Part shown: piece by piece, positions 1 to 52,573 of the stretch
Position numbering within the stretch: position 1 is the stretch's first letter
Layout: the number at the start of each line of letters is the position of its first letter
Assembly (NCBI GenBank): GCA_017557185.1
Contig: JAFZAP010000001.1
Location: 1-52,573 of the forward strand
DNA: 52,573 nucleotides
Source of the DNA: Prevotella sp.
Lineage (GTDB): Bacteria > Bacteroidota > Bacteroidia > Bacteroidales > Bacteroidaceae
Direction: 5' to 3'
Notes under the pieces: model-generated
The model's input: only the letters and a program-made list of their open reading frames with translations
What the model was told of the DNA's origin: nothing
The model's database searches: none
Made by a program: the position numbers and the translations under genes

Positions 1-504
1 CTCGACACAGGTCTGTATCCTGTGAAGCACCAGGCATTCATCACGCGCCGTCTGCCCATGATGGGACCGAATGGCGGACCGCTGGACATGATCATCGACC
101 GTCGCCACTACAAGGGCTTCAGCGCCGTCTATGGGCAGCAGTGGGGACACACGGGGCAGATCATCGGCTGCGCCAGTCCAGACACCGATGCCTACGAGGC
201 CCGTCAGAACATCAAGTACAACAGCAAGGAATTCCTCGAGATTGTCAGCGAGATGTTTGCCGAGTGGATTCCCAACCTGCGCGAGGTGGGATTCCTGGCC
301 GTGTGGGCAGGTCGTTATACCGAACCGCGCTATATCGTTGACCCGGAGGTGGGTCTTTGCACAGGTCTACGTGGTCACGGCTTCATGTTGGGACAGTATC
401 TTGCCAAACTCTACGTTAACAAGTACCTAGGTCGCGAAGTGCCGTCCTATATGGAAGACCTCAAGATTGGCGGCAAGGGATTGTCGGAGAATGCGTTTAA
501 GTAA
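1..504 (+). CDS. FAD-dependent oxidoreductase, C-terminal fragment
   Basis: The reading frame is open from the first base and ends at TAA 504, so only the last 167 residues of a longer protein are here. The tail contains GRYTEPRYIVDPEVGL followed by GLRGHGFMLGQ, the pattern that closes the FAD-binding domain of DAO-type (glycine/D-amino-acid oxidase-like) flavoproteins. The Gly-rich stretch would contact the flavin. The N-terminal Rossmann GxGxxG segment lies outside the window, so substrate cannot be inferred. The gene ends about 180 bp before the promoter of the next gene and is separated from it by a palindromic repeat array. Family assignment is fairly secure; the precise enzyme is not. 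Confidence 0.7.
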   Translation, partial: LDTGLYPVKHQAFITRRLPMMGPNGGPLDMIIDRRHYKGFSAVYGQQWGHTGQIIGCASPDTDAYEARQNIKYNSKEFLEIVSEMFAEWIPNLREVGFLAVWAGRYTEPRYIVDPEVGLCTGLRGHGFMLGQYLAKLYVNKYLGREVPSYMEDLKIGGKGLSENAFK

Positions 505-530
505 AAAACCAGCTCTCTGCACTATTATAT

Positions 531-640
531 AGAGTAGTGTTCTGGATGTTACGGAGCATTGTTCCTTTGCCAATGGAGCAATGCTCTGTTTAGTCTGGAG
601 CAATGCTCCGTAACCTCTAGAGCATTGCTCTAACTGTCCG
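531..640. repeat. 22-bp-period palindromic repeat array (copy 1)
   Basis: Five units start at 531, 553, 575, 597 and 619, exactly 22 bp apart. Each has a core of the form GGAGCAATGCTCC or AGAGCATTGCTCT (5-bp stem, 3-nt loop) and a roughly 10-nt linker; the first two are degenerate. The linkers differ from one another. Arrays with the same period and core occur at 27939-28070 and 46029-46172. The array fills most of the gap between the oxidoreductase and the sigma-factor promoter. Confidence 0.85.
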
Positions 641-685
641 AAAACAAAGTTACACGTCTCAGAAAGAGACTTTTTTGTGTTTTTC

Positions 686-716
686 TTGCATCCCATGAAA
701 AAAAGTAGTACCTTTG
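686..716 (+). promoter_or_regulatory. Bacteroidetes-type promoter of the ECF sigma gene
   Basis: TTG at 686-688 and TACCTTTG at 709-716 are separated by 20 bp, matching the Bacteroidetes housekeeping consensus (TTG, N19-21, TAnnTTTG). Transcription would start near 722, only a few nucleotides before the ATG at 727, so the leader is very short or absent. Confidence 0.65.
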
Positions 717-726
717 CAATCTGGAA

Positions 727-1242
727 ATGCAAAGAGACTACATTACAGAAAAGGATTTTGAGGAGTTGTTCCGCGATTACTATGCGCGGTGCTACTACTA
801 TGCCTACGATATTCTGGATCAAGAAGAAGAGAGTCGGGATGTCGTGGGTGAAGCTTTTCTGTCGGTGTGGAAGAATCGCGAAAACGTTGACCGCGACAAG
901 TTGCGGGCATATCTGTTTACGAGTATCCGCAACAAGTGTCTGACGCAGATCGGTAAGCAAAAGCACACCTACCGGATTACTGATGAGGCTTTGCGGCATT
1001 TGGCTGCCGAGACCGATGAGGAGTGGCTAGAGCGTGAGGAACGCATCCGGCAGATAGAACATGAGATAGAGTTGTTGCCTGCCCGTACGCGGCTGGTGCT
1101 GGAGCAGTGTTACTACCATCACCGTACCTATCGCGAGGTAGCCGCTGAGTTGGGTATCACTACCGATGGTATCAAGAAGCATATTACGACCGCGATGAAA
1201 CATCTGAGGCAACACTTCCATAAAGAAAAACCAAAAAAGTAG
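727..1242 (+). CDS. ECF RNA polymerase sigma-70 factor (FecI-like)
   Basis: This 171-residue protein has the two-domain layout of Bacteroidetes ECF sigma factors. Region 2 lies at about residues 10-75 (FEELFRDYYARCYYYAYDIL, then a VVGEAFLSVWKNR segment and a LRAYLFTSIRNKCL segment). Region 4, a helix-turn-helix, lies at about 115-160 (LPARTRLVLEQ, YREVAAELGI, VKKH-like). It should direct polymerase to the SusC/SusD operon downstream. The next gene, 36 bp on, is its FecR-type anti-sigma factor, and the receptor that follows has an STN domain, so the three form a surface-signalling switch. The start at 727 sits about ten bases after a good -7 box. Role assignment is by context; the substrate signal is unknown. 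Confidence 0.93.
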   Translation: MQRDYITEKDFEELFRDYYARCYYYAYDILDQEEESRDVVGEAFLSVWKNRENVDRDKLRAYLFTSIRNKCLTQIGKQKHTYRITDEALRHLAAETDEEWLEREERIRQIEHEIELLPARTRLVLEQCYYHHRTYREVAAELGITTDGIKKHITTAMKHLRQHFHKEKPKK

Positions 1243-1278
1243 TACCCGTTTGTAAGTTTTTTCGTCTTTAATACAGAA

Positions 1279-2415
1279 ATGACCAAAGAAGAGAACTATA
1301 CAAGCCTACAGCCGGAAGCATTCTTGCTGCCCACGGAAGCTGAAGAGAGAGACATTCGCAGCGCATTGGTGCGCCGGATGGCTCCCGCTCCCGATGTGGA
1401 TGCAGCATGGCGGTCGATGACCTTCGGTTTGAGTGGTTCGAAAGTTACCTCCTTCGCTAATTCGCGCGCCACGCAAAGCGAGACAGCGCGGCTTCAGTCG
1501 ATGACCTTCGGTTCGAGTGCTCCTGCTGTGCTGCGCAAGGTCGCTGTGTTGGCTGCTGCCGTAGCTGCTTGTGGGTTGCTCTTCTTCTGGCTCACCCCAA
1601 AAGACACTGTGAAAGACACTACATCGGGTATCACGATTCTGGCTCAGACTGCCGCCGGTACGGAGGTGACGATGACTGTGGAGAGAGGTGAGTGGGACGA
1701 GGCACGAGGCAGTCAGGGCGAGCAGCGTGTGGTGTCCGAGAAGGATATCTCTTTTGAGAACAGCGATGTCGACCAGTCGGCAATGCCTTCAGTTATCCTG
1801 ATGACCACACCTCGCGGCAAGGACTACCACCTCACTCTCGCTGACGGCACCCGTGTGTGGATGAATGCCGACAGCCAGCTGGAATTCCCCGAACAGTTCA
1901 ACGGTGCTCGCCGCACCGTACGTCTGCATGGCGAAGCTTACTTCGAAGTTGCCAAGGATCGTCGCCACCCGTTTGTCGTGGAGACCGACTATCTGACCAC
2001 CACCGTACTTGGCACATCGTTCAACGTGCGTGCCTATTCGCAGAACGATGCCGGCGTGGCACTGGTCGAGGGAAGCGTCAGCGTGAAGAGCGGTCGCGAG
2101 AACATGCTGCTGAAGCCCGGGCAATTGGTACAGGTGGCCAACGGCAAACTGAAGACGGAGAATGTGAACACCTATGGCTACACGCAGCGCAAGGACGGCT
2201 ACTTCTATTTCACCGATGACACGATGCGGGGAATCATGGCGGAGTTGGGCCGTTGGTACAACAAGACGGTGGTGTTCGAGGAAGCCAGCGATATGGACAT
2301 CCGCCTGCACTTCGTCGCCGACCGCACGCAGAGCCTGCCCCAGATCATCAACAGCCTGTGTGAGATGGATGGCGTCGACATCGAGCTTGGCAGCGATGAG
2401 ATCGTGGTGAAGTGA
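1279..2415 (+). CDS. FecR-family anti-sigma factor
   Basis: This inner-membrane anti-sigma factor has 378 residues. An N-terminal cytoplasmic part (about 1-87) would bind the sigma factor encoded just upstream. One membrane helix follows at about 88-105 (VAVLAAAVAACGLLFFW). The periplasmic FecR domain covers about 170-275 and contains LADGTRVWMNADS, and a C-terminal DUF4974-like domain covers about 305-378. The periplasmic part normally senses the STN domain of the cognate TonB receptor, encoded 171 bp downstream. The N-terminal part is odd: the pentapeptide SMTFG occurs twice, at residues 46-50 and 74-78, because a DNA segment of about 22 bp is repeated 84 bp apart in frame. Family and role are confident; the effect of the duplication is unknown. 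Confidence 0.93.
   Translation: MTKEENYTSLQPEAFLLPTEAEERDIRSALVRRMAPAPDVDAAWRSMTFGLSGSKVTSFANSRATQSETARLQSMTFGSSAPAVLRKVAVLAAAVAACGLLFFWLTPKDTVKDTTSGITILAQTAAGTEVTMTVERGEWDEARGSQGEQRVVSEKDISFENSDVDQSAMPSVILMTTPRGKDYHLTLADGTRVWMNADSQLEFPEQFNGARRTVRLHGEAYFEVAKDRRHPFVVETDYLTTTVLGTSFNVRAYSQNDAGVALVEGSVSVKSGRENMLLKPGQLVQVANGKLKTENVNTYGYTQRKDGYFYFTDDTMRGIMAELGRWYNKTVVFEEASDMDIRLHFVADRTQSLPQIINSLCEMDGVDIELGSDEIVVK
1414..1519 (+). repeat. Direct repeat pair bounding an 84-bp in-frame insert in fecR
   Basis: A segment beginning TCGATGACCTTCGG occurs at 1414 and again at 1498, with one mismatch over about 22 bp. The spacing is 84 bp (28 codons), so the frame is kept. The material between includes a GC-rich, partly self-complementary stretch near 1465-1490. 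This looks like a slippage duplication or a small-element insertion within the coding sequence. Confidence 0.7.
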
Positions 2416-2586
2416 AAGGCGCTGCGCGCATGTAATAGGTTATAGGAAACAGGTAAAGGTGAAAGAAAAAGGGCGTTTTTTTTAATATTTCTTTATTTTT
2501 CCCAGTTTTTTGGTACCGATTTTTAATGTTTTTAGTCTATTTAAATAGATTGAAAACAATTTTTATGTCTAATCAAAATCATAGTT

Positions 2587-5500
2587 ATGAAAAAAGAGAC
2601 TCCTCTCATGGCCTTGATTTGTTTGCTGCTATTGCTGTTTTTTCATGCAACAGGAGCAAGCGCACAAGGCAACAAAGTGACTTTGAAATGTAATGACACG
2701 CCACTGCCCACGGCTTTGCAGCAAGTGGAGCAGCAGTCGGGTTATTACAAAATCAACTACAACTACGGAGACCTCAGCCAGCAGAAGGTGACGGCAGACA
2801 TTCGCAATGCCGAAGCACTGGAGGCTGTACGACAGTTGCTGAAGGGACTGCCCTACGGTGCTACCGCCAAGGGGAAGTTCATTCAGATTAACCGCGAGAC
2901 CGGTCAGCAAGACGGCTGGACGTCAGGCGGCAACACGGTCACAGGTAGGCTGCTCGATGCTGATGGCAACGGGTTGATTGGTGCCACAGTGAAAGTGGCG
3001 GGTACGCAAAACGCAACGGTCACTGACGGCAACGGCAACTACTCGCTGAGTGGTGTGCGTCAGGGCGATGTGTTGGAGTATTCGTATATCGGCATGAAGA
3101 CCTATCGCCGCAAGGCCAGTCTGAAGCCTCTGAACATTATCCTCGAGACCGATGCCAATACGCTGGGCGATGTCGTCGTGACGGGTATGCACCAGATGGA
3201 CAAGCGCCTGTTTACGGGTTCAACCACGTTCATCGATGCCGAGGAAGCCAAGCTCGACGGTGTGCCCGACATCTCGCGTTCGCTGGAAGGTCGTGCCGCC
3301 GGTGTGACGGTTCAGAACGTAACGGGTACTTTTGGTACTGCTCCCCGCATCCAGGTTCGTGGCGCCACGTCGATTTACGGCAACTCTATGCCGTTGTGGA
3401 TTGTGGACGGTGTGATTCAGGAAAATGTCATCGAGGTGAATACCGACGAACTCTCATCGGGTAATGCCGAGACGCTGCTTTCTTCTGCTATCGCCGGTTT
3501 GAATGCCGACGATATCGAGTCGTTCCAGATTCTGCGCGACGGTTCGGCAACCTCCATCTACGGTGCCCGCGCTATGGCCGGTGTGATCGTTATCAATACC
3601 AAGAAGGGTAAGGCCGGCAAGACTAATGTCAACTACACGGGTGAGTTCACGATGCGATTGGTTCCCAACTACAAGAACTTCAACATCATGAATTCACAGG
3701 AGCAGATGTCGGTATATCAGGAGTTGGCCAAGAAGGGCTACATGAGTCCTGCCGATGTGGTGAACGCCAACTCGAGCGGTGTCTATGGAAAGCTCGCCAC
3801 CCTTATCGCAACTGGTCAGGTGCTCAACACCGATGCTGCCCGCAACGAGTGGCTGCGCGAGCAGGAATATCGCAACACCGACTGGTTCGACCTGTTGTTC
3901 TCGAACAGCATCATGCAGAATCACTCCGTGAGTGTTTCGACGGGTACGGAGAAGGCTCAGCACTATGTGTCTGTTTCAGGCATGTTCGATCCGGGCTGGT
4001 ACAAGCAGAGTAAGGTGAAGCGCTATACTGCCAACCTGAGCTCGACGTTCAACTTCTCGCAGAAGGTGAAGCTGCAGATCAATGCCAATGCTTCGACACG
4101 TGAGCAGCGTGCTCCCGGCACCCTGTCGTCGGAAGTGAATCTGGTGAGCGGTGAGGTGAGCCGTGCCTTCGACATCAATCCTTATAGCTATGCGCTGAAC
4201 ACCTCGCGCGTGCTTGACCCCAATGAATACTATACTCGTAACTATAATCCCTTCAATATCTTCCATGAGTTGGAGGAGAACTACATCGACCTGAATTCCA
4301 ATGAGTTCAAGGTACAGGGAATGCTTTCCTACAAGCCTGTGCAGGGACTGGAGTTGAACGTCCTCGGAGCCGTGAAGCGTGTCGCCTCGACCTCTGAGCA
4401 CAATGCAACGGAATATTCCAACCAGGCCAATGCCTATCGCGCTATGCCCAATACGCTGGTACGCCAGGCCAACCCCTATCTGTGGACAGATCCCGACGAT
4501 CCATATGCAGTTCCTATTAGCATCCTGCCTTATGGCGGTATCTACGACAACACGCAGTATCACATGACATCATGGGACTTCCGCGCAACGGCCGCATATA
4601 ACAAGGTGTGGGACGAAACACACATCATGAACCTCTTCGGCGGTATGGAGACTACCTCCACCAATCGCGACAACTCATGGGAGCGCGTATGGGGTCGCCA
4701 GTATGGTTTCGCCAGCGCCGTGAACTTCGACCCGAAGGCCTACGAGAAGGCTGCCCGCGAGAATGCTGAGATTGCCGACTTCGGCCACACCCTCGACCGC
4801 ACAGCTGCCTTCTTCGGCACCGCCACCTATTCTTATAAGGGACGCTACATCGTGAATGGAACCCTGCGTTATGAAGGTACCAATACTCTGGGACGCGCCC
4901 GTAAGAGCCGCTGGCTGCCCACATGGAACGTGTCGGGTGCTTGGAACGCCCATGAGGAAGGCTGGTTCGAGCAGTACAAGCCTACCTTCTCGCACTTCAC
5001 GCTGAAGGGATCTTACTCGCTCACCGCCGACCGTGGTCCGTACGACATCTCGAACTCGAATCCCATCATGAACAGCTACATTACTTGGCGACCCAGCGTT
5101 GGCAGCCGCGAGACAGCCATCGCCATCTCTGAGCTCGGCAACAGCGACCTCACCTACGAGAAGAAGCATGAGCTTTCGCTCACCGCCGACATGGGATTTG
5201 TGAACAACCGCATCAACCTTGAGTTGAGCTGGTACAAGCGTAACAACTACGACCTGATCGGTCCGCTTGTGACAGAAGGCGTAGGCGGCGAGATCGATAA
5301 GTTCGGTAATATCGCCGACATGAAGTCCGACGGTTTCGAGTTGTCGCTGTCGACGAAGAACATCAAGACACCCGACTTCGAGTGGAACACCACGTTCCTC
5401 TATTCCCATCAGCACAACAAGGTGACGAACCTGAAGAGCACCACCCGCGTGATCGACCTGATCCGTTCCAATGGTTTCGCACTCGAAGGCTATCCCGTGC

Positions 5501-6168
5501 GTGCTATGTTCTCCATCCCGTTCGAGAAACTGAACTCCGAGGGTATTCCAACCTTCCGCGTGCAGAACGACGAGGTGACCTTCTCCGACATCAACTTCCA
5601 GGAGTTTGCCGACCTCTCGTGGCTGAAGTATGAGGGCAGCACCGATCCCACCGACTATGGTTCGCTGGAGAACGTCTTCAAGTATAAAGGCTTCCGCCTG
5701 ACCGCTTTCATCGTCTATTCGTTCGGCAACAAGGTGCGTCTCGACAACGTGTTCCACAATACCTACAACGACCTTGTGGCTACTCCGCGTGAGTTCAACA
5801 ACCGCTGGTCGGCCGGTGGTGAGGAAGAAATCACGACCGTTCCCGTCATCCCCTCTGTTCGCCAGAACTTCATCTATGGCGCTTCGAATCTGAACATTGC
5901 CTACAACGCATACAACTATTCTACGGAGCGTGTTGCTAAGGGCGACTTCATCCGCATGAAGGAGATCTCGCTCGACTACACCTTCCCGAAGGAATGGATT
6001 GCTCCCGTCGGCCTTCAGAATGTCAATCTGAAATTCCAGGCTACGAACCTCTTCTTGATTTATGCTGACAAGAAACTCAACGGCAACGATCCCGAGTTCT
6101 TCAACACGGGTGGTGTGGCTTCGCCTATGCCCCGTCAGTTCACATTTACCGTACGCTTAGGATTCTAA
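2587..6168 (+). CDS. SusC/RagA-family TonB-dependent outer-membrane receptor with STN domain
   Basis: This 1,193-residue protein is an outer-membrane importer. In order it has a signal peptide (about 1-26, ending ASAQ), an STN secretin/TonB signalling domain (about 30-100), a carboxypeptidase-D-like plug-associated domain (about 118-185), a TonB plug beginning near LGDVVVTGMHQ and including IQVRGATSIYG and GSATSIYGARA, and a long beta-barrel ending in the aromatic tail FTFTVRLGF. The STN domain fits regulation through the FecR/sigma pair upstream. SusD is encoded 36 bp downstream, giving the usual SusC barrel with SusD lid. The 171 bp before the gene are AT-rich and contain no clear TAnnTTTG box, consistent with use of an ECF promoter. 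The accompanying metallohydrolase suggests a peptide or protein-derived substrate (inference). Confidence 0.96.
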   Translation: MKKETPLMALICLLLLLFFHATGASAQGNKVTLKCNDTPLPTALQQVEQQSGYYKINYNYGDLSQQKVTADIRNAEALEAVRQLLKGLPYGATAKGKFIQINRETGQQDGWTSGGNTVTGRLLDADGNGLIGATVKVAGTQNATVTDGNGNYSLSGVRQGDVLEYSYIGMKTYRRKASLKPLNIILETDANTLGDVVVTGMHQMDKRLFTGSTTFIDAEEAKLDGVPDISRSLEGRAAGVTVQNVTGTFGTAPRIQVRGATSIYGNSMPLWIVDGVIQENVIEVNTDELSSGNAETLLSSAIAGLNADDIESFQILRDGSATSIYGARAMAGVIVINTKKGKAGKTNVNYTGEFTMRLVPNYKNFNIMNSQEQMSVYQELAKKGYMSPADVVNANSSGVYGKLATLIATGQVLNTDAARNEWLREQEYRNTDWFDLLFSNSIMQNHSVSVSTGTEKAQHYVSVSGMFDPGWYKQSKVKRYTANLSSTFNFSQKVKLQINANASTREQRAPGTLSSEVNLVSGEVSRAFDINPYSYALNTSRVLDPNEYYTRNYNPFNIFHELEENYIDLNSNEFKVQGMLSYKPVQGLELNVLGAVKRVASTSEHNATEYSNQANAYRAMPNTLVRQANPYLWTDPDDPYAVPISILPYGGIYDNTQYHMTSWDFRATAAYNKVWDETHIMNLFGGMETTSTNRDNSWERVWGRQYGFASAVNFDPKAYEKAARENAEIADFGHTLDRTAAFFGTATYSYKGRYIVNGTLRYEGTNTLGRARKSRWLPTWNVSGAWNAHEEGWFEQYKPTFSHFTLKGSYSLTADRGPYDISNSNPIMNSYITWRPSVGSRETAIAISELGNSDLTYEKKHELSLTADMGFVNNRINLELSWYKRNNYDLIGPLVTEGVGGEIDKFGNIADMKSDGFELSLSTKNIKTPDFEWNTTFLYSHQHNKVTNLKSTTRVIDLIRSNGFALEGYPVRAMFSIPFEKLNSEGIPTFRVQNDEVTFSDINFQEFADLSWLKYEGSTDPTDYGSLENVFKYKGFRLTAFIVYSFGNKVRLDNVFHNTYNDLVATPREFNNRWSAGGEEEITTVPVIPSVRQNFIYGASNLNIAYNAYNYSTERVAKGDFIRMKEISLDYTFPKEWIAPVGLQNVNLKFQATNLFLIYADKKLNGNDPEFFNTGGVASPMPRQFTFTVRLGF

Positions 6169-6172
6169 AGAC

Positions 6173-6204
6173 AATTGACAATTAATAATTAACAATTGAT
6201 AATT
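6173..6204. repeat. AT-rich AATTGA-type spacer repeat
   Basis: The susC-susD gap is filled by iterated CAATTGA/TTAATAATT motifs. The same kind of filler occurs at 8918-8949 (before the DUF4302 gene) and, inverted, at 13395-13430. It lies directly against the start codon and replaces a recognisable Shine-Dalgarno sequence. Confidence 0.6.
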
Positions 6205-7959
6205 ATGATTACCAAGATGAATAAATCACTATACATATCGCTCTGTGCACTCGGTCTGCTCTGCGTATCTTGCAACGATTTCCTCGATGCACTGCCTGAC
6301 GACCGTATTGAGATTGACAAGGTAGAGAAGGTGGAAGCATTGCTTACATCGGCATATCCCAGCGATACCTATGTGCGACTGACCGAGCTCGCCAGCGACA
6401 ACGTCGATGACATTAACGGCGACCAGAACGGTAACTACGATAAGTTCTCCGAACAGTGCTACCGCTGGCAGGAGATTACTGAGGGCGACAACGAGAATGC
6501 AGCTATGGTCTGGCAAGGTCATTATGCCGCTATCGCAGCCGCCAACCAGGCCCTGCAGTCGATTGACGAGCTGGGTGGTGCCACAACCGATGAGCTGCGT
6601 GGACTGCGCGGCGAGGCTCTCCTCTGTCGTGCCTATTCGCACTTCATCCTGACAAACCTGTTCTGCCTGAATTATTCCAAGCAGCACAGCGACAGCGACC
6701 TCGGCATTCCCTATATCACAGAACCCGAGTCAACACTCAATCCGCATTACGAGCGTCCATCTGTGGCCTACGACTATCAGATGATTGAAAAGGATCTCCT
6801 CGAAGGTCTTTCGCTCATGAACGATGCCATCTACGAGAATCCGCGCTATCACTTCAATTCGAAGGCAGCCTATACGTTTGCATCGCGCTTCTACCTGTTC
6901 TATCAGCAGCCCGACAAGGTCATCACCTATGCCACCAAGGCACTGGGCGACCATCCCGAGTCGCTGATGCGCGACTACGACATCATGCAGTCGATGCCTA
7001 CCGACAACATGCAGCCACGTGCTATGCAGTATGTTTCGGAAGGCGAGCAGGCCAATTTCCTGCTGTTGCCCGTCATCTCCAACGATGCCTACTATTTCCA
7101 GGGAACAGCCACGGGAGCCCGTTTCAACACCAACCACTACATCGGACAGGCAGAACTCTTCTTTGCCACTCCTTGGCGTCCGGAGAATCCCCAGGCTGCC
7201 GAGTCGCAATACCTGTTCCGTTTCTACTGGTTCTATAGTCAGGTACACGACAAGTTCCTGTTGCCCAAGACGCCGTATTACTTCGAGGAAGTAAACCCGA
7301 ACAACCACATTGGTTACAACCGCACCGTAGTGGTTGCCCTGAAGGCTGAGGAGGCCGTCCTGAACCGCGCTGAAGCCTATGCCGTCACCGGTCAGCTCGA
7401 CAAGGCACTTGCCGACATGAACGTTTGGACTCACAGCTTCCTGCCCGACACACTGACCTACGTCAGCGGAGGCCATTATGTCTTTGATCCCGTCTTTGAG
7501 TATGTCGTTGACTATTCACAGGAGGCGCTGAACCGCGACCTCACACTGGAACTCATCCACAAGTGGCACCATACATACGACTACTACACTCCCGATCGTC
7601 CTATGCCGCGCAAGCATCTGCATCCCGACTGGATCAACCTCACCGAGGGCAGCGATCAGGAATGTGTGCTGCAGTGTCTGCTGCTCCTGCGTCGTCTCGA
7701 GTTCCTCCATGAGGGCATGCGCTGGTTCGACGTCAAGCGTTACGGAATTACCATCTATCGTCGCGAGATCAATTCGGCATTGAACTTGCTGACGCTCACC
7801 GACACCCTTGAATACCGCGACCCGCGCCAGGCCATTCAGCTGCCGTTCGAGGTGCGTGGTGCAGGTCTGCAGGCCAATCCGCGTCCTGCCGACGAGTCGG
7901 CTGTGAACGAGTATCGCGACTGGGCTCCCAAAGGAGAGATAATTGAATTCAAGAAGTAA
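6205..7959 (+). CDS. SusD/RagB-family nutrient-binding lipoprotein
   Basis: This surface lipoprotein of 584 residues pairs with the preceding SusC barrel and acts as its substrate-binding lid. A type II signal peptide ends LCVSC|N, near residues 18-22. The body has the SusD pattern: repeated TPR-like helices with a Trp/Tyr-rich segment (EGDNENAAMVWQGHYAAIAA), an ALLCRAYSHFILTNLF helix, an EAVLNRAEAYAVTGQ helix and the C-terminal FEVRGAGLQANPRP segment. ATG 6205 and ATG 6217 are both possible starts; the TTG nine bases upstream of 6205 lies inside repeat sequence and is less likely. Two further lipoprotein genes follow within 25-40 bp, so the four are probably one transcript. Confidence 0.95.
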   Translation: MITKMNKSLYISLCALGLLCVSCNDFLDALPDDRIEIDKVEKVEALLTSAYPSDTYVRLTELASDNVDDINGDQNGNYDKFSEQCYRWQEITEGDNENAAMVWQGHYAAIAAANQALQSIDELGGATTDELRGLRGEALLCRAYSHFILTNLFCLNYSKQHSDSDLGIPYITEPESTLNPHYERPSVAYDYQMIEKDLLEGLSLMNDAIYENPRYHFNSKAAYTFASRFYLFYQQPDKVITYATKALGDHPESLMRDYDIMQSMPTDNMQPRAMQYVSEGEQANFLLLPVISNDAYYFQGTATGARFNTNHYIGQAELFFATPWRPENPQAAESQYLFRFYWFYSQVHDKFLLPKTPYYFEEVNPNNHIGYNRTVVVALKAEEAVLNRAEAYAVTGQLDKALADMNVWTHSFLPDTLTYVSGGHYVFDPVFEYVVDYSQEALNRDLTLELIHKWHHTYDYYTPDRPMPRKHLHPDWINLTEGSDQECVLQCLLLLRRLEFLHEGMRWFDVKRYGITIYRREINSALNLLTLTDTLEYRDPRQAIQLPFEVRGAGLQANPRPADESAVNEYRDWAPKGEIIEFKK

Positions 7960-7980
7960 ACAATAAAATATTCATATCAT

Positions 7981-8913
7981 ATGAAAACAATAAAATTTCT
8001 CTGTGCTCTTTGTCTCCTCGGTGCTCTCTGCGTATCGTGCGGTGATGATGAGGTGGATAAGAGCATCAGCGTCATCGTCGACTCTCAGACTCCTGAGAAC
8101 GATCTCGACCGTTGGCTGAAGAAGAACTTCGTCGATCGCTATAACATCGAGATGCGCTATCGCTGGGAAGACAACGAGATTTCCATGAACTATATCCTCG
8201 TGCCCGCGAAGTACGAGAATGCCATCCGCATGGCCCGTATCCTGCAATACATCTGCTTCGATTCCTTCGACCAGGTCACGGGTGGACCGGAGTTCATTCG
8301 CAAGAGCTTCCCGAAGGTCATACAGCTTGTAGGAAACCCGGGATGGAATTCGAACAGCACTTATACGCTAGGATCCTCCGAGGGAGGCTACAAGATCAAC
8401 CTCTGGTATGTAAACCATCTGGGTGAAACCTTCTACGATGCCCAGTGGCAGTCGCACGACGTCATCACCAGTCGTGAGCAGCTCAACGACACCTACTTCC
8501 ATACCATCCTTCATGAGTATGGTCATGTGTTCCATCAGCGTGTGCCCTATACCAACGAGTTCACTCAGGTTACCGGCACCAACTATCTCGGCGGTAGCTA
8601 CACCTCCGTGTTCTCAGGTCCCGACGATCCGCAGATCTTCGTCCTCGGCTTCGTGACTGCCTACGCCGCCTACTCTGCCGATGAGGATTTTGCCGAAGTG
8701 TTCTCAACCTATGTCACCAGTACGGAGGCAGAGTTCCAGGACATCCTCACCCGCGCCGGCAAGGACGGTCGCAACAAGATTCAGCAGAAGCTCCGCATCG
8801 TGCGCGACTACTTCATGGATAACTGGGACCTCGACATCAATGCCCTTCGCGATGCCATCCAGGCTCGTGAGGAGAAGCTTGCCGAACAGGACTTCGACGA
8901 CATCAGTCTGTGA
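7981..8913 (+). CDS. Substrate import-associated zinc metallohydrolase lipoprotein
   Basis: This 310-residue lipoprotein has the lipobox LGALCVSC, with the acylated Cys at residue 20. The zinc-binding HEYGH motif is at 178-182, where two His bind metal and Glu179 is catalytic. A conserved downstream acidic segment, DEDFAEVFSTYV (about 234-245), probably supplies the third ligand. This matches the HExxH lipoprotein family that recurs beside SusC/SusD pairs in Bacteroidetes. It starts 21 bp after susD. Likely role: trimming a peptide or another amide/ester-containing substrate at the cell surface before import. The metalloenzyme call is secure; the substrate is not known. Confidence 0.9.
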   Translation: MKTIKFLCALCLLGALCVSCGDDEVDKSISVIVDSQTPENDLDRWLKKNFVDRYNIEMRYRWEDNEISMNYILVPAKYENAIRMARILQYICFDSFDQVTGGPEFIRKSFPKVIQLVGNPGWNSNSTYTLGSSEGGYKINLWYVNHLGETFYDAQWQSHDVITSREQLNDTYFHTILHEYGHVFHQRVPYTNEFTQVTGTNYLGGSYTSVFSGPDDPQIFVLGFVTAYAAYSADEDFAEVFSTYVTSTEAEFQDILTRAGKDGRNKIQQKLRIVRDYFMDNWDLDINALRDAIQAREEKLAEQDFDDISL

Positions 8914-8917
8914 TTCA

Positions 8918-8949
8918 AATTGAAAATTGATAATTGAAAATTGAAAATT
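8918..8949. repeat. AT-rich TTGAAAATTGA spacer repeat
   Basis: The whole gap between the metallohydrolase and DUF4302 genes consists of tandem AATTGAAAATTGA motifs running up to the ATG at 8950. Related fillers occur at 6173-6204 and 13395-13430, and a coding variant (ATGGAAAATGG repeats) lies inside the gene at 10571. Confidence 0.6.
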
Positions 8950-10296
8950 ATGAATACCGCATTTAATAAATTCGCAGGGTTCCTCAGTGTTCTCAGTCTC
9001 CTCTGCGCACTCTGTGTCTCCTGCCAGATGAAGGAAGACGACCTCTTCGACGTTGATCCGGCAAACCGTGCTGATGCGTGGATGGCCGACTATCGCCGCG
9101 TCTTCAACAACAATGAATACGGTTGGGCGCTCTATACCGACAACCCCACGACGCGCCACCCGGCTGTTTACACCTATGCCGTGAAGTTCGACCAGCAGTA
9201 CTCCACGTTCTATCGTACCTCCGGCACAGGCAACATTCCTGGGGTAAACGGCATCGACAGCGTGAAGAGCATGTACTCGTTCAAGATGGACAACGGTATC
9301 GTCCTCTCGTTCGACACGTACAACGGCTTCTTCCATTATTTCGCCGACCAGACGCAGTACTTTTCACAGGATATGCAGGGCGACTTCGAGTTCTGCCTCG
9401 ACCGCTATTCCGAGAACGAAGACACCATCTTCGGACGCGGCAAGACCAAGCAGCTTCCGTTCGTTATGATCAAGCTGCCCGTCAGCGCACGCGACTATCA
9501 GGAGGCCACCGACAGCATCAAGTCGAACTATGCACCCTACGACTGTTCGTTCGTCTGTGCTGGCGACACGCTGCCCGCCCGTTTCTTCAGCGGCTACCAG
9601 AACCTCTCCATCTGGATGGAGGATGACGACCCGCGTCTCGACGGACATCTCTTCTCCTATGGTAACCTCGTGGGCGGCATCTACTTCCTCGAGCCCGTCG
9701 AATACAAGGGATTCATCATCAAGGAGATGCACATCAACGCCGACCAGTCGGGCTACGACGACATCTGCGGAAATGCCTCCATCATCCCGAAGCCCTTCGC
9801 CAACTACTTCATGCAGGACGAGGAGTACGACAGCCGATTCTTCGGCTACTCGGCTCTCGGCAGCTACACCAAGGGCGAGTGGGACAAGGCCAGGGAAGCC
9901 CTGAAGAACAGCGGGAAGTACAACCCCGAGGGCCTCGCCTATGTCTGCGTGAGCACCGACGGCTTCGGCGGCCTTGAGCTCATCTTCAACATGTGGTACG
10001 GCTCGGGCGAAATCCATTTCCCGATGGAGATGAAGAAGGTCAGCAACAACGAGATTGCCTTGAAGTGGACGGGCAAGGAAAGTCACGGACTCGGTTTCAA
10101 CGTCTATGACGCCGGCTTCAAGTACTTTGTCGATGCGTTCGCACCGAAGGACGAGTGGCGCACCTATGTCATCTCGCCCAAGTCCGGTTCGAAGATGTCG
10201 CCGGGCGAACTCATGCTCACCGACAAGTCGAACCCCGACAACTCGTTCTACTTCCCGAAGAACCACCGCTACTATCATTATAGCATCTGGGAGTAA
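8950..10296 (+). CDS. DUF4302-family lipoprotein of the SusCD locus
   Basis: This 448-residue lipoprotein has a signal peptide ending LCALCVSC|Q. The N-terminal half carries the features I associate with DUF4302: the DADAWMADYRR-like start seen here as ADAWMADYRRVFNNNEYGW, then a segment about an N-terminal FDTYNGFFHYFAD core. DUF4302 proteins usually sit in SusC/SusD operons next to the HExxH lipoprotein, exactly as here. No catalytic motif is visible, so it is probably an accessory binding or structural subunit on the cell surface. ATG 8950 was chosen over the TTG at 8941 because the latter is inside repeat DNA and adds only three residues before the signal peptide. It is the last gene before a strong terminator-like structure. 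Confidence 0.82.
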   Translation: MNTAFNKFAGFLSVLSLLCALCVSCQMKEDDLFDVDPANRADAWMADYRRVFNNNEYGWALYTDNPTTRHPAVYTYAVKFDQQYSTFYRTSGTGNIPGVNGIDSVKSMYSFKMDNGIVLSFDTYNGFFHYFADQTQYFSQDMQGDFEFCLDRYSENEDTIFGRGKTKQLPFVMIKLPVSARDYQEATDSIKSNYAPYDCSFVCAGDTLPARFFSGYQNLSIWMEDDDPRLDGHLFSYGNLVGGIYFLEPVEYKGFIIKEMHINADQSGYDDICGNASIIPKPFANYFMQDEEYDSRFFGYSALGSYTKGEWDKAREALKNSGKYNPEGLAYVCVSTDGFGGLELIFNMWYGSGEIHFPMEMKKVSNNEIALKWTGKESHGLGFNVYDAGFKYFVDAFAPKDEWRTYVISPKSGSKMSPGELMLTDKSNPDNSFYFPKNHRYYHYSIWE

Positions 10297-10343
10297 CGGG
10301 AATTTGTTTAGGAGATACGCTCTCTTTACATAATCCAACGTCG

Positions 10344-10410
10344 GACGAGGTTCTCTCTCAAACCACAGGTATAGCGATGCCTGCAGGTGGGAAAGACCCT
10401 CGTCTTTTTT
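10344..10410 (+). terminator. Structured terminator after the SusCD operon
   Basis: GACGAGG at 10344-10350 pairs with CCTCGTC at 10398-10404, which is followed by six T residues. The 47-nt loop can form an inner hairpin (CCACAGG with CCTG and TGG). A closing stem plus T-run downstream of the DUF4302 gene fits an intrinsic terminator. The size of the loop leaves room for a small structured RNA. Confidence 0.65.
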
Positions 10411-10472
10411 ATCCGCCTCCTTCCCAAGATGTTACAATTTGTTTACAGGAATTCAGTTTTCGTTGAAAATTC

Positions 10473-10503
10473 TTGCCATTCCAAGAAAAAACTTGTATTT
10501 TTG
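10473..10503 (+). promoter_or_regulatory. Promoter of the 10571 gene pair
   Basis: TTG at 10473-10475 and TATTTTTG at 10496-10503 are spaced by exactly 20 bp. The predicted start, near 10510, leaves a leader of about 60 nt before the ATG at 10571, and AGAAAGGA at 10556-10563 could serve as ribosome binding site. Confidence 0.7.
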
Positions 10504-10570
10504 CAGCAGATTCATATAGAACTCCTCAATTATTGACATTTCAATCTATTTTTACAGAAAGGATACAACG

Positions 10571-10972
10571 ATGAAAAAGTTTTTTCTGATGCTTGCATTC
10601 GTGACGTCGGCAGTCCTTACCATTAGTGCCGACGACAACTACCAATTCCTGACCGTGCAGCAGACGGACGGTGTCGAGCAGTCGTTCACGGCTGCCGGCC
10701 TCACCATCACGTTCTCACAAGGCAACATGGTGCTCAACGAGAACGGAACCACTACCACGATTTCCCTTGCCGACCTGAGCAAGATGTTCTTCTCGATGAC
10801 GTCGGGCATCAAGCAAATGGAAAATGGAAAAGGAATAATGGAAAATGGCGAGGAGAACAACGAGGTGTTCGACCTGCAGGGCCGCAAACTCCCTTCTGGG
10901 GCCGGGGATAGGCTCTCTAAGCTCCCCAAGGGCATATACATTGTTAACGGCAAAAAAATCGTAGTGAAATGA
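10571..10972 (+). CDS. Small secreted protein with T9SS-like C-terminal tail
   Basis: This 133-residue protein has a signal peptide (about 1-20, ending TISA). A short beta-rich domain follows, with the pattern FTAAGLTITFSQGN then ISLADLSKMFF; the protein encoded next starts with a similar pattern. The end, EVFDLQGRKLPS then LPKGIYIVNGKKIVVK, is a typical type IX secretion/sorting (Por-type) tail, so the protein is probably exported across the outer membrane. Between domain and tail lies a low-complexity piece (KQMENGKGIMENGEENNE) encoded by ATGGAAAATGG repeats resembling the intergenic fillers. The stop overlaps the next start by four bases (ATGA), implying translational coupling. Molecular function is unknown. 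Confidence 0.82.
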   Translation: MKKFFLMLAFVTSAVLTISADDNYQFLTVQQTDGVEQSFTAAGLTITFSQGNMVLNENGTTTTISLADLSKMFFSMTSGIKQMENGKGIMENGEENNEVFDLQGRKLPSGAGDRLSKLPKGIYIVNGKKIVVK

Positions 10973-12474
10973 AAAGATTATTCACTATTGCCACACTGCT
11001 GCTGGTGCTTTCTTCGGCAGTCAGCGCACAGACCACAATGAACGTGCGAGTAGGGCAGGTCAACTACGTCTTCAAGACAGCTACTGTCGGCGAGATGAAC
11101 TTTGTTGAGGGAAGCAGTCTGATCATCGACGGCAAGACTTTCGGCATCATCGACGGTAGCTCGGCGAGCGTTGACTTCATCGACGAAATCAGTCTTGGTG
11201 ACAACGAGGTGGCCGACAACACCGTCGACATCGTCTATAACGGCTCTACAGCCAATGTAGTTGTAGCAGGCAATATCGCTTCAAAGCTCAAGGTTACCGC
11301 CACTGGTGCTGCAGTCAGCGTTGTTCAAGACGAATCGCTCCAGCAGGAAGTCACCTATACGCTCAGCGGCACGAGTAGCAACGGCTCGTTCACGATGGAC
11401 GGCGACCACAAGGCTTCCGTCGTGCTCAGCGACCTCGCGCTCACCAATCCCTCGGGTGCAGCCATCGACATTGAGAACGGCAAGGGCATCACCGTCACTC
11501 TCAAGGGTGCCAACACCCTCAGCGACGGTGCTGGCGGCACGCATTCTGCAACCCTCTACATCGACGGTCATCCCACTTTCAGCGGCGAGGGTTCGCTCAC
11601 GCTGAAGGGACTCACCAAGCATGCTTTTGCCAGCGGTGAATATGCTGTTGTGGCTGGTGGCACCATCACCGTCAGCCAGGCAGCTTCCGACGGCTTCCAC
11701 ATCAACGAGCGCTTCCAGATGGATGGCGGCACCCTCAACATCACCTCCTCGGGCGATGCCATCGACGTAGGCTTCCGCGGGGTGAACAAGGGCACGAAGG
11801 ACCAGTATGAGCGCAACGGATTCATCGAACTCAACGGCGGCACCCTCATAGCATCGTGCAGCGGACAGGCCGCAAAGGCTCTGAAAGCCGACAGCACCAT
11901 CGTCATCGCTGGAGCCACCGTTACCGCAACCACGTCGGGTGGAGCCTATTACGATACCGCGGAGAAAGATTTCTCCAGCAGCTCTGCCGTGAAGGCTGGT
12001 GGCGGATTCCAGATGACCAGCGGCACCCTTACCGCCACGAGCACCGGTTCAGGCGGCAAGGGCATCAATGCCACCGATGCAATTTCCATCAGCGGAGGTG
12101 ATGTCTATGTCACCACCACCGGCGACCTCTACGAATATGGTACCGACGACACGAAGCCGCAAGGCATCAAGAGCGATGGCAACATCACCATCTCCGGCGG
12201 CAACGTCTATGTCTGCGCAGGCTCCTACGACGGTAGTGCTACCGCCTTCAAGCCCGGCGATGCAGGTATCTTCACTATCAACGGAGGAACCATTATGGGT
12301 ATTGCCCGCAAGAAGACCACGGTCTCGGCAGTCTCCACGCAGAAGACCGCCACTGCCTCCAAGCAGAAGATCACCGGCGGCCAGACCTACAGTCTCAGCG
12401 GCGTCAGCTACACGATTCCCAGCAACTACAACAATTCTTCTGCCAACGTCGTCGTGTCGAAGCCGGGCCTATAA
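10969..12474 (+). CDS. Secreted carbohydrate-binding protein, Cthe_2159-like beta-helix
   Basis: This 501-residue exported protein has a signal peptide ending in SAVSAQ (about residue 21). Residues 25-80 form a short domain like that of its upstream partner. From about 85 onward it has Gly/Thr/Ser-rich repeated strands of the form GGTLNITSSGDAIDV, GGTLIASCSGQAAKALKAD, SGTLTATSTGSGGKGINA and GGNVYVCAGSYDG, typical of the right-handed beta-helix of the Cthe_2159 carbohydrate-binding family (PF14262). Characterised members bind acidic polysaccharides such as polygalacturonate; the ligand here is inferred only by family. There is no T9SS tail, which contrasts with the coupled upstream gene. The 4-bp overlap indicates an operon. 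Confidence 0.85.
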   Translation: MKRLFTIATLLLVLSSAVSAQTTMNVRVGQVNYVFKTATVGEMNFVEGSSLIIDGKTFGIIDGSSASVDFIDEISLGDNEVADNTVDIVYNGSTANVVVAGNIASKLKVTATGAAVSVVQDESLQQEVTYTLSGTSSNGSFTMDGDHKASVVLSDLALTNPSGAAIDIENGKGITVTLKGANTLSDGAGGTHSATLYIDGHPTFSGEGSLTLKGLTKHAFASGEYAVVAGGTITVSQAASDGFHINERFQMDGGTLNITSSGDAIDVGFRGVNKGTKDQYERNGFIELNGGTLIASCSGQAAKALKADSTIVIAGATVTATTSGGAYYDTAEKDFSSSSAVKAGGGFQMTSGTLTATSTGSGGKGINATDAISISGGDVYVTTTGDLYEYGTDDTKPQGIKSDGNITISGGNVYVCAGSYDGSATAFKPGDAGIFTINGGTIMGIARKKTTVSAVSTQKTATASKQKITGGQTYSLSGVSYTIPSNYNNSSANVVVSKPGL

Positions 12475-12480
12475 TCCCCA

Positions 12481-12579
12481 TTTGTTTTGTAAAGACTATC
12501 TGGGTATTGTATTCATTAAGACAACTCAGACAACTTTGGACAACTTTACGTTGTCCCTTGTTGTTCGTGTTGTTTTTGA
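12481..12579 (+). repeat. Dispersed ~100-bp repeat with GGACAAC hairpin (copy 1)
   Basis: The segment TTTGTTTTGTAAAGACTATC and what follows aligns base for base, with few changes, to 34782-34925. The shared core is GGACAAC-TTTAC-GTTGTCC at 12538-12556 (7-bp stem) and both copies end in CGTGTTGTTTTT. A partial third copy lies at about 12592-12625 (TTTGTAAAACTATCTGGGTT). Both full copies sit just after the 3' end of a gene, so the hairpin may act as a terminator. The rest of the gap up to the SDR gene shows nothing else. Confidence 0.8.
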
Positions 12580-12642
12580 TTGATGAGATCTTTGTAAAAC
12601 TATCTGGGTTGTGGATTCATTAAGACCGCTCGGCCTTCTTTC

Positions 12643-13353
12643 TCACTCCTCTTTCACAATTGGGTAGAGTTCAATAAACTCACCCTGATGGGAGCGTCCG
12701 TCGTTGATGAGCTCTGCCGTTTTTCGCCCCACGGTTTCAATATCGTGGAACCCAGGCAGACTCATGTTTCCGTTCAGGTCGGTCGTCGTAGGGCCAGGAT
12801 GCACAGAGAATATCTCTATTGGTGTGTTGCTCTGTTCGAACTCAATGGCCATTACGCCCATCATCGCATTCTGTGCAGCCTTGCTCGCCACGTAGGCCAG
12901 CGGGTGCCAATACGGGCTGATTTCCGAGGGCACGGTGATGTTAACGATTCTGCCGCTATTCTGGGCGAGCAGTGGTGCCAGAGCCTTGGTGAGAGCGAAG
13001 GTGCCGATGAAGTTCACGTCAAGCGTCTTTCTTATTTCGCCGATATCGGTGTGGAGGCTGTCCACGCCCATGTCGCCGGGGATGCCGGCATTGTTCACCA
13101 GCAGGGTAAGCTCCGGGAAACGTGTGGCAACCTCTGTGGCGGCGTGTTCGACGCTATCGGTATCACTCAGTTCGATATTTACCCAGCCGGCCACATCGAC
13201 GCCAGCTGAAGCTAATTCGCCGATGGCTCTCGCTGCACGCTCCTCATTGCGAGCGCCGATGATCACCTGCCAGCCGCTGAGGCCGAGATGCTTGGCAATG
13301 CCGAACCCGATTCCCTTGTTGGCACCCGTCACGAAAACAATCTTTTTTCTCAT
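12643..13353 (-). CDS. SDR-family NAD(P)-dependent oxidoreductase
   Basis: This 236-residue classical short-chain dehydrogenase/reductase carries the cofactor motif TGANKGIG (about residues 9-16), the NNAG motif (about 88-91), an active-site Ser region near ITVPSE, and the catalytic YVASK (Tyr and Lys of YxxxK). A PGPTTTDL segment follows the active site, as in carbonyl reductase-like members. The ARN pattern after the second strand suggests NADPH preference (inference). It is transcribed in the same direction as metY but has its own promoter between the two genes. The physiological substrate cannot be told from the sequence. Confidence 0.93.
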   Translation of the reverse strand: MRKKIVFVTGANKGIGFGIAKHLGLSGWQVIIGARNEERAARAIGELASAGVDVAGWVNIELSDTDSVEHAATEVATRFPELTLLVNNAGIPGDMGVDSLHTDIGEIRKTLDVNFIGTFALTKALAPLLAQNSGRIVNITVPSEISPYWHPLAYVASKAAQNAMMGVMAIEFEQSNTPIEIFSVHPGPTTTDLNGNMSLPGFHDIETVGRKTAELINDGRSHQGEFIELYPIVKEE

Positions 13354-13384
13354 TGTAATATGTACTTAATTGACTATTTGCGTG

Positions 13385-13413
13385 CAAAGGTACAAATAAT
13401 TATCAATTATCAA
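13385..13413 (-). promoter_or_regulatory. Promoter of the SDR gene
   Basis: On the minus strand TTG (13413-13411) and TACCTTTG (13392-13385) are 18 bp apart. The upstream element lies inside the AT-rich ATCAATTAT repeat that fills the metY-SDR gap, so here the filler repeat contributes promoter sequence. Confidence 0.5.
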
Positions 13414-13416
13414 CTA

Positions 13417-14709
13417 TCAATTATTAATTAAGTTTAGCGCTTGCGCGAGGTCAGCGATGATGTCGTCGATGTGCTCTGTGCCGATGCTGAGGCGGATTGT
13501 TGAAGGTGTGATGTGCTGTTCCTCGAGTTCCTCGGGCGAGAGCTGCGAGTGGGTGGTCGTATAGGGATGGATGACCAGACTCTTCACGTCGGCGACATTC
13601 GCCAGCAGCGAGAATATCTGCAGCGCATCGATGAAGCGCCACGCTTCCTCCTGTCCGCCCTTGATCTCGAATGTAAAGATGCTGCCGCCCCCGTTGGGGA
13701 AGTACTTCTTGTACAACGCGTGGTCGTGATGACTCTCCAGAGCCGGGTGGTTCACACGTGCCACCTTCGGGTGTTTCGCCAGGAAGTCCACCACCTTCAG
13801 CGCATTCTCCACATGGCGCTCCACACGCAGGCTCAGCGTCTCGACACCCTGTAGCAGGATGAAGGCATTGAAGGGCGAGATGGCAGCACCGGTATCACGC
13901 AGGATGACGGCACGGATGCGGGTGACATAGGCGGCTGCGCCCACAGCCTCGGCGAATACGATGCCGTGATACGACGGGTCGGGCTTGGCGAGCGTCGGGA
14001 ACTTGTCGGGATTGGCGAGCCAGTCGAACTTACCGCCATCTACGATGACACCGCCCAGACTGGTTCCGTGACCGCCGAGGAACTTCGTAGCCGAATGCAC
14101 CACGATGTCGGCACCGTGCTCCAGCGGACGGATGAGATAGGGAGTGCCGAAGGTGTTGTCGACGATGAAGGGGATACCATGCTTATGAGCCACAGCGGCC
14201 ACACCCTCCAGGTCGAGCACGTCGCTGTTGGGATTGCCGAATGTCTCGGCATACACCACCTTGGTATTGGGCTTGATGGCAGCCTCGAGGGCTTCGAGGT
14301 CGTTCACGTTGATGATGGTGTTTGTGATGCCCTGCGTAGCCAACGTGTGGGTGATGAGGTTATAGGAGCCGCCGTAGAGGTTGTCGGCAGCAACGATATG
14401 GTCACCTGCCTGCACGATGTTCTGCAGGGCATAGGTGATGGCGGCAGCACCGCTGGCAACGGCCAGGCCAGCCACACCGCCTTCGAGGGCAGCCACGCGG
14501 TCCTCAAACACACCCTGCGTGGAGTTCGTCAGTCGGCCGTAGATATTACCGGCATCGCGCAGTCCGAAGCGGTCGGCAGCATGCTGGCTGTTGTGAAACA
14601 CATAGCTCGTGGTCTGATAAATGGGCACCGCACGGGCGTCGGTAGCGGGGTCTGCCTGCTCCTGTCCTACATGAAGCTGCAGCGTCTCGAAATGATAGTT
14701 CTTACTCAT
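13417..14709 (-). CDS. metY: O-acetylhomoserine sulfhydrylase (aminocarboxypropyltransferase)
   Basis: This 430-residue PLP enzyme of the Cys/Met metabolism family makes homocysteine (or methionine) from O-acetylhomoserine and sulfide (or methanethiol). Visible features are the start [29 protein letters not shown], the glycine loop [12 protein letters not shown], and the PLP lysine in [16 protein letters not shown]. Length and the acidic insert between residues 230 and 260 ([13 protein letters not shown]) fit MetY rather than cystathionine gamma-synthase, which is about 390 residues. It is divergent from an Lrp/AsnC regulator and the two promoters nearly abut, so regulation by that protein is plausible. 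Its leader of about 130 nt contains a hairpin array. Confidence 0.93.
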
Positions 14710-14749
14710 CTTGCTTGTTATTTAAAAGTTATAATTTATGATTTCAACT

Positions 14750-14833
14750 TTGAACCGCGCGAAGCGCATTGAACTGCCCGCAGGGCATTGAACCGAAGGT
14801 CATCGACCTTTGAACCGCGTCGCAGGCGCAAAT
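14750..14833. repeat. TTGAAC-flanked hairpin array in the metY leader
   Basis: TTGAAC occurs at 14750, 14769, 14788 and 14810. The intervals hold four different perfect or near-perfect hairpins: CGCGCGAAGCGCA, TGCCCGCAGGGCA, AAGGTCATCGACCTT and GCGTCGCAGGCGC. Stem sequences differ but remain complementary and loops are 3 nt. Related units lie before greA (42208), metK (51684) and the KilA-N gene (27663). In the metY transcript the units are read in the opposite orientation. Confidence 0.8.
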
Positions 14834-14848
14834 GTTCTTTTTCCGCTG

Positions 14849-14880
14849 CAAAGTTACTGCGTTTAGAAATATCTTCCAAA
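14849..14880 (-). promoter_or_regulatory. metY promoter
   Basis: On the minus strand TTTG (14880-14877) and TAACTTTG (14856-14849) are separated by exactly 20 bp. The predicted start, near 14842, gives a leader of about 130 nt that contains the TTGAAC hairpin array. Confidence 0.75.
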
Positions 14881-14884
14881 TTTC

Positions 14885-14915
14885 TTGCTAAATTCAGAAA
14901 ATATACCTAAATTTG
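14885..14915 (+). promoter_or_regulatory. Promoter of the Lrp/AsnC gene
   Basis: TTG at 14885-14887 and TAAATTTG at 14908-14915 are 20 bp apart. Its upstream element lies only 5 bp from that of the divergent metY promoter, so one bound regulator could control both. The leader contains the inverted repeat AGAATAAT (14926) / ATTATTCT (14972). Confidence 0.75.
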
Positions 14916-15029
14916 CAGCCGTAAGAGAATAATCCACCACGAAAGGCTTCCCAGCGCTCTCGAAACAGAATATTATTCTTTTCCTTCAACTTTTTGCCGG
15001 AAAATTGAACAAGAAACTATAAACTCTTT

Positions 15030-15494
15030 ATGGCTACACAACTAGACGAAACCGATCTGCAGATACTGAAAACGCTGCAAAAGAACGCGAAGCTCACCAC
15101 GAAAGAGCTGGCCGATGCCGTGCACCTCACTCCCACACCCGTCTTCGAGCGACAGAAGCGGCTCGAGCGACAGGGCTATATCAAGCGATACGTCGCAGTG
15201 CTGAATCCCGATAAACTGGGGTTGGGGCTGCAAGTGTTCTGCAAGGTGAAGCTCAAGCAGATCAACCACGAGATTGCCGATTCCTTCACCCGCCGCATCC
15301 AGCGCATTCCGGAGGTCACGGAGTGCTATAACACCAGCGGTGCCTACGACTATCTTTTAAAGGTACGCGCACGCGACATGAAGCAATACCAGGAGTTCAT
15401 ACTCAACAAACTCGGCGACATCGACTCCGTCAGCTCCATCGAAAGCACCTTCGTCATGAGCGAAGTGAAGCAGAACTACGGCATCAATCTGTAG
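15030..15494 (+). CDS. Lrp/AsnC-family transcriptional regulator
   Basis: This 154-residue protein has an N-terminal winged helix-turn-helix (about 7-60, containing LDETDLQILKTLQKNAKLT, TKELADAVHLTPTPVFERQK and the RLERQGYIKRY wing) and a C-terminal RAM/AsnC ligand-binding domain (about 65-150, with VPEVTECYNTSGAYDYLLKV-like sequence). Lrp-type proteins form octamers and sense amino acids. Divergence from metY with back-to-back promoters points to control of methionine or sulfur metabolism and probably autoregulation; this is inference from position. The start at 15030 is supported by the immediate HTH onset. Confidence 0.93.
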   Translation: MATQLDETDLQILKTLQKNAKLTTKELADAVHLTPTPVFERQKRLERQGYIKRYVAVLNPDKLGLGLQVFCKVKLKQINHEIADSFTRRIQRIPEVTECYNTSGAYDYLLKVRARDMKQYQEFILNKLGDIDSVSSIESTFVMSEVKQNYGINL

Positions 15495-15784
15495 GGAGGC
15501 CTACCCGCCGCGCAAGCGCGAAGTGAACAGTGAACAGCGAATAGTGAAAAGACAAACGAAACATAAGAACAGAAGTTTTGCCCACAGATTGCACAGATAT
15601 CACGGATTTGATTTAACACGATTTCCTTCGTCTCATTCGTGTTCGACTCTTTGTCTCTATGTCTTATTTTGAAAGATTTTGAATAAGATTTTTGTAAGAT
15701 TTCTCGCCGAAGGCGATCCATAATTACCTTTGCTTACACAGTTTCCTCCGATTCCTTTGTTCCTTAGAAAAACTGTGGCATCTT
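15495..15784. repeat. Gene-free stretch with dispersed repeat fragments
   Basis: No gene is seen. The stretch contains fragments that recur elsewhere: a CCCACAGATTGCACAGAT piece also found near 28711, CTTTGTCTCTATGTC at about 15651 (inverted at 28688-28703), and TTTCCTCCGATTC...TTCCTTAGAAA at about 15747-15771 (inverted at 28789-28819). A GCGCGCAAGCGCG-type hairpin follows the Lrp stop codon. Confidence 0.6.
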
Positions 15785-15856
15785 GGCTCCCCTCCTTTTG
15801 GAGGGGTCGGGGGGGGGCCCAATAAAAACCAGCCCGAGTCTCACGACGGGGGCTGG
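15785..15856. repeat. REP-like palindrome and adjacent CCAGCCC hairpin
   Basis: CCCCTCCTTTTGGAGGGG followed by a G-tract (15789-15818) matches the REP-like family seen at 26598, 28236, 28341, 33859 and 34301. Directly after it, CCAGCCC (15829-15835) pairs with GGGCTGG (15850-15856). Confidence 0.7.
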
Positions 15857-15947
15857 AAAAACCATTATAATATGAAAACTAATAAACAATCAGTTCTTAA
15901 GGGCTTAAAGGGTTTAGAGGGCATAAAGGGCCTTTACCCTCTTCACC

Positions 15948-16092
15948 TTCTTTACTTTCTTTACCTTCTTTACTTTCTTTACCTTCTTTACTTTCTTTAC
16001 TTTCTTTACTTTCTTTACATTCTTTACTTTCTTTACCTTCTTTACCTTCTTTACTTTCTTTACTTTCTTGACTTTCTTTACTTTCTTCACCC
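15948..16092. repeat. 9-bp pyrimidine-rich tandem repeat
   Basis: About sixteen copies of a 9-bp unit CTTTACTTT, or its variant CTTTACCTT, run head to tail; almost every base on the plus strand is T or C apart from one A per unit. Upstream lie AAGGGCTTAAAGGG motifs that recur at about 32045 and 42716. A frame from 15872 stays open through the repeat and would give an Leu/Tyr/Phe polymer, but there is no sign that it is a gene. Confidence 0.85.
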
Positions 16093-16235
16093 TCTCAGCG
16101 CCTGAAGGGCTTTACACTTTTCACTTTGACCTTCGGTCTTCCTCTGTCGCTTCTCGGCATAGCTGGAATAAATTCCGCTCTGCCCTCGCTGCTCCATCGG
16201 TTCACTTCGCGCTCCGCGCGGCTGGGGTGGGGCTC

Positions 16236-19200
16236 CTATTGCCCCAACACCAGCTGCACGAGTGCGGAGATGTCGTCTCTGTTCACTCCGCCGCTGCCGT
16301 CCACATCCGCAGCCTGTTCGTTGTACGAACCTCCGGTTCCCAGCAGATGGTTGGTCAGAGCTGTGACATCCGCCACATCCACCTTGCCATCGCCGTTCAC
16401 GTCACCCAGCAGTACCGAAGCCTTATAAGTGAAGTAACCGGGATCGCTCGTACCACCGTCCACGTGGGCATACTCCTTGTCGATATGGTTTTCATCGAAT
16501 GTTGTGCCGTTGCCACCCACAATGCTGGTGCAATTATCAAACATATTGTTGGATAACGTCACATTGGCTGTGCTCCACTTTTGGCTAACCTCGACGGTGA
16601 CAAGGCGGCTGCAGGAACGGAACATAGCCACCATGTTCGTTACATTCTTCGTGTCGAAGCCGCTCAGGTCGAGGCTGGTGAGGGAACCGCAATCGAAGAA
16701 CATCTGCGACATGTTCGTCACCTCGCTGGTGTTGAGATACTCCAGGCCGGTGATGGTGGTCAGATTGCTCATGCCGCCAAACCAGCAACAAGTGTAGTGG
16801 GGTCGTACGTCTGCAAACGACTCATCGAAGACGGCTGTTTCAATGTTGCTGTATGCATTATCGAAGTACCAGTCGGGAGAATAGTTGCCGTTAGGAACGT
16901 TGTACTTCGTTCCCTCGCGTTTGCTCTTCATACTGTCGTAGTAGAACGACAGTGTCTTACCATCTGTACTGATTACGGCGTATATCTCAATAGGCTTCTC
17001 AGTGAAGTATCCGGGATCGCTTGGGCCGCCGTCCACGTGGGCATACGCCTTATCGATGTGGTTTTCATCGAATGTTGTGCCGTTGCCACCCACAATGCTA
17101 GTGCAACTTTCAAACATGATGTCGGATTCCGTCACATTGGCTGTGCTCCACTTTTGGCTAACCTCGACGGTGACAAGGCTGCTACAGAAGCGGAACATAG
17201 CCGCCATGTTCGTTACATTCTTCGTGTCGAAGTTGCTGAGGTCGAGGCTGGTAAGGGAACCGCAATCCCTGAACATCTGCCCCATGTTCGTCACCTCGCT
17301 GGTGTTGAGATACTCCAGGCCGGTGATGGTGGACAGTTTGTTCATGCCGCCGAACCAGCAATAAGTGTAGTGGGGTCGTACTTCTGCAAACGATTCATCG
17401 AAGACGACAGTCTCAATGTTTGCTTTAGGATTATCTTCACCATTGGCCCAGAACCAGTCGGGAGCATACTCGCCATTAGGAACGTTGTACTTCTTTCCCT
17501 CTCGTTTGCTCTTCATACTATCGTAGTAGAACGTCAGCGTCGTTCCGTCGGTGCTGAGTACGGCGTAAGGCACAACAGGGGGCTCGGAGAAGTAGCCGGG
17601 ATAGCTTGCGCCACCATCGATGTGGGCGTATCCCTTGTTCACATGCTCTTCGCTGTAAGTTGTACCCTTATCGCCCACGAGACTGGAGCTGCCAGAGAAC
17701 ATATAATCAGAAATTGTCACGGCACTCGTGCTCCAGCCATCCCCTACGTATATGGTGGTGAGGGATTTGCAGCAAGAGAGCATCCAATCCATGTTTGTTA
17801 CCTTCGCTGTATTGAAGTTACTCAGGTCGAGGGTTTCCAAACTCCAGCAGGACATGAACATGCCATACATGTTCGTCACTTCGCTGGTGTTCAGGTTCTC
17901 CATTCCTGTGAAGGTGGTCAGTTCCTGCATGCCCCAGAACCATAAATATGTAGTCGTGGGCCTTGCGTCGGCAAACGAGCTGTCGAATACCACGTTGGTA
18001 ACGGAGGCTTGGATGGTCTTCCAGTCAGGCACGTTGCTGCCTGTGTTCAGGTCGTAGGTCGTACCGGTTCGCGAGCTGCGCTGGTTGTCGAAGTAGAACG
18101 TCAGCGTGGTGTTATCGTCGGTGTACACAGCGTATGCCTCGGCCGGCTTGTCGGTGAAGTAGCCAGGATTGCTTGCGCCGCCATCGACATGAGCATACTC
18201 GGCATCCACATGATCTGCATCATACGTCGTACCTTGGCCACCCACGAGAGCGGGACTGTCGAGGAACATGTCATTAGAAGATGTCACGGCATCCGTGCTC
18301 CAGCCGTCACCTACGTTGATGGTAGTGAGTTTGGTGCAGTAGTGGAACATCCAGTACATATCGGTGACTTGTTCCGTATTGAAGTTGCTCAGATTAAGTT
18401 CCGTCAGACTGCTGCAGGCATTGAACATGCCGTTCATGTCGGTCACTTGCTCTGTATTGAAGTTTAACAGGTCGAGTTCCTCCAGACTTCCGCAATAGCT
18501 GAACATTCTCCGCATATTGGTAACCTTCTCCGTGTTGAAATGTGAAACGTCGACGCTCTCCAGGTTACTGCAAGAGGAGAACATAAGTTCCATCGTTGTC
18601 ACTTCCTCTGTGTTCAGTCTGTCGAGGTTGTTGATGGTTGTCAGATTCTGCAGCCTATAGAACATACCATAAGTACTGTTCAGATCGTCGTAGTCGGCAA
18701 ACGACTCATCGAAATCGACCGTGGTAATCGGGTTGGCGTCAGAATTAGTCCAGTCAGGATATCCCTCCCATGGAATATCGAACTTCATTCCCTCACGCGA
18801 ATCCTTCATGCCGTCGTAGTAGAACGTCAGCGTCGTTTCGTCGGTGCTGAGTACGGCGTAAGGCACAAGCTTCTCGGTGAAGTAGCCGGGATTACCAGCG
18901 ACATCGATGTGAGCGTATTCGGCATCCTGATGATTTTCGCTGTATGCCGTGCCGTTGCCGCCCACGAGAACTTTGCAACCAGTGAACATCCAGTAAGAAG
19001 ATGTTACGGCATCCGTATTCCATCCATCGCCTACATAGATGGTGGTGAGGGTTTTGCAGTAACTGAACATCGAATTCATGTTCGTCACATTCGCAGTATT
19101 GAAGCTGCTCAGGTCGAGGGTGGTTAGTTGGTTGCATGTGGAGAACATGAAGCTCATATTGGTGACGTTAGCGGTATTCCAGTTGCTCAGGTTAAGACTG

Positions 19201-22200
19201 GTGAGACCGATGCACCAGTAGAACATGTTACTCATATCCGTCACTTTGCCGGTGTCGAAATGGCTCAGGTCGAGGGTGGTGAGGGCACTGCAGTCCGTGA
19301 ACATATCAGTCATGTTCGTGACATTCGCCGTATTGAAGCTGCTTACGTTGAGGGATTCCAGGCTGCTGCAGCCGGAGAACATATAGCCCATGTCCGTCAC
19401 GTTCTCCGTGTTGAAGGTGCTCAGGTCGAGGGTGGTCAGGCTGCTACAGCCCCAGAACATCCCGAACATGTCCGTCACATTCTGCGTATTGAAACTACTG
19501 AGGTCGAGGGATTCCAGGCTGCTGCAGCCGTAGAAAATATCGCGCATGTCCGTCACGTTCTCCGTGTTGAAGGTGCTCAGGTCGAGGGTGGTCAGGCTGC
19601 TACAGCCCCAGAACATCCATCTCATGCTCGTCACCTTCGCCGTGTTGAAACTGCTTACGTCGAGGGTGGTCAGGCTGCTACAATTCAGGAACATGATGGC
19701 CATGCTCGTCACCTCGCTCGTGTTGAGGTACTCGATGCCAGTGATGGTGGTCAGATTCGTCATATCTCTGAACCACTCATATGTCGTCGTAGGCCGTGCA
19801 GTGGCAAACGACGGGTCGAACACTACGTTGGTGACTGGGGCATTCCAGCCTTCATGCACCCAGTCGGGTTCGTTGCTATACGTGTTCAAATCGAAGGTCC
19901 TGTTTGTCCGCGTAAGGCGCAGCTTGTCGTAGTAGAAGGTCAGCGTCGTGTTGTCTTCTGTGTACACAGCGTATGCCTCAGTCTGAATCTGGCTTGCTGC
20001 CGTGAGATAGCCCGGGTTGCCAGCGGCATCGATGTGGGCATAGTCGTAGTCCACATGATCAGCGCTGAACCTCGTGCCGTTGCCGCCCACTAGTTTGGTA
20101 CAGCCGTTGAACATAAATTGACCATTGGAGAGGTATGGCACACTGCTCGTGCTCCAGTTATCCTCATCCACATAGATGGTGGTGAGGTTACTACAGCCAG
20201 AGAACATTGATGTCATGATGGTGACCTTGCTGGTATTGAAGCTGCCCAGATAGAGGCTGGTGAGGCCTGTGCAACTACTGAACATACTCCTCATATCGGT
20301 GACGTTCTCTGTATTGAAGCCGCTCACGTCGAGGCTGGTGAGGCTGCGGCAGGCGGAGAACATGCCGCTCATGTCGGTGACGTTGCTGGTGTCGAAGTGG
20401 CTCAGGTCGAGGCTGGCGAGCTTGAGGCAGCCGTCGAACATGGAAGCCATGTTGGTGACGGCACTGGTGTTGAGGTACTCAAGGCCAGTGATGCTTTCCA
20501 GTTCATAGAATCCGCCAAACCAGCCGCGCATGCTCGTGATTCGTGCCGCGGCAAACGACGGATCGATTACCGCGTATTTAATCTTATCGTAGTTCATTTG
20601 CTGGAATTCCATCCAAGCAAGTTCGAAGTCCTCGCCATTCAGGTTGCAGGTGAGTTCGTTCTCTGCCGTGTGCGTGCCCTTCTTGCCGTCGCTATAGTAG
20701 GTGATGGTTTGTGTCTCCGTGTTGAGGACCACATAGGGCAACGAGGTGAGATAGCCCGGGCTGACCGTGCCGCCGTCGATGCGGGCATAGGTCTTATCGA
20801 CCGGATTCTCATCATTGTACGCCGTTCCTGCACTGCCCTTCAGGTTTCTACAGTCGATAAACATATCGCCAGAGGTTCTAACCTTCTCCGTGTCCCAGCC
20901 TTCGCCAACAATGATGGTGGTGAGATTGCTGCAAGTATTGAACATGCTGGCCATATTGGTTACATTTGCCGTATTGAAGCTGCTCAGGTCGAGAGTGGTA
21001 AGTCCGCTGCAGTGGTTGAACATGAAGGCCATGTCGGTGACTTTGCTTGTATCGAAGTGGCTCAGGTCGAGGCTGGTGAGATTAATGCAGTAGTCAAACA
21101 TGCTGGTCATGTCGGTGACGTTGCCGGTATCGAAGTGGCTCAGGTCGAGGCTGGTGAGGTTGCTGCAAGTACTGAACATGCCGGCCATAGTAGTTACCTC
21201 GCTGGTGTTAAGATACTCAATGCCGGTGATGGTTGTTAAGTTCTCCATTTCCAGGAACCAATTGCTGGTGCTGGTAGGTCGTGCTTCGGCAAACGAGGAA
21301 TTGAACACCACATTGGTGACATCTTCATAAATTCCGTATTCATAATTAGCATAATACCAAGCCGGCTCGCTGTTACCCGTGTTCAGATCGTAGGTCGTAC
21401 CTGTGCGCGAACTGCGCTTTCCGTCGAAGTAGAAAGTCAGCGTGGTGTTGTCGGCCGTGTACACCGCGTAGCCTTCGCGCGCGGAAATATCAGTAAGGTA
21501 TCCCGGGTTGCTGGTGCCGCCGTCGACGTGGGCGTAGGTCTTGTCTTTCGGATTCGCATCGTTATAAGCCGTACCGGCACCGCCCACGAGGTTGGTGCAG
21601 CCGTCAAACATATCAGTTGAATTCGATAATGTCGTCTGGCTCCAGCCACTGCCCACATAGATTGTAGTGAGGGAGGAGCAGTTTTGGAACATATAATTAG
21701 TAAAAATCCAACTACTGCTAAAACTGCTTAGATCGAGTATGGTGAGGGTGGAGCAGTTCTTGAACATGTTGTCCATAACATTGACCTTTGCCGTGTTGAA
21801 GCCACTTAGGTCGAGGGTGGCAAGCTGGCTGCAGTCATAGAACATTTGGTCCATACGGGTGACCTCGCTGGTATTGAGGTATTCAAGGCCGTCAATGCCT
21901 ACGATGTTTGTCATACCCTTGAACCAAGCAAACGTGCTGGTGGGGCGTGCTGCAGCAAACGTCCATTCGAAACGCACGGTGGCTACCTCCGCATGCTTGT
22001 CGTACCAGCCGGGCTGGGTGGTGCCTGTGTTCAGGTCGTAGACGTTGTAGCCCGAGTCGTTTTCATAGTAGCTGCGCCTGCCGTCGCATGAGAAGTATAG
22101 CTCGTGGCTATATATTCCGTAACGGGCGTACGGCTCTCCCGACAGATAGCCCGGGTTGCCGTCAGTGCCGTCGACGATGGCGTAGGCCTTGTCCACATGG

Positions 22201-25200
22201 TTTTCATCGTATGTCGTGCCGGCACCACCCTTCAGGTTCGTGCAGTCGGAGAACATTTGGTCGGATTCCGTCACGTTGTCAGTGTTCCAGCCGTCGCCCA
22301 CCAAGATGCTGACGAGGGCGCTGCAGCCGTAGAACATAGCATTCATGTTCGTCACCTTGCTGGTGTTCCACTTGCTCAGGTTGAGGCTGGTGAGCTTCTG
22401 GCAGTTTTGGAACATGGCGTTCATGTTCGTCACCTCGCTGGTATTGAGGTACTCCATACCTGTGATGGTTTCCAAGTTCTGCAAGTTGTAGAACCAGTAA
22501 TTCGTGGTAGTAGGCCGAGCGCCGCCAAACGATGCGTCGAAGACTACGGTGGTAATGTCGGTGGCAATGAGCCAACCGGGGAGACTCTCGACTGTGTTCA
22601 GATTGTAGTAGGTACCATCGTAAGTACCTTTCGGCATACCGTCGTTGTAGAAGGTCAACGTCTTACCGTTATTGGAGACCACGACATAGGGCGTTGCCGT
22701 GAAATAGCCAGGATTGGTTGCGCCGCCGTCGATGTGGGCATAGGCCTTGTCCGTCTTGCCAGAATCGAATGTCGTGCCACCACCACCCTCGAGGCTGGTG
22801 CAATTCTTGAACATGTTAGTTGAGGAGGTCACGGCATCCGTGTTCCAGCTGCCACTAACGAAAACGGTCTTCAAGCTGCTGCAGCCTTCGAACATTCCGT
22901 ACATGCTGGTGACGTTGGCGGTGTTGAAGCTGCCCAGGTCGAGACTGGTGAGCTTGCTGCAGTACCAGAACATATTGGTCATCAGGGTGACGTTGGCGGT
23001 ATTGAAACTGCTCACGTCGACACTGGTGAGACCCGTGCTGTTGTAGAACAATCCGTACATGTCGGTCACGTTCTCCGTATTGAAGCTGCTCAGGTCGAGA
23101 CTGGTGAGCTTGGCGCAGGCGGAGAACATGTATCGCATGTTGGTGACGCTGCTGGTGTTGAGTTTGCGAATGTTGGTGATGGTGGTCAGATTCGACATGC
23201 CGCGGAACCAATTGTACGTGCTGGTGGGACGTGCTTGGGCAAACGAGGCATCGAACACCACAGTGGTGACGCTGGTGCGCTTGTCATACCAGCCGGGATC
23301 ATGGTTTTCCGTGTTCAGGTTATAGACGGTACCTGTTGCCTCGCGCTCCGTACGCTTGCCGTCGCAGTAGAAGGTGAGCGTCTTGTTGTCGGACGAAAGG
23401 AAAGCGTAGGGGTTGGCGGAGAGGTAGCCCTTCTTGCCGTTCACGCCATCGATGCGGGCATAGGTCTTATCCGTCTTGCCGGCATCGAACGTCGTGCCTG
23501 CACCGCCCACGAGGCTGGTGCAGTCCTTAAACATGTTCTGCGAGTTTTCCACGCTCTCTACGTTCCAGCCGCTACCCGCATAGATGGTGGTGAGACTGCT
23601 ACAGCCGGAGAACATAGTGCTGATGTAGCCGATGTTGCCGGTGTTCCAGCCGCTCAGGTCGAGGGTGGCGAGGCTGCTGCAGTTGAAGAACAACTGGCTC
23701 ATGTTGGTGACGTTGCTGGTGTTCCAGTTGCTCACATTCAGGTTGATGAGGCTGCTGCAGCCAGTGAACATGCCACTCATATCGGTGACGTTGCCGGTGT
23801 CGAAGCTGCTCAGGTCGAGGTTTTTGAGGCTGCTGCAGTTGTAGAACATACCGCTCATGGTAGTAACCTCCGAGGTATTGAGATTCTCGATGTTGCTAAT
23901 GCTCACCAGATTCGTCATCTCGTCGAACCAGTAGGAAGTTCTGGTAGGACGTGCGTAGGCAAACGAGGCATCGAAGTTTACATATTTGATAGCGGCCTTC
24001 TTCTCCAACCAGCTGGGATAGACAGCATCGTTGTTCACGTAGTAGACGGTGGACGATCCTCCGCCGTAGCTGCCCTGGTTGCCGTCGAAGTAGAACGTCA
24101 GCTGCTCGTTAATGCTGTTAAAGACGGCATAGGGCAATCCCGACAGGTAGCCCGGGTTGCTGGTGCCGCCGTCGAGGTGGGCATAGCCGGCATCTTGGTG
24201 AGAAGAAGAGTACGTGGTGCCCGCACCGCCCACGAGGTTGTTACAGGAGAGGAACATATAGTCAGAGGTGCTCACGGAACTCGTGCTCCAGTTGTTGCCC
24301 ACAGAAATGGTCCTGAGCGAACTGCAGTAGGCGAACATGCCGCTCATGTTCCTCACAAGGGCGGTGTTCCAGCCACTCAGGTCGAGGGTGGTGAGCTTGC
24401 TGCAGCCGTTGAACATACTACCCATATCGGTGACTTTGCTGGTGTTCCAGTTGCTCACCTTCAGCCTGGCAAGGTTGCTGCAGCCCTTGAACATGTTGTA
24501 CATGAGGTCGACGTTGCCGGTGTTCCAGCTGTTCAAGTCGAGGTTGGTGAGGCTGCTGCAGTTTTCAAACATGCTGAGCATATTCGTCACGCTGGCGGTG
24601 TTCCACTCGCTCACGTCGAGGCTGGCAAGGGCAGAACAGTTGGCGAACATATTTTGCATGTTGGCAACCTTGCCGGTATTCCAGTTGCTCACGTTGAGGC
24701 TGGCGAGATGCGTGCAGCCGGAGAACATGCCGTACATGTCGGTCACATTGCCGGTATCCCAGTCCTTCACGTTGAGGCTGGTGAGCTCGGCACAATTTGA
24801 GAACATGTTTCGCATCTTGGTGACGCTGGCGGTGTTGAAGCCACTCACGTCGAGACTATTAAGGGTGGCGCACATGTCGAACATGCTCTCCATGTTCGTG
24901 ACCTGGCTCGTGTTCAGGTATTCCAGGCCGGTGATGGAGGTCAGCTGAGGCTTGTTTTTGAACCAGTGGTAGGTGCTGGTGGGGCGTGCTGCAGCAAACG
25001 AGGCATCGAACACCACGGTGGTGACGAGGTTGGCGCCTATCCAAGCAGGCTCGTTGTCGCCTGTGTTCAGGTCGAGGCTACTGCGGAAATTCTTTAGTCC
25101 GTCGCAGTAGAACGTCAGCTTGGTGTTGTTGTCACTCAATGCGGCATAAGGCTGTCGATCAGATGTGTCGGTAAAGTAGCCTGGGTTGGCTGAACCGCCG

Positions 25201-26696
25201 TCGACGTGGGCATAGTCAAGGGTATAATGGTTGGGGTCGTACGTTGTGCCTGCACCGCCCACGAGTTTAGCACAGTCGTAGAACATCATATTTTCATTTT
25301 GTACATTCGTCGTCGTCCAATTGCTGCCTACGATGATGGTGGTCAGCTCTCGACACGATTCGAACATAGCGTACATGTCCGTCACCGCCGCAGTACTGAA
25401 ACCGCTCAAGTCGAGGAAGGGTAGGCTCCAGCAATCATGGAACATAGATTGCATGCTGGTGACGCTGCTCGTGTTGAGGTATTCGAGGCCAGTAATATCG
25501 GTGAGAAGCGTCATATGCAAGAACCAGCGGGCCGTCGTGGTAGGTCGTGCGTCGGCAAACGACGGGTCGAACACCACTTTGGTGACATGAGCGTTCGTAT
25601 TATCTTTGTGCCAGCCAGGATAATCGCTACCTGTGTTCAAGTTGTAAGTCATACCTGTGCGCGTGTAGCGCAACTTGTCATAGTAGAATGTCAGCGTCGT
25701 GTTGTCGGAAGTGTACTCGGCATAGGGCACGGGGGCGGATATTTCAGTGAAGTATCCTGGACGAGCTGTACCGCCGTCGATGCGGGCGTATGTCTTGTCA
25801 ATATGATTTGCATCGTACGTCGTGCCCTGGCCGCCCACGATAAAGAGACAGAAATCGAACATATTTGATGAAATCGACACGGCATCCGTACTCCAGCCGT
25901 TGCCCGCATAGATGGTGGTGAGGTTGCTGCAGTTCTGAAACATGCTCGTCATTTCCGTCACTTTTGCCGTATTGAAGTTGCTCAGATCGAGTCTGGTAAG
26001 TCCTCTGCAGTTGAAGAACATGAATTCCATATGGGTAACGTTGGCGGTGTTGAAGTTGCTGACATCAAGGCTGGTGAGGCTGCTGCAGCCTTTGAACATG
26101 CCAGTCATTGACGTCACTTTTGCCGTATTGAAGTTACTGACATCGAGGCTGGTAAGGCTGCTACAGTCGTAGAACATGCAAGTCATTGACGTCACTTTTG
26201 CCGTATTGAAGTTACTGACATCGAGGCTCGTAAGGGCGGAACAATTGTAGAACATAAAAGACATATCAGTGACATTACTGGTGTTGAGGTAATTCATACC
26301 AGTGATGGTGGTTAGATTCTCCATGCTGAGGAACCAATAGTACGTGCTGGTAGGTCGTGCGTTGGCAAACGAGGAGTCGAACACTACAGTGGTGACGTTT
26401 GCGCGCGAATCGTCAGTATACCAACCCGGCACGTTACTGCCCGTGTTCAAGTCATAGGTGGTACCTGTGCGCGAGGTGCGCTGATTGTCGTAGTAGAAGG
26501 TAAAAGTCGTCTCGCTGGTGGACAACTCGGCGTACGCTTCCTGCGCCATACTCCTTGTGACGCCAACAATAGCCATTATCATGGCCAGTAGGAGCCTACC
26601 CCCTGCCCCTCCCTGAAGGGAAGGGGAAAGAAGCCCCACTCTAACCCTCCCCCGTAGGGAGGGAAGTAAATGATTAAAGAATGTTTTGGTTTTCAT
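16236..26696 (-). CDS. Giant BspA-like (DUF285) repeat surface protein with C-terminal dockerin
   Basis: This secreted protein has about 3,486 residues. After a signal peptide (about 1-52, ending RSMAQ) come 14 tandem modules of roughly 170-350 residues. Each opens with a strand set (YAVLSTDxTTLTFYYDG), then VVFDxSFAxARPTSTYxWF, then a variable number of DUF285/BspA repeats (LTSLDLSxFNTxxVTxMxxMFxxC), and closes with DKxYAHIDGGxxNPGYFT. The last 65 residues form a type I dockerin with two Ca-binding loops (GDVNGDGKVDVADV and ADVDGSGGVNRDDI). BspA-type proteins are surface adhesins; dockerins bind cohesins. No T9SS tail or lipobox is seen. Start: the Met at 26696 opens MKTKTFFNHLL and the signal peptide; an upstream Met at 26777 is unlikely. 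The n-region contains a REP-like insertion. Confidence 0.9.
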   Translation of the reverse strand: MKTKTFFNHLLPSLRGRVRVGLLSPSLQGGAGGRLLLAMIMAIVGVTRSMAQEAYAELSTSETTFTFYYDNQRTSRTGTTYDLNTGSNVPGWYTDDSRANVTTVVFDSSFANARPTSTYYWFLSMENLTTITGMNYLNTSNVTDMSFMFYNCSALTSLDVSNFNTAKVTSMTCMFYDCSSLTSLDVSNFNTAKVTSMTGMFKGCSSLTSLDVSNFNTANVTHMEFMFFNCRGLTRLDLSNFNTAKVTEMTSMFQNCSNLTTIYAGNGWSTDAVSISSNMFDFCLFIVGGQGTTYDANHIDKTYARIDGGTARPGYFTEISAPVPYAEYTSDNTTLTFYYDKLRYTRTGMTYNLNTGSDYPGWHKDNTNAHVTKVVFDPSFADARPTTTARWFLHMTLLTDITGLEYLNTSSVTSMQSMFHDCWSLPFLDLSGFSTAAVTDMYAMFESCRELTTIIVGSNWTTTNVQNENMMFYDCAKLVGGAGTTYDPNHYTLDYAHVDGGSANPGYFTDTSDRQPYAALSDNNTKLTFYCDGLKNFRSSLDLNTGDNEPAWIGANLVTTVVFDASFAAARPTSTYHWFKNKPQLTSITGLEYLNTSQVTNMESMFDMCATLNSLDVSGFNTASVTKMRNMFSNCAELTSLNVKDWDTGNVTDMYGMFSGCTHLASLNVSNWNTGKVANMQNMFANCSALASLDVSEWNTASVTNMLSMFENCSSLTNLDLNSWNTGNVDLMYNMFKGCSNLARLKVSNWNTSKVTDMGSMFNGCSKLTTLDLSGWNTALVRNMSGMFAYCSSLRTISVGNNWSTSSVSTSDYMFLSCNNLVGGAGTTYSSSHQDAGYAHLDGGTSNPGYLSGLPYAVFNSINEQLTFYFDGNQGSYGGGSSTVYYVNNDAVYPSWLEKKAAIKYVNFDASFAYARPTRTSYWFDEMTNLVSISNIENLNTSEVTTMSGMFYNCSSLKNLDLSSFDTGNVTDMSGMFTGCSSLINLNVSNWNTSNVTNMSQLFFNCSSLATLDLSGWNTGNIGYISTMFSGCSSLTTIYAGSGWNVESVENSQNMFKDCTSLVGGAGTTFDAGKTDKTYARIDGVNGKKGYLSANPYAFLSSDNKTLTFYCDGKRTEREATGTVYNLNTENHDPGWYDKRTSVTTVVFDASFAQARPTSTYNWFRGMSNLTTITNIRKLNTSSVTNMRYMFSACAKLTSLDLSSFNTENVTDMYGLFYNSTGLTSVDVSSFNTANVTLMTNMFWYCSKLTSLDLGSFNTANVTSMYGMFEGCSSLKTVFVSGSWNTDAVTSSTNMFKNCTSLEGGGGTTFDSGKTDKAYAHIDGGATNPGYFTATPYVVVSNNGKTLTFYNDGMPKGTYDGTYYNLNTVESLPGWLIATDITTVVFDASFGGARPTTTNYWFYNLQNLETITGMEYLNTSEVTNMNAMFQNCQKLTSLNLSKWNTSKVTNMNAMFYGCSALVSILVGDGWNTDNVTESDQMFSDCTNLKGGAGTTYDENHVDKAYAIVDGTDGNPGYLSGEPYARYGIYSHELYFSCDGRRSYYENDSGYNVYDLNTGTTQPGWYDKHAEVATVRFEWTFAAARPTSTFAWFKGMTNIVGIDGLEYLNTSEVTRMDQMFYDCSQLATLDLSGFNTAKVNVMDNMFKNCSTLTILDLSSFSSSWIFTNYMFQNCSSLTTIYVGSGWSQTTLSNSTDMFDGCTNLVGGAGTAYNDANPKDKTYAHVDGGTSNPGYLTDISAREGYAVYTADNTTLTFYFDGKRSSRTGTTYDLNTGNSEPAWYYANYEYGIYEDVTNVVFNSSFAEARPTSTSNWFLEMENLTTITGIEYLNTSEVTTMAGMFSTCSNLTSLDLSHFDTGNVTDMTSMFDYCINLTSLDLSHFDTSKVTDMAFMFNHCSGLTTLDLSSFNTANVTNMASMFNTCSNLTTIIVGEGWDTEKVRTSGDMFIDCRNLKGSAGTAYNDENPVDKTYARIDGGTVSPGYLTSLPYVVLNTETQTITYYSDGKKGTHTAENELTCNLNGEDFELAWMEFQQMNYDKIKYAVIDPSFAAARITSMRGWFGGFYELESITGLEYLNTSAVTNMASMFDGCLKLASLDLSHFDTSNVTDMSGMFSACRSLTSLDVSGFNTENVTDMRSMFSSCTGLTSLYLGSFNTSKVTIMTSMFSGCSNLTTIYVDEDNWSTSSVPYLSNGQFMFNGCTKLVGGNGTRFSADHVDYDYAHIDAAGNPGYLTAASQIQTEAYAVYTEDNTTLTFYYDKLRLTRTNRTFDLNTYSNEPDWVHEGWNAPVTNVVFDPSFATARPTTTYEWFRDMTNLTTITGIEYLNTSEVTSMAIMFLNCSSLTTLDVSSFNTAKVTSMRWMFWGCSSLTTLDLSTFNTENVTDMRDIFYGCSSLESLDLSSFNTQNVTDMFGMFWGCSSLTTLDLSTFNTENVTDMGYMFSGCSSLESLNVSSFNTANVTNMTDMFTDCSALTTLDLSHFDTGKVTDMSNMFYWCIGLTSLNLSNWNTANVTNMSFMFSTCNQLTTLDLSSFNTANVTNMNSMFSYCKTLTTIYVGDGWNTDAVTSSYWMFTGCKVLVGGNGTAYSENHQDAEYAHIDVAGNPGYFTEKLVPYAVLSTDETTLTFYYDGMKDSREGMKFDIPWEGYPDWTNSDANPITTVDFDESFADYDDLNSTYGMFYRLQNLTTINNLDRLNTEEVTTMELMFSSCSNLESVDVSHFNTEKVTNMRRMFSYCGSLEELDLLNFNTEQVTDMNGMFNACSSLTELNLSNFNTEQVTDMYWMFHYCTKLTTINVGDGWSTDAVTSSNDMFLDSPALVGGQGTTYDADHVDAEYAHVDGGASNPGYFTDKPAEAYAVYTDDNTTLTFYFDNQRSSRTGTTYDLNTGSNVPDWKTIQASVTNVVFDSSFADARPTTTYLWFWGMQELTTFTGMENLNTSEVTNMYGMFMSCWSLETLDLSNFNTAKVTNMDWMLSCCKSLTTIYVGDGWSTSAVTISDYMFSGSSSLVGDKGTTYSEEHVNKGYAHIDGGASYPGYFSEPPVVPYAVLSTDGTTLTFYYDSMKSKREGKKYNVPNGEYAPDWFWANGEDNPKANIETVVFDESFAEVRPHYTYCWFGGMNKLSTITGLEYLNTSEVTNMGQMFRDCGSLTSLDLSNFDTKNVTNMAAMFRFCSSLVTVEVSQKWSTANVTESDIMFESCTSIVGGNGTTFDENHIDKAYAHVDGGPSDPGYFTEKPIEIYAVISTDGKTLSFYYDSMKSKREGTKYNVPNGNYSPDWYFDNAYSNIETAVFDESFADVRPHYTCCWFGGMSNLTTITGLEYLNTSEVTNMSQMFFDCGSLTSLDLSGFDTKNVTNMVAMFRSCSRLVTVEVSQKWSTANVTLSNNMFDNCTSIVGGNGTTFDENHIDKEYAHVDGGTSDPGYFTYKASVLLGDVNGDGKVDVADVTALTNHLLGTGGSYNEQAADVDGSGGVNRDDISALVQLVLGQ
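26598..26666 (-). repeat. Two REP-like palindromes inside the signal-peptide coding region
   Basis: On the coding strand, CCCTCCCTACGGGGGAGGG and, about 17 bp later, CCCCTTCCCTTCAGGGAGGGG-type palindromes occur in tandem. They encode residues about 11-33 (LPSLRGRVRVG, LSPSLQGGAGG) between the start MKTKTFFNH and the hydrophobic core. The sequence matches the intergenic REP-like family of this window. Confidence 0.8.
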
Positions 26697-26821
26697 AAGC
26701 TTGTAATATTTTATTAGTTTCGAGTTTATAACTACGTTATGACTTTTGTCACGACTTGGCAAAGCTAATGCAAGCATTGCCCTGCGCTCGCTGCTCCAAA
26801 AGTTCTAGTTTCGGGTTTCTA

Positions 26822-26845
26822 GTTCAAAGCGGCAAGCCGCGGTTC
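26822..26845. repeat. GTTCAA-flanked GCGGC hairpin
   Basis: GCGGCAAGCCGC at 26829-26840 is flanked by GTTCAA on the left and GGTTCA on the right, a single unit of the TTGAAC-hairpin family read on the minus strand. It overlaps the last codons of the KilA-N frame. Confidence 0.5.
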
Positions 26846-27647
26846 ATTTCAGCAGGTTGCGCTGGGAGTTTCCTTCCAACACTTGCATTTGCTGTATTGC
26901 AATTTGGTTCAAGCGTATCAGCCGCTCTCTTTGAGGAATGCCCTCGTTGATCAGCACGGCATTGATATTCTCCATGTTCGACAGGCAAATCAGTTCGTTG
27001 ATAGTGGCATAGTCGCGGATGTTGCCCTTCAGGTCGGGATTGGATTCCCGCCATTGCCGAGCCGTCATTCCAAACATGGCCACGTTAAGTACATCAGCCT
27101 CCTCAGCATAAATGATATTGGCCTGAGCCTGAGTAACTTCTGCCGGAATCAGGTGGCTCTTGATGGCATCGGTATGAATATGGTAGTTGATTTTCGAGAG
27201 TTCCCGTTTGGCCGTCCATCCCAGCAACTTCTGCTCTTCCTCCTTCAGGCGCTCAAACTCTTGTAACAAATAGAGCTTAAACTGAGGAGACACCCATGTA
27301 GCAAATTCGAAGGCAATATCCTTGTGGGCATAAGTGCCTCCATACCTTCCTGCCTTTGCTATGATACCGCGCGAATTCGTTTTTTCCACCCACTACTTTA
27401 CGGAAAGAATGAAACGATTGAGTCCTGCTGCATTTTTAATTCCCTCGAATTCGGGGGAATTAAAAGCGGGATTGTACATCTCCTCCCAAATGCCAAGAAA
27501 CTCAATAGTGTTCTTGTTGCGTAACCACTTCTCGATGAGGGCAAGGCCGTTTTCAATATTGCGTACCATGTCAGTAAGCGATATGTAATCGCGTTCATCA
27601 ATAGTGACCACGGTTATTTGGGTATCTTGTACTGTTATTTTTGCCAT
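26844..27647 (-). pseudogene. KilA-N domain protein interrupted by one in-frame amber codon
   Basis: Two pieces lie in the same frame. Residues 1-84 run from MAKITVQDTQITVV to RFILSVK, then TAG at 27395-27393. The frame resumes at once with WVEKTNSRGIIAKAGRYGG and continues for about 180 residues to 26844. Together they make a full-length protein of about 267 residues of the KilA-N/phage-antirepressor-like family, including GRYGGTYAHKDIAFEFATW and EEADVLNVAMFGMTA. Related proteins carry Gln or Glu between SVK and W, so one base change explains the stop. The second piece could start internally at a GTG. Most likely it is a recently inactivated gene of phage or mobile origin; read-through is an alternative. 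Its leader has a GCGC hairpin next to GTTCAA. Confidence 0.85.
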
Positions 27648-27938
27648 AGATGAGAGGTTTATGCGCTACGCGCGTTCAAACGTTTCAAGTTTCAAGTTAA
27701 ATACGTCAAGCTGCGAGTTATTGTTTCAGTGGCAAAGATGCGAGTAAGCGAGGGCAAAGAAACTTGTTTCATTTGCCGAGCGTGAGCATCTTCGCCAACT
27801 TGTTGGCAAAGATACGCAAAAAAGTTGAAAATTGCAACAATAAAGCCGAAAAAGTTTTTAGATTGTCACTTGGCTGCTGCAAGCACGAAGTGAAAAACAC
27901 TGCAACGAGACCTTCATGACATGCTTTTCAGCATAGAA

Positions 27939-28070
27939 GAGCTATGGTTTCGGAACCCTAGAGCATAGCTCCAGCAGTCCGTAAGCATTGCTCCAGTTGT
28001 TCGAGAGCAATGCTCCAATTGTTCGAAAGTATTGCTCTACATGTCTGAGAGCATAGGTTTCGCCACCTGA
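27939..28070. repeat. 22-bp-period palindromic repeat array (copy 2)
   Basis: Six units start at 27939, 27961, 27983, 28005, 28027 and 28049, always 22 bp apart. Cores such as GAGCATAGCTCC, AAGCATTGCTCC and GAGCAATGCTCC carry the 5-bp stem; the first and last are degenerate. Two linkers share the sequence GTTGTTCGA. It lies in the 1.9-kb gene-free stretch upstream of the KilA-N gene. Confidence 0.85.
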
Positions 28071-28120
28071 GGAACGACGCTAGATGTGAAGCTTCTTAAA
28101 CCTGATTTTTGTTGATATTT

Positions 28121-28475
28121 TCATTTTTTACCTCCCAACCTCCCGTTTTGTCCGTAACTATCTCTGTGTCAAACATTTAGGCAATAGCTAACCTCCCGTC
28201 ATACCTCCCGTCACACCTCCCATTAACCTCCCGTCTGCCCCACCCCCGAAGGGGGGAATGAAAGCCTCACCCCAGCCCTCTCCAAAGGGAGAGGGAGTTC
28301 AGAGCTGTTGACTTTTCCTTGATAACACTTTTTGTTGTTGCCCCCTCCCCTTGGGGAGGGTTGGGGTGGGACTGACGGGAGGTTGACGGGAGGTATTTTT
28401 GCGACACCTCCCGTGCCGCAACCCCTTTGTAGAAAGGCGTTTCAGAAGAAAACGGGAGGATGGGAGGTTAAAATG
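28121..28475. repeat. 355-bp inverted-repeat element built of CCTCCCGT motifs and REP-like palindromes
   Basis: The left end ACCTCCCAACCTCCCGTTTT (28130-28149) is mirrored at the right end, where 28449-28470 reads AAAACGGGAGGATGGGAGGT. Inside, repeated ACCTCCCGTC motifs on the left (28191-28235) face GACGGGAGGT motifs on the right (28375-28395). REP-like palindromes lie inward at 28238-28258, 28276-28296 and 28341-28372. No convincing gene is present, so it is a non-autonomous mobile element or a structured non-coding locus. Confidence 0.7.
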
Positions 28476-28550
28476 CGAAAAAACTATTTTTTAGGCAGCT
28501 ATATACTTTTTGCCCCCTTTTATAGTTTATGTTAAATAATTCGTATTATG

Positions 28551-28578
28551 AAACGGTCACAGGTACCTGTGACCGTTT
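28551..28578. repeat. Perfect 28-bp palindrome centred on GGTACC
   Basis: The half-site AAACGGTCACAGGT at 28551-28564 is followed directly by its exact reverse complement at 28565-28578, with no loop. The length and lack of spacer favour a dimeric protein-binding site or a cruciform rather than a terminator. Confidence 0.85.
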
Positions 28579-28822
28579 ATTTGTCAAAATCCCTTAAAAC
28601 GCGGTGCTTCTTTCATCATTTCATAAGACATAGAGACGGCCGCGCAAGCTGAAATTATCTCCTTCGCTGATTCTTGCAAACGGAGGACATAGAGACAAAG
28701 AGTTTTATTTACCCACAGATTCCACTGATTTCACTGATTATTTTGTCTGCAAATTTAGCGAATTCAGCGAATGAATGCAGATGTAACCGATGTTTCTAAG
28801 GAACGAAAGAATCGGAGGAAAC

Positions 28823-28988
28823 GAATTTCACGAAAGAAATCGGACAATGGAGGAGATGGTGTTTCTCACCATCGTCACACGTTCGATAGGGTCTGCACGA
28901 CAAACTCGTTTGTCGGTGCCGAACCTGTCAAATGTTAGATTCCGCTTGCGGAATCGCCCTCCATTGTCCCATTTCCTTCGTGCAATTC
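28823..28988. repeat. 166-bp inverted repeat enclosing three hairpins
   Basis: The arms 28823-28853 and 28958-28988 are 31 nt and complementary at 28 positions, including an unbroken GGACAATGGAGG / CCTCCATTGTCC. Inside are three hairpins: GATGGTG/CACCATC (28855-28873), GCACGACAAAC with GTTTGTCGGTGC (28895-28919, one bulge) and GATTCCGC/GCGGAATC (28938-28955). No gene is seen here. Confidence 0.8.
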
Positions 28989-29262
28989 GCATAAATAACA
29001 TTTTTCCTAATTAGTTCTAATTTGTTTCCTAAAAAGCCACGTCATTCCTCTATTCCTTTATTCCTTAGAAATCAGCGTCATCTGCGGTTAGTTTTTCACT
29101 ATTCACTATTCACTTCGCGCTTGCGCAGATGTAGGGGCTCGTGGGCAAATCCTATATGGCTTCTAAAGAAAACTTACCCCAACTGGCTGATAATTCAAGA
29201 TTTTTGTCTAACTCTGACTTTTGGTCTAAGTTCTTGCTGTGCAAGCGAAAACAAGTTTTCGA

Positions 29263-29475
29263 GTCCTTTCGCTCGGTTTTCATTAACTTTGACTAACGTC
29301 GAAGTTAGGCTGCTTCTCGGAGAACCTTTGCTTACGCCGTTTCCTTCTCAAGGAAACTCAAATGTATTTCGCTCGAATTGCACTAACTTTGACCTTCGGT
29401 CGAAGTTAAGATGCACCTCGGCATAAAAAAAAATGCATTTTATTTTTTTCTGCGCTCGGTTTTCATTAACTTTGC
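29263..29475 (+). promoter_or_regulatory. Repeat carrying serial TAACTTTG boxes upstream of the CotH-family gene
   Basis: Three related segments, each with CGCTCG followed by TAACTTTG, place -7 boxes at 29284-29291, 29384-29391 and 29467-29474. The stretch ATGCACCTCGGCATAAAAAA near 29411 recurs inverted at 47584-47600. The last box is best placed to transcribe the gene at 29514. No good TTG element is seen 20 bp upstream of it, so promoter strength is uncertain. Confidence 0.55.
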
Positions 29476-29513
29476 AGCCGAAAACTGGATTCAGGTATTT
29501 TGAAACGACGCTT

Positions 29514-32030
29514 ATGATGAAAAAAATACTCTTTACACTGTTGTTGATTTGGCCGATGATGGCCCTGCAGGGAAGAGCCGCCGACAACGAGAAGATGCTG
29601 TTGGTGTACTATCGCGGCACCGATGGTTTGCAGCGCGTTGACGTGTTCCCCGCGGAGATGTTATTAGGCAACTCGGAGTACGTCAACGGACAGCTGCGCG
29701 TGGTGACGGTGAACGACACGGTGTTCTGCTACAACGATGCAAGCATCGACTCGGTCGCCATCCGCACGAAGAAGGAGGTGGCAGATCGTCTGCCCAGCAT
29801 CGTGCAGCTGAAGTTCAACAACAAATACAACGACCAGGTGTTTACCGATGTTGTTGCCGACATCGCCGGCGACAGCGTCATCACAGCAACGGTAGGCGCC
29901 ATCGGCAAGTGGCTGACGCCGTCGATACAGGTGAGCGACGACTCGGCCCGTATCTATGTGGGACGTGAGCGGCAGTGGAGCAAGAAGAGCCGCCGGCGCT
30001 TCGACAAGGATATCTACTACACCATCGCCTTGCCGCGCCAGCGTGTCTATGAAAAGGTGCTGGTGAAGGATGCCGTGTGGGGCGACGATGTCGATGAGTT
30101 TATCGAAACGCCGATAGCTCTCGACGCAAGCATGTTCTCGGGCAACCTGCCGGGAAAAGACGGCGAGGGCTACGGGCAGATGCTCGACGGCGATATCAAC
30201 ACCATCTATCACTCGACGTGGGACGTCCCCCAGGAGGAGAAAGAGGTTATATACAGGACAGAACCCTACTTCGACATTGCCCTGCTTCAAGCCGAGCGCC
30301 GCATCCGATTTGACTATACGACACGCAACACAGGCAACTATGCTCCGCTGAAGCTGACGCTCTATGCCTCGAAGGACGGCAGTCAGTGGCAGGAGATTCG
30401 CTCGTTCACCGAAGAAGCTGACGGACTGCCCACAGGACAAGGCGAGACCTACGAGAGTCCTATCATCGACCTCGGCGACGACTACAGCTACTTGCGACTG
30501 CAGTTGAACGAGGCTCGACACCGCCTCTACCTTGTCATCTCTGAGTTCCGCCTGTGGCATGTTGCCGAGAATCCCGATTATCACGGAGGCGATCCCCTTG
30601 AGCCCGCCGATTGGGAATACCAGTGGATGCCCTTCGGCAGGGAGTATCGTGTGCATGTGGACTGGCTCGCCGACCAGGCCACGCAGTCTCCCCGCATCGA
30701 CATCAACATCGAGAATGGCGAGATGGTGATGAGCAAGGAGTATTACCTGAATGCCGAGATCACCATCGACGGTGCTGGTGTGTATCCCTCGATGGCGACG
30801 ACGCCCGTGCAGATCAAGGGTCGCGGCAATTCGTCGTGGAGCAGCTGGCCGTGGGACAAGAACCCCTACCGCCTGAAGTTCGAGGAGAAGCAGAAGCCCT
30901 TCGGACTCTCCAAGGGCAAGAACTGGGTGCTGCTGGCAAACAAGATCTCCGGTTCGATGACTACGAATGCCGTCGGCATGAAGGCCGCTTGTCTGGTTGG
31001 AACTGCCGGCGCCAACCACATCATTCCTGTCGACCTCTACATCAATGGCGATTACCGCGGGTCGTATAACTTCACCGAGAAGATCGGCTTCAGCAACAAC
31101 AGCATCGATCTGGAAGACGAGAGTGCAGCAGCATTGCTCGAACTCGATACCTATTTCGACGAGACTTATAAGTTCCGGTCGAGCAACTATCGTCTGCCTG
31201 TGAACATCAAGGAACCGGACTTCAGCGAGGGCACGACCACGCTGACGCAGGACATGATAGAGGACGATTTCAACATGTTCATGGAGACGCTGGCAAGGGG
31301 TGAGGACATTGCCGACGTCGTCGATATCGAGATGCTGGCCCGCTTCCTGATGGTGAACGACCTCATCGTGAACTTCGAACTGCATCATCCGAAGAGCACC
31401 TATCTCTACAAGGAAGTGGTGGGCTCGACCGACAGCAAGTTCATCTTCGGTCCTGTCTGGGACCTCGACTGGGCGTTTGGCTACGAGCGGAATAAAACCT
31501 ATTTCCAGAACGACCAGTTAGCCAACTACTGCGAGGCCATCACGATGGAGTCGACGCAGTTCATCAAGGACTTGTGCCTGATCAGCAAGACGCTCGACAA
31601 AGCCTACTACTATGTGTGGACGAAGTTCTACCAGCAGCAGCTTGAAGAGCTCATTGAGTACTGCGACGACTATTTCGCCTTGGCTCGTCAGTCGCTTGAA
31701 CATAATGCAACGATTTGGGGCGATGGCTATTCCTACGACCGTGTGACAGAAAGGGAAAAGAAGTGGCTCCGCCGTCGTGCCGACTATTTATACAGCCATC
31801 TGACGCCGTATGATATTGATGAGGACGAGGAGACCGACGACCTGGACTATCAGGGCGATACCGACGGCATCGAGATTCATGAGAAATCGCAGACGAACAA
31901 CGGGAGCCTGGTGGATGTGTACGACCTGAATGGCCGCTGCGTGAAGCGAGGCGCTAACGTGTTCAACCTTCGCACGGGCTTGCGTCCGGGCATCTATATC
32001 GTCGGTGGAAAGAAAATGGTGATCAGGTAA
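29514..32030 (+). CDS. CotH-family secreted protein with discoidin-like region and T9SS tail
   Basis: This 838-residue exported protein has a signal peptide (about 1-22, LLLIWPMMALQGRA). A beta-rich region at about 185-340 (MLDGDINTIYHSTWD, LRLQLNEARHRLYLVISEFRLW) resembles a discoidin/F5-8 type C domain. The CotH-like domain covers about 380-720 and has VQIKGRGNSSWSSWPWDKNPYR, DLYINGDYRGSYNFTEK and the acidic FGPVWDLDWAFGYE. CotH proteins are atypical protein kinases of spore coats and surfaces. The end, VYDLNGRCVK then GLRPGIYIVGGKKMVIR, is a type IX sorting tail. Start 29514 (ATGATGAAAAAA) precedes the signal peptide; an upstream in-frame Met at 29433 lies in repeat DNA. Whether it phosphorylates anything is unknown. 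Confidence 0.85.
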   Translation: MMKKILFTLLLIWPMMALQGRAADNEKMLLVYYRGTDGLQRVDVFPAEMLLGNSEYVNGQLRVVTVNDTVFCYNDASIDSVAIRTKKEVADRLPSIVQLKFNNKYNDQVFTDVVADIAGDSVITATVGAIGKWLTPSIQVSDDSARIYVGRERQWSKKSRRRFDKDIYYTIALPRQRVYEKVLVKDAVWGDDVDEFIETPIALDASMFSGNLPGKDGEGYGQMLDGDINTIYHSTWDVPQEEKEVIYRTEPYFDIALLQAERRIRFDYTTRNTGNYAPLKLTLYASKDGSQWQEIRSFTEEADGLPTGQGETYESPIIDLGDDYSYLRLQLNEARHRLYLVISEFRLWHVAENPDYHGGDPLEPADWEYQWMPFGREYRVHVDWLADQATQSPRIDINIENGEMVMSKEYYLNAEITIDGAGVYPSMATTPVQIKGRGNSSWSSWPWDKNPYRLKFEEKQKPFGLSKGKNWVLLANKISGSMTTNAVGMKAACLVGTAGANHIIPVDLYINGDYRGSYNFTEKIGFSNNSIDLEDESAAALLELDTYFDETYKFRSSNYRLPVNIKEPDFSEGTTTLTQDMIEDDFNMFMETLARGEDIADVVDIEMLARFLMVNDLIVNFELHHPKSTYLYKEVVGSTDSKFIFGPVWDLDWAFGYERNKTYFQNDQLANYCEAITMESTQFIKDLCLISKTLDKAYYYVWTKFYQQQLEELIEYCDDYFALARQSLEHNATIWGDGYSYDRVTEREKKWLRRRADYLYSHLTPYDIDEDEETDDLDYQGDTDGIEIHEKSQTNNGSLVDVYDLNGRCVKRGANVFNLRTGLRPGIYIVGGKKMVIR

Positions 32031-32075
32031 GCCCTTCCACTCCCCTTTAAACCCTTTAAGCCCTTAAAAACAAAA

Positions 32076-33857
32076 ATGAAGATAGAACAACAGATTGTGA
32101 GCGGCGTCGTGGCCGCAGTGAGTGAGTTGTATGGCCAGCAGGTGGCCGAGAGTCAGGTGCAGTTGCAGAAGACACGCGCCGAGTTTGAGGGAAACCTCAC
32201 GGTGGTGGTGTTCCCGTTTGTGAAGATGGCACGCAAGAGCCCCGAGCAGACGGCTCAGGAGATTGGACAGTGGCTCGTCGGCAACTGTGAGGCCGTGAGC
32301 GCCTGCAATGCCGTGAAGGGATTCCTGAATCTCACGGTGGCTCCCCAGGCTTGGGAGCAGTTGCTTGCCGATATCGATAAGGACGAACAGTGGGGCTACA
32401 AGGCTGTCACTGAGCAGTCTCCGCTGGTGATGATAGAGTATTCCTCGCCCAACACCAATAAGCCGTTGCACCTCGGACATGTGCGCAACAACCTGCTGGG
32501 CTGGTCGCTGGCACAGATTATGGAGGCCAACGGAAACCGTGTGGTGAAGACGAATATCGTGAACGACCGCGGTATTCACATCTGCAAGTCGATGCTCGCT
32601 TGGCAGAAGTGGGGCAATGGCGAGACGCCGGCCTCGAGTGGCAAGAAGGGTGATCACCTCATCGGCGACTACTACGTGCTCTTCGACAAGCACTATCGCG
32701 AGGAGGTGAAAGCGCTTGTTGCCAATGGTATGGACGAGGAGCAAGCCAAGCAGGAGGCTCCGCTCATCAAGGAAGCTCACGAGATGCTCGTCAGATGGGA
32801 GCAGAACGATCCTGAGGTTCGCCAGCTCTGGCAGATGATGAACGACTGGGTGTATGCCGGTTTCGACGAAACCTACAAGGCGCTGGGTGTGAGCTTCGAC
32901 AAGATCTACTACGAGTCGCAGACCTACCTCGTCGGTAAGAAGAAGGTGGAAGAGGGCCTGGAGAAAGGACTGTTCTTCCGCAAGGAAGACGGTTCGGTAT
33001 GGGCCGACCTCACCGATGCCGGTCTCGACCAGAAGCTGTTGCTCAGAAGCGACGGCACCTCGGTCTATATGACGCAGGACATCGGTACGGCACAGATGCG
33101 CTTCGAGGACTATCCCATTGACAAGATGATCTATGTGGTCGGCAACGAACAGAACTACCATTTCCAGGTGCTCTCGCTGCTGCTCGACCGTCTGGGCTTC
33201 AAGTGGGGTAAGGAACTGGTGCACTTCTCGTATGGTATGGTGGAACTGCCCAACGGAAAGATGAAGAGCCGCGAGGGAACAGTTGTCGATGCCGACGACC
33301 TGATGCAACTCATGGTCGACGATGCACGCCGCGTGGCCGATGAGGCTGGTAAGACTGCCGATATGAGCGAGGAGGAGCGTCAGCAGATTGCCCGTATCGT
33401 AGGTATGGGTGCCCTGAAGTACTTCATCCTGAAGGTGGACGCTCGCAAGAATATGCTCTTCAATCCTGAGGAGTCGATTGACTTCAATGGCAACACGGGT
33501 CCCTTCATCCAGTATACCCACGCCCGCATCCGCTCGATTCTGCGCAAGAGCGAGGGTGAAGGCAGCCTGTCGGCGGCTGGCTATCAACTGAACGCGAAGG
33601 AGACGGCGCTCATCCAGAAACTGAATGAATTCCCCGCTGCCGTAGAGCAGGCAGGCAAGGATTATTCGCCGTCGGGCATCGCCAACTACTGCTACGAGCT
33701 GACGAAGGAGTTCAACCAGTTCTATCACGACTACAGTATCTTGAATGCGGAGAGCGAGGGAGCGAAGGCTATGCGCCTCGTCATCGCCCGCAACGTCGCC
33801 AAGACGCTGAAGAACGGTATGGCGCTACTCGGAATAGAGGTGCCGGAGAGGATGTAA
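32076..33857 (+). CDS. argS: Arginyl-tRNA synthetase
   Basis: This class I aminoacyl-tRNA synthetase of 593 residues is the usual bacterial length. Visible features are an N-terminal Add-1-like domain (1-90), the HIGH motif as HLGHVRN at about 132-138 within SSPNTNKPLHLGHVR, a KMSKS-like KMKSREG near residue 390, and a C-terminal anticodon-binding helical domain ending in LLGIEVPERM (DALR domain). It charges tRNA-Arg. The 45-bp gap after the CotH gene contains CCCTTTAAGCCCTTAAAAA, an inverted form of a motif seen near 15895 and 42716. A REP-like palindrome begins two bases after the stop codon. Confidence 0.97.
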   Translation: MKIEQQIVSGVVAAVSELYGQQVAESQVQLQKTRAEFEGNLTVVVFPFVKMARKSPEQTAQEIGQWLVGNCEAVSACNAVKGFLNLTVAPQAWEQLLADIDKDEQWGYKAVTEQSPLVMIEYSSPNTNKPLHLGHVRNNLLGWSLAQIMEANGNRVVKTNIVNDRGIHICKSMLAWQKWGNGETPASSGKKGDHLIGDYYVLFDKHYREEVKALVANGMDEEQAKQEAPLIKEAHEMLVRWEQNDPEVRQLWQMMNDWVYAGFDETYKALGVSFDKIYYESQTYLVGKKKVEEGLEKGLFFRKEDGSVWADLTDAGLDQKLLLRSDGTSVYMTQDIGTAQMRFEDYPIDKMIYVVGNEQNYHFQVLSLLLDRLGFKWGKELVHFSYGMVELPNGKMKSREGTVVDADDLMQLMVDDARRVADEAGKTADMSEEERQQIARIVGMGALKYFILKVDARKNMLFNPEESIDFNGNTGPFIQYTHARIRSILRKSEGEGSLSAAGYQLNAKETALIQKLNEFPAAVEQAGKDYSPSGIANYCYELTKEFNQFYHDYSILNAESEGAKAMRLVIARNVAKTLKNGMALLGIEVPERM

Positions 33858-33858
33858 T

Positions 33859-33897
33859 GCCCCACCCCGGCCCTCCCCAAAGGGGGAGGGGGACGGT
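33859..33897. repeat. REP-like palindrome upstream of the DUF559 segment
   Basis: GGCCCTCCCCAAAGGGGGAGGG preceded by CCCCACCCC forms a strong GC-rich hairpin. It is in inverted orientation relative to the copy at 34301-34346, so the nuclease coding segment between them is bracketed by facing copies. Confidence 0.8.
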
Positions 33898-33911
33898 TCA
33901 GAGTGTAGCAT

Positions 33912-34751
33912 ATGTATATCTATGAGACTGGAAGTGAGAACTACGACTTGCTCAAAGAATTTGCGGAGCATAATCGGAAGTATCCAACAGAAGCAGAACG
34001 CGTTCTTTGGAGCCTCATAAGGAATAAGAATATAGGTGACAAGTTTCGTAGACAGCATATCATTGGCAACTATATTGCTGATTTCGCTAACCTTCATTAC
34101 CATCTCGTCATAGAAATTGATGGCGGCTATCATCTCGAAGATTCACAATTCGTGAAAGATGAGTATCGCACAGAAAAACTGGCAGAGAGGGGATTTGATG
34201 TGATTCGATTCTCAAATGAGGAAGTAATAGGGAATCCTGAAAGAACACTCTCCATCATTAAACAAAAAATCATGGAAATAGAAAGTAAAACCAACAACGT
34301 GGCTCCCCTCCCTTCGGAGGGGACGGGGGAGGCTCGCAGTGGGGCGGCCGCTCGTGGCGGCTGGGCAGTCGACGCAGCTTGTTCGGGCAACCCAGGACCG
34401 ATGGAGTATCAAGCGATAGATTTGCAGACGGGTGCACAAGTGTTTCATTTCGGTCCGATAAAAGGGACGAACAACATCGGGGAGTTCCTCGCTATCGTCC
34501 ATGCGTTGGCACTGATGGAGAAGCAGGGAATTACCGACAAGGTCATCTATTCCGATTCATACAACGCCATCCTGTGGGTTCAGAAAAAACAATGCAAGAC
34601 AAAACTGGAGCACACTCCTGAAACGGAACCGACTTATCAAATCATCCGAAGAGCCGAAACCTGGCTACGCACCCACCCGGTGAGAACGCCCATTATCAAA
34701 TGGGATACGCAGAACTGGGGCGAGATTCCTGCCGACTTCGGGAGAAAATAA
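33912..34751 (+). CDS. DUF559 endonuclease-like domain fused to ribonuclease H
   Basis: One continuous frame of 279 residues joins two unrelated domains. Residues 1-120 are DUF559, a very-short-patch-repair/restriction-like nuclease fold, with PTEAERVLW, ADFANLHYHLVIEIDGGYH (candidate catalytic Asp57, Glu68, Asp70, His74) and the FDVIRFSNEEV strand. Residues 131-150 (APLPSEGTGEARSGAAARGG) come from a REP-like palindrome. Residues 151-279 are RNase HI of the Bacteroidetes type, with acidic residues Asp154 (VDAACSGNPGP), Glu191 (GTNNIGEFLAI), Asp215 (IYSDSYNA) and Asp275, all intact. The usual N-terminal part of Bacteroidetes RNase H genes is missing. Best explanation: a mobile DUF559 unit replaced the 5' end of a host RNase H gene. 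Whether RNase H is also made from an internal start is unclear. Confidence 0.85.
   Translation: MYIYETGSENYDLLKEFAEHNRKYPTEAERVLWSLIRNKNIGDKFRRQHIIGNYIADFANLHYHLVIEIDGGYHLEDSQFVKDEYRTEKLAERGFDVIRFSNEEVIGNPERTLSIIKQKIMEIESKTNNVAPLPSEGTGEARSGAAARGGWAVDAACSGNPGPMEYQAIDLQTGAQVFHFGPIKGTNNIGEFLAIVHALALMEKQGITDKVIYSDSYNAILWVQKKQCKTKLEHTPETEPTYQIIRRAETWLRTHPVRTPIIKWDTQNWGEIPADFGRK
34301..34346. repeat. REP-like palindrome in frame at the DUF559-RNase H junction
   Basis: CCCCTCCCTTCGGAGGGG followed by ACGGGGGAGG and ending GTGGGGC. The order is the reverse complement of the copy at 33859-33897. It is read through in the fusion frame and supplies the linker. Confidence 0.8.
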
Positions 34752-34775
34752 TGAGAGAATATTATTTATCCCGAA

Positions 34776-34925
34776 AACCATTTGTTTTATAAAGACTATC
34801 TGAGTGGTGTATTCTTTAAGATTTAAGACAACTTAGACAACTATGGACAACTTTACGTTGTCCTTTGTTCTTTCCCCACTTTGTTCTGAAAGCGGCAGAG
34901 CCGAGCGGTTCGTGTTGTTTTTACC
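34776..34925 (+). repeat. Dispersed repeat with GGACAAC hairpin (copy 2)
   Basis: It aligns with 12481-12579 from CATTTGTTTTATAAAG onward and shares the GGACAAC-TTTAC-GTTGTCC hairpin (34845-34863). This copy carries an extra stretch of about 40 bp (near 34871-34910) before the shared ending CGTGTTGTTTTTA. It fills the whole gap between the RNase H fusion and ribD. Confidence 0.8.
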
Positions 34926-35905
34926 TAAGATATTAGTTTATACCACGCTATGGTGTTGTTGTCATAGCTTTCTGTGCGATAGCAGATGGCATTCTGAGGG
35001 ATCATGGGAGCGCAAGTGCTTCCATTTTTCATTTCTCCATTTGGTGAAATGTTCTGCGCACTCGTCTCCACACGGAGTTCATCCCACAAATCGAGGTCGA
35101 TGAACGACTGGAGGGTCATTCGGCCGCCTTCGACGATGAGCGATTGAAGTCCTCGCTCGTAACATTCACTCAAGATCTGCTCAATCCCGTTTTCATGCGA
35201 AAGGACGAATCGCACAGGCGAACGGCCACTCCACTCGCGCACATCCAACCGAGGGTGCTCGCGCTCGTCGGTCACCCGTCCTACGAGGATGGCGTCTTCC
35301 TCTGCGCGGAGTTGATGAACCAGCATCTTCGTAAACGGAGTGGAAATAGCCAAAGCGTGACCGTTATCATCGATGAAACCATCGCTCGTCTGTGCCCACT
35401 TCAAGATGATGTAAGGACGTTTCTTTTCATGGAACGTGAAGAAACGGCGGTTCAGCCAACGACATTCGTGTTCCAAAACGCCTACAGTCACCTCGATGCC
35501 TGTCTCACGCATTCGGGCAATGCCGCGTCCCTGCACCTTTGCAAACGGATCGACACAACCGACAACCACCCTTTTCACTCCTTTTGCCACAATCAAGTCG
35601 CAGCAAGGAGGCGTTTTTCCGTAATGTGCACACGGCTCCAAACTCACATAGATGGTGGATTGCGGCAACAGATGTTCATCCTCAGGGCGTACCGAAGCAA
35701 ACGCGTTCACTTCGGCATGACCTTCGCCGCAGCGCACGTGGTAGCCTTCGCCGATGATCCGCCATCCGCAACCCGTCGAGGTAGGACACACAATCACGGC
35801 GCCCACCATCGGGTTGGGCCGCGACTCGTTGCGTCCGCAGCGTGCCAGTTGCAGGCAGCGCCTCATGAAAAGCTCGTCGAGCGAGTGTTGTCGGTCGGTT
35901 GTCAT
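34925..35905 (-). CDS. ribD: Bifunctional riboflavin biosynthesis deaminase/reductase
   Basis: RibD carries out two successive steps of riboflavin synthesis: deamination of the pyrimidine made from GTP and reduction of its ribosyl side chain. The 326-residue protein has an N-terminal cytidine-deaminase-like domain with zinc site HAEVNAF and SLEPCAHYGKTPPCCDLIV (HAE plus PCxxxxxxPPC), and a C-terminal NADPH-dependent reductase domain (about 150-326, with ILKWAQTSDGFIDD and the short SLIVEGGRMTLQSFID). The latter is a little short at the C-terminus but complete. It reads toward the RNase H gene, and its 3' end touches the dispersed repeat. The start, ATGACAACCGAC, lies 18 bp from the tRNA terminator, which separates the two units. 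Confidence 0.95.
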   Translation of the reverse strand: MTTDRQHSLDELFMRRCLQLARCGRNESRPNPMVGAVIVCPTSTGCGWRIIGEGYHVRCGEGHAEVNAFASVRPEDEHLLPQSTIYVSLEPCAHYGKTPPCCDLIVAKGVKRVVVGCVDPFAKVQGRGIARMRETGIEVTVGVLEHECRWLNRRFFTFHEKKRPYIILKWAQTSDGFIDDNGHALAISTPFTKMLVHQLRAEEDAILVGRVTDEREHPRLDVREWSGRSPVRFVLSHENGIEQILSECYERGLQSLIVEGGRMTLQSFIDLDLWDELRVETSAQNISPNGEMKNGSTCAPMIPQNAICYRTESYDNNTIAWYKLIS

Positions 35906-35922
35906 CGTATCTTCCGTTAAGG

Positions 35923-35958
35923 AAAAATCCCTCGTAAATACTGGATTTACAAGGGATT
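35923..35958 (-). terminator. Intrinsic terminator of tRNA-Leu
   Basis: On the minus strand AATCCCTTGTAAAT and ATTTACGAGGGATT form a 13-14-bp stem with a 5-nt loop followed by TTT. It lies 17 bp past the tRNA 3' end and just before ribD. Confidence 0.75.
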
Positions 35959-35974
35959 CGTCATTTGTTCAAAG

Positions 35975-36056
35975 TACCCAGAGCCGGGATCGAACCGGCA
36001 CGCCTTGCGGCATTGGTGTTTGAGACCAACGCGTCTACCAATTCCGCCATCTGGGC
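35975..36056 (-). tRNA. tRNA-Leu (anticodon CAA)
   Basis: The minus strand folds as a class II tRNA of 82 nt. The acceptor stem is GCCCAGA with TCTGGGT (first pair G-U). The D arm is GGCGGAATTGGTAGACGC, the anticodon arm TTGGT-CTCAAAC-ACCAA gives anticodon CAA (reads UUG), the long variable arm is about TGCCGCAAGGCG, and the T arm contains GGTTCGATCCC. The discriminator is A, as expected for Leu. CCA is not encoded. The gene stands alone between ribD and the guanylyltransferase gene. Confidence 0.95.
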
Positions 36057-36160
36057 ATCAAACCGTGTTGCTCTCCTCCGTGTGTTTGGAGGTTTGCGGT
36101 TGCAAAGGTACGTGTTTTTTCTGAATCGTACAAACTTTTTCAAGAAAAATGTAATAAAGA

Positions 36161-36192
36161 TTTTGCGGTTTCGTTTATATTATGTAACTTAG
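36161..36192 (+). promoter_or_regulatory. Promoter of the mannose-1-phosphate guanylyltransferase gene
   Basis: TTTTG at 36161-36165 and TAACTTAG at 36185-36192 (one mismatch to TAnnTTTG) are 19 bp apart. The predicted start gives a leader of about 20 nt before ATG 36219. Confidence 0.6.
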
Positions 36193-36218
36193 CAACGAAA
36201 TTACTGACCTAGATAAGC

Positions 36219-37307
36219 ATGAGTACAGAAAATAAGGATTTTTGCGTGATACTGGCAGGAGGTAAAGGCCGCCGCCTATGGCCCGTCAGCCGTGAGGAAT
36301 ATCCAAAGCAGTTTATTGATTTCTTCGGAACGGGTCGAACCCAGCTACAGCAGACCTACGATCGCTTCACCCGCATCATCCCTCGCGAGAATATATATGT
36401 AAACACAAATCAGGACTACGCTCATCTGGTGCGCGAACAGTTGCCTGAACTGGCTCCCGACCACCTGATGGCAGAACCCATTCACCGCAACACGGCGCCG
36501 AGTGTGGCGTGGGCTTGTCATCGCGTGCTGCGTGTGTGTCCGGATGCCAATCTCATCGTGTCGCCCTCCGATATGGACGTTCACGACGAGGAAGCTTTCC
36601 AGGAGAACATTCGCGAGGGACTTGAATTCGTCAGCCATAACGACGGACTGCTGACGATGGGTGTGAAACCCACGCGCCCAGAGCCCGGCTACGGCTATAT
36701 ACAACTCGGTGAGCCCATCGGCGACCATCTCTTCCAAGTGAAGTCGTTCACCGAGAAACCCGACCGCGAGTTTGCAAAGATGTTCATCGCAAGTGGCGAG
36801 TTCTGTTGGAACACCGGACTCTTCCTCTCCCGCGCGAGCTTCCTTCAGAAGTCGTTCATGGAGTTGCTGCCTTCGGTATTCCGCCGTCTCGACACGATGA
36901 ACCCCAACTTCACCGTCGAGGAAGAAGACGAGTTCGTACGCCAGAACTTCCCTCTCTATCCGAACCTCAGCATCGATCACAGCATCCTGGAGCGTTCCGA
37001 ACAGGTGTATGTGATGATGTGCGACTTCGGCTGGGCCGATGTGGGAACGTGGCACAGCATCTACGAGGCCATGCAGAAGAGCGACGACGACAACGTGGTT
37101 ATCACGAGCGATGTCATCCTCGAGGACAGCCGTAACAACATCATTAAACTCCCCGAGGGCCGCCTGGCTGTCATCAACGGCCTCGACGGCTATATCGTCG
37201 CCGAGAAGGACAATGTGCTGCTCATCTGCAAGAAAGAAGACTCCTCGGCGTTGGTGCGCAAGTACGTCAACGAGGTTCAACTGAAGAAAGGCGAGAAATA
37301 TATCTGA
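36219..37307 (+). CDS. Mannose-1-phosphate guanylyltransferase
   Basis: This 362-residue nucleotidyltransferase makes GDP-mannose from GTP and mannose 1-phosphate for capsule, glycan and fucose synthesis. Features are the nucleotide-binding signature LAGGKGRRLWPVSREEYPKQF (residues about 11-31), the substrate pocket AEPIHRNTAPSVAWA, FTEKPD, FCWNTGLFLSRA, and IDHSILERSEQVYVMMCDFGWADVGTW. It lacks the C-terminal isomerase domain of bifunctional ManC/AlgA, so it is the single-function form common in Bacteroidetes. The flavodiiron gene starts 18 bp downstream and is probably co-transcribed, although no functional link is obvious. Confidence 0.94.
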   Translation: MSTENKDFCVILAGGKGRRLWPVSREEYPKQFIDFFGTGRTQLQQTYDRFTRIIPRENIYVNTNQDYAHLVREQLPELAPDHLMAEPIHRNTAPSVAWACHRVLRVCPDANLIVSPSDMDVHDEEAFQENIREGLEFVSHNDGLLTMGVKPTRPEPGYGYIQLGEPIGDHLFQVKSFTEKPDREFAKMFIASGEFCWNTGLFLSRASFLQKSFMELLPSVFRRLDTMNPNFTVEEEDEFVRQNFPLYPNLSIDHSILERSEQVYVMMCDFGWADVGTWHSIYEAMQKSDDDNVVITSDVILEDSRNNIIKLPEGRLAVINGLDGYIVAEKDNVLLICKKEDSSALVRKYVNEVQLKKGEKYI

Positions 37308-37325
37308 GAATAACCAATAATTATT

Positions 37326-38528
37326 ATGATCATAACAGACAAGATTTTCTATGTGGGTGTCAACGACCGCAAGAAAGCCCTCTTCGAAGGACTGTGGCCG
37401 CTGCCCAACGGAGTGAGCTATAACTCGTATCTCATCGCTGACGAGAAGGTGTGCCTTGTGGATACAGTCGAGGTGGACTTCTTCACGCAGTATTTGGAGA
37501 ATATCCGCGAGGTCATCGGCGAACGGCCCGTCGACTATCTCATCATCAACCATATGGAGCCCGACCACAGCGGTTCCATCGCCCTCATTCGCAAGTACTA
37601 TCCCGGCGTGAAGGTCATCGGCAACAAGAAGACGTTCCAGATGATGCAGGGCTTCTACGGCGAAGGCAGCGATGACGATGTGGAAGTGAAGAACGGCGAC
37701 ACGCTCTCGCTGGGCACGCTGACGTTGAGCTTCGTGATGACGCCGATGGTGCATTGGCCGGAGACGATGATGACGCTGGCGGCACCTACAGAGACCGCAG
37801 GCGCTTCCGTCCTCTTCTCGGGCGATGCCTTCGGTTGCTTCGGAGCGTTGAACGGTGGTGTCATCGATTCGCAAATCAACTGCGACACGTTCTGGCTGGA
37901 GATGGTGCGCTACTATTCGAATATCGTCGGCAAATACGGCACACCCGTGCAGAATGCTTTGAAGAAGTTGGCGGGCGTGCAACTCGACTACATCTGCTCA
38001 ACTCATGGCCCCGTGTGGCATGAATATATAGATAAGGTGGTAGGAATCTATGACCGCCTGTCGCTCTACAAGACCGAGCCCGGCCTCGTCATCTGCTACG
38101 GAACGATGTATGGCAACACCGAGCGAATGGCCGAGCATATTGCCCGCGCCGCCAGCGATGCCGGCGTGAAGAACATCGTGGTTTACAACGTGTCGAAGAC
38201 CCATCACTCCTACATCCTGCGCGACATCTTCCGTTATCGCGGACTCATCGTGGGAGCGCCTACCTACAACACTGGTCTGTATCACGAGATGGAGGTGCTA
38301 CTCTCGGAGATTGCCGGCAAGGACATCAAGGGCAATCATCTGCTCGGATGGTTCGGCTCTCACGGCTGGGCATCGAAGGCCGTCAGCGAGATCAAGCGCT
38401 GGAACGACGAGCACCTGCACTTCGAAGCCGTCGGCGACCCCGTCGATATGAAGCAGGCACTTACACCCGAGACACGCGAGCAATGCGAGGCGCTCGGCCG
38501 TGCGATGGCCGCCCGTCTGCAGGAATAA
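37326..38528 (+). CDS. FprA-family A-type flavodiiron protein
   Basis: This 400-residue enzyme reduces O2 to water (or NO to N2O) in anaerobes, using electrons from rubredoxin or a flavin partner. The N-terminal metallo-beta-lactamase-like domain (1-250) carries the di-iron ligands HMEPDHSG (HxExDH), FSGDAFGCFG and STHGPVWH. The C-terminal flavodoxin domain (about 255-395) has the FMN phosphate loop GTMYGNTERMAEHI and the GAPTYNTGL and WFGSHGWA segments. It is a typical class A layout with no extra rubredoxin domain. Expected role: oxygen protection of a strict anaerobe. Confidence 0.95.
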   Translation: MIITDKIFYVGVNDRKKALFEGLWPLPNGVSYNSYLIADEKVCLVDTVEVDFFTQYLENIREVIGERPVDYLIINHMEPDHSGSIALIRKYYPGVKVIGNKKTFQMMQGFYGEGSDDDVEVKNGDTLSLGTLTLSFVMTPMVHWPETMMTLAAPTETAGASVLFSGDAFGCFGALNGGVIDSQINCDTFWLEMVRYYSNIVGKYGTPVQNALKKLAGVQLDYICSTHGPVWHEYIDKVVGIYDRLSLYKTEPGLVICYGTMYGNTERMAEHIARAASDAGVKNIVVYNVSKTHHSYILRDIFRYRGLIVGAPTYNTGLYHEMEVLLSEIAGKDIKGNHLLGWFGSHGWASKAVSEIKRWNDEHLHFEAVGDPVDMKQALTPETREQCEALGRAMAARLQE

Positions 38529-38533
38529 GCAGG

Positions 38534-38734
38534 CATAAACGGCCTGAAGGGCCAATAAGCTCATAGCCCAGGGCAGCGCCCTGGGTAGTATGGCACAAGA
38601 GAAACCACGCCCTACAGGGGCAAAAGCTCTGAATATCGATGCTTTTGCACTTACAGCGCGAAAACTCTCTGGACACTAAATACCCAGGGCGATGCCCTGG
38701 GCTGAGAGTTCTCTGGCCCTTCAGGCCGTTTATG
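38534..38734. mobile_element. MITE-like element with 21-bp perfect terminal inverted repeats
   Basis: CATAAACGGCCTGAAGGGCC begins at 38534, and its exact complement ends at 38734; the terminal repeats match over 21 bp. Inside are two palindromes, CCCAGGGCAGCGCCCTGGG (about 38567-38585) and CCCAGGGCGATGCCCTGGG (about 38683-38701). The 201-bp element has no room for a transposase. It separates the flavodiiron and DUF4153 genes. Confidence 0.75.
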
Positions 38735-38807
38735 AAACCATATTCATAGGTCATCTGTGATATTATTCAACTTCTGCGATGATGTTCGGTTCAAAAACGA
38801 AAACAGG

Positions 38808-40457
38808 ATGAAAAAACTTTTAGCAACCCTTCGCCAACTTCTGCGCTGTCCGCTGGAGTTCCCGCTTGAAGCCTTGATGGGCCTTTCGTTCTTCTTGATA
38901 GCCGCGTATAACACCTATCACGGCTTCGGCAACGCACCCAATAAATATCTCGACGAAGAAATCCTTGCGTTCTTCGTGCCTTTGTTTGTGCTGACGTTCT
39001 ACATGCACAAGCAGAACAGGTGGGCTTACGTCGCCTCGTTCTTCATCTTCCCGTTCCTGATGCCGTTGTCACTGGAGCCGTTCATCTCCTCGTCAGCCTT
39101 CCCCTTTACCTACGTGTTGGCTGCATTGCTGCTCATCGTAGGCACCCACCGGCTGACCGACCGGCCTTTCGGAGCACATCTGCTGCATGTGGTCACACAA
39201 CTGGCGTTCGGTGTGTTGGTGACGGGAATCCTCAATCTGGCCATCCTTGCGATTACGTGGTCGTTCTTCTACATCTTCGGAATCAAGGAACCCCATAACT
39301 TCTACGCGTATATCTATGAGTTCCTGTGGTTTTTCGTTGCACCGCTCGTGTGTGTGTCGTTTATCAGCCGTGATGAATATGAAGAGGGCGAGACACCGAA
39401 AATCCTGCAGATCATCATTAACTTCATCCTTACACCCGCCATCATGATCTATACCGTCATCCTCTATGCCTACACGCTGAAGATTCTCTTTACGTGGGAT
39501 CTGCCTAAAGGTGGTGTGGCGTGGATGGTGATGGGGTTCATCGTTGCGGCTTTGGCGGGCTATCTGATGCAGTATATCCTGCCCCGCCGCTACTACGATT
39601 GGTTCTACCGCAACTTCACGTGGATAGCACTTCCGCCGCTGGTGCTCTATTGGGTGGGCACGCTCTATCGCATACGCCTCTATAGTTTCACCGAGAGCCG
39701 CGTCTATTTGTTGGTGGCTGGCGTGCTGATGACGCTCTTCGTGCTGATGCTGTTGTGGCGGAGAAAGTATCGCTATCAGCTCATGACGATACTCACGATA
39801 CTGGCCATCGTTGTGTTCACTTACATTCCCGGCATCTCAGCGAAGAGTATCGGCATTGCCTGTCAGCAGTCGAGAATGGAGAAGTTCATCGAGCGTCTGA
39901 AGATGAAAGACCCTGCCACAGGGAAGTTCTTCAAAGTGTTCGATGTGGAGAAGATTCGCAAGGACAGTCTGCTCTGTGCTGAATACCACGAAGCCGTCGA
40001 TGTCATAGAATATGTCCGCAGTGGAGTGGGAAGGGAAAAGTTCGATTCCATTCACGGCGCGTTGAAACTCTCTGCTTACGAGACGGTGTTCAATTCGCCT
40101 ACAGACGTCCAGACACGCACCCTTACTTACTATGCCGACGATCTACCTCAGCCCATCGACCTCGGCGACTTCAACCAGAGCTACCATCTGGGTGCTTTCG
40201 ACGGATACAATGAGACCGTTGCCGGCGACCTTGTATTCAAATTGAAGAAAGACAATACGCGGGAGACGGTGCTCGTCTATAATGTCAGTCGGACGATGCG
40301 CGACAATCCGCAAATGCAGGAGAATCCGGAACAGCTGCTCGTCTTTCACAACGACTCGCTGCTGGTATTGATTTCCGAACTCCGTCTCACCGACAATGGA
40401 AAGGACATCAGCAGCGTAGGCACCTATAACCTACGAGTGTTCGGGAAGAAGCGGTAG
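38808..40457 (+). CDS. DUF4153-family integral membrane protein
   Basis: This 549-residue protein has about ten hydrophobic helices between residues 25 and 360 (for example LMGLSFFLIAAY, FFVPLFVLTFYM, VLAALLLIVGTH, LAILAITWSFFYIFGI, IMIYTVILYAYTLKILF). A soluble C-terminal region of about 180 residues follows. This layout and the KEPHNFYAYIYEFLWFFVAPL segment fit DUF4153, a family of unknown function widespread in Bacteroidetes. The start at ATG 38808 (MKKLLATLRQLL) is preferred to the upstream in-frame ATG at 38757, which adds a non-membrane, charge-mixed stretch next to the MITE. Convergent with eno. Confidence 0.82.
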   Translation: MKKLLATLRQLLRCPLEFPLEALMGLSFFLIAAYNTYHGFGNAPNKYLDEEILAFFVPLFVLTFYMHKQNRWAYVASFFIFPFLMPLSLEPFISSSAFPFTYVLAALLLIVGTHRLTDRPFGAHLLHVVTQLAFGVLVTGILNLAILAITWSFFYIFGIKEPHNFYAYIYEFLWFFVAPLVCVSFISRDEYEEGETPKILQIIINFILTPAIMIYTVILYAYTLKILFTWDLPKGGVAWMVMGFIVAALAGYLMQYILPRRYYDWFYRNFTWIALPPLVLYWVGTLYRIRLYSFTESRVYLLVAGVLMTLFVLMLLWRRKYRYQLMTILTILAIVVFTYIPGISAKSIGIACQQSRMEKFIERLKMKDPATGKFFKVFDVEKIRKDSLLCAEYHEAVDVIEYVRSGVGREKFDSIHGALKLSAYETVFNSPTDVQTRTLTYYADDLPQPIDLGDFNQSYHLGAFDGYNETVAGDLVFKLKKDNTRETVLVYNVSRTMRDNPQMQENPEQLLVFHNDSLLVLISELRLTDNGKDISSVGTYNLRVFGKKR

Positions 40458-40500
40458 GATGTTGCTTCTGCTGTAAAGGCAGCATGAAAGACAATAAGAA

Positions 40501-40534
40501 AGCGGGGTGCACCATTTGTTTGGCACACCCCGCT
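40501..40534. terminator. Bidirectional terminator between DUF4153 gene and eno
   Basis: AGCGGGGTG (40501-40509) pairs perfectly with CACCCCGCT (40526-40534) across a 16-nt loop. On the minus strand it is followed by TTTCTTATTG, and on the plus strand by GTTGTGTTT. It lies between two convergent genes. Confidence 0.7.
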
Positions 40535-40556
40535 GTTGTGTTTCAGAGCAGAAGGA

Positions 40557-41943
<1,387 letters not shown>

Positions 41944-42029
41944 TAGCCATCGAACATTGAAAAATCCTAAAAATCTGCAATCTTTATGGCACTATTGTAC
42001 TACTTTTTTCGTTTTTTCGGCCGAAAAAC

Positions 42030-42060
42030 TTGTTTGTTTGAAAAATAATGTCTATCTTTG
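42030..42060 (+). promoter_or_regulatory. greA promoter
   Basis: TTG at 42030-42032 and TATCTTTG at 42053-42060 are spaced 20 bp. The transcript would begin near 42067, giving an unusually long leader of about 185 nt that holds a terminator-like hairpin and one TTGAAC hairpin. Confidence 0.7.
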
Positions 42061-42120
42061 TCGCCGTAAATAGGACACGCAGACACAGATTTAGGATAAT
42101 TGAAGGCTTTAGAAGGTTAA

Positions 42121-42159
42121 AGATTCCGACACGCGTTATGTCGGGATTTTCTTTTTTTT
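42121..42159 (+). terminator. Terminator-like hairpin inside the greA leader
   Basis: TTCCGACA (42124-42131) pairs with TGTCGGGA (42139-42146) across a 7-nt loop, followed by TTTTC and eight T residues. It is about 55-90 nt after the predicted start and about 90 nt before the greA ATG. It would either attenuate greA or release a short RNA of about 90 nt. Confidence 0.7.
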
Positions 42160-42207
42160 GCTGTCTTGCGCGGCCGGAGTGAAATAATAACAAAAAACCT
42201 CTGAACA

Positions 42208-42234
42208 TTGAACGCGCCGTTGGGGCGCATTTAA
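42208..42234. repeat. TTGAAC hairpin before greA
   Basis: TTGAAC (42208-42213) is followed by the hairpin GCGCCGTTGGGGCGC (42214-42228) and then ATTTAAAC. Single unit of the family found in arrays at 14750 and 51684. Confidence 0.65.
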
Positions 42235-42251
42235 ACATTTAACGATATATT

Positions 42252-42716
42252 ATGGCATACATGTCAAAAGAAGGCTACGACAAGCTCGTGGCTGAACTGA
42301 AGCGTCTGGAAGGCGTTGAGCGCCCGAAGGCATCGGCAGCGATTGCCGAGGCCCGCGACAAGGGTGACTTGAGTGAGAATTCGGAATACGAGGCAGCCAA
42401 AGAGGCTCAGGCTCATCTGGAAGATAAGATCAATCAGCTGAAGCGCACCATCGCTAGTGCGAAGATTGTTGATACATCGCGTCTGAGCGCCGATGCTGTG
42501 CAGATATTGTCGAAAGTGGAGCTGACGAATCTGGTGACTAACCAGAAGATGCAATACACCATCGTGAGCGAGCAGGAGGCCAATCTGCGCGAGGGTAAGA
42601 TTTCGATCACCACGCCTATTGCACAGGGCTTGCTGAACAAGAAGGTGGGCGATGTGGCCGAGATCAAGGTGCCTCGCGGCACCATCCAGCTCCGCATCGA
42701 TAGCATCAGCATTTAG
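42252..42716 (+). CDS. greA: Transcript cleavage factor GreA
   Basis: GreA rescues backtracked RNA polymerase by stimulating cleavage of the nascent RNA in the secondary channel. The 154-residue protein has the N-terminal coiled-coil hairpin (about 1-75) with the catalytic acidic tip in EARDKGDLSENSEYEAAKEAQ (Asp and Glu of DLSENxEY), and the C-terminal FKBP-like domain (about 80-154) ending in VPRGTIQLRIDSI. It has a long structured leader. The HIT-family gene lies 69 bp downstream, across a 15-bp repeat. Confidence 0.96.
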   Translation: MAYMSKEGYDKLVAELKRLEGVERPKASAAIAEARDKGDLSENSEYEAAKEAQAHLEDKINQLKRTIASAKIVDTSRLSADAVQILSKVELTNLVTNQKMQYTIVSEQEANLREGKISITTPIAQGLLNKKVGDVAEIKVPRGTIQLRIDSISI

Positions 42717-42738
42717 GGCTTAAAGGGCTCAGCTTCCC

Positions 42739-42779
42739 AAATCGTAAATCAGTAAATCGTAAATCAGTAAATCGTAAAT
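42739..42779. repeat. 15-bp tandem repeat before the HIT gene
   Basis: The unit AAATCGTAAATCAGT occurs at 42739 and 42754 exactly, with a third partial copy at 42769-42779 that ends six bases before the ATG. It occupies nearly the entire greA-HIT gap and includes the region where the ribosome binding site would be. Confidence 0.85.
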
Positions 42780-42785
42780 GCCAAG

Positions 42786-43178
42786 ATGAGTATTTTCAGT
42801 AAGATTGCCGCTGGCGAGATTCCCAGCTACAAGTGTGCCGAGAGCGAGAAGTTCTATGCATTCCTCGACATCAACCCGCTGGTGAAGGGCCACACATTGG
42901 TCATTCCCCGCGAGTGTACCGATTATTTCTTCGACCTCGACGACGAGACGCTGGCCGAGTATCAGCTGTTTGCCAAGCGCGTGGCCGTAGCCATCAAGAA
43001 GGCATTCCCTTGCAAGAAGGTGGCACAGATCGTGTTGGGTCTGGAGGTTCCTCATGCCCACATCCACCTCATCCCGATGCAGACGGAGGCCGATGCCGAT
43101 TTCCGTCGCGAGAAGCTGCAGCTGACTCCCGAGGAGTTTGCTGAGATTGCCGCGAAGATCAACGCTGCGTTTGAGTAA
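42786..43178 (+). CDS. HIT-family nucleotide hydrolase
   Basis: This 130-residue histidine-triad protein opens with SIFSKIAAGEIPSYK, contains FLDINPLVKGHTLVIPREC, and has the triad HAHIHLIPM (His-x-His-x-His) near residues 98-102. HIT proteins of this class hydrolyse phosphoramidate or adenylyl bonds in nucleotides. It is probably co-transcribed with greA. The 3' end overlaps the convergent methyltransferase gene by 20 bp. Confidence 0.94.
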   Translation: MSIFSKIAAGEIPSYKCAESEKFYAFLDINPLVKGHTLVIPRECTDYFFDLDDETLAEYQLFAKRVAVAIKKAFPCKKVAQIVLGLEVPHAHIHLIPMQTEADADFRREKLQLTPEEFAEIAAKINAAFE

Positions 43179-43716
43179 GTAATAGCTGTCGGGCAAACTC
43201 CCAGATGACAATGCCTGCCGTAACGGCGACATTCATGGAGTGCTTTGTGCCGAACTGCGGAATCTCCAGGCAGTCATCGCAGGCATCGACCACACTCTGG
43301 TGAACGCCCTTCACCTCATTACCCAGCACGATAGCCCACCGCCGGGGCTCTCCCTCAATTGAGGAGAGGGTTTTGAGTGGAGCTTTCAGAGAACCTTCTG
43401 CCTGTTCAACAGCAAAGACAAAATATCCCTGCCGATGAAGATCAAGAATCGCTTCATCGGCAGTTTTGTAATATTTCCATTCCACGCTGTCCTCAGCACC
43501 GAGCGCCGTCTTGTGGATTTCCACATGAGGAGGTGTGGCTGTGATGCCGCAGAGCCAGACGGCCTCCACGCGGAAGGCATCGCAGGTGCGGAACACCGAC
43601 CCCACGTTGTAGAGCGACCGCACATCGTCAAGAACGACGATGAGGGGCATCTTCTCGGCCTGATGGAACTCCTCCACCGACAGACGGTTCATTTCCAGAA
43701 CACTCAGTTTGCGCAT
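43159..43716 (-). CDS. SpoU/TrmH-family RNA 2'-O-methyltransferase
   Basis: This 185-residue SPOUT methyltransferase should transfer a methyl group from SAM to a ribose 2'-OH in tRNA or rRNA. Motif 1 is VLDDVRSLYNVGSVFRTCDAF (about 28-48), motif 2 is VLGNEVKGV (about 130-138), and motif 3 is IPQFGTKHSMNVAVTAGIV, forming the trefoil knot. Residues about 111-126 (KAPLKTLSSIEGEPRR) are encoded by a palindrome-bearing stretch (43348-43370) and look like an insertion just before motif 2. It lies 35 bp downstream of sufE on the same strand. The RNA target is not determined. Confidence 0.92.
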   Translation of the reverse strand: MRKLSVLEMNRLSVEEFHQAEKMPLIVVLDDVRSLYNVGSVFRTCDAFRVEAVWLCGITATPPHVEIHKTALGAEDSVEWKYYKTADEAILDLHRQGYFVFAVEQAEGSLKAPLKTLSSIEGEPRRWAIVLGNEVKGVHQSVVDACDDCLEIPQFGTKHSMNVAVTAGIVIWEFARQLLLTQTQR

Positions 43717-43751
43717 CTTCTTTAAGTAGTGATGAGTGGTGAGTGAATAGT

Positions 43752-44219
43752 TTATAGTTTATAATCTGCTTCACTATACGCAAGTGCGTGGGCGCGAATC
43801 TGACGCACCATCGCCAGCAGACCGTTGGAGCGGGTGGGCGAGAGGTGCTCGCGCAACCCGATGCGCTCGATGAAATAGAGGTCGGCATCGAGAATCTCCT
43901 GAGGTGTGTGGTCGCTCAGCACGCGTAGCAGCAAGGCAACGATGCCCTTCACGATGAGTGCATCGCTGTCGGCCTGCATGTGCATGACGGGAGGCAGGTC
44001 TTCACTTTCCTCGCCTTCCGGGGATGGAGCTGGGATAAGGCTACACTGCACCCACACGCGGCTTTGGCAGCCGTCGATGAGGTTCTCTTCCGTCTTGTAT
44101 TCCTCCGGCAGCGGCTCGAGGTCGTTGCCCAGATCGATGAGCATCTGGTATTTATCCATCCAGTCGTCGAAGCCCTCAAACTCCTCGATGATTTCGTCTT
44201 GAATTTCGTTGATAGTCAT
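43752..44219 (-). CDS. SufE-family sulfur acceptor for Fe-S assembly
   Basis: SufE accepts persulfide from the cysteine desulfurase SufS during Fe-S cluster building. The 155-residue protein begins MTINEIQDEIIEEFEGFDDWMDKY and has the acceptor Cys51 in LIDGCQSRVWV, followed later by ADSDALIVKGIVALLLRVLS and the C-terminal HLSPTRSNGLLAMVRQIRAHA. Residues 60-77 (SLIPAPSPEGEESEDLPP) interrupt the conserved beta-sheet and are encoded by a CCATCCCCGGAAGG-type stretch resembling the REP-like family. Start 44219 was chosen because the usual SufE N-terminus begins there; an upstream hydrophobic extension is unlikely. Divergent from the second sigma gene. Confidence 0.92.
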   Translation of the reverse strand: MTINEIQDEIIEEFEGFDDWMDKYQMLIDLGNDLEPLPEEYKTEENLIDGCQSRVWVQCSLIPAPSPEGEESEDLPPVMHMQADSDALIVKGIVALLLRVLSDHTPQEILDADLYFIERIGLREHLSPTRSNGLLAMVRQIRAHALAYSEADYKL

Positions 44220-44292
44220 AACATATTCTGATTTAGTTCGCAAAATTACAACAAAAAACAGAAAAATTTCCAATTCTTGTGTAGTTTTTTGT

Positions 44293-44300
44293 TACCTTTG
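44293..44300 (+). promoter_or_regulatory. -7 box of the second sigma-factor gene
   Basis: TACCTTTG lies 35 bp before the ATG at 44335. The nearest upstream TTG (44277-44279) is only 13 bp away, so the -33 element is not clear. Confidence 0.45.
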
Positions 44301-44334
44301 TGCGTCTAACGGGTAAAAATCTCTAATTCAGAAG

Positions 44335-44826
44335 ATGACAATGACACAACTTGAACAACAATTCACGCAAACCATCAAGCAGCACAAGAGCACCATCTAC
44401 ACCGTGTGCTACATGTTCTCGCAAGATGCCGACGAGGTCAACGATCTCTTCCAGGAAGTACTAGTGAACCTGTGGAAGGGCTTCGAAGGCTTCGAGCAGC
44501 GCAGCGACATCCGCACATGGATCTACCGGGTGGCGCTGAACACCTGCATCTCTCTCGACAGGAAGAAGCGTCGGCAGGCCACCGCTCGCCTCTCTATGGA
44601 CATCAACCTCTTCGAAGACCGCGACGAGGACACGCGCCAGGTGGACATGCTCCACGAGCGCATCGCCAAGCTGCAGCCCTTCGATCGCGCTATCGTACTC
44701 CTCTGGCTTGAGAACCTGCCCTACGACGAGATTGGTCAGATCGTGGGTATCTCCGCCAAGAACGTCGGCGTGCGCCTCTATCGCATCCGCGAGCAACTGA
44801 AACAAAGTAACAACGTAACCAAGTAA
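44335..44826 (+). CDS. RNA polymerase ECF-type sigma factor
   Basis: This 163-residue sigma factor has region 2 at about 10-80 (STIYTVCYMFSQDADEVNDLFQEVLVNLWKG, then RSDIRTWIYRVALNTC) and region 4 at about 108-155 (LQPFDRAIVLLWLENLPYDEIGQIVGISAKNVGVRLYRIREQL). It differs from the FecI-like factor at 727: there is no FecR or TonB receptor next door, and the gene instead precedes a small membrane protein 12 bp downstream. That protein may be its membrane partner. Targets cannot be read from the window. Confidence 0.93.
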   Translation: MTMTQLEQQFTQTIKQHKSTIYTVCYMFSQDADEVNDLFQEVLVNLWKGFEGFEQRSDIRTWIYRVALNTCISLDRKKRRQATARLSMDINLFEDRDEDTRQVDMLHERIAKLQPFDRAIVLLWLENLPYDEIGQIVGISAKNVGVRLYRIREQLKQSNNVTK

Positions 44827-44838
44827 CAAAGTAAAATT

Positions 44839-45438
44839 ATGGAAACAATGAATGATTTTGATCTCGACAACATGCGCCAGCAAATGGAAACCCTGAAGAA
44901 GAAGCTGGAGAAACAGGAAATCGTGAACGACCGCGTACTTCGCCAGTCGATGAAGAAGACGGTCAACAGCATCAGCGTACGCTACTACATCGTGATGGCA
45001 ATCGGATTGCTGATGGTACCCTATACGTATTTCGTGTTCTACGAGCACCTTGGATTATCGCTGGCCTTCAGCATAGCAAGTGGCATCTTGATGCTTGTGT
45101 GCGTGGGTGCCACCTATTATAATAATCTCAACCTGAGCAATTCGAACATGATGCATGAAAACCTGCTCGACGTGCGTCGCAGGATGGCACGCGCCAAGAA
45201 GTTCGATGCCAACTGGCTCTTCTTCGGCATACCCGCCATCATCGTTTGGTTGGCTTGGCTCGGCTATGAGTTCAATCAGAAAGATGCCGACACAGCTTTG
45301 TTAATGATCATCGGCGCCGTCGTCGGCGGTACCATTGGTGCCATCATCGGCTTCACAATGCACTTCAAGACCCAGCGCCAGTATCAGGAGATCATCGACC
45401 AGATAGAGGATATGGAAGCTATGGAAGACGACCGATGA
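44839..45438 (+). CDS. Membrane protein with N-terminal coiled coil, possible sigma-factor partner
   Basis: This 199-residue protein is not recognised by family. Residues 8-45 are charged and helical (DNMRQQMETLKKKLEKQEIVNDRVL), likely a coiled coil. Four membrane segments follow, at about 53-68 (YYIVMAIGLLMVPYTYF), 72-92, 124-142 (LFFGIPAIIVWLAWLG) and 152-172 (LLMIIGAVVGGTIGAIIGF). A short acidic coil ends the protein. It lies 12 bp after the sigma gene, so the pair is probably one operon, and the cytoplasmic N-terminus could hold the sigma factor; this is inference from position. The start may equally be ATG 44848 (MNDFDLDN). A strong terminator follows. Confidence 0.75.
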   Translation: METMNDFDLDNMRQQMETLKKKLEKQEIVNDRVLRQSMKKTVNSISVRYYIVMAIGLLMVPYTYFVFYEHLGLSLAFSIASGILMLVCVGATYYNNLNLSNSNMMHENLLDVRRRMARAKKFDANWLFFGIPAIIVWLAWLGYEFNQKDADTALLMIIGAVVGGTIGAIIGFTMHFKTQRQYQEIIDQIEDMEAMEDDR

Positions 45439-45484
45439 GCGTCTCTCAATGAATGATTCAGGCTTTACAGGCCAGTGGAGTAAT

Positions 45485-45522
45485 CCCCCTCTTGTTCCTC
45501 GTGTGGAATGAGAGGGGGTTTT
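45485..45522 (+). terminator. Intrinsic terminator of the sigma/membrane-protein operon
   Basis: CCCCCTCT (45485-45492) pairs with AGAGGGGG (45511-45518), extended by TTCC/GGAA inside, and is followed by TTTTCGTTT. It lies 47 bp past the stop codon. Confidence 0.85.
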
Positions 45523-45542
45523 CGTTTGTGCTTGGTGACAAG

Positions 45543-45809
45543 GTGTGACAATTGTGACAAAGGACAATGCGTTTTTTGCACGCCCAAGAAAATCGAGTAG
45601 AAGAATAAGATAACAAATAATTAAATAAATATATAAATATGTTAATATATATATAAAATATAATACTTTAATAATAATGATATGTATAATAATATGATGA
45701 TAATTATTATATTTATTCAATTTTTATTCTATTATTTTGTATTTTTATTCTACCCCGCCAGACTGGAGTGTGCAAAAGTGACAGTCACAATTGTCACAAT
45801 TGTCACAAA
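45543..45809. repeat. 267-bp inverted-repeat element with very AT-rich core
   Basis: The left end TGTGACAATTGTGAC (45544-45558) is mirrored at the right, where TGTCACAATTG is iterated (about 45783-45806). Inside, TTTTTGCAC (left, about 45573) and GTGTGCAAAA (right, about 45768) also face one another, as do GTAGAA and TTCTAC. The core, about 45606-45755, is roughly one tenth G+C by eye. There is no gene. It could be a non-autonomous mobile element or a replication/partition-like site. Confidence 0.65.
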
Positions 45810-45907
45810 TCGGGAGAAGGAGAGTGAGTGAGAAATGCTAAAGAATTGATTATCAATTAGTTATAAATAAATTACCGCCGAATTAGCAAGCCCCCGTGCG
45901 TTCTAAA

Positions 45908-45936
45908 CCCTATGTTTTGCAGCGCCAAACATAGGG
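45908..45936. repeat. Hairpin CCCTATGTTT/AAACATAGGG
   Basis: A perfect 10-bp stem encloses the 9-nt loop TGCAGCGCC. It stands alone in gene-free DNA between the AT-rich element and the third 22-bp array, with no T-run after it, so a terminator role is not supported. Confidence 0.7.
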
Positions 45937-46028
45937 ATTTGCGAGGCAATCAACATTTGTTTATGGGTTAAAGAGCCGTTTGCATGCGAAAAAGCGTGAA
46001 TTTCTCAATGCTTTTGCTCTTCGCATCA

Positions 46029-46172
46029 AAGACATGCTCTGCATCATCTGGAGCATAGCTCTGCATCATCTGGAGCATAGCTCTGTATCGTGTAGAGCAT
46101 AGCTCTGTATCGTGTAGAGCATAGCTCTGTAACATCTGGAGCATAGCTCTATCTAGTCGGGAGCATTGTTTA
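46029..46172. repeat. 22-bp-period palindromic repeat array (copy 3, best preserved)
   Basis: Seven units start every 22 bp from 46029 to 46161. Five central cores are identical (GAGCATAGCTCT at 46051, 46073, 46095, 46117 and 46139); the end cores are degenerate. Linkers are 10 nt, with pairs of identical neighbours (GCATCATCTG twice, GTATCGTGTA twice). It lies immediately downstream of the U32 gene stop. Confidence 0.92.
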
Positions 46173-46192
46173 GGAAGTTCCCGAGTTTGTTT

Positions 46193-47440
46193 TTACGATT
46201 CAGCCTTGATGATTTTGAAGAGTTTGTCGTTGGGACGCACTTTTTCGGGCACAGGAATGGCTGCTAGCTGGTGTTGCTGGGCAATTTTAGTGGGATTGCC
46301 GTCGTTATCGTGAATCTCAGCGACATCTACCCACAGCGCACCTGTGGTAGGACCGGAGATGAACAGGCGGTCGCCCACCTGGAACGTCGTAGCATCGACG
46401 CTCACCTCAGCCACGCCGATTCGTGAGAAATACTTCGTGACACGACCCACGAGTTGCTTGCGCTCGGTGGCATTCGAGCCATACGACTTATTCCATTCGC
46501 CGAGCCGCTGGCCCTGATAGTAGCCGTCCCAGAATCCGCGGTTGAAGACGGTGGCAAGCCGCTGATCCCATTCGTCCTTTCTCTCCTCGGAGAACTGCTT
46601 CGTAACGACAGCCTCGATGGCCTCCTTGTAGCATTTCACGACGGTATAGACGTATTCCGGTCCGCGGGCGCGACCTTCTATTTTAAACACGCGCACGCCT
46701 GCGTGCATCAGGCGATCGATGAAGCGGATGGTCTTCAGGTCCTTCGGACTCATCAGGTATTTGTTGTCAACCTCAATCTCGTTGCCCGTTTCGGCATCGG
46801 TGAGGATGTAGGAACGGCGGCAGATCTGGATGCACTCGCCGCGATTGGCCGAGCGGTTGGCGTCGTGCAGACTCATATAGCACTTTCCTGACACCGCCAT
46901 GCAAAGAGCCCCGTGACAGAACATCTCGATGCGCACCAGTTCACCACGCGGCCCGCGAATCTGCTGTTCCTCGATTTGGCGGTGAATCTCAGCCACTTGG
47001 TCGAGGTTCAGCTCGCGCGCCAACACCACCACGTCGGCGAACTGCGCGTAGAACTTCAGCGCCTCGACATTCGAGATGTTCAGCTGTGTCGAGAGATGCA
47101 CCTCTACGCCGCGTTCTATGCAATATTGCATCACCGCAATGTCGCAGGCGATGACTGCCGTGATGCCTGCCTCGCGAGCAGCATCTACAATCTGGTGCAT
47201 CGTCGGAATGTCGCCGTCGTAGATGATGGTGTTCACGGTCAGGTACGTCTTGATGCCTGCGTTGTTGCACGTCTCGGCAATCTCGTGCAGGTCGTCGATG
47301 GTAAAATGGTTGGCCGAGTGGGAGCGCATGTTCAGTTGTCCGATACCGAAATAGACGCTGTCGGCACCTGCCTTGATGGCTGCTGCCAGCGACTCGCGCG
47401 AGCCCACGGGAGCCATGATTTCAAAGTCTTTCACGTTCAT
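46193..47440 (-). CDS. U32 peptidase-family protein (TrhP/YegQ-like)
   Basis: This 415-residue protein begins FEIMAPVGSRESLAAAIKAGADSVYFG, the conserved U32 start, and contains the family Cys/His segment MFCHGALCMAVSGKCYMSLHDANRSANRGECIQICR (about residues 168-205; Cys residues at the spacing of a metal or Fe-S site) and the motif FKIEGRARGPEYV. Members of this group in other bacteria act in tRNA wobble-uridine hydroxylation rather than proteolysis; I favour that role but the subgroup is uncertain. The predicted promoter ends five bases before the ATG, so the mRNA may lack a leader. The dispersed TAACTTTG repeat lies just upstream. Confidence 0.9.
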   Translation of the reverse strand: MNVKDFEIMAPVGSRESLAAAIKAGADSVYFGIGQLNMRSHSANHFTIDDLHEIAETCNNAGIKTYLTVNTIIYDGDIPTMHQIVDAAREAGITAVIACDIAVMQYCIERGVEVHLSTQLNISNVEALKFYAQFADVVVLARELNLDQVAEIHRQIEEQQIRGPRGELVRIEMFCHGALCMAVSGKCYMSLHDANRSANRGECIQICRRSYILTDAETGNEIEVDNKYLMSPKDLKTIRFIDRLMHAGVRVFKIEGRARGPEYVYTVVKCYKEAIEAVVTKQFSEERKDEWDQRLATVFNRGFWDGYYQGQRLGEWNKSYGSNATERKQLVGRVTKYFSRIGVAEVSVDATTFQVGDRLFISGPTTGALWVDVAEIHDNDGNPTKIAQQHQLAAIPVPEKVRPNDKLFKIIKAES

Positions 47441-47445
47441 GGGTG

Positions 47446-47477
47446 CAAAGATACGACTAAGTGAGCGAAAAGCAAAA
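47446..47477 (-). promoter_or_regulatory. Promoter of the U32 gene, predicted start at or next to the ATG
   Basis: On the minus strand TTTTG (47477-47473) and TATCTTTG (47453-47446) are 19 bp apart. Only CACCC separates the box from ATG, so transcription should begin at or within a few bases of the start codon. Confidence 0.65.
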
Positions 47478-47521
47478 GAAAAAGGCGTTTTTTTCTTTTC
47501 TTTTCCGAACGGGAGTATCTT

Positions 47522-47606
47522 CGGCGTTAGCCAAAGTTAGCGAAAACCGAGGGTAGAACAAAATAAATCGCGATTTATTTTTTATGCCGAGGTGCATCCT
47601 ACCTTC
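47522..47606 (-). repeat. Dispersed repeat carrying a TAACTTTG box (inverted copy)
   Basis: Read on the minus strand it matches 29400-29475: GATGCACCTCGGCATAAAAA, then CTCGGTTTTCGCTAACTTTG. The -7 box is at 47539-47532 and would fire toward the U32 gene. The opposite edge abuts a TACCTTTG box (47619-47626) facing the C1 peptidase gene. Confidence 0.75.
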
Positions 47607-47618
47607 AACTTTTTTTCT

Positions 47619-47626
47619 TACCTTTG
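47619..47626 (+). promoter_or_regulatory. -7 box of the C1 peptidase gene
   Basis: TACCTTTG lies 29 bp before ATG 47656 and eight bases before an alternative in-frame ATG at 47635. No convincing TTG is found 20 bp upstream. Confidence 0.5.
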
Positions 47627-47655
47627 CATCCGAAATGAGCATCATACGTCGAACA

Positions 47656-48738
47656 ATGAGGAAACAAAGGTTTTCGGCTCTTCTGTCGAGGGTAGGGCAG
47701 TGTGTCTGTCTGCTTGCCTTGCTGGCAGCTTGCGGCCGACCGGCACCGACGGAGAAAAAGGCTGACGGAAAAGCCGCGCGACAAGGTGATAGCCTCGTCA
47801 TTACTGATGAGGTGAGGCTTCCGTGTACGCCTGTGAAGCAGCAAGGTCACAGCTCGCTCTGCTGGATCTATGCGATGCTTGCCACCATCGAGACCGAACA
47901 CCTCGTGCAGGGTGACTCCGTGAACCTATCCCCCGTCTATCTCACCCGTCAGTATCTCTCGACAGAGGCCGAGGCGTATTACTTCGCACAAGGCAAGGGC
48001 CGTCTGTCGCAACGAGGAATGGCGCCGATGACACTTCACCTGATTGGCCGTTACGGTGTGCAACCCTACGACTATTACCACGCTCATCAGAATGTCAATA
48101 TGAACGTATTGTGGCGACGGGTGGGCAAACTGGCACGCACCGCAGCAACACGCCGTATGGGTGTGGAAACCTACCGCCGGCAACTCGATGACCTGCTCGA
48201 CCAGGAGTTGGGCTTCATGCCTCGCTACGTGCATATGCTTGGTGCCGAATACACCAATGGGGAGTTCGGGCGTAGCGTATGCTTGGCAGACGAATGGGTG
48301 GCACTGACTTCCTTCACCCATCATCCCTATGGTACGCGTTTCCAACTGGAGGTGCCCGACAACGTGATGGACGACACGTTCCTGAATGTCCCCCTCGACA
48401 CGCTGATGGCCATCATTGACCGCTCGCTGGGCAACGGTCATCCCGTGTGTTGGGAGGGCGATATCAGCGAGGAAGGATTCTCGTTCCAGAAGGGATTCGG
48501 CAGACTGAAGGAGGAAGGCGATGCGGCTCGGCGACAGCGAGAGTTCGAATCGTTCCAGACAACCGACGATCACTGCATGGTGCTCGTAGGACTGGCTCGC
48601 GATAATGCCGGCCGTCGCTACTACCTCGCCAAGAACTCGTGGGGCACAGGCAACCGCTTCGGCGGCTATATGTATCTGTCGGAGGACTACGTCCGCCTGA
48701 AGACCATCTGCATCGTTGCACATCACGACCAGCTATGA
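47656..48738 (+). CDS. Papain-like (C1) cysteine peptidase lipoprotein
   Basis: This 360-residue lipoprotein has the lipobox LLALLAAC (acylated Cys26). The catalytic core has the oxyanion Gln and nucleophile in PVKQQGHSSLCWIYAM (Cys69), the His in TTDDHCMVLVGLARD, and the Asn in YYLAKNSWGTGNRFGGYMYLS. The spacing and the long middle region resemble the C1B bleomycin-hydrolase/aminopeptidase C group. It should act in the periplasm or at the surface on small peptides. ATG 47656 was chosen because it leaves a leader of about 24 nt; ATG 47635 would add seven residues. The M16 peptidase follows 41 bp downstream, suggesting a peptide-processing pair. Confidence 0.92.
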   Translation: MRKQRFSALLSRVGQCVCLLALLAACGRPAPTEKKADGKAARQGDSLVITDEVRLPCTPVKQQGHSSLCWIYAMLATIETEHLVQGDSVNLSPVYLTRQYLSTEAEAYYFAQGKGRLSQRGMAPMTLHLIGRYGVQPYDYYHAHQNVNMNVLWRRVGKLARTAATRRMGVETYRRQLDDLLDQELGFMPRYVHMLGAEYTNGEFGRSVCLADEWVALTSFTHHPYGTRFQLEVPDNVMDDTFLNVPLDTLMAIIDRSLGNGHPVCWEGDISEEGFSFQKGFGRLKEEGDAARRQREFESFQTTDDHCMVLVGLARDNAGRRYYLAKNSWGTGNRFGGYMYLSEDYVRLKTICIVAHHDQL

Positions 48739-48779
48739 TACAGAAAATAGTAATACTTATTCATACCAAAAACTACAAC

Positions 48780-51602
48780 ATGAAACTTAGAAATCTTTTC
48801 GCAACACTGTTGGTGTTTGTCTGCGCCACAACGCAGGCACAGCAGATGCCGCCCATCCCCGTGGATGAGGCCGTGCGTATCGGAAAACTCGACAACGGAT
48901 TGACTTACTACATCCGTCACAACAACTGGCCAGAACACCGAGCCAACTTCTACATCGCTCAGAAGGTGGGCTCCATTCAAGAGGAGGAGAGTCAGCGCGG
49001 ACTCGCCCACTTCCTGGAACACATGGCCTTCAACGGAAGCGACCACTTCAAGGGCAACCAGCTCATCTCGTGGCTAGAGTCTATCGGCGTGCAGTTCGGT
49101 GGCGACCTGAATGCCTATACCAGCATCGATCAGACGGTCTACAACATCGACAACGTGCCAACAGCGCGCCAGTCGGCTCTCGACTCGTGCATGCTCATCC
49201 TGCGCGATTGGTCGACGGGACTGCTCCTTGAGCCGGAGGAAATCGATAAGGAACGCGGTGTCATCCATGAGGAATGGCGTATGCGCACATCGGCTAACAG
49301 CCGTATGCTGGAGCGCAACCTGCCGGCACTCTATCCCGGTTCGAAGTACGGCGTGCGCTATCCCATCGGTCTGATGTCGGTGATCGACAACTTCAGTCCG
49401 CAAGAGCTGCGCGACTACTACGAGAAGTGGTACCATCCTTCCAATCAGGGACTTATCATTGTGGGTGATATCGATATCGACCATACTGAAGCGATGATCA
49501 AGCAGCTCTTCTCCGATATCACGAATCCTGAGAATGCTGCGCCCATCGTGGCAGAGCCTGTGCCCGACACCGCCGAGCCTATTGTCATCATCGACAAGGA
49601 CAAGGAGCAGCGCACATCAGCGGTAGAGGTGATGTTCAAGCACGATACATACCCCGACTCGCTGAAGGGCGATATGTCGTATCTCATCTATAACTACGTG
49701 AAAGGTGCTACGCTGTCGTTGCTCAACCGCCGACTCTCCGAGGTGGCTGAGAAAGCCGACTGCCCCTTCGTGAGTGCTTCGGCCAGAGACGGCAACTATA
49801 TCTTCTCAAAGACTAAGGACGCACTTGACCTTACTGTTGTGCCGAAGGAGATGTCGATGATGGGTGAGGCGCTGCAGGCTTTGGTCGCCGAGGCTCGTCG
49901 CGTAGCTGAGTTCGGATACATGCAAAGTGAGTATGACCGCTACAAGGCCGACTACCTGAGCTCGCTCGAGAAGTCGTACTCCAATCGCGACAAGCGTTAC
50001 AACTCGCAGTTCTATGCCCAGTGTCGCGGCCATTTCCTTGCCAACGAGCCTATGCCGCCCATCGAGTTCACCTACCAGACGATGAATCAGATTGTGCCGG
50101 CTATTCCCTTCGATGCCGTTAATAGCTTCGCCAAGGAATTGTTCAGTGTGGTCGAGAAGGATTCAAACATGGTCGTGGTGTCGTTCAACAACGAGAAGGA
50201 GGGCAACGTCTATCCTACCCGCGAAGGTCTGCTCGCTTCTATCGGCAACGCCCGTTCGCAGCAGTTGGAGGCCTATGTCGACAATGTGAAGAACGAACCG
50301 CTCATCGCCCAACTGCCCAAGCCAGGCAAGATCAAGAAGGAAATCCGCAACGAGAAGTTCGGCTACACCGAGCTGAAGCTCTCAAACGGTGTCACCGTGC
50401 TCATGAAGCATACTGACTTCAAGAAGGATCAGGTGTTGCTCTCGGGCAAGGGTCCTGGTGGCGAGTCGCTCTATGGTCCGAAGGACTATCGCAACCTGCA
50501 GTTGCTGAACAACGCTGTCAGCGCGAGCGGTCTTGGCAACTTCTCGTCGCAGGAACTCTCGAAGGCGCTTGCAGGCAAGATTGCCAACGCTGGTGTCTCC
50601 ATGAACGGGCGTCACATGATGGCCAGTGGTTCGTCGACTCCGAAGGATGTGGAGACGATGTTGCAGCTGCTATACCTCAAATTCACCAATATCAGCAAGG
50701 ACGAGAAGTCGTATCAGAACCTCATCTCACAACTCGAGGTGAGCTTGAAGAATCGCTCGCTGTCGCCAGAAACGGCACTCACCGACTCGCTCACTGCTAC
50801 GATCTACGGCCACAACCCGCGTCTGGAACCGTTGACGATAGAAGCCCTGAAGGATGTCGACTACGACCGCATGCTTGAAATCATGCGTGAGCGCACTGCC
50901 TCAGCTCGCGACTGGACGTTCTATCTTGTTGGCAACTACGATGAACAGACCATTCGTCCGCTCATCTGCCAGTATCTCGGTTCTCTTCCCGCTAAGGGAA
51001 AGGCGGTGAAAGCCGAGCGCATATCGTTCCTGCAGAAGGGCAAGATCAACAACACCTTCAACCGCAAGCAGGAAACGCCGAAGTGCAATGCCTACATGAT
51101 ATGGTTCAACGAGGATATACCCTTCACGCTGGAGCGCAGCATACAGGCCAGTATCACCGGACAGATTCTGCGTATGGTCTATACGAAGGAGATACGCGAA
51201 GAGGCTTCGGCTGCCTATAGCGTCAGTGCATCGGGCAGTGCCGGACTCGATGACGACGGCTATCACCTCGTTCAGTTCTATGCCTACTGTCCCATGCAGC
51301 CAGAGAAACGCGAAACAGCCGTCTATCTGCTTGAGAAGGGCGTCAACGACCTCGCAGTAAGCTGTGATCCCGAGAAGCTCGACAAGGTGAAAGAGGTGAT
51401 GCTGAAACGAGCCGACGACGATCAGAAGGAGAACAGTCATTGGCATAACGTCATCCAGACTTGGCACGAAGACGGAATCGACATGAATACCGACTACAAG
51501 GCCACCGTTCAGGCACAGACACCCGAGAAGATTTCCGCATTCGTGAAGGAAGTGCTCAGCAGCGGTAACTTCATCACAGTGATGATGTTGCCAGAGGAAT
51601 AA
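48780..51602 (+). CDS. M16-family (pitrilysin/insulinase-like) zinc metallopeptidase
   Basis: This 940-residue exported peptidase has a signal peptide (1-20, ending TTQA|QQ). The inverted zinc motif HFLEH is at 77-81 (His77, Glu80, His81) within GLAHFLEHMAFNGSDHF, with the downstream Glu helix ERGVIHEEWRMR near residue 157. Two M16 halves are visible: an active N-terminal domain (about 30-240) with its R/Y-type partner, and a second pair (about 515-930) without the zinc motif but with a SGKGPGGESLYGPKDY start. It probably degrades imported or periplasmic peptides, together with the C1 peptidase upstream. The start at 48780 directly precedes the signal peptide; the frame is open upstream into the previous gene but that part is not coding. 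Confidence 0.95.
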   Translation: MKLRNLFATLLVFVCATTQAQQMPPIPVDEAVRIGKLDNGLTYYIRHNNWPEHRANFYIAQKVGSIQEEESQRGLAHFLEHMAFNGSDHFKGNQLISWLESIGVQFGGDLNAYTSIDQTVYNIDNVPTARQSALDSCMLILRDWSTGLLLEPEEIDKERGVIHEEWRMRTSANSRMLERNLPALYPGSKYGVRYPIGLMSVIDNFSPQELRDYYEKWYHPSNQGLIIVGDIDIDHTEAMIKQLFSDITNPENAAPIVAEPVPDTAEPIVIIDKDKEQRTSAVEVMFKHDTYPDSLKGDMSYLIYNYVKGATLSLLNRRLSEVAEKADCPFVSASARDGNYIFSKTKDALDLTVVPKEMSMMGEALQALVAEARRVAEFGYMQSEYDRYKADYLSSLEKSYSNRDKRYNSQFYAQCRGHFLANEPMPPIEFTYQTMNQIVPAIPFDAVNSFAKELFSVVEKDSNMVVVSFNNEKEGNVYPTREGLLASIGNARSQQLEAYVDNVKNEPLIAQLPKPGKIKKEIRNEKFGYTELKLSNGVTVLMKHTDFKKDQVLLSGKGPGGESLYGPKDYRNLQLLNNAVSASGLGNFSSQELSKALAGKIANAGVSMNGRHMMASGSSTPKDVETMLQLLYLKFTNISKDEKSYQNLISQLEVSLKNRSLSPETALTDSLTATIYGHNPRLEPLTIEALKDVDYDRMLEIMRERTASARDWTFYLVGNYDEQTIRPLICQYLGSLPAKGKAVKAERISFLQKGKINNTFNRKQETPKCNAYMIWFNEDIPFTLERSIQASITGQILRMVYTKEIREEASAAYSVSASGSAGLDDDGYHLVQFYAYCPMQPEKRETAVYLLEKGVNDLAVSCDPEKLDKVKEVMLKRADDDQKENSHWHNVIQTWHEDGIDMNTDYKATVQAQTPEKISAFVKEVLSSGNFITVMMLPEE

Positions 51603-51624
51603 CAACACGTTTTCGGCGATTTAT

Positions 51625-51655
51625 TTTGTCAAACCATAAAAATGATGTAACTTTG
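51625..51655 (+). promoter_or_regulatory. metK promoter
   Basis: TTTG at 51625-51628 and TAACTTTG at 51648-51655 are 19 bp apart. The predicted start near 51661 gives a leader of about 128 nt containing the three-unit hairpin array. Confidence 0.75.
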
Positions 51656-51683
51656 CACCCTCTAAGCAGAGTTACATCATTTC

Positions 51684-51773
51684 TTTGAACGCACCGTAGG
51701 TGCAATTGAACTCTTTGAACGTGCCGCAGGCACATTTGAACTATTTGAACGTGCCGCAGGCACACTTGAACAT
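51684..51773 (+). repeat. Three-unit 30-bp TTGAAC hairpin array in the metK leader
   Basis: TTTGAAC occurs at 51684, 51714 and 51744, exactly 30 bp apart. Each is followed by a 5-bp stem, 3-nt loop hairpin (GCACCGTAGGTGC, then GTGCCGCAGGCAC twice) and by a second TTGAAC. The first hairpin differs from the others at paired positions, keeping the stem intact. The last unit ends about 15 bp before the ATG. Confidence 0.88.
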
Positions 51774-51788
51774 TTAAACCATTGTAGT

Positions 51789-52573
51789 ATGTCATATCTA
51801 TTCTCATCAGAATCAGTATCGGAAGGCCATCCCGACAAAGTGGCCGACCAGATCAGCGATGCCATCCTCGACCAGTTCCTGGCTTATGATGATCGTGCAC
51901 GTTGCGCCATCGAGACGTTTGTCACCACAGGTCAGGTGGTCATCATGGGCGAAGTGACCAGCGATGCCTACATCGATCTGCAGACGATGGCCCGTCGTAC
52001 CATCAACAAGATTGGCTATACGAAATCAGAATATCAGTTCGACGGTAATTCCTGTGGAATCCTCTCCGCTATCCACGAGCAGAGTAGCGACATCAACCGC
52101 GGTGTCGATCGTGGCAACGAGGAGGAACAAGGTGCCGGCGATCAGGGCATGATGTTCGGCTATGCTACCAACGAGACAAGCGACTATATGCCTGTTTCGC
52201 TTCATCTGGCCCACCTGATCATGCGCACGCTGGCCGACATTCGTCGCGAAGGTCGCGAGATGACCTATCTGCGTCCCGACTCGAAGAGTCAGGTCACCAT
52301 CGAATACAGCGACGACGGCGTTCCTCAGCGCATCCATACTATTGTGGTCTCCACGCAGCACGATGAATTCATGAATGACGATGAGCTCATGCTGGAGCAA
52401 ATCAAGAGCGATGTCATCAACGTGCTCATTCCACGTGTGAAGGCTCAGTGCGACGAGAAGACGCTCGCCCTCTTCAACGACGACATCATCTATCATGTCA
52501 ATCCCACGGGTAAGTTCGTCATCGGCGGACCTCACGGCGACACGGGCCTGACGGGCCGAAAGATCATCGTCGA
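51789..52573 (+). CDS. metK: S-adenosylmethionine synthetase, N-terminal part (cut by window end)
   Basis: The first 261 residues of MetK, which makes SAM from methionine and ATP, are present; the frame is still open at the last base. Signatures are [27 protein letters not shown] at the start (His of GHPDK is catalytic), the methionine-binding hexapeptide region [16 protein letters not shown], and the start of the phosphate-loop region [20 protein letters not shown]. It has its own promoter and a 128-nt leader with a hairpin array like the one in the metY leader. About 40 percent of the protein is missing at the 3' side. Confidence 0.97.

Follow-up and report, generated by a model that had tools for sequence, protein, structure and literature searches.

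The window, which is the whole stretch of 52,573 nucleotides of Prevotella sp. DNA analysed here, contains a C-rich palindrome immediately 3′ of the argS stop codon and a second palindrome that faces it across a 318-nt DUF559 (PF04480) domain (Table 1). This is the sole protein domain detected between the two palindromes, and its 100-bit match to PF04480 (curated cut-off 20.6) places the gene in the DUF559 family. The first-pass annotation held that the facing palindromes enclose only DUF559; they do face each other and the domain between them stands alone, but the reading frame crosses the right palindrome and goes on to encode an RNase H-like domain. The RNase H gene at this site is without the N-terminal stretch found in its relatives (..NPPxYRxDTVLPLP..).

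Table 1. Features of the DUF559 locus and of a second palindrome pair, in window coordinates.
Feature	Position	Strand	Basis
argS (arginine--tRNA ligase), upstream host gene	32076..33857	+	left end follows its stop codon
Left end, REP-like unit: outer C-tract GCCCCACCCC, then hairpin CCCTCCCC-AAAG-GGGGAGGG	33859..33896	+	19 exact genome copies
Left palindrome arms, 8 bp each	CCCTCCCC 33871-33878, GGGGAGGG 33883-33890
Open frame, 279 aa: DUF559, translated right palindrome and RNase H-like C-terminal part	33912..34751	+	frame and Pfam
DUF559 (PF04480) PD-(D/E)XK nuclease domain	33954..34271	+	E 9.1e-29 on fused frame
Right end: hairpin TCCCCTCC-CTTC-GGAGGGGA, outer tract on right side	34301..34346	-	arm pairing
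Right palindrome arms, 8 bp each	TCCCCTCC 34304-34311, GGAGGGGA 34316-34323
RNase H-like host gene part, fused downstream of DUF559	34353..34748	+	domain match and relatives
Second facing palindrome pair, no nuclease gene, 47 bp between hairpins	28276..28361	.	pattern search

The ends had also been described as inverted REP-like copies. The window's genome contains 19 exact copies of the left palindrome, this one included, which lie in unrelated surroundings and, when aligned, have a sharp outer boundary in common that delimits a unit of AGCCCCACCCCnG, the hairpin CCCTCCCCAAAGGGGGAGGG and AGA. The two window ends, however, are not close copies of each other: their inverted-repeat score is 8, which is background level, and they look like two subfamilies within one palindrome class. 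Searching the window with the palindrome pattern at up to 3 mismatches returned 6 matches in 4 places against a shuffling expectation of 0.01, and these include the left palindrome and exclude the right one. Folded as single strands, the window palindromes are no better than shuffled sequences (z -0.56 and -1.16). The second facing pair in Table 1 is read as a REPIN- or MITE-like derivative. Further C-rich palindromes of the same class, without a nuclease gene, are present at window positions 26607-26663.

The window's assembly (3.35 Mb, 89% complete) has seven PF04480 matches, of which six are full DUF559 domains and the seventh is a PF13366 gene that matches weakly. By eye, each of the six full genes is enclosed by C-rich palindromes that face each other, and no two share a site. 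One lies between lysS and gpsA; another between porV and ispF, with a fusion to IspF; a third ahead of an Xaa-Pro aminopeptidase gene; a fourth inside PriA, in an open frame; a fifth between a transketolase gene and rpiB, with a fusion to RpiB; and the window's own copy is flanked by argS and the RNase H gene and is fused to the latter. The inverted-repeat scores of five of these loci pass the threshold of 13 given below (37, 41, 19, 30 and 19) and the window locus fails it. Relatives provide insert-free versions of these sites. The nuclease is missing from PriA in all 29 relatives in which the site was read, among 59 other genomes of the genus. PriA of G047, one of the two closest relatives (91% identity), reads ..ARSVAIMMGAKVLLGTATPS.., and in the window's genome the whole unit stands in frame between the G and the A; because loop length varies among relatives, this exact junction is one that we infer. 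PriA of L158 and of L166 carries, by eye, translated palindromes slightly downstream of the site (a single one and a facing pair, respectively) and no nuclease. For the remaining sites we turned to G014, G047, G012 and G050; among the relatives read at each site, four are insert-free at ispF, four at gpsA, three at the RNase H gene, two at the aminopeptidase gene and one at rpiB; the RNase H gene is inverted in one of its three insert-free relatives. The precise empty sites suggested by the first-pass annotation are thus found as insert-free sites, but their junctions are not all fixed to the base since the intergenic sequence is too divergent among relatives.

We considered a gene bracketed when its flanks, taken up to 250 bp, had an inverted-repeat score of at least 13, a threshold that was set after the genus data had been inspected and was unchanged thereafter. 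The genus set comprises 60 genomes, 37 with a PF04480 match, and 70 full-length matches after removal of fragments and weak matches; 54 of the 70 pass (the 70th, G049:C231, scores 26). Shifted placements at the same loci pass in 3 of 468 cases, compared with 53 of 69 for the DUF559 genes there. These 53 bracketed units have a median outer length of 523 bp (range 437-692), and their nuclease frame is open past both ends in 6, downstream only in 13, upstream only in 3 and past neither end in 31. We detected no target-site duplication among them: sequences just outside the two ends match at 0.15-0.30 for lengths 3-9, which is about chance.

Across the phylum, 170 of the 296 genomes searched have a match. 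The cross-group set was built from 80 named loci among the matches listed, 7 of which lay near contig ends and were dropped, and the remaining 73 belong to eleven groups, assigned from record titles, that include Cyanobacteria, Chloroflexi, Bacteroidota, Proteobacteria, Desulfobacterota, Planctomycetes and Patescibacteria. The bracket rates in both sets are biased, because the pattern search favours well-conserved proteins and the phylum loci are the best scorers: 16 of the best-scoring 30 phylum loci reach a score of 13 versus 1 of 52 shifted placements, and among the matches listed 42 of the 73 cross-group loci do so. For the latter set the corresponding counts are 7 among 1200 shifted placements and 7 among 408 small ORFs, the ORFs being called mechanically at 85-260 aa and unverified as genes. 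At a score of at least 20, the cross-group figures among the matches listed are 23 of 73 versus none of the shifted placements and none of the small ORFs. Nine of the named groups include bracketed examples; Latescibacterota and Nitrospirae, represented by one locus each, do not. Plasmid and phage records (14 loci read, of 57 records matching) gave 5 loci that pass, with at least 4 of 280 for shifted placements. RNase H genes of the same genomes, taken at their true positions, are bracketed in 0 of 26 cases. These comparisons bear out both the statement in the first-pass annotation that DUF559 genes of other phyla often touch palindromes and the enrichment over random or small genes that it had proposed to measure. 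On the evidence of the shifted placements, small ORFs and RNase H genes we rejected chance, and likewise the idea that any gene in a palindrome-rich genome would have such neighbours. GIY-YIG genes were dropped as a control: nearly all loci returned were frames of more than 600 aa, presumably UvrC, and not small genes.

Below the bracket score are 16 of the 70 genus copies and, among the matches listed, 31 of the 73 cross-group copies, the window's own included. Lying between argS and the RNase H gene, the window copy has the look of an old unit. Fusion of DUF559 ahead of the RNase H-like gene occurs in 6 of the 52 genomes that have that gene (G000, G008, G016, G030, G046 and G056). Since five of these six fail the bracket score, their ends may have decayed while the fusion was kept for function.

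Bracketing is not peculiar to DUF559, because PF13366 and Y1 loci are bracketed too. Genes of the PF13366 family pass at 22 of 30 genus loci and at 19 of 30 phylum loci (versus 0 of 60 shifted placements), and with 41 of 60 loci bracketed the family failed as a negative control for "any small nuclease". Y1 loci pass in 4 of 8 cases and their repeats differ in sequence, which would fit REP transposases. The PF13366 ends consist of iterated short units such as AACCACAGAGTTCACAGAGTTACGCAGAG and differ in class from the DUF559 ends: left ends with runs of at least three C and at least three G are found at 53 of 53 bracketed DUF559 units of the genus and 31 of 42 of the cross-group set, and at 0 of 41 bracketed PF13366 loci. 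We regard the PF13366 loci as what looks like a second, parallel element family. At these PF13366 (PDDEXK_3/GxxExxY) loci, L334-L363 and L394-L423, the ends are inverted arrays in which a unit of ~10 nt is repeated about three times; the window's genome has an example at G000:C42:129723-130049.

The protein itself is a nuclease by homology. A profile search with DUF559 found 3HRL (6.4e-31) and the homing endonuclease I-Bth0305I (3R3P, 6.7e-8), and the predicted model (pLDDT 91) matched 3hrl (2.8e-7), 3r3p (2.2e-5) and 1vsr (0.017) in Foldseek; the enzyme, described earlier as Vsr- or restriction-like, is of the PD-(D/E)XK type with a Vsr-like fold. All 98 bracketed copies retain residues E15, D43, E54 and D56, and 96 of them retain H60; in unbracketed copies E15, E54 and H60 are kept in 51 of 51, D43 in 49 and D56 in 48; on the predicted model these five are probably the catalytic residues. 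The dN/dS ratio is 0.14, 0.11 and 0.08 in three of eight pairs, with dS saturated in the other five. PADLOC models gave a weak homing-endonuclease match (L038, E 1.9e-5) and weak restriction-enzyme matches. The E. coli family member YcjD was treated as a PD-(D/E)XK nuclease already in 2005, in the part of that paper available to us (PMC1189080).

Altogether these results lead us to propose, at odds of roughly two to one, that the segment is a minimal mobile element composed of one Vsr/homing-type PD-(D/E)XK nuclease gene (DUF559) and two inverted C-rich hairpin ends. DUF559 genes are associated with such ends, the association is specific, and the units insert as units; that the DUF559 nuclease causes the movement is what we infer.

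A different view of the same arrangement is that another enzyme, for example a Y1 transposase (RAYT), or recombination moves the palindrome pairs and that DUF559 is their cargo. Many palindrome copies do stand without a DUF559 gene, Y1_Tnp genes are present in 35 of the 60 genomes, and half of the Y1 loci tested have inverted repeats around them. However, the number of palindromes in the 60 genomes, counted as CCCTCCC N0-8 GGGAGGG, does not follow the number of Y1_Tnp genes (rho 0.18, p 0.17), and G019 holds 217 palindromes without a Y1 match; on this correlation we rejected RAYT as the mover in this genus. Palindrome number tracks instead the number of full-length DUF559 genes (Spearman 0.75, p 6e-12, with kinship ignored; 33 genomes with a full-length gene and 27 without), and the correlation is 0.63 after two ends per gene are subtracted. 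Five of the 27 genomes without a full-length gene still hold 4-23 palindromes. Nuclease similarity and end similarity between genomes are also correlated (Mantel rho 0.47, p 0.0005): for 46 of 53 units the ends are more alike than average in the nearest protein neighbour, and units within one genome are no more alike than units from different genomes. This co-variation, together with the different, family-specific ends that DUF559 and PF13366 carry in the same genomes, speaks against cargo, because cargo should show neither, and the unbracketed RNase H genes of the same genomes point the same way. A bias of the cargo towards nucleases is conceivable, the non-nuclease controls being unsorted small ORFs and RNase H genes only. 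On balance we consider it unlikely that DUF559 is a passenger.

Hairpin orientation adds to the picture of a unit and its derivatives. Over 39 DUF559-bearing loci (759 kb), 37 pairs of adjacent hairpins no more than 1 kb apart face each other, 4 are divergent, 22 share one orientation and 13 could not be classified. Twenty of the 37 facing pairs enclose DUF559 and are 408-786 bp apart; the other 17 hold no DUF559 gene, and 15 of these are 7-103 bp apart.

How the units came to their present sites bears on a further alternative, in which DUF559 cuts alleles that lack the insert and recombination copies it into that site in other genomes, as in homing; the palindromes would then be secondary and serve as insulators, terminators or linkers that keep the frame. 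Among solved structures outside the family I-Bth0305I is the closest relative, the weak PADLOC match to a homing endonuclease agrees with such an activity, and 43 of 69 genus units fall into 13 groups that share both flanks. One same-site pair (G046:C15 and G029:C94) has nuclease DNA that is 88% identical and flanks that are 76-77% identical, as expected of homing or of horizontal replacement. Yet the 69 units are spread over 39 distinct sites, as judged from shared flank proteins, the other nine same-site pairs examined diverge like their flanks or more, and the palindromes are dispersed without the gene while tracking its number. Homing as the sole explanation is in our view as improbable as cargo; these elements may home as an additional mode.

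Mobility does not imply that the units move often. At least 250 bp of matching DNA is shared by 42 unit pairs; the flanks are unrelated in 25 of these and homologous in 17, which indicates that both movement and long residence occur. Much of the distribution reflects inheritance and loss, because same-site copies mostly diverge about as their flanks do (ten of the 17 same-site pairs were compared, with identities of 70-88% for DUF559 and 69-88% for the flanks). Full units do not appear to be bursting now, since the best full pair within one genome is ~66% identical (40/42 pairs), and no movement of any unit was observed in the sequences compared.

Insertion is not confined to intergenic sequence. 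By Pfam, nine long frames contain DUF559 inside PriA, leucyl-tRNA synthetase, MetH, HsdR, HsdM, an Eco57I-type methylase and two AAA helicases; the two leucyl-tRNA synthetase frames (L172 and L057) carry it at different points. IleS had been considered as the host at these two loci and was rejected on the Pfam assignment; the methylase insertion (L216) is near a BREX gene. Such insertions can keep the reading frame because the C-rich ends are readable without stop codons, and they represent a route by which proteins could gain internal domains. A view of DUF559 as a Vsr-like repair or defence nuclease whose palindromes are terminators or regulatory hairpins gathering at gene ends agrees with the weak PADLOC restriction-enzyme matches, and is nevertheless very improbable, as neither matched inverted pairs around one gene family, nor a position inside the PriA or leucyl-tRNA synthetase frames, nor absence from the same sites in relatives would be expected of terminators.

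For the minimal element that we favour, we envision a scenario in which DUF559 recognises its own class of end and cuts at that end or next to it; the form recognised is probably a cruciform, hairpin or triplex that replication exposes. Either the whole unit or just two ends would then be copied or joined elsewhere by a chemistry that leaves no duplication in the units compared. Insertion in or beside a gene could keep the frame and give rise to domain insertions and N-terminal fusions, as in the cases listed above. Ends without a gene, either single or as the short facing pairs observed, would be non-autonomous derivatives spread in trans, like the REPINs of Y1 REPtrons. Old full units would persist vertically at some sites, where they diverge as their flanks do.

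If DUF559 moves palindromes, a widespread domain of unknown function would acquire a role and a whole class of repeats an origin. The elements would be a very small type of jumping element without a name as yet, and could account for hairpin repeats whose mover has been missing for decades; the transposition chemistry of a lone Vsr/homing-type nuclease would be testable in E. coli K-12. A literature search, with preprints and most subscription papers outside its scope and some sources available in part, found no report linking DUF559 to repeats, palindromes or mobility; judged by title and the opening of the abstract, none of the papers listed as mentioning DUF559, PMC12907096 among them, deals with repeats or mobility of the gene.

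Escherichia coli ycjD is a DUF559 gene that lies between sapF and fabI, and BoxC repeats were reportedly first noticed near envM/fabI. The ycjD query region is present over at least 80% of its length in 3361 of 5426 complete E. coli genomes. Directly 3′ of ycjD are two inverted repeats that we named BoxC-like by eye; on the left side there is no BoxC-like repeat and only an unrelated inverted repeat. In E. coli K-12 (L219:2775-3000, ycjD-fabI) a duplicated 3′ fragment of ycjD lies between the two BoxC-like repeats, and elsewhere in E. coli this fragment occurs in at most two copies per genome. A simple empty site was not found in the three strains without ycjD that were examined, all of which have efflux genes there (the eef operon, in the accessible part of PMC12817139). 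According to the available text of PMC4666352, dispersed palindromes such as BoxC (also PIT or TM-ECO) have been on record since the 1990s with no mover, MG1655 has 23 BoxC copies including five inverted pairs, and no mobility gene was found in their surroundings; the words DUF, endonuclease and Vsr are absent from this text. A broader possibility, to which we would give even odds, is that DUF559 and PF13366 are two branches of unrecognised minimal transposable elements, each a lone PD-(D/E)XK gene with family-specific ends (C-rich triplex-type hairpins or iterated ~10-mers), that insert beside genes or in frame inside them and are the source of much dispersed hairpin content, including BoxC, for which YcjD or relatives would be the mover. 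That a second nuclease family goes with a different class of end suggests a general principle.

Several known systems share parts of this arrangement. Vsr, the very-short-patch repair endonuclease, is a mismatch repair enzyme to which DUF559 is similar in fold. Classical DDE transposons and insertion sequences have terminal inverted repeats, as do the 54 bracketed genus copies, and differ in the target-site duplication. Rickettsia palindromic elements are palindromic DNA in frame inside protein genes, a trait that the DUF559 ends share; we know of no nuclease gene associated with them. I-Bth0305I belongs to what we take to be the EDxHD homing endonucleases and shares both fold and sequence similarity with DUF559. 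Homing elements, however, have a single conserved cognate site, whereas DUF559 units occupy many unrelated ones (39, of which 13 recur), are bracketed by dispersed palindromes and were not seen with an intron or intein. BoxC resembles the DUF559 ends in being C-rich, ~37 nt long and partly in inverted pairs, and a BoxC-like pair adjoins ycjD, but in the available text of PMC4666352 these repeats are described without a mobility gene around them.

In layout the unit resembles the REPtron, as the first-pass annotation proposed. In both, a small nuclease gene lies between inverted copies of a high-copy, genome-wide palindrome (although the window pair itself has diverged), short facing pairs occur without a gene, and gene and repeat type go together. 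The enzymes differ, with HuH-Y1 in the REPtron (TnpA-REP/RAYT) and PD-(D/E)XK in DUF559, and the GTAG/GTGG foot of REPs is nearly absent, being found 5′ of the hairpin foot at 1 of 106 ends (53 bracketed genus units, simple pattern). GTAG occurs just inside the hairpin on the 3′ side, opposite to the REP foot, at 10 of 106 ends, for example in L012 and L048. Because the enzyme is not HuH and the foot is nearly absent, we regard the DUF559 unit as REPtron-like in layout and not as a member of that group. The two also appear to differ in how they spread: Y1 REPtrons, as described in the accessible part of PMC6006769, do not transpose as a unit, whereas DUF559 units appear to insert as units, sometimes in frame.
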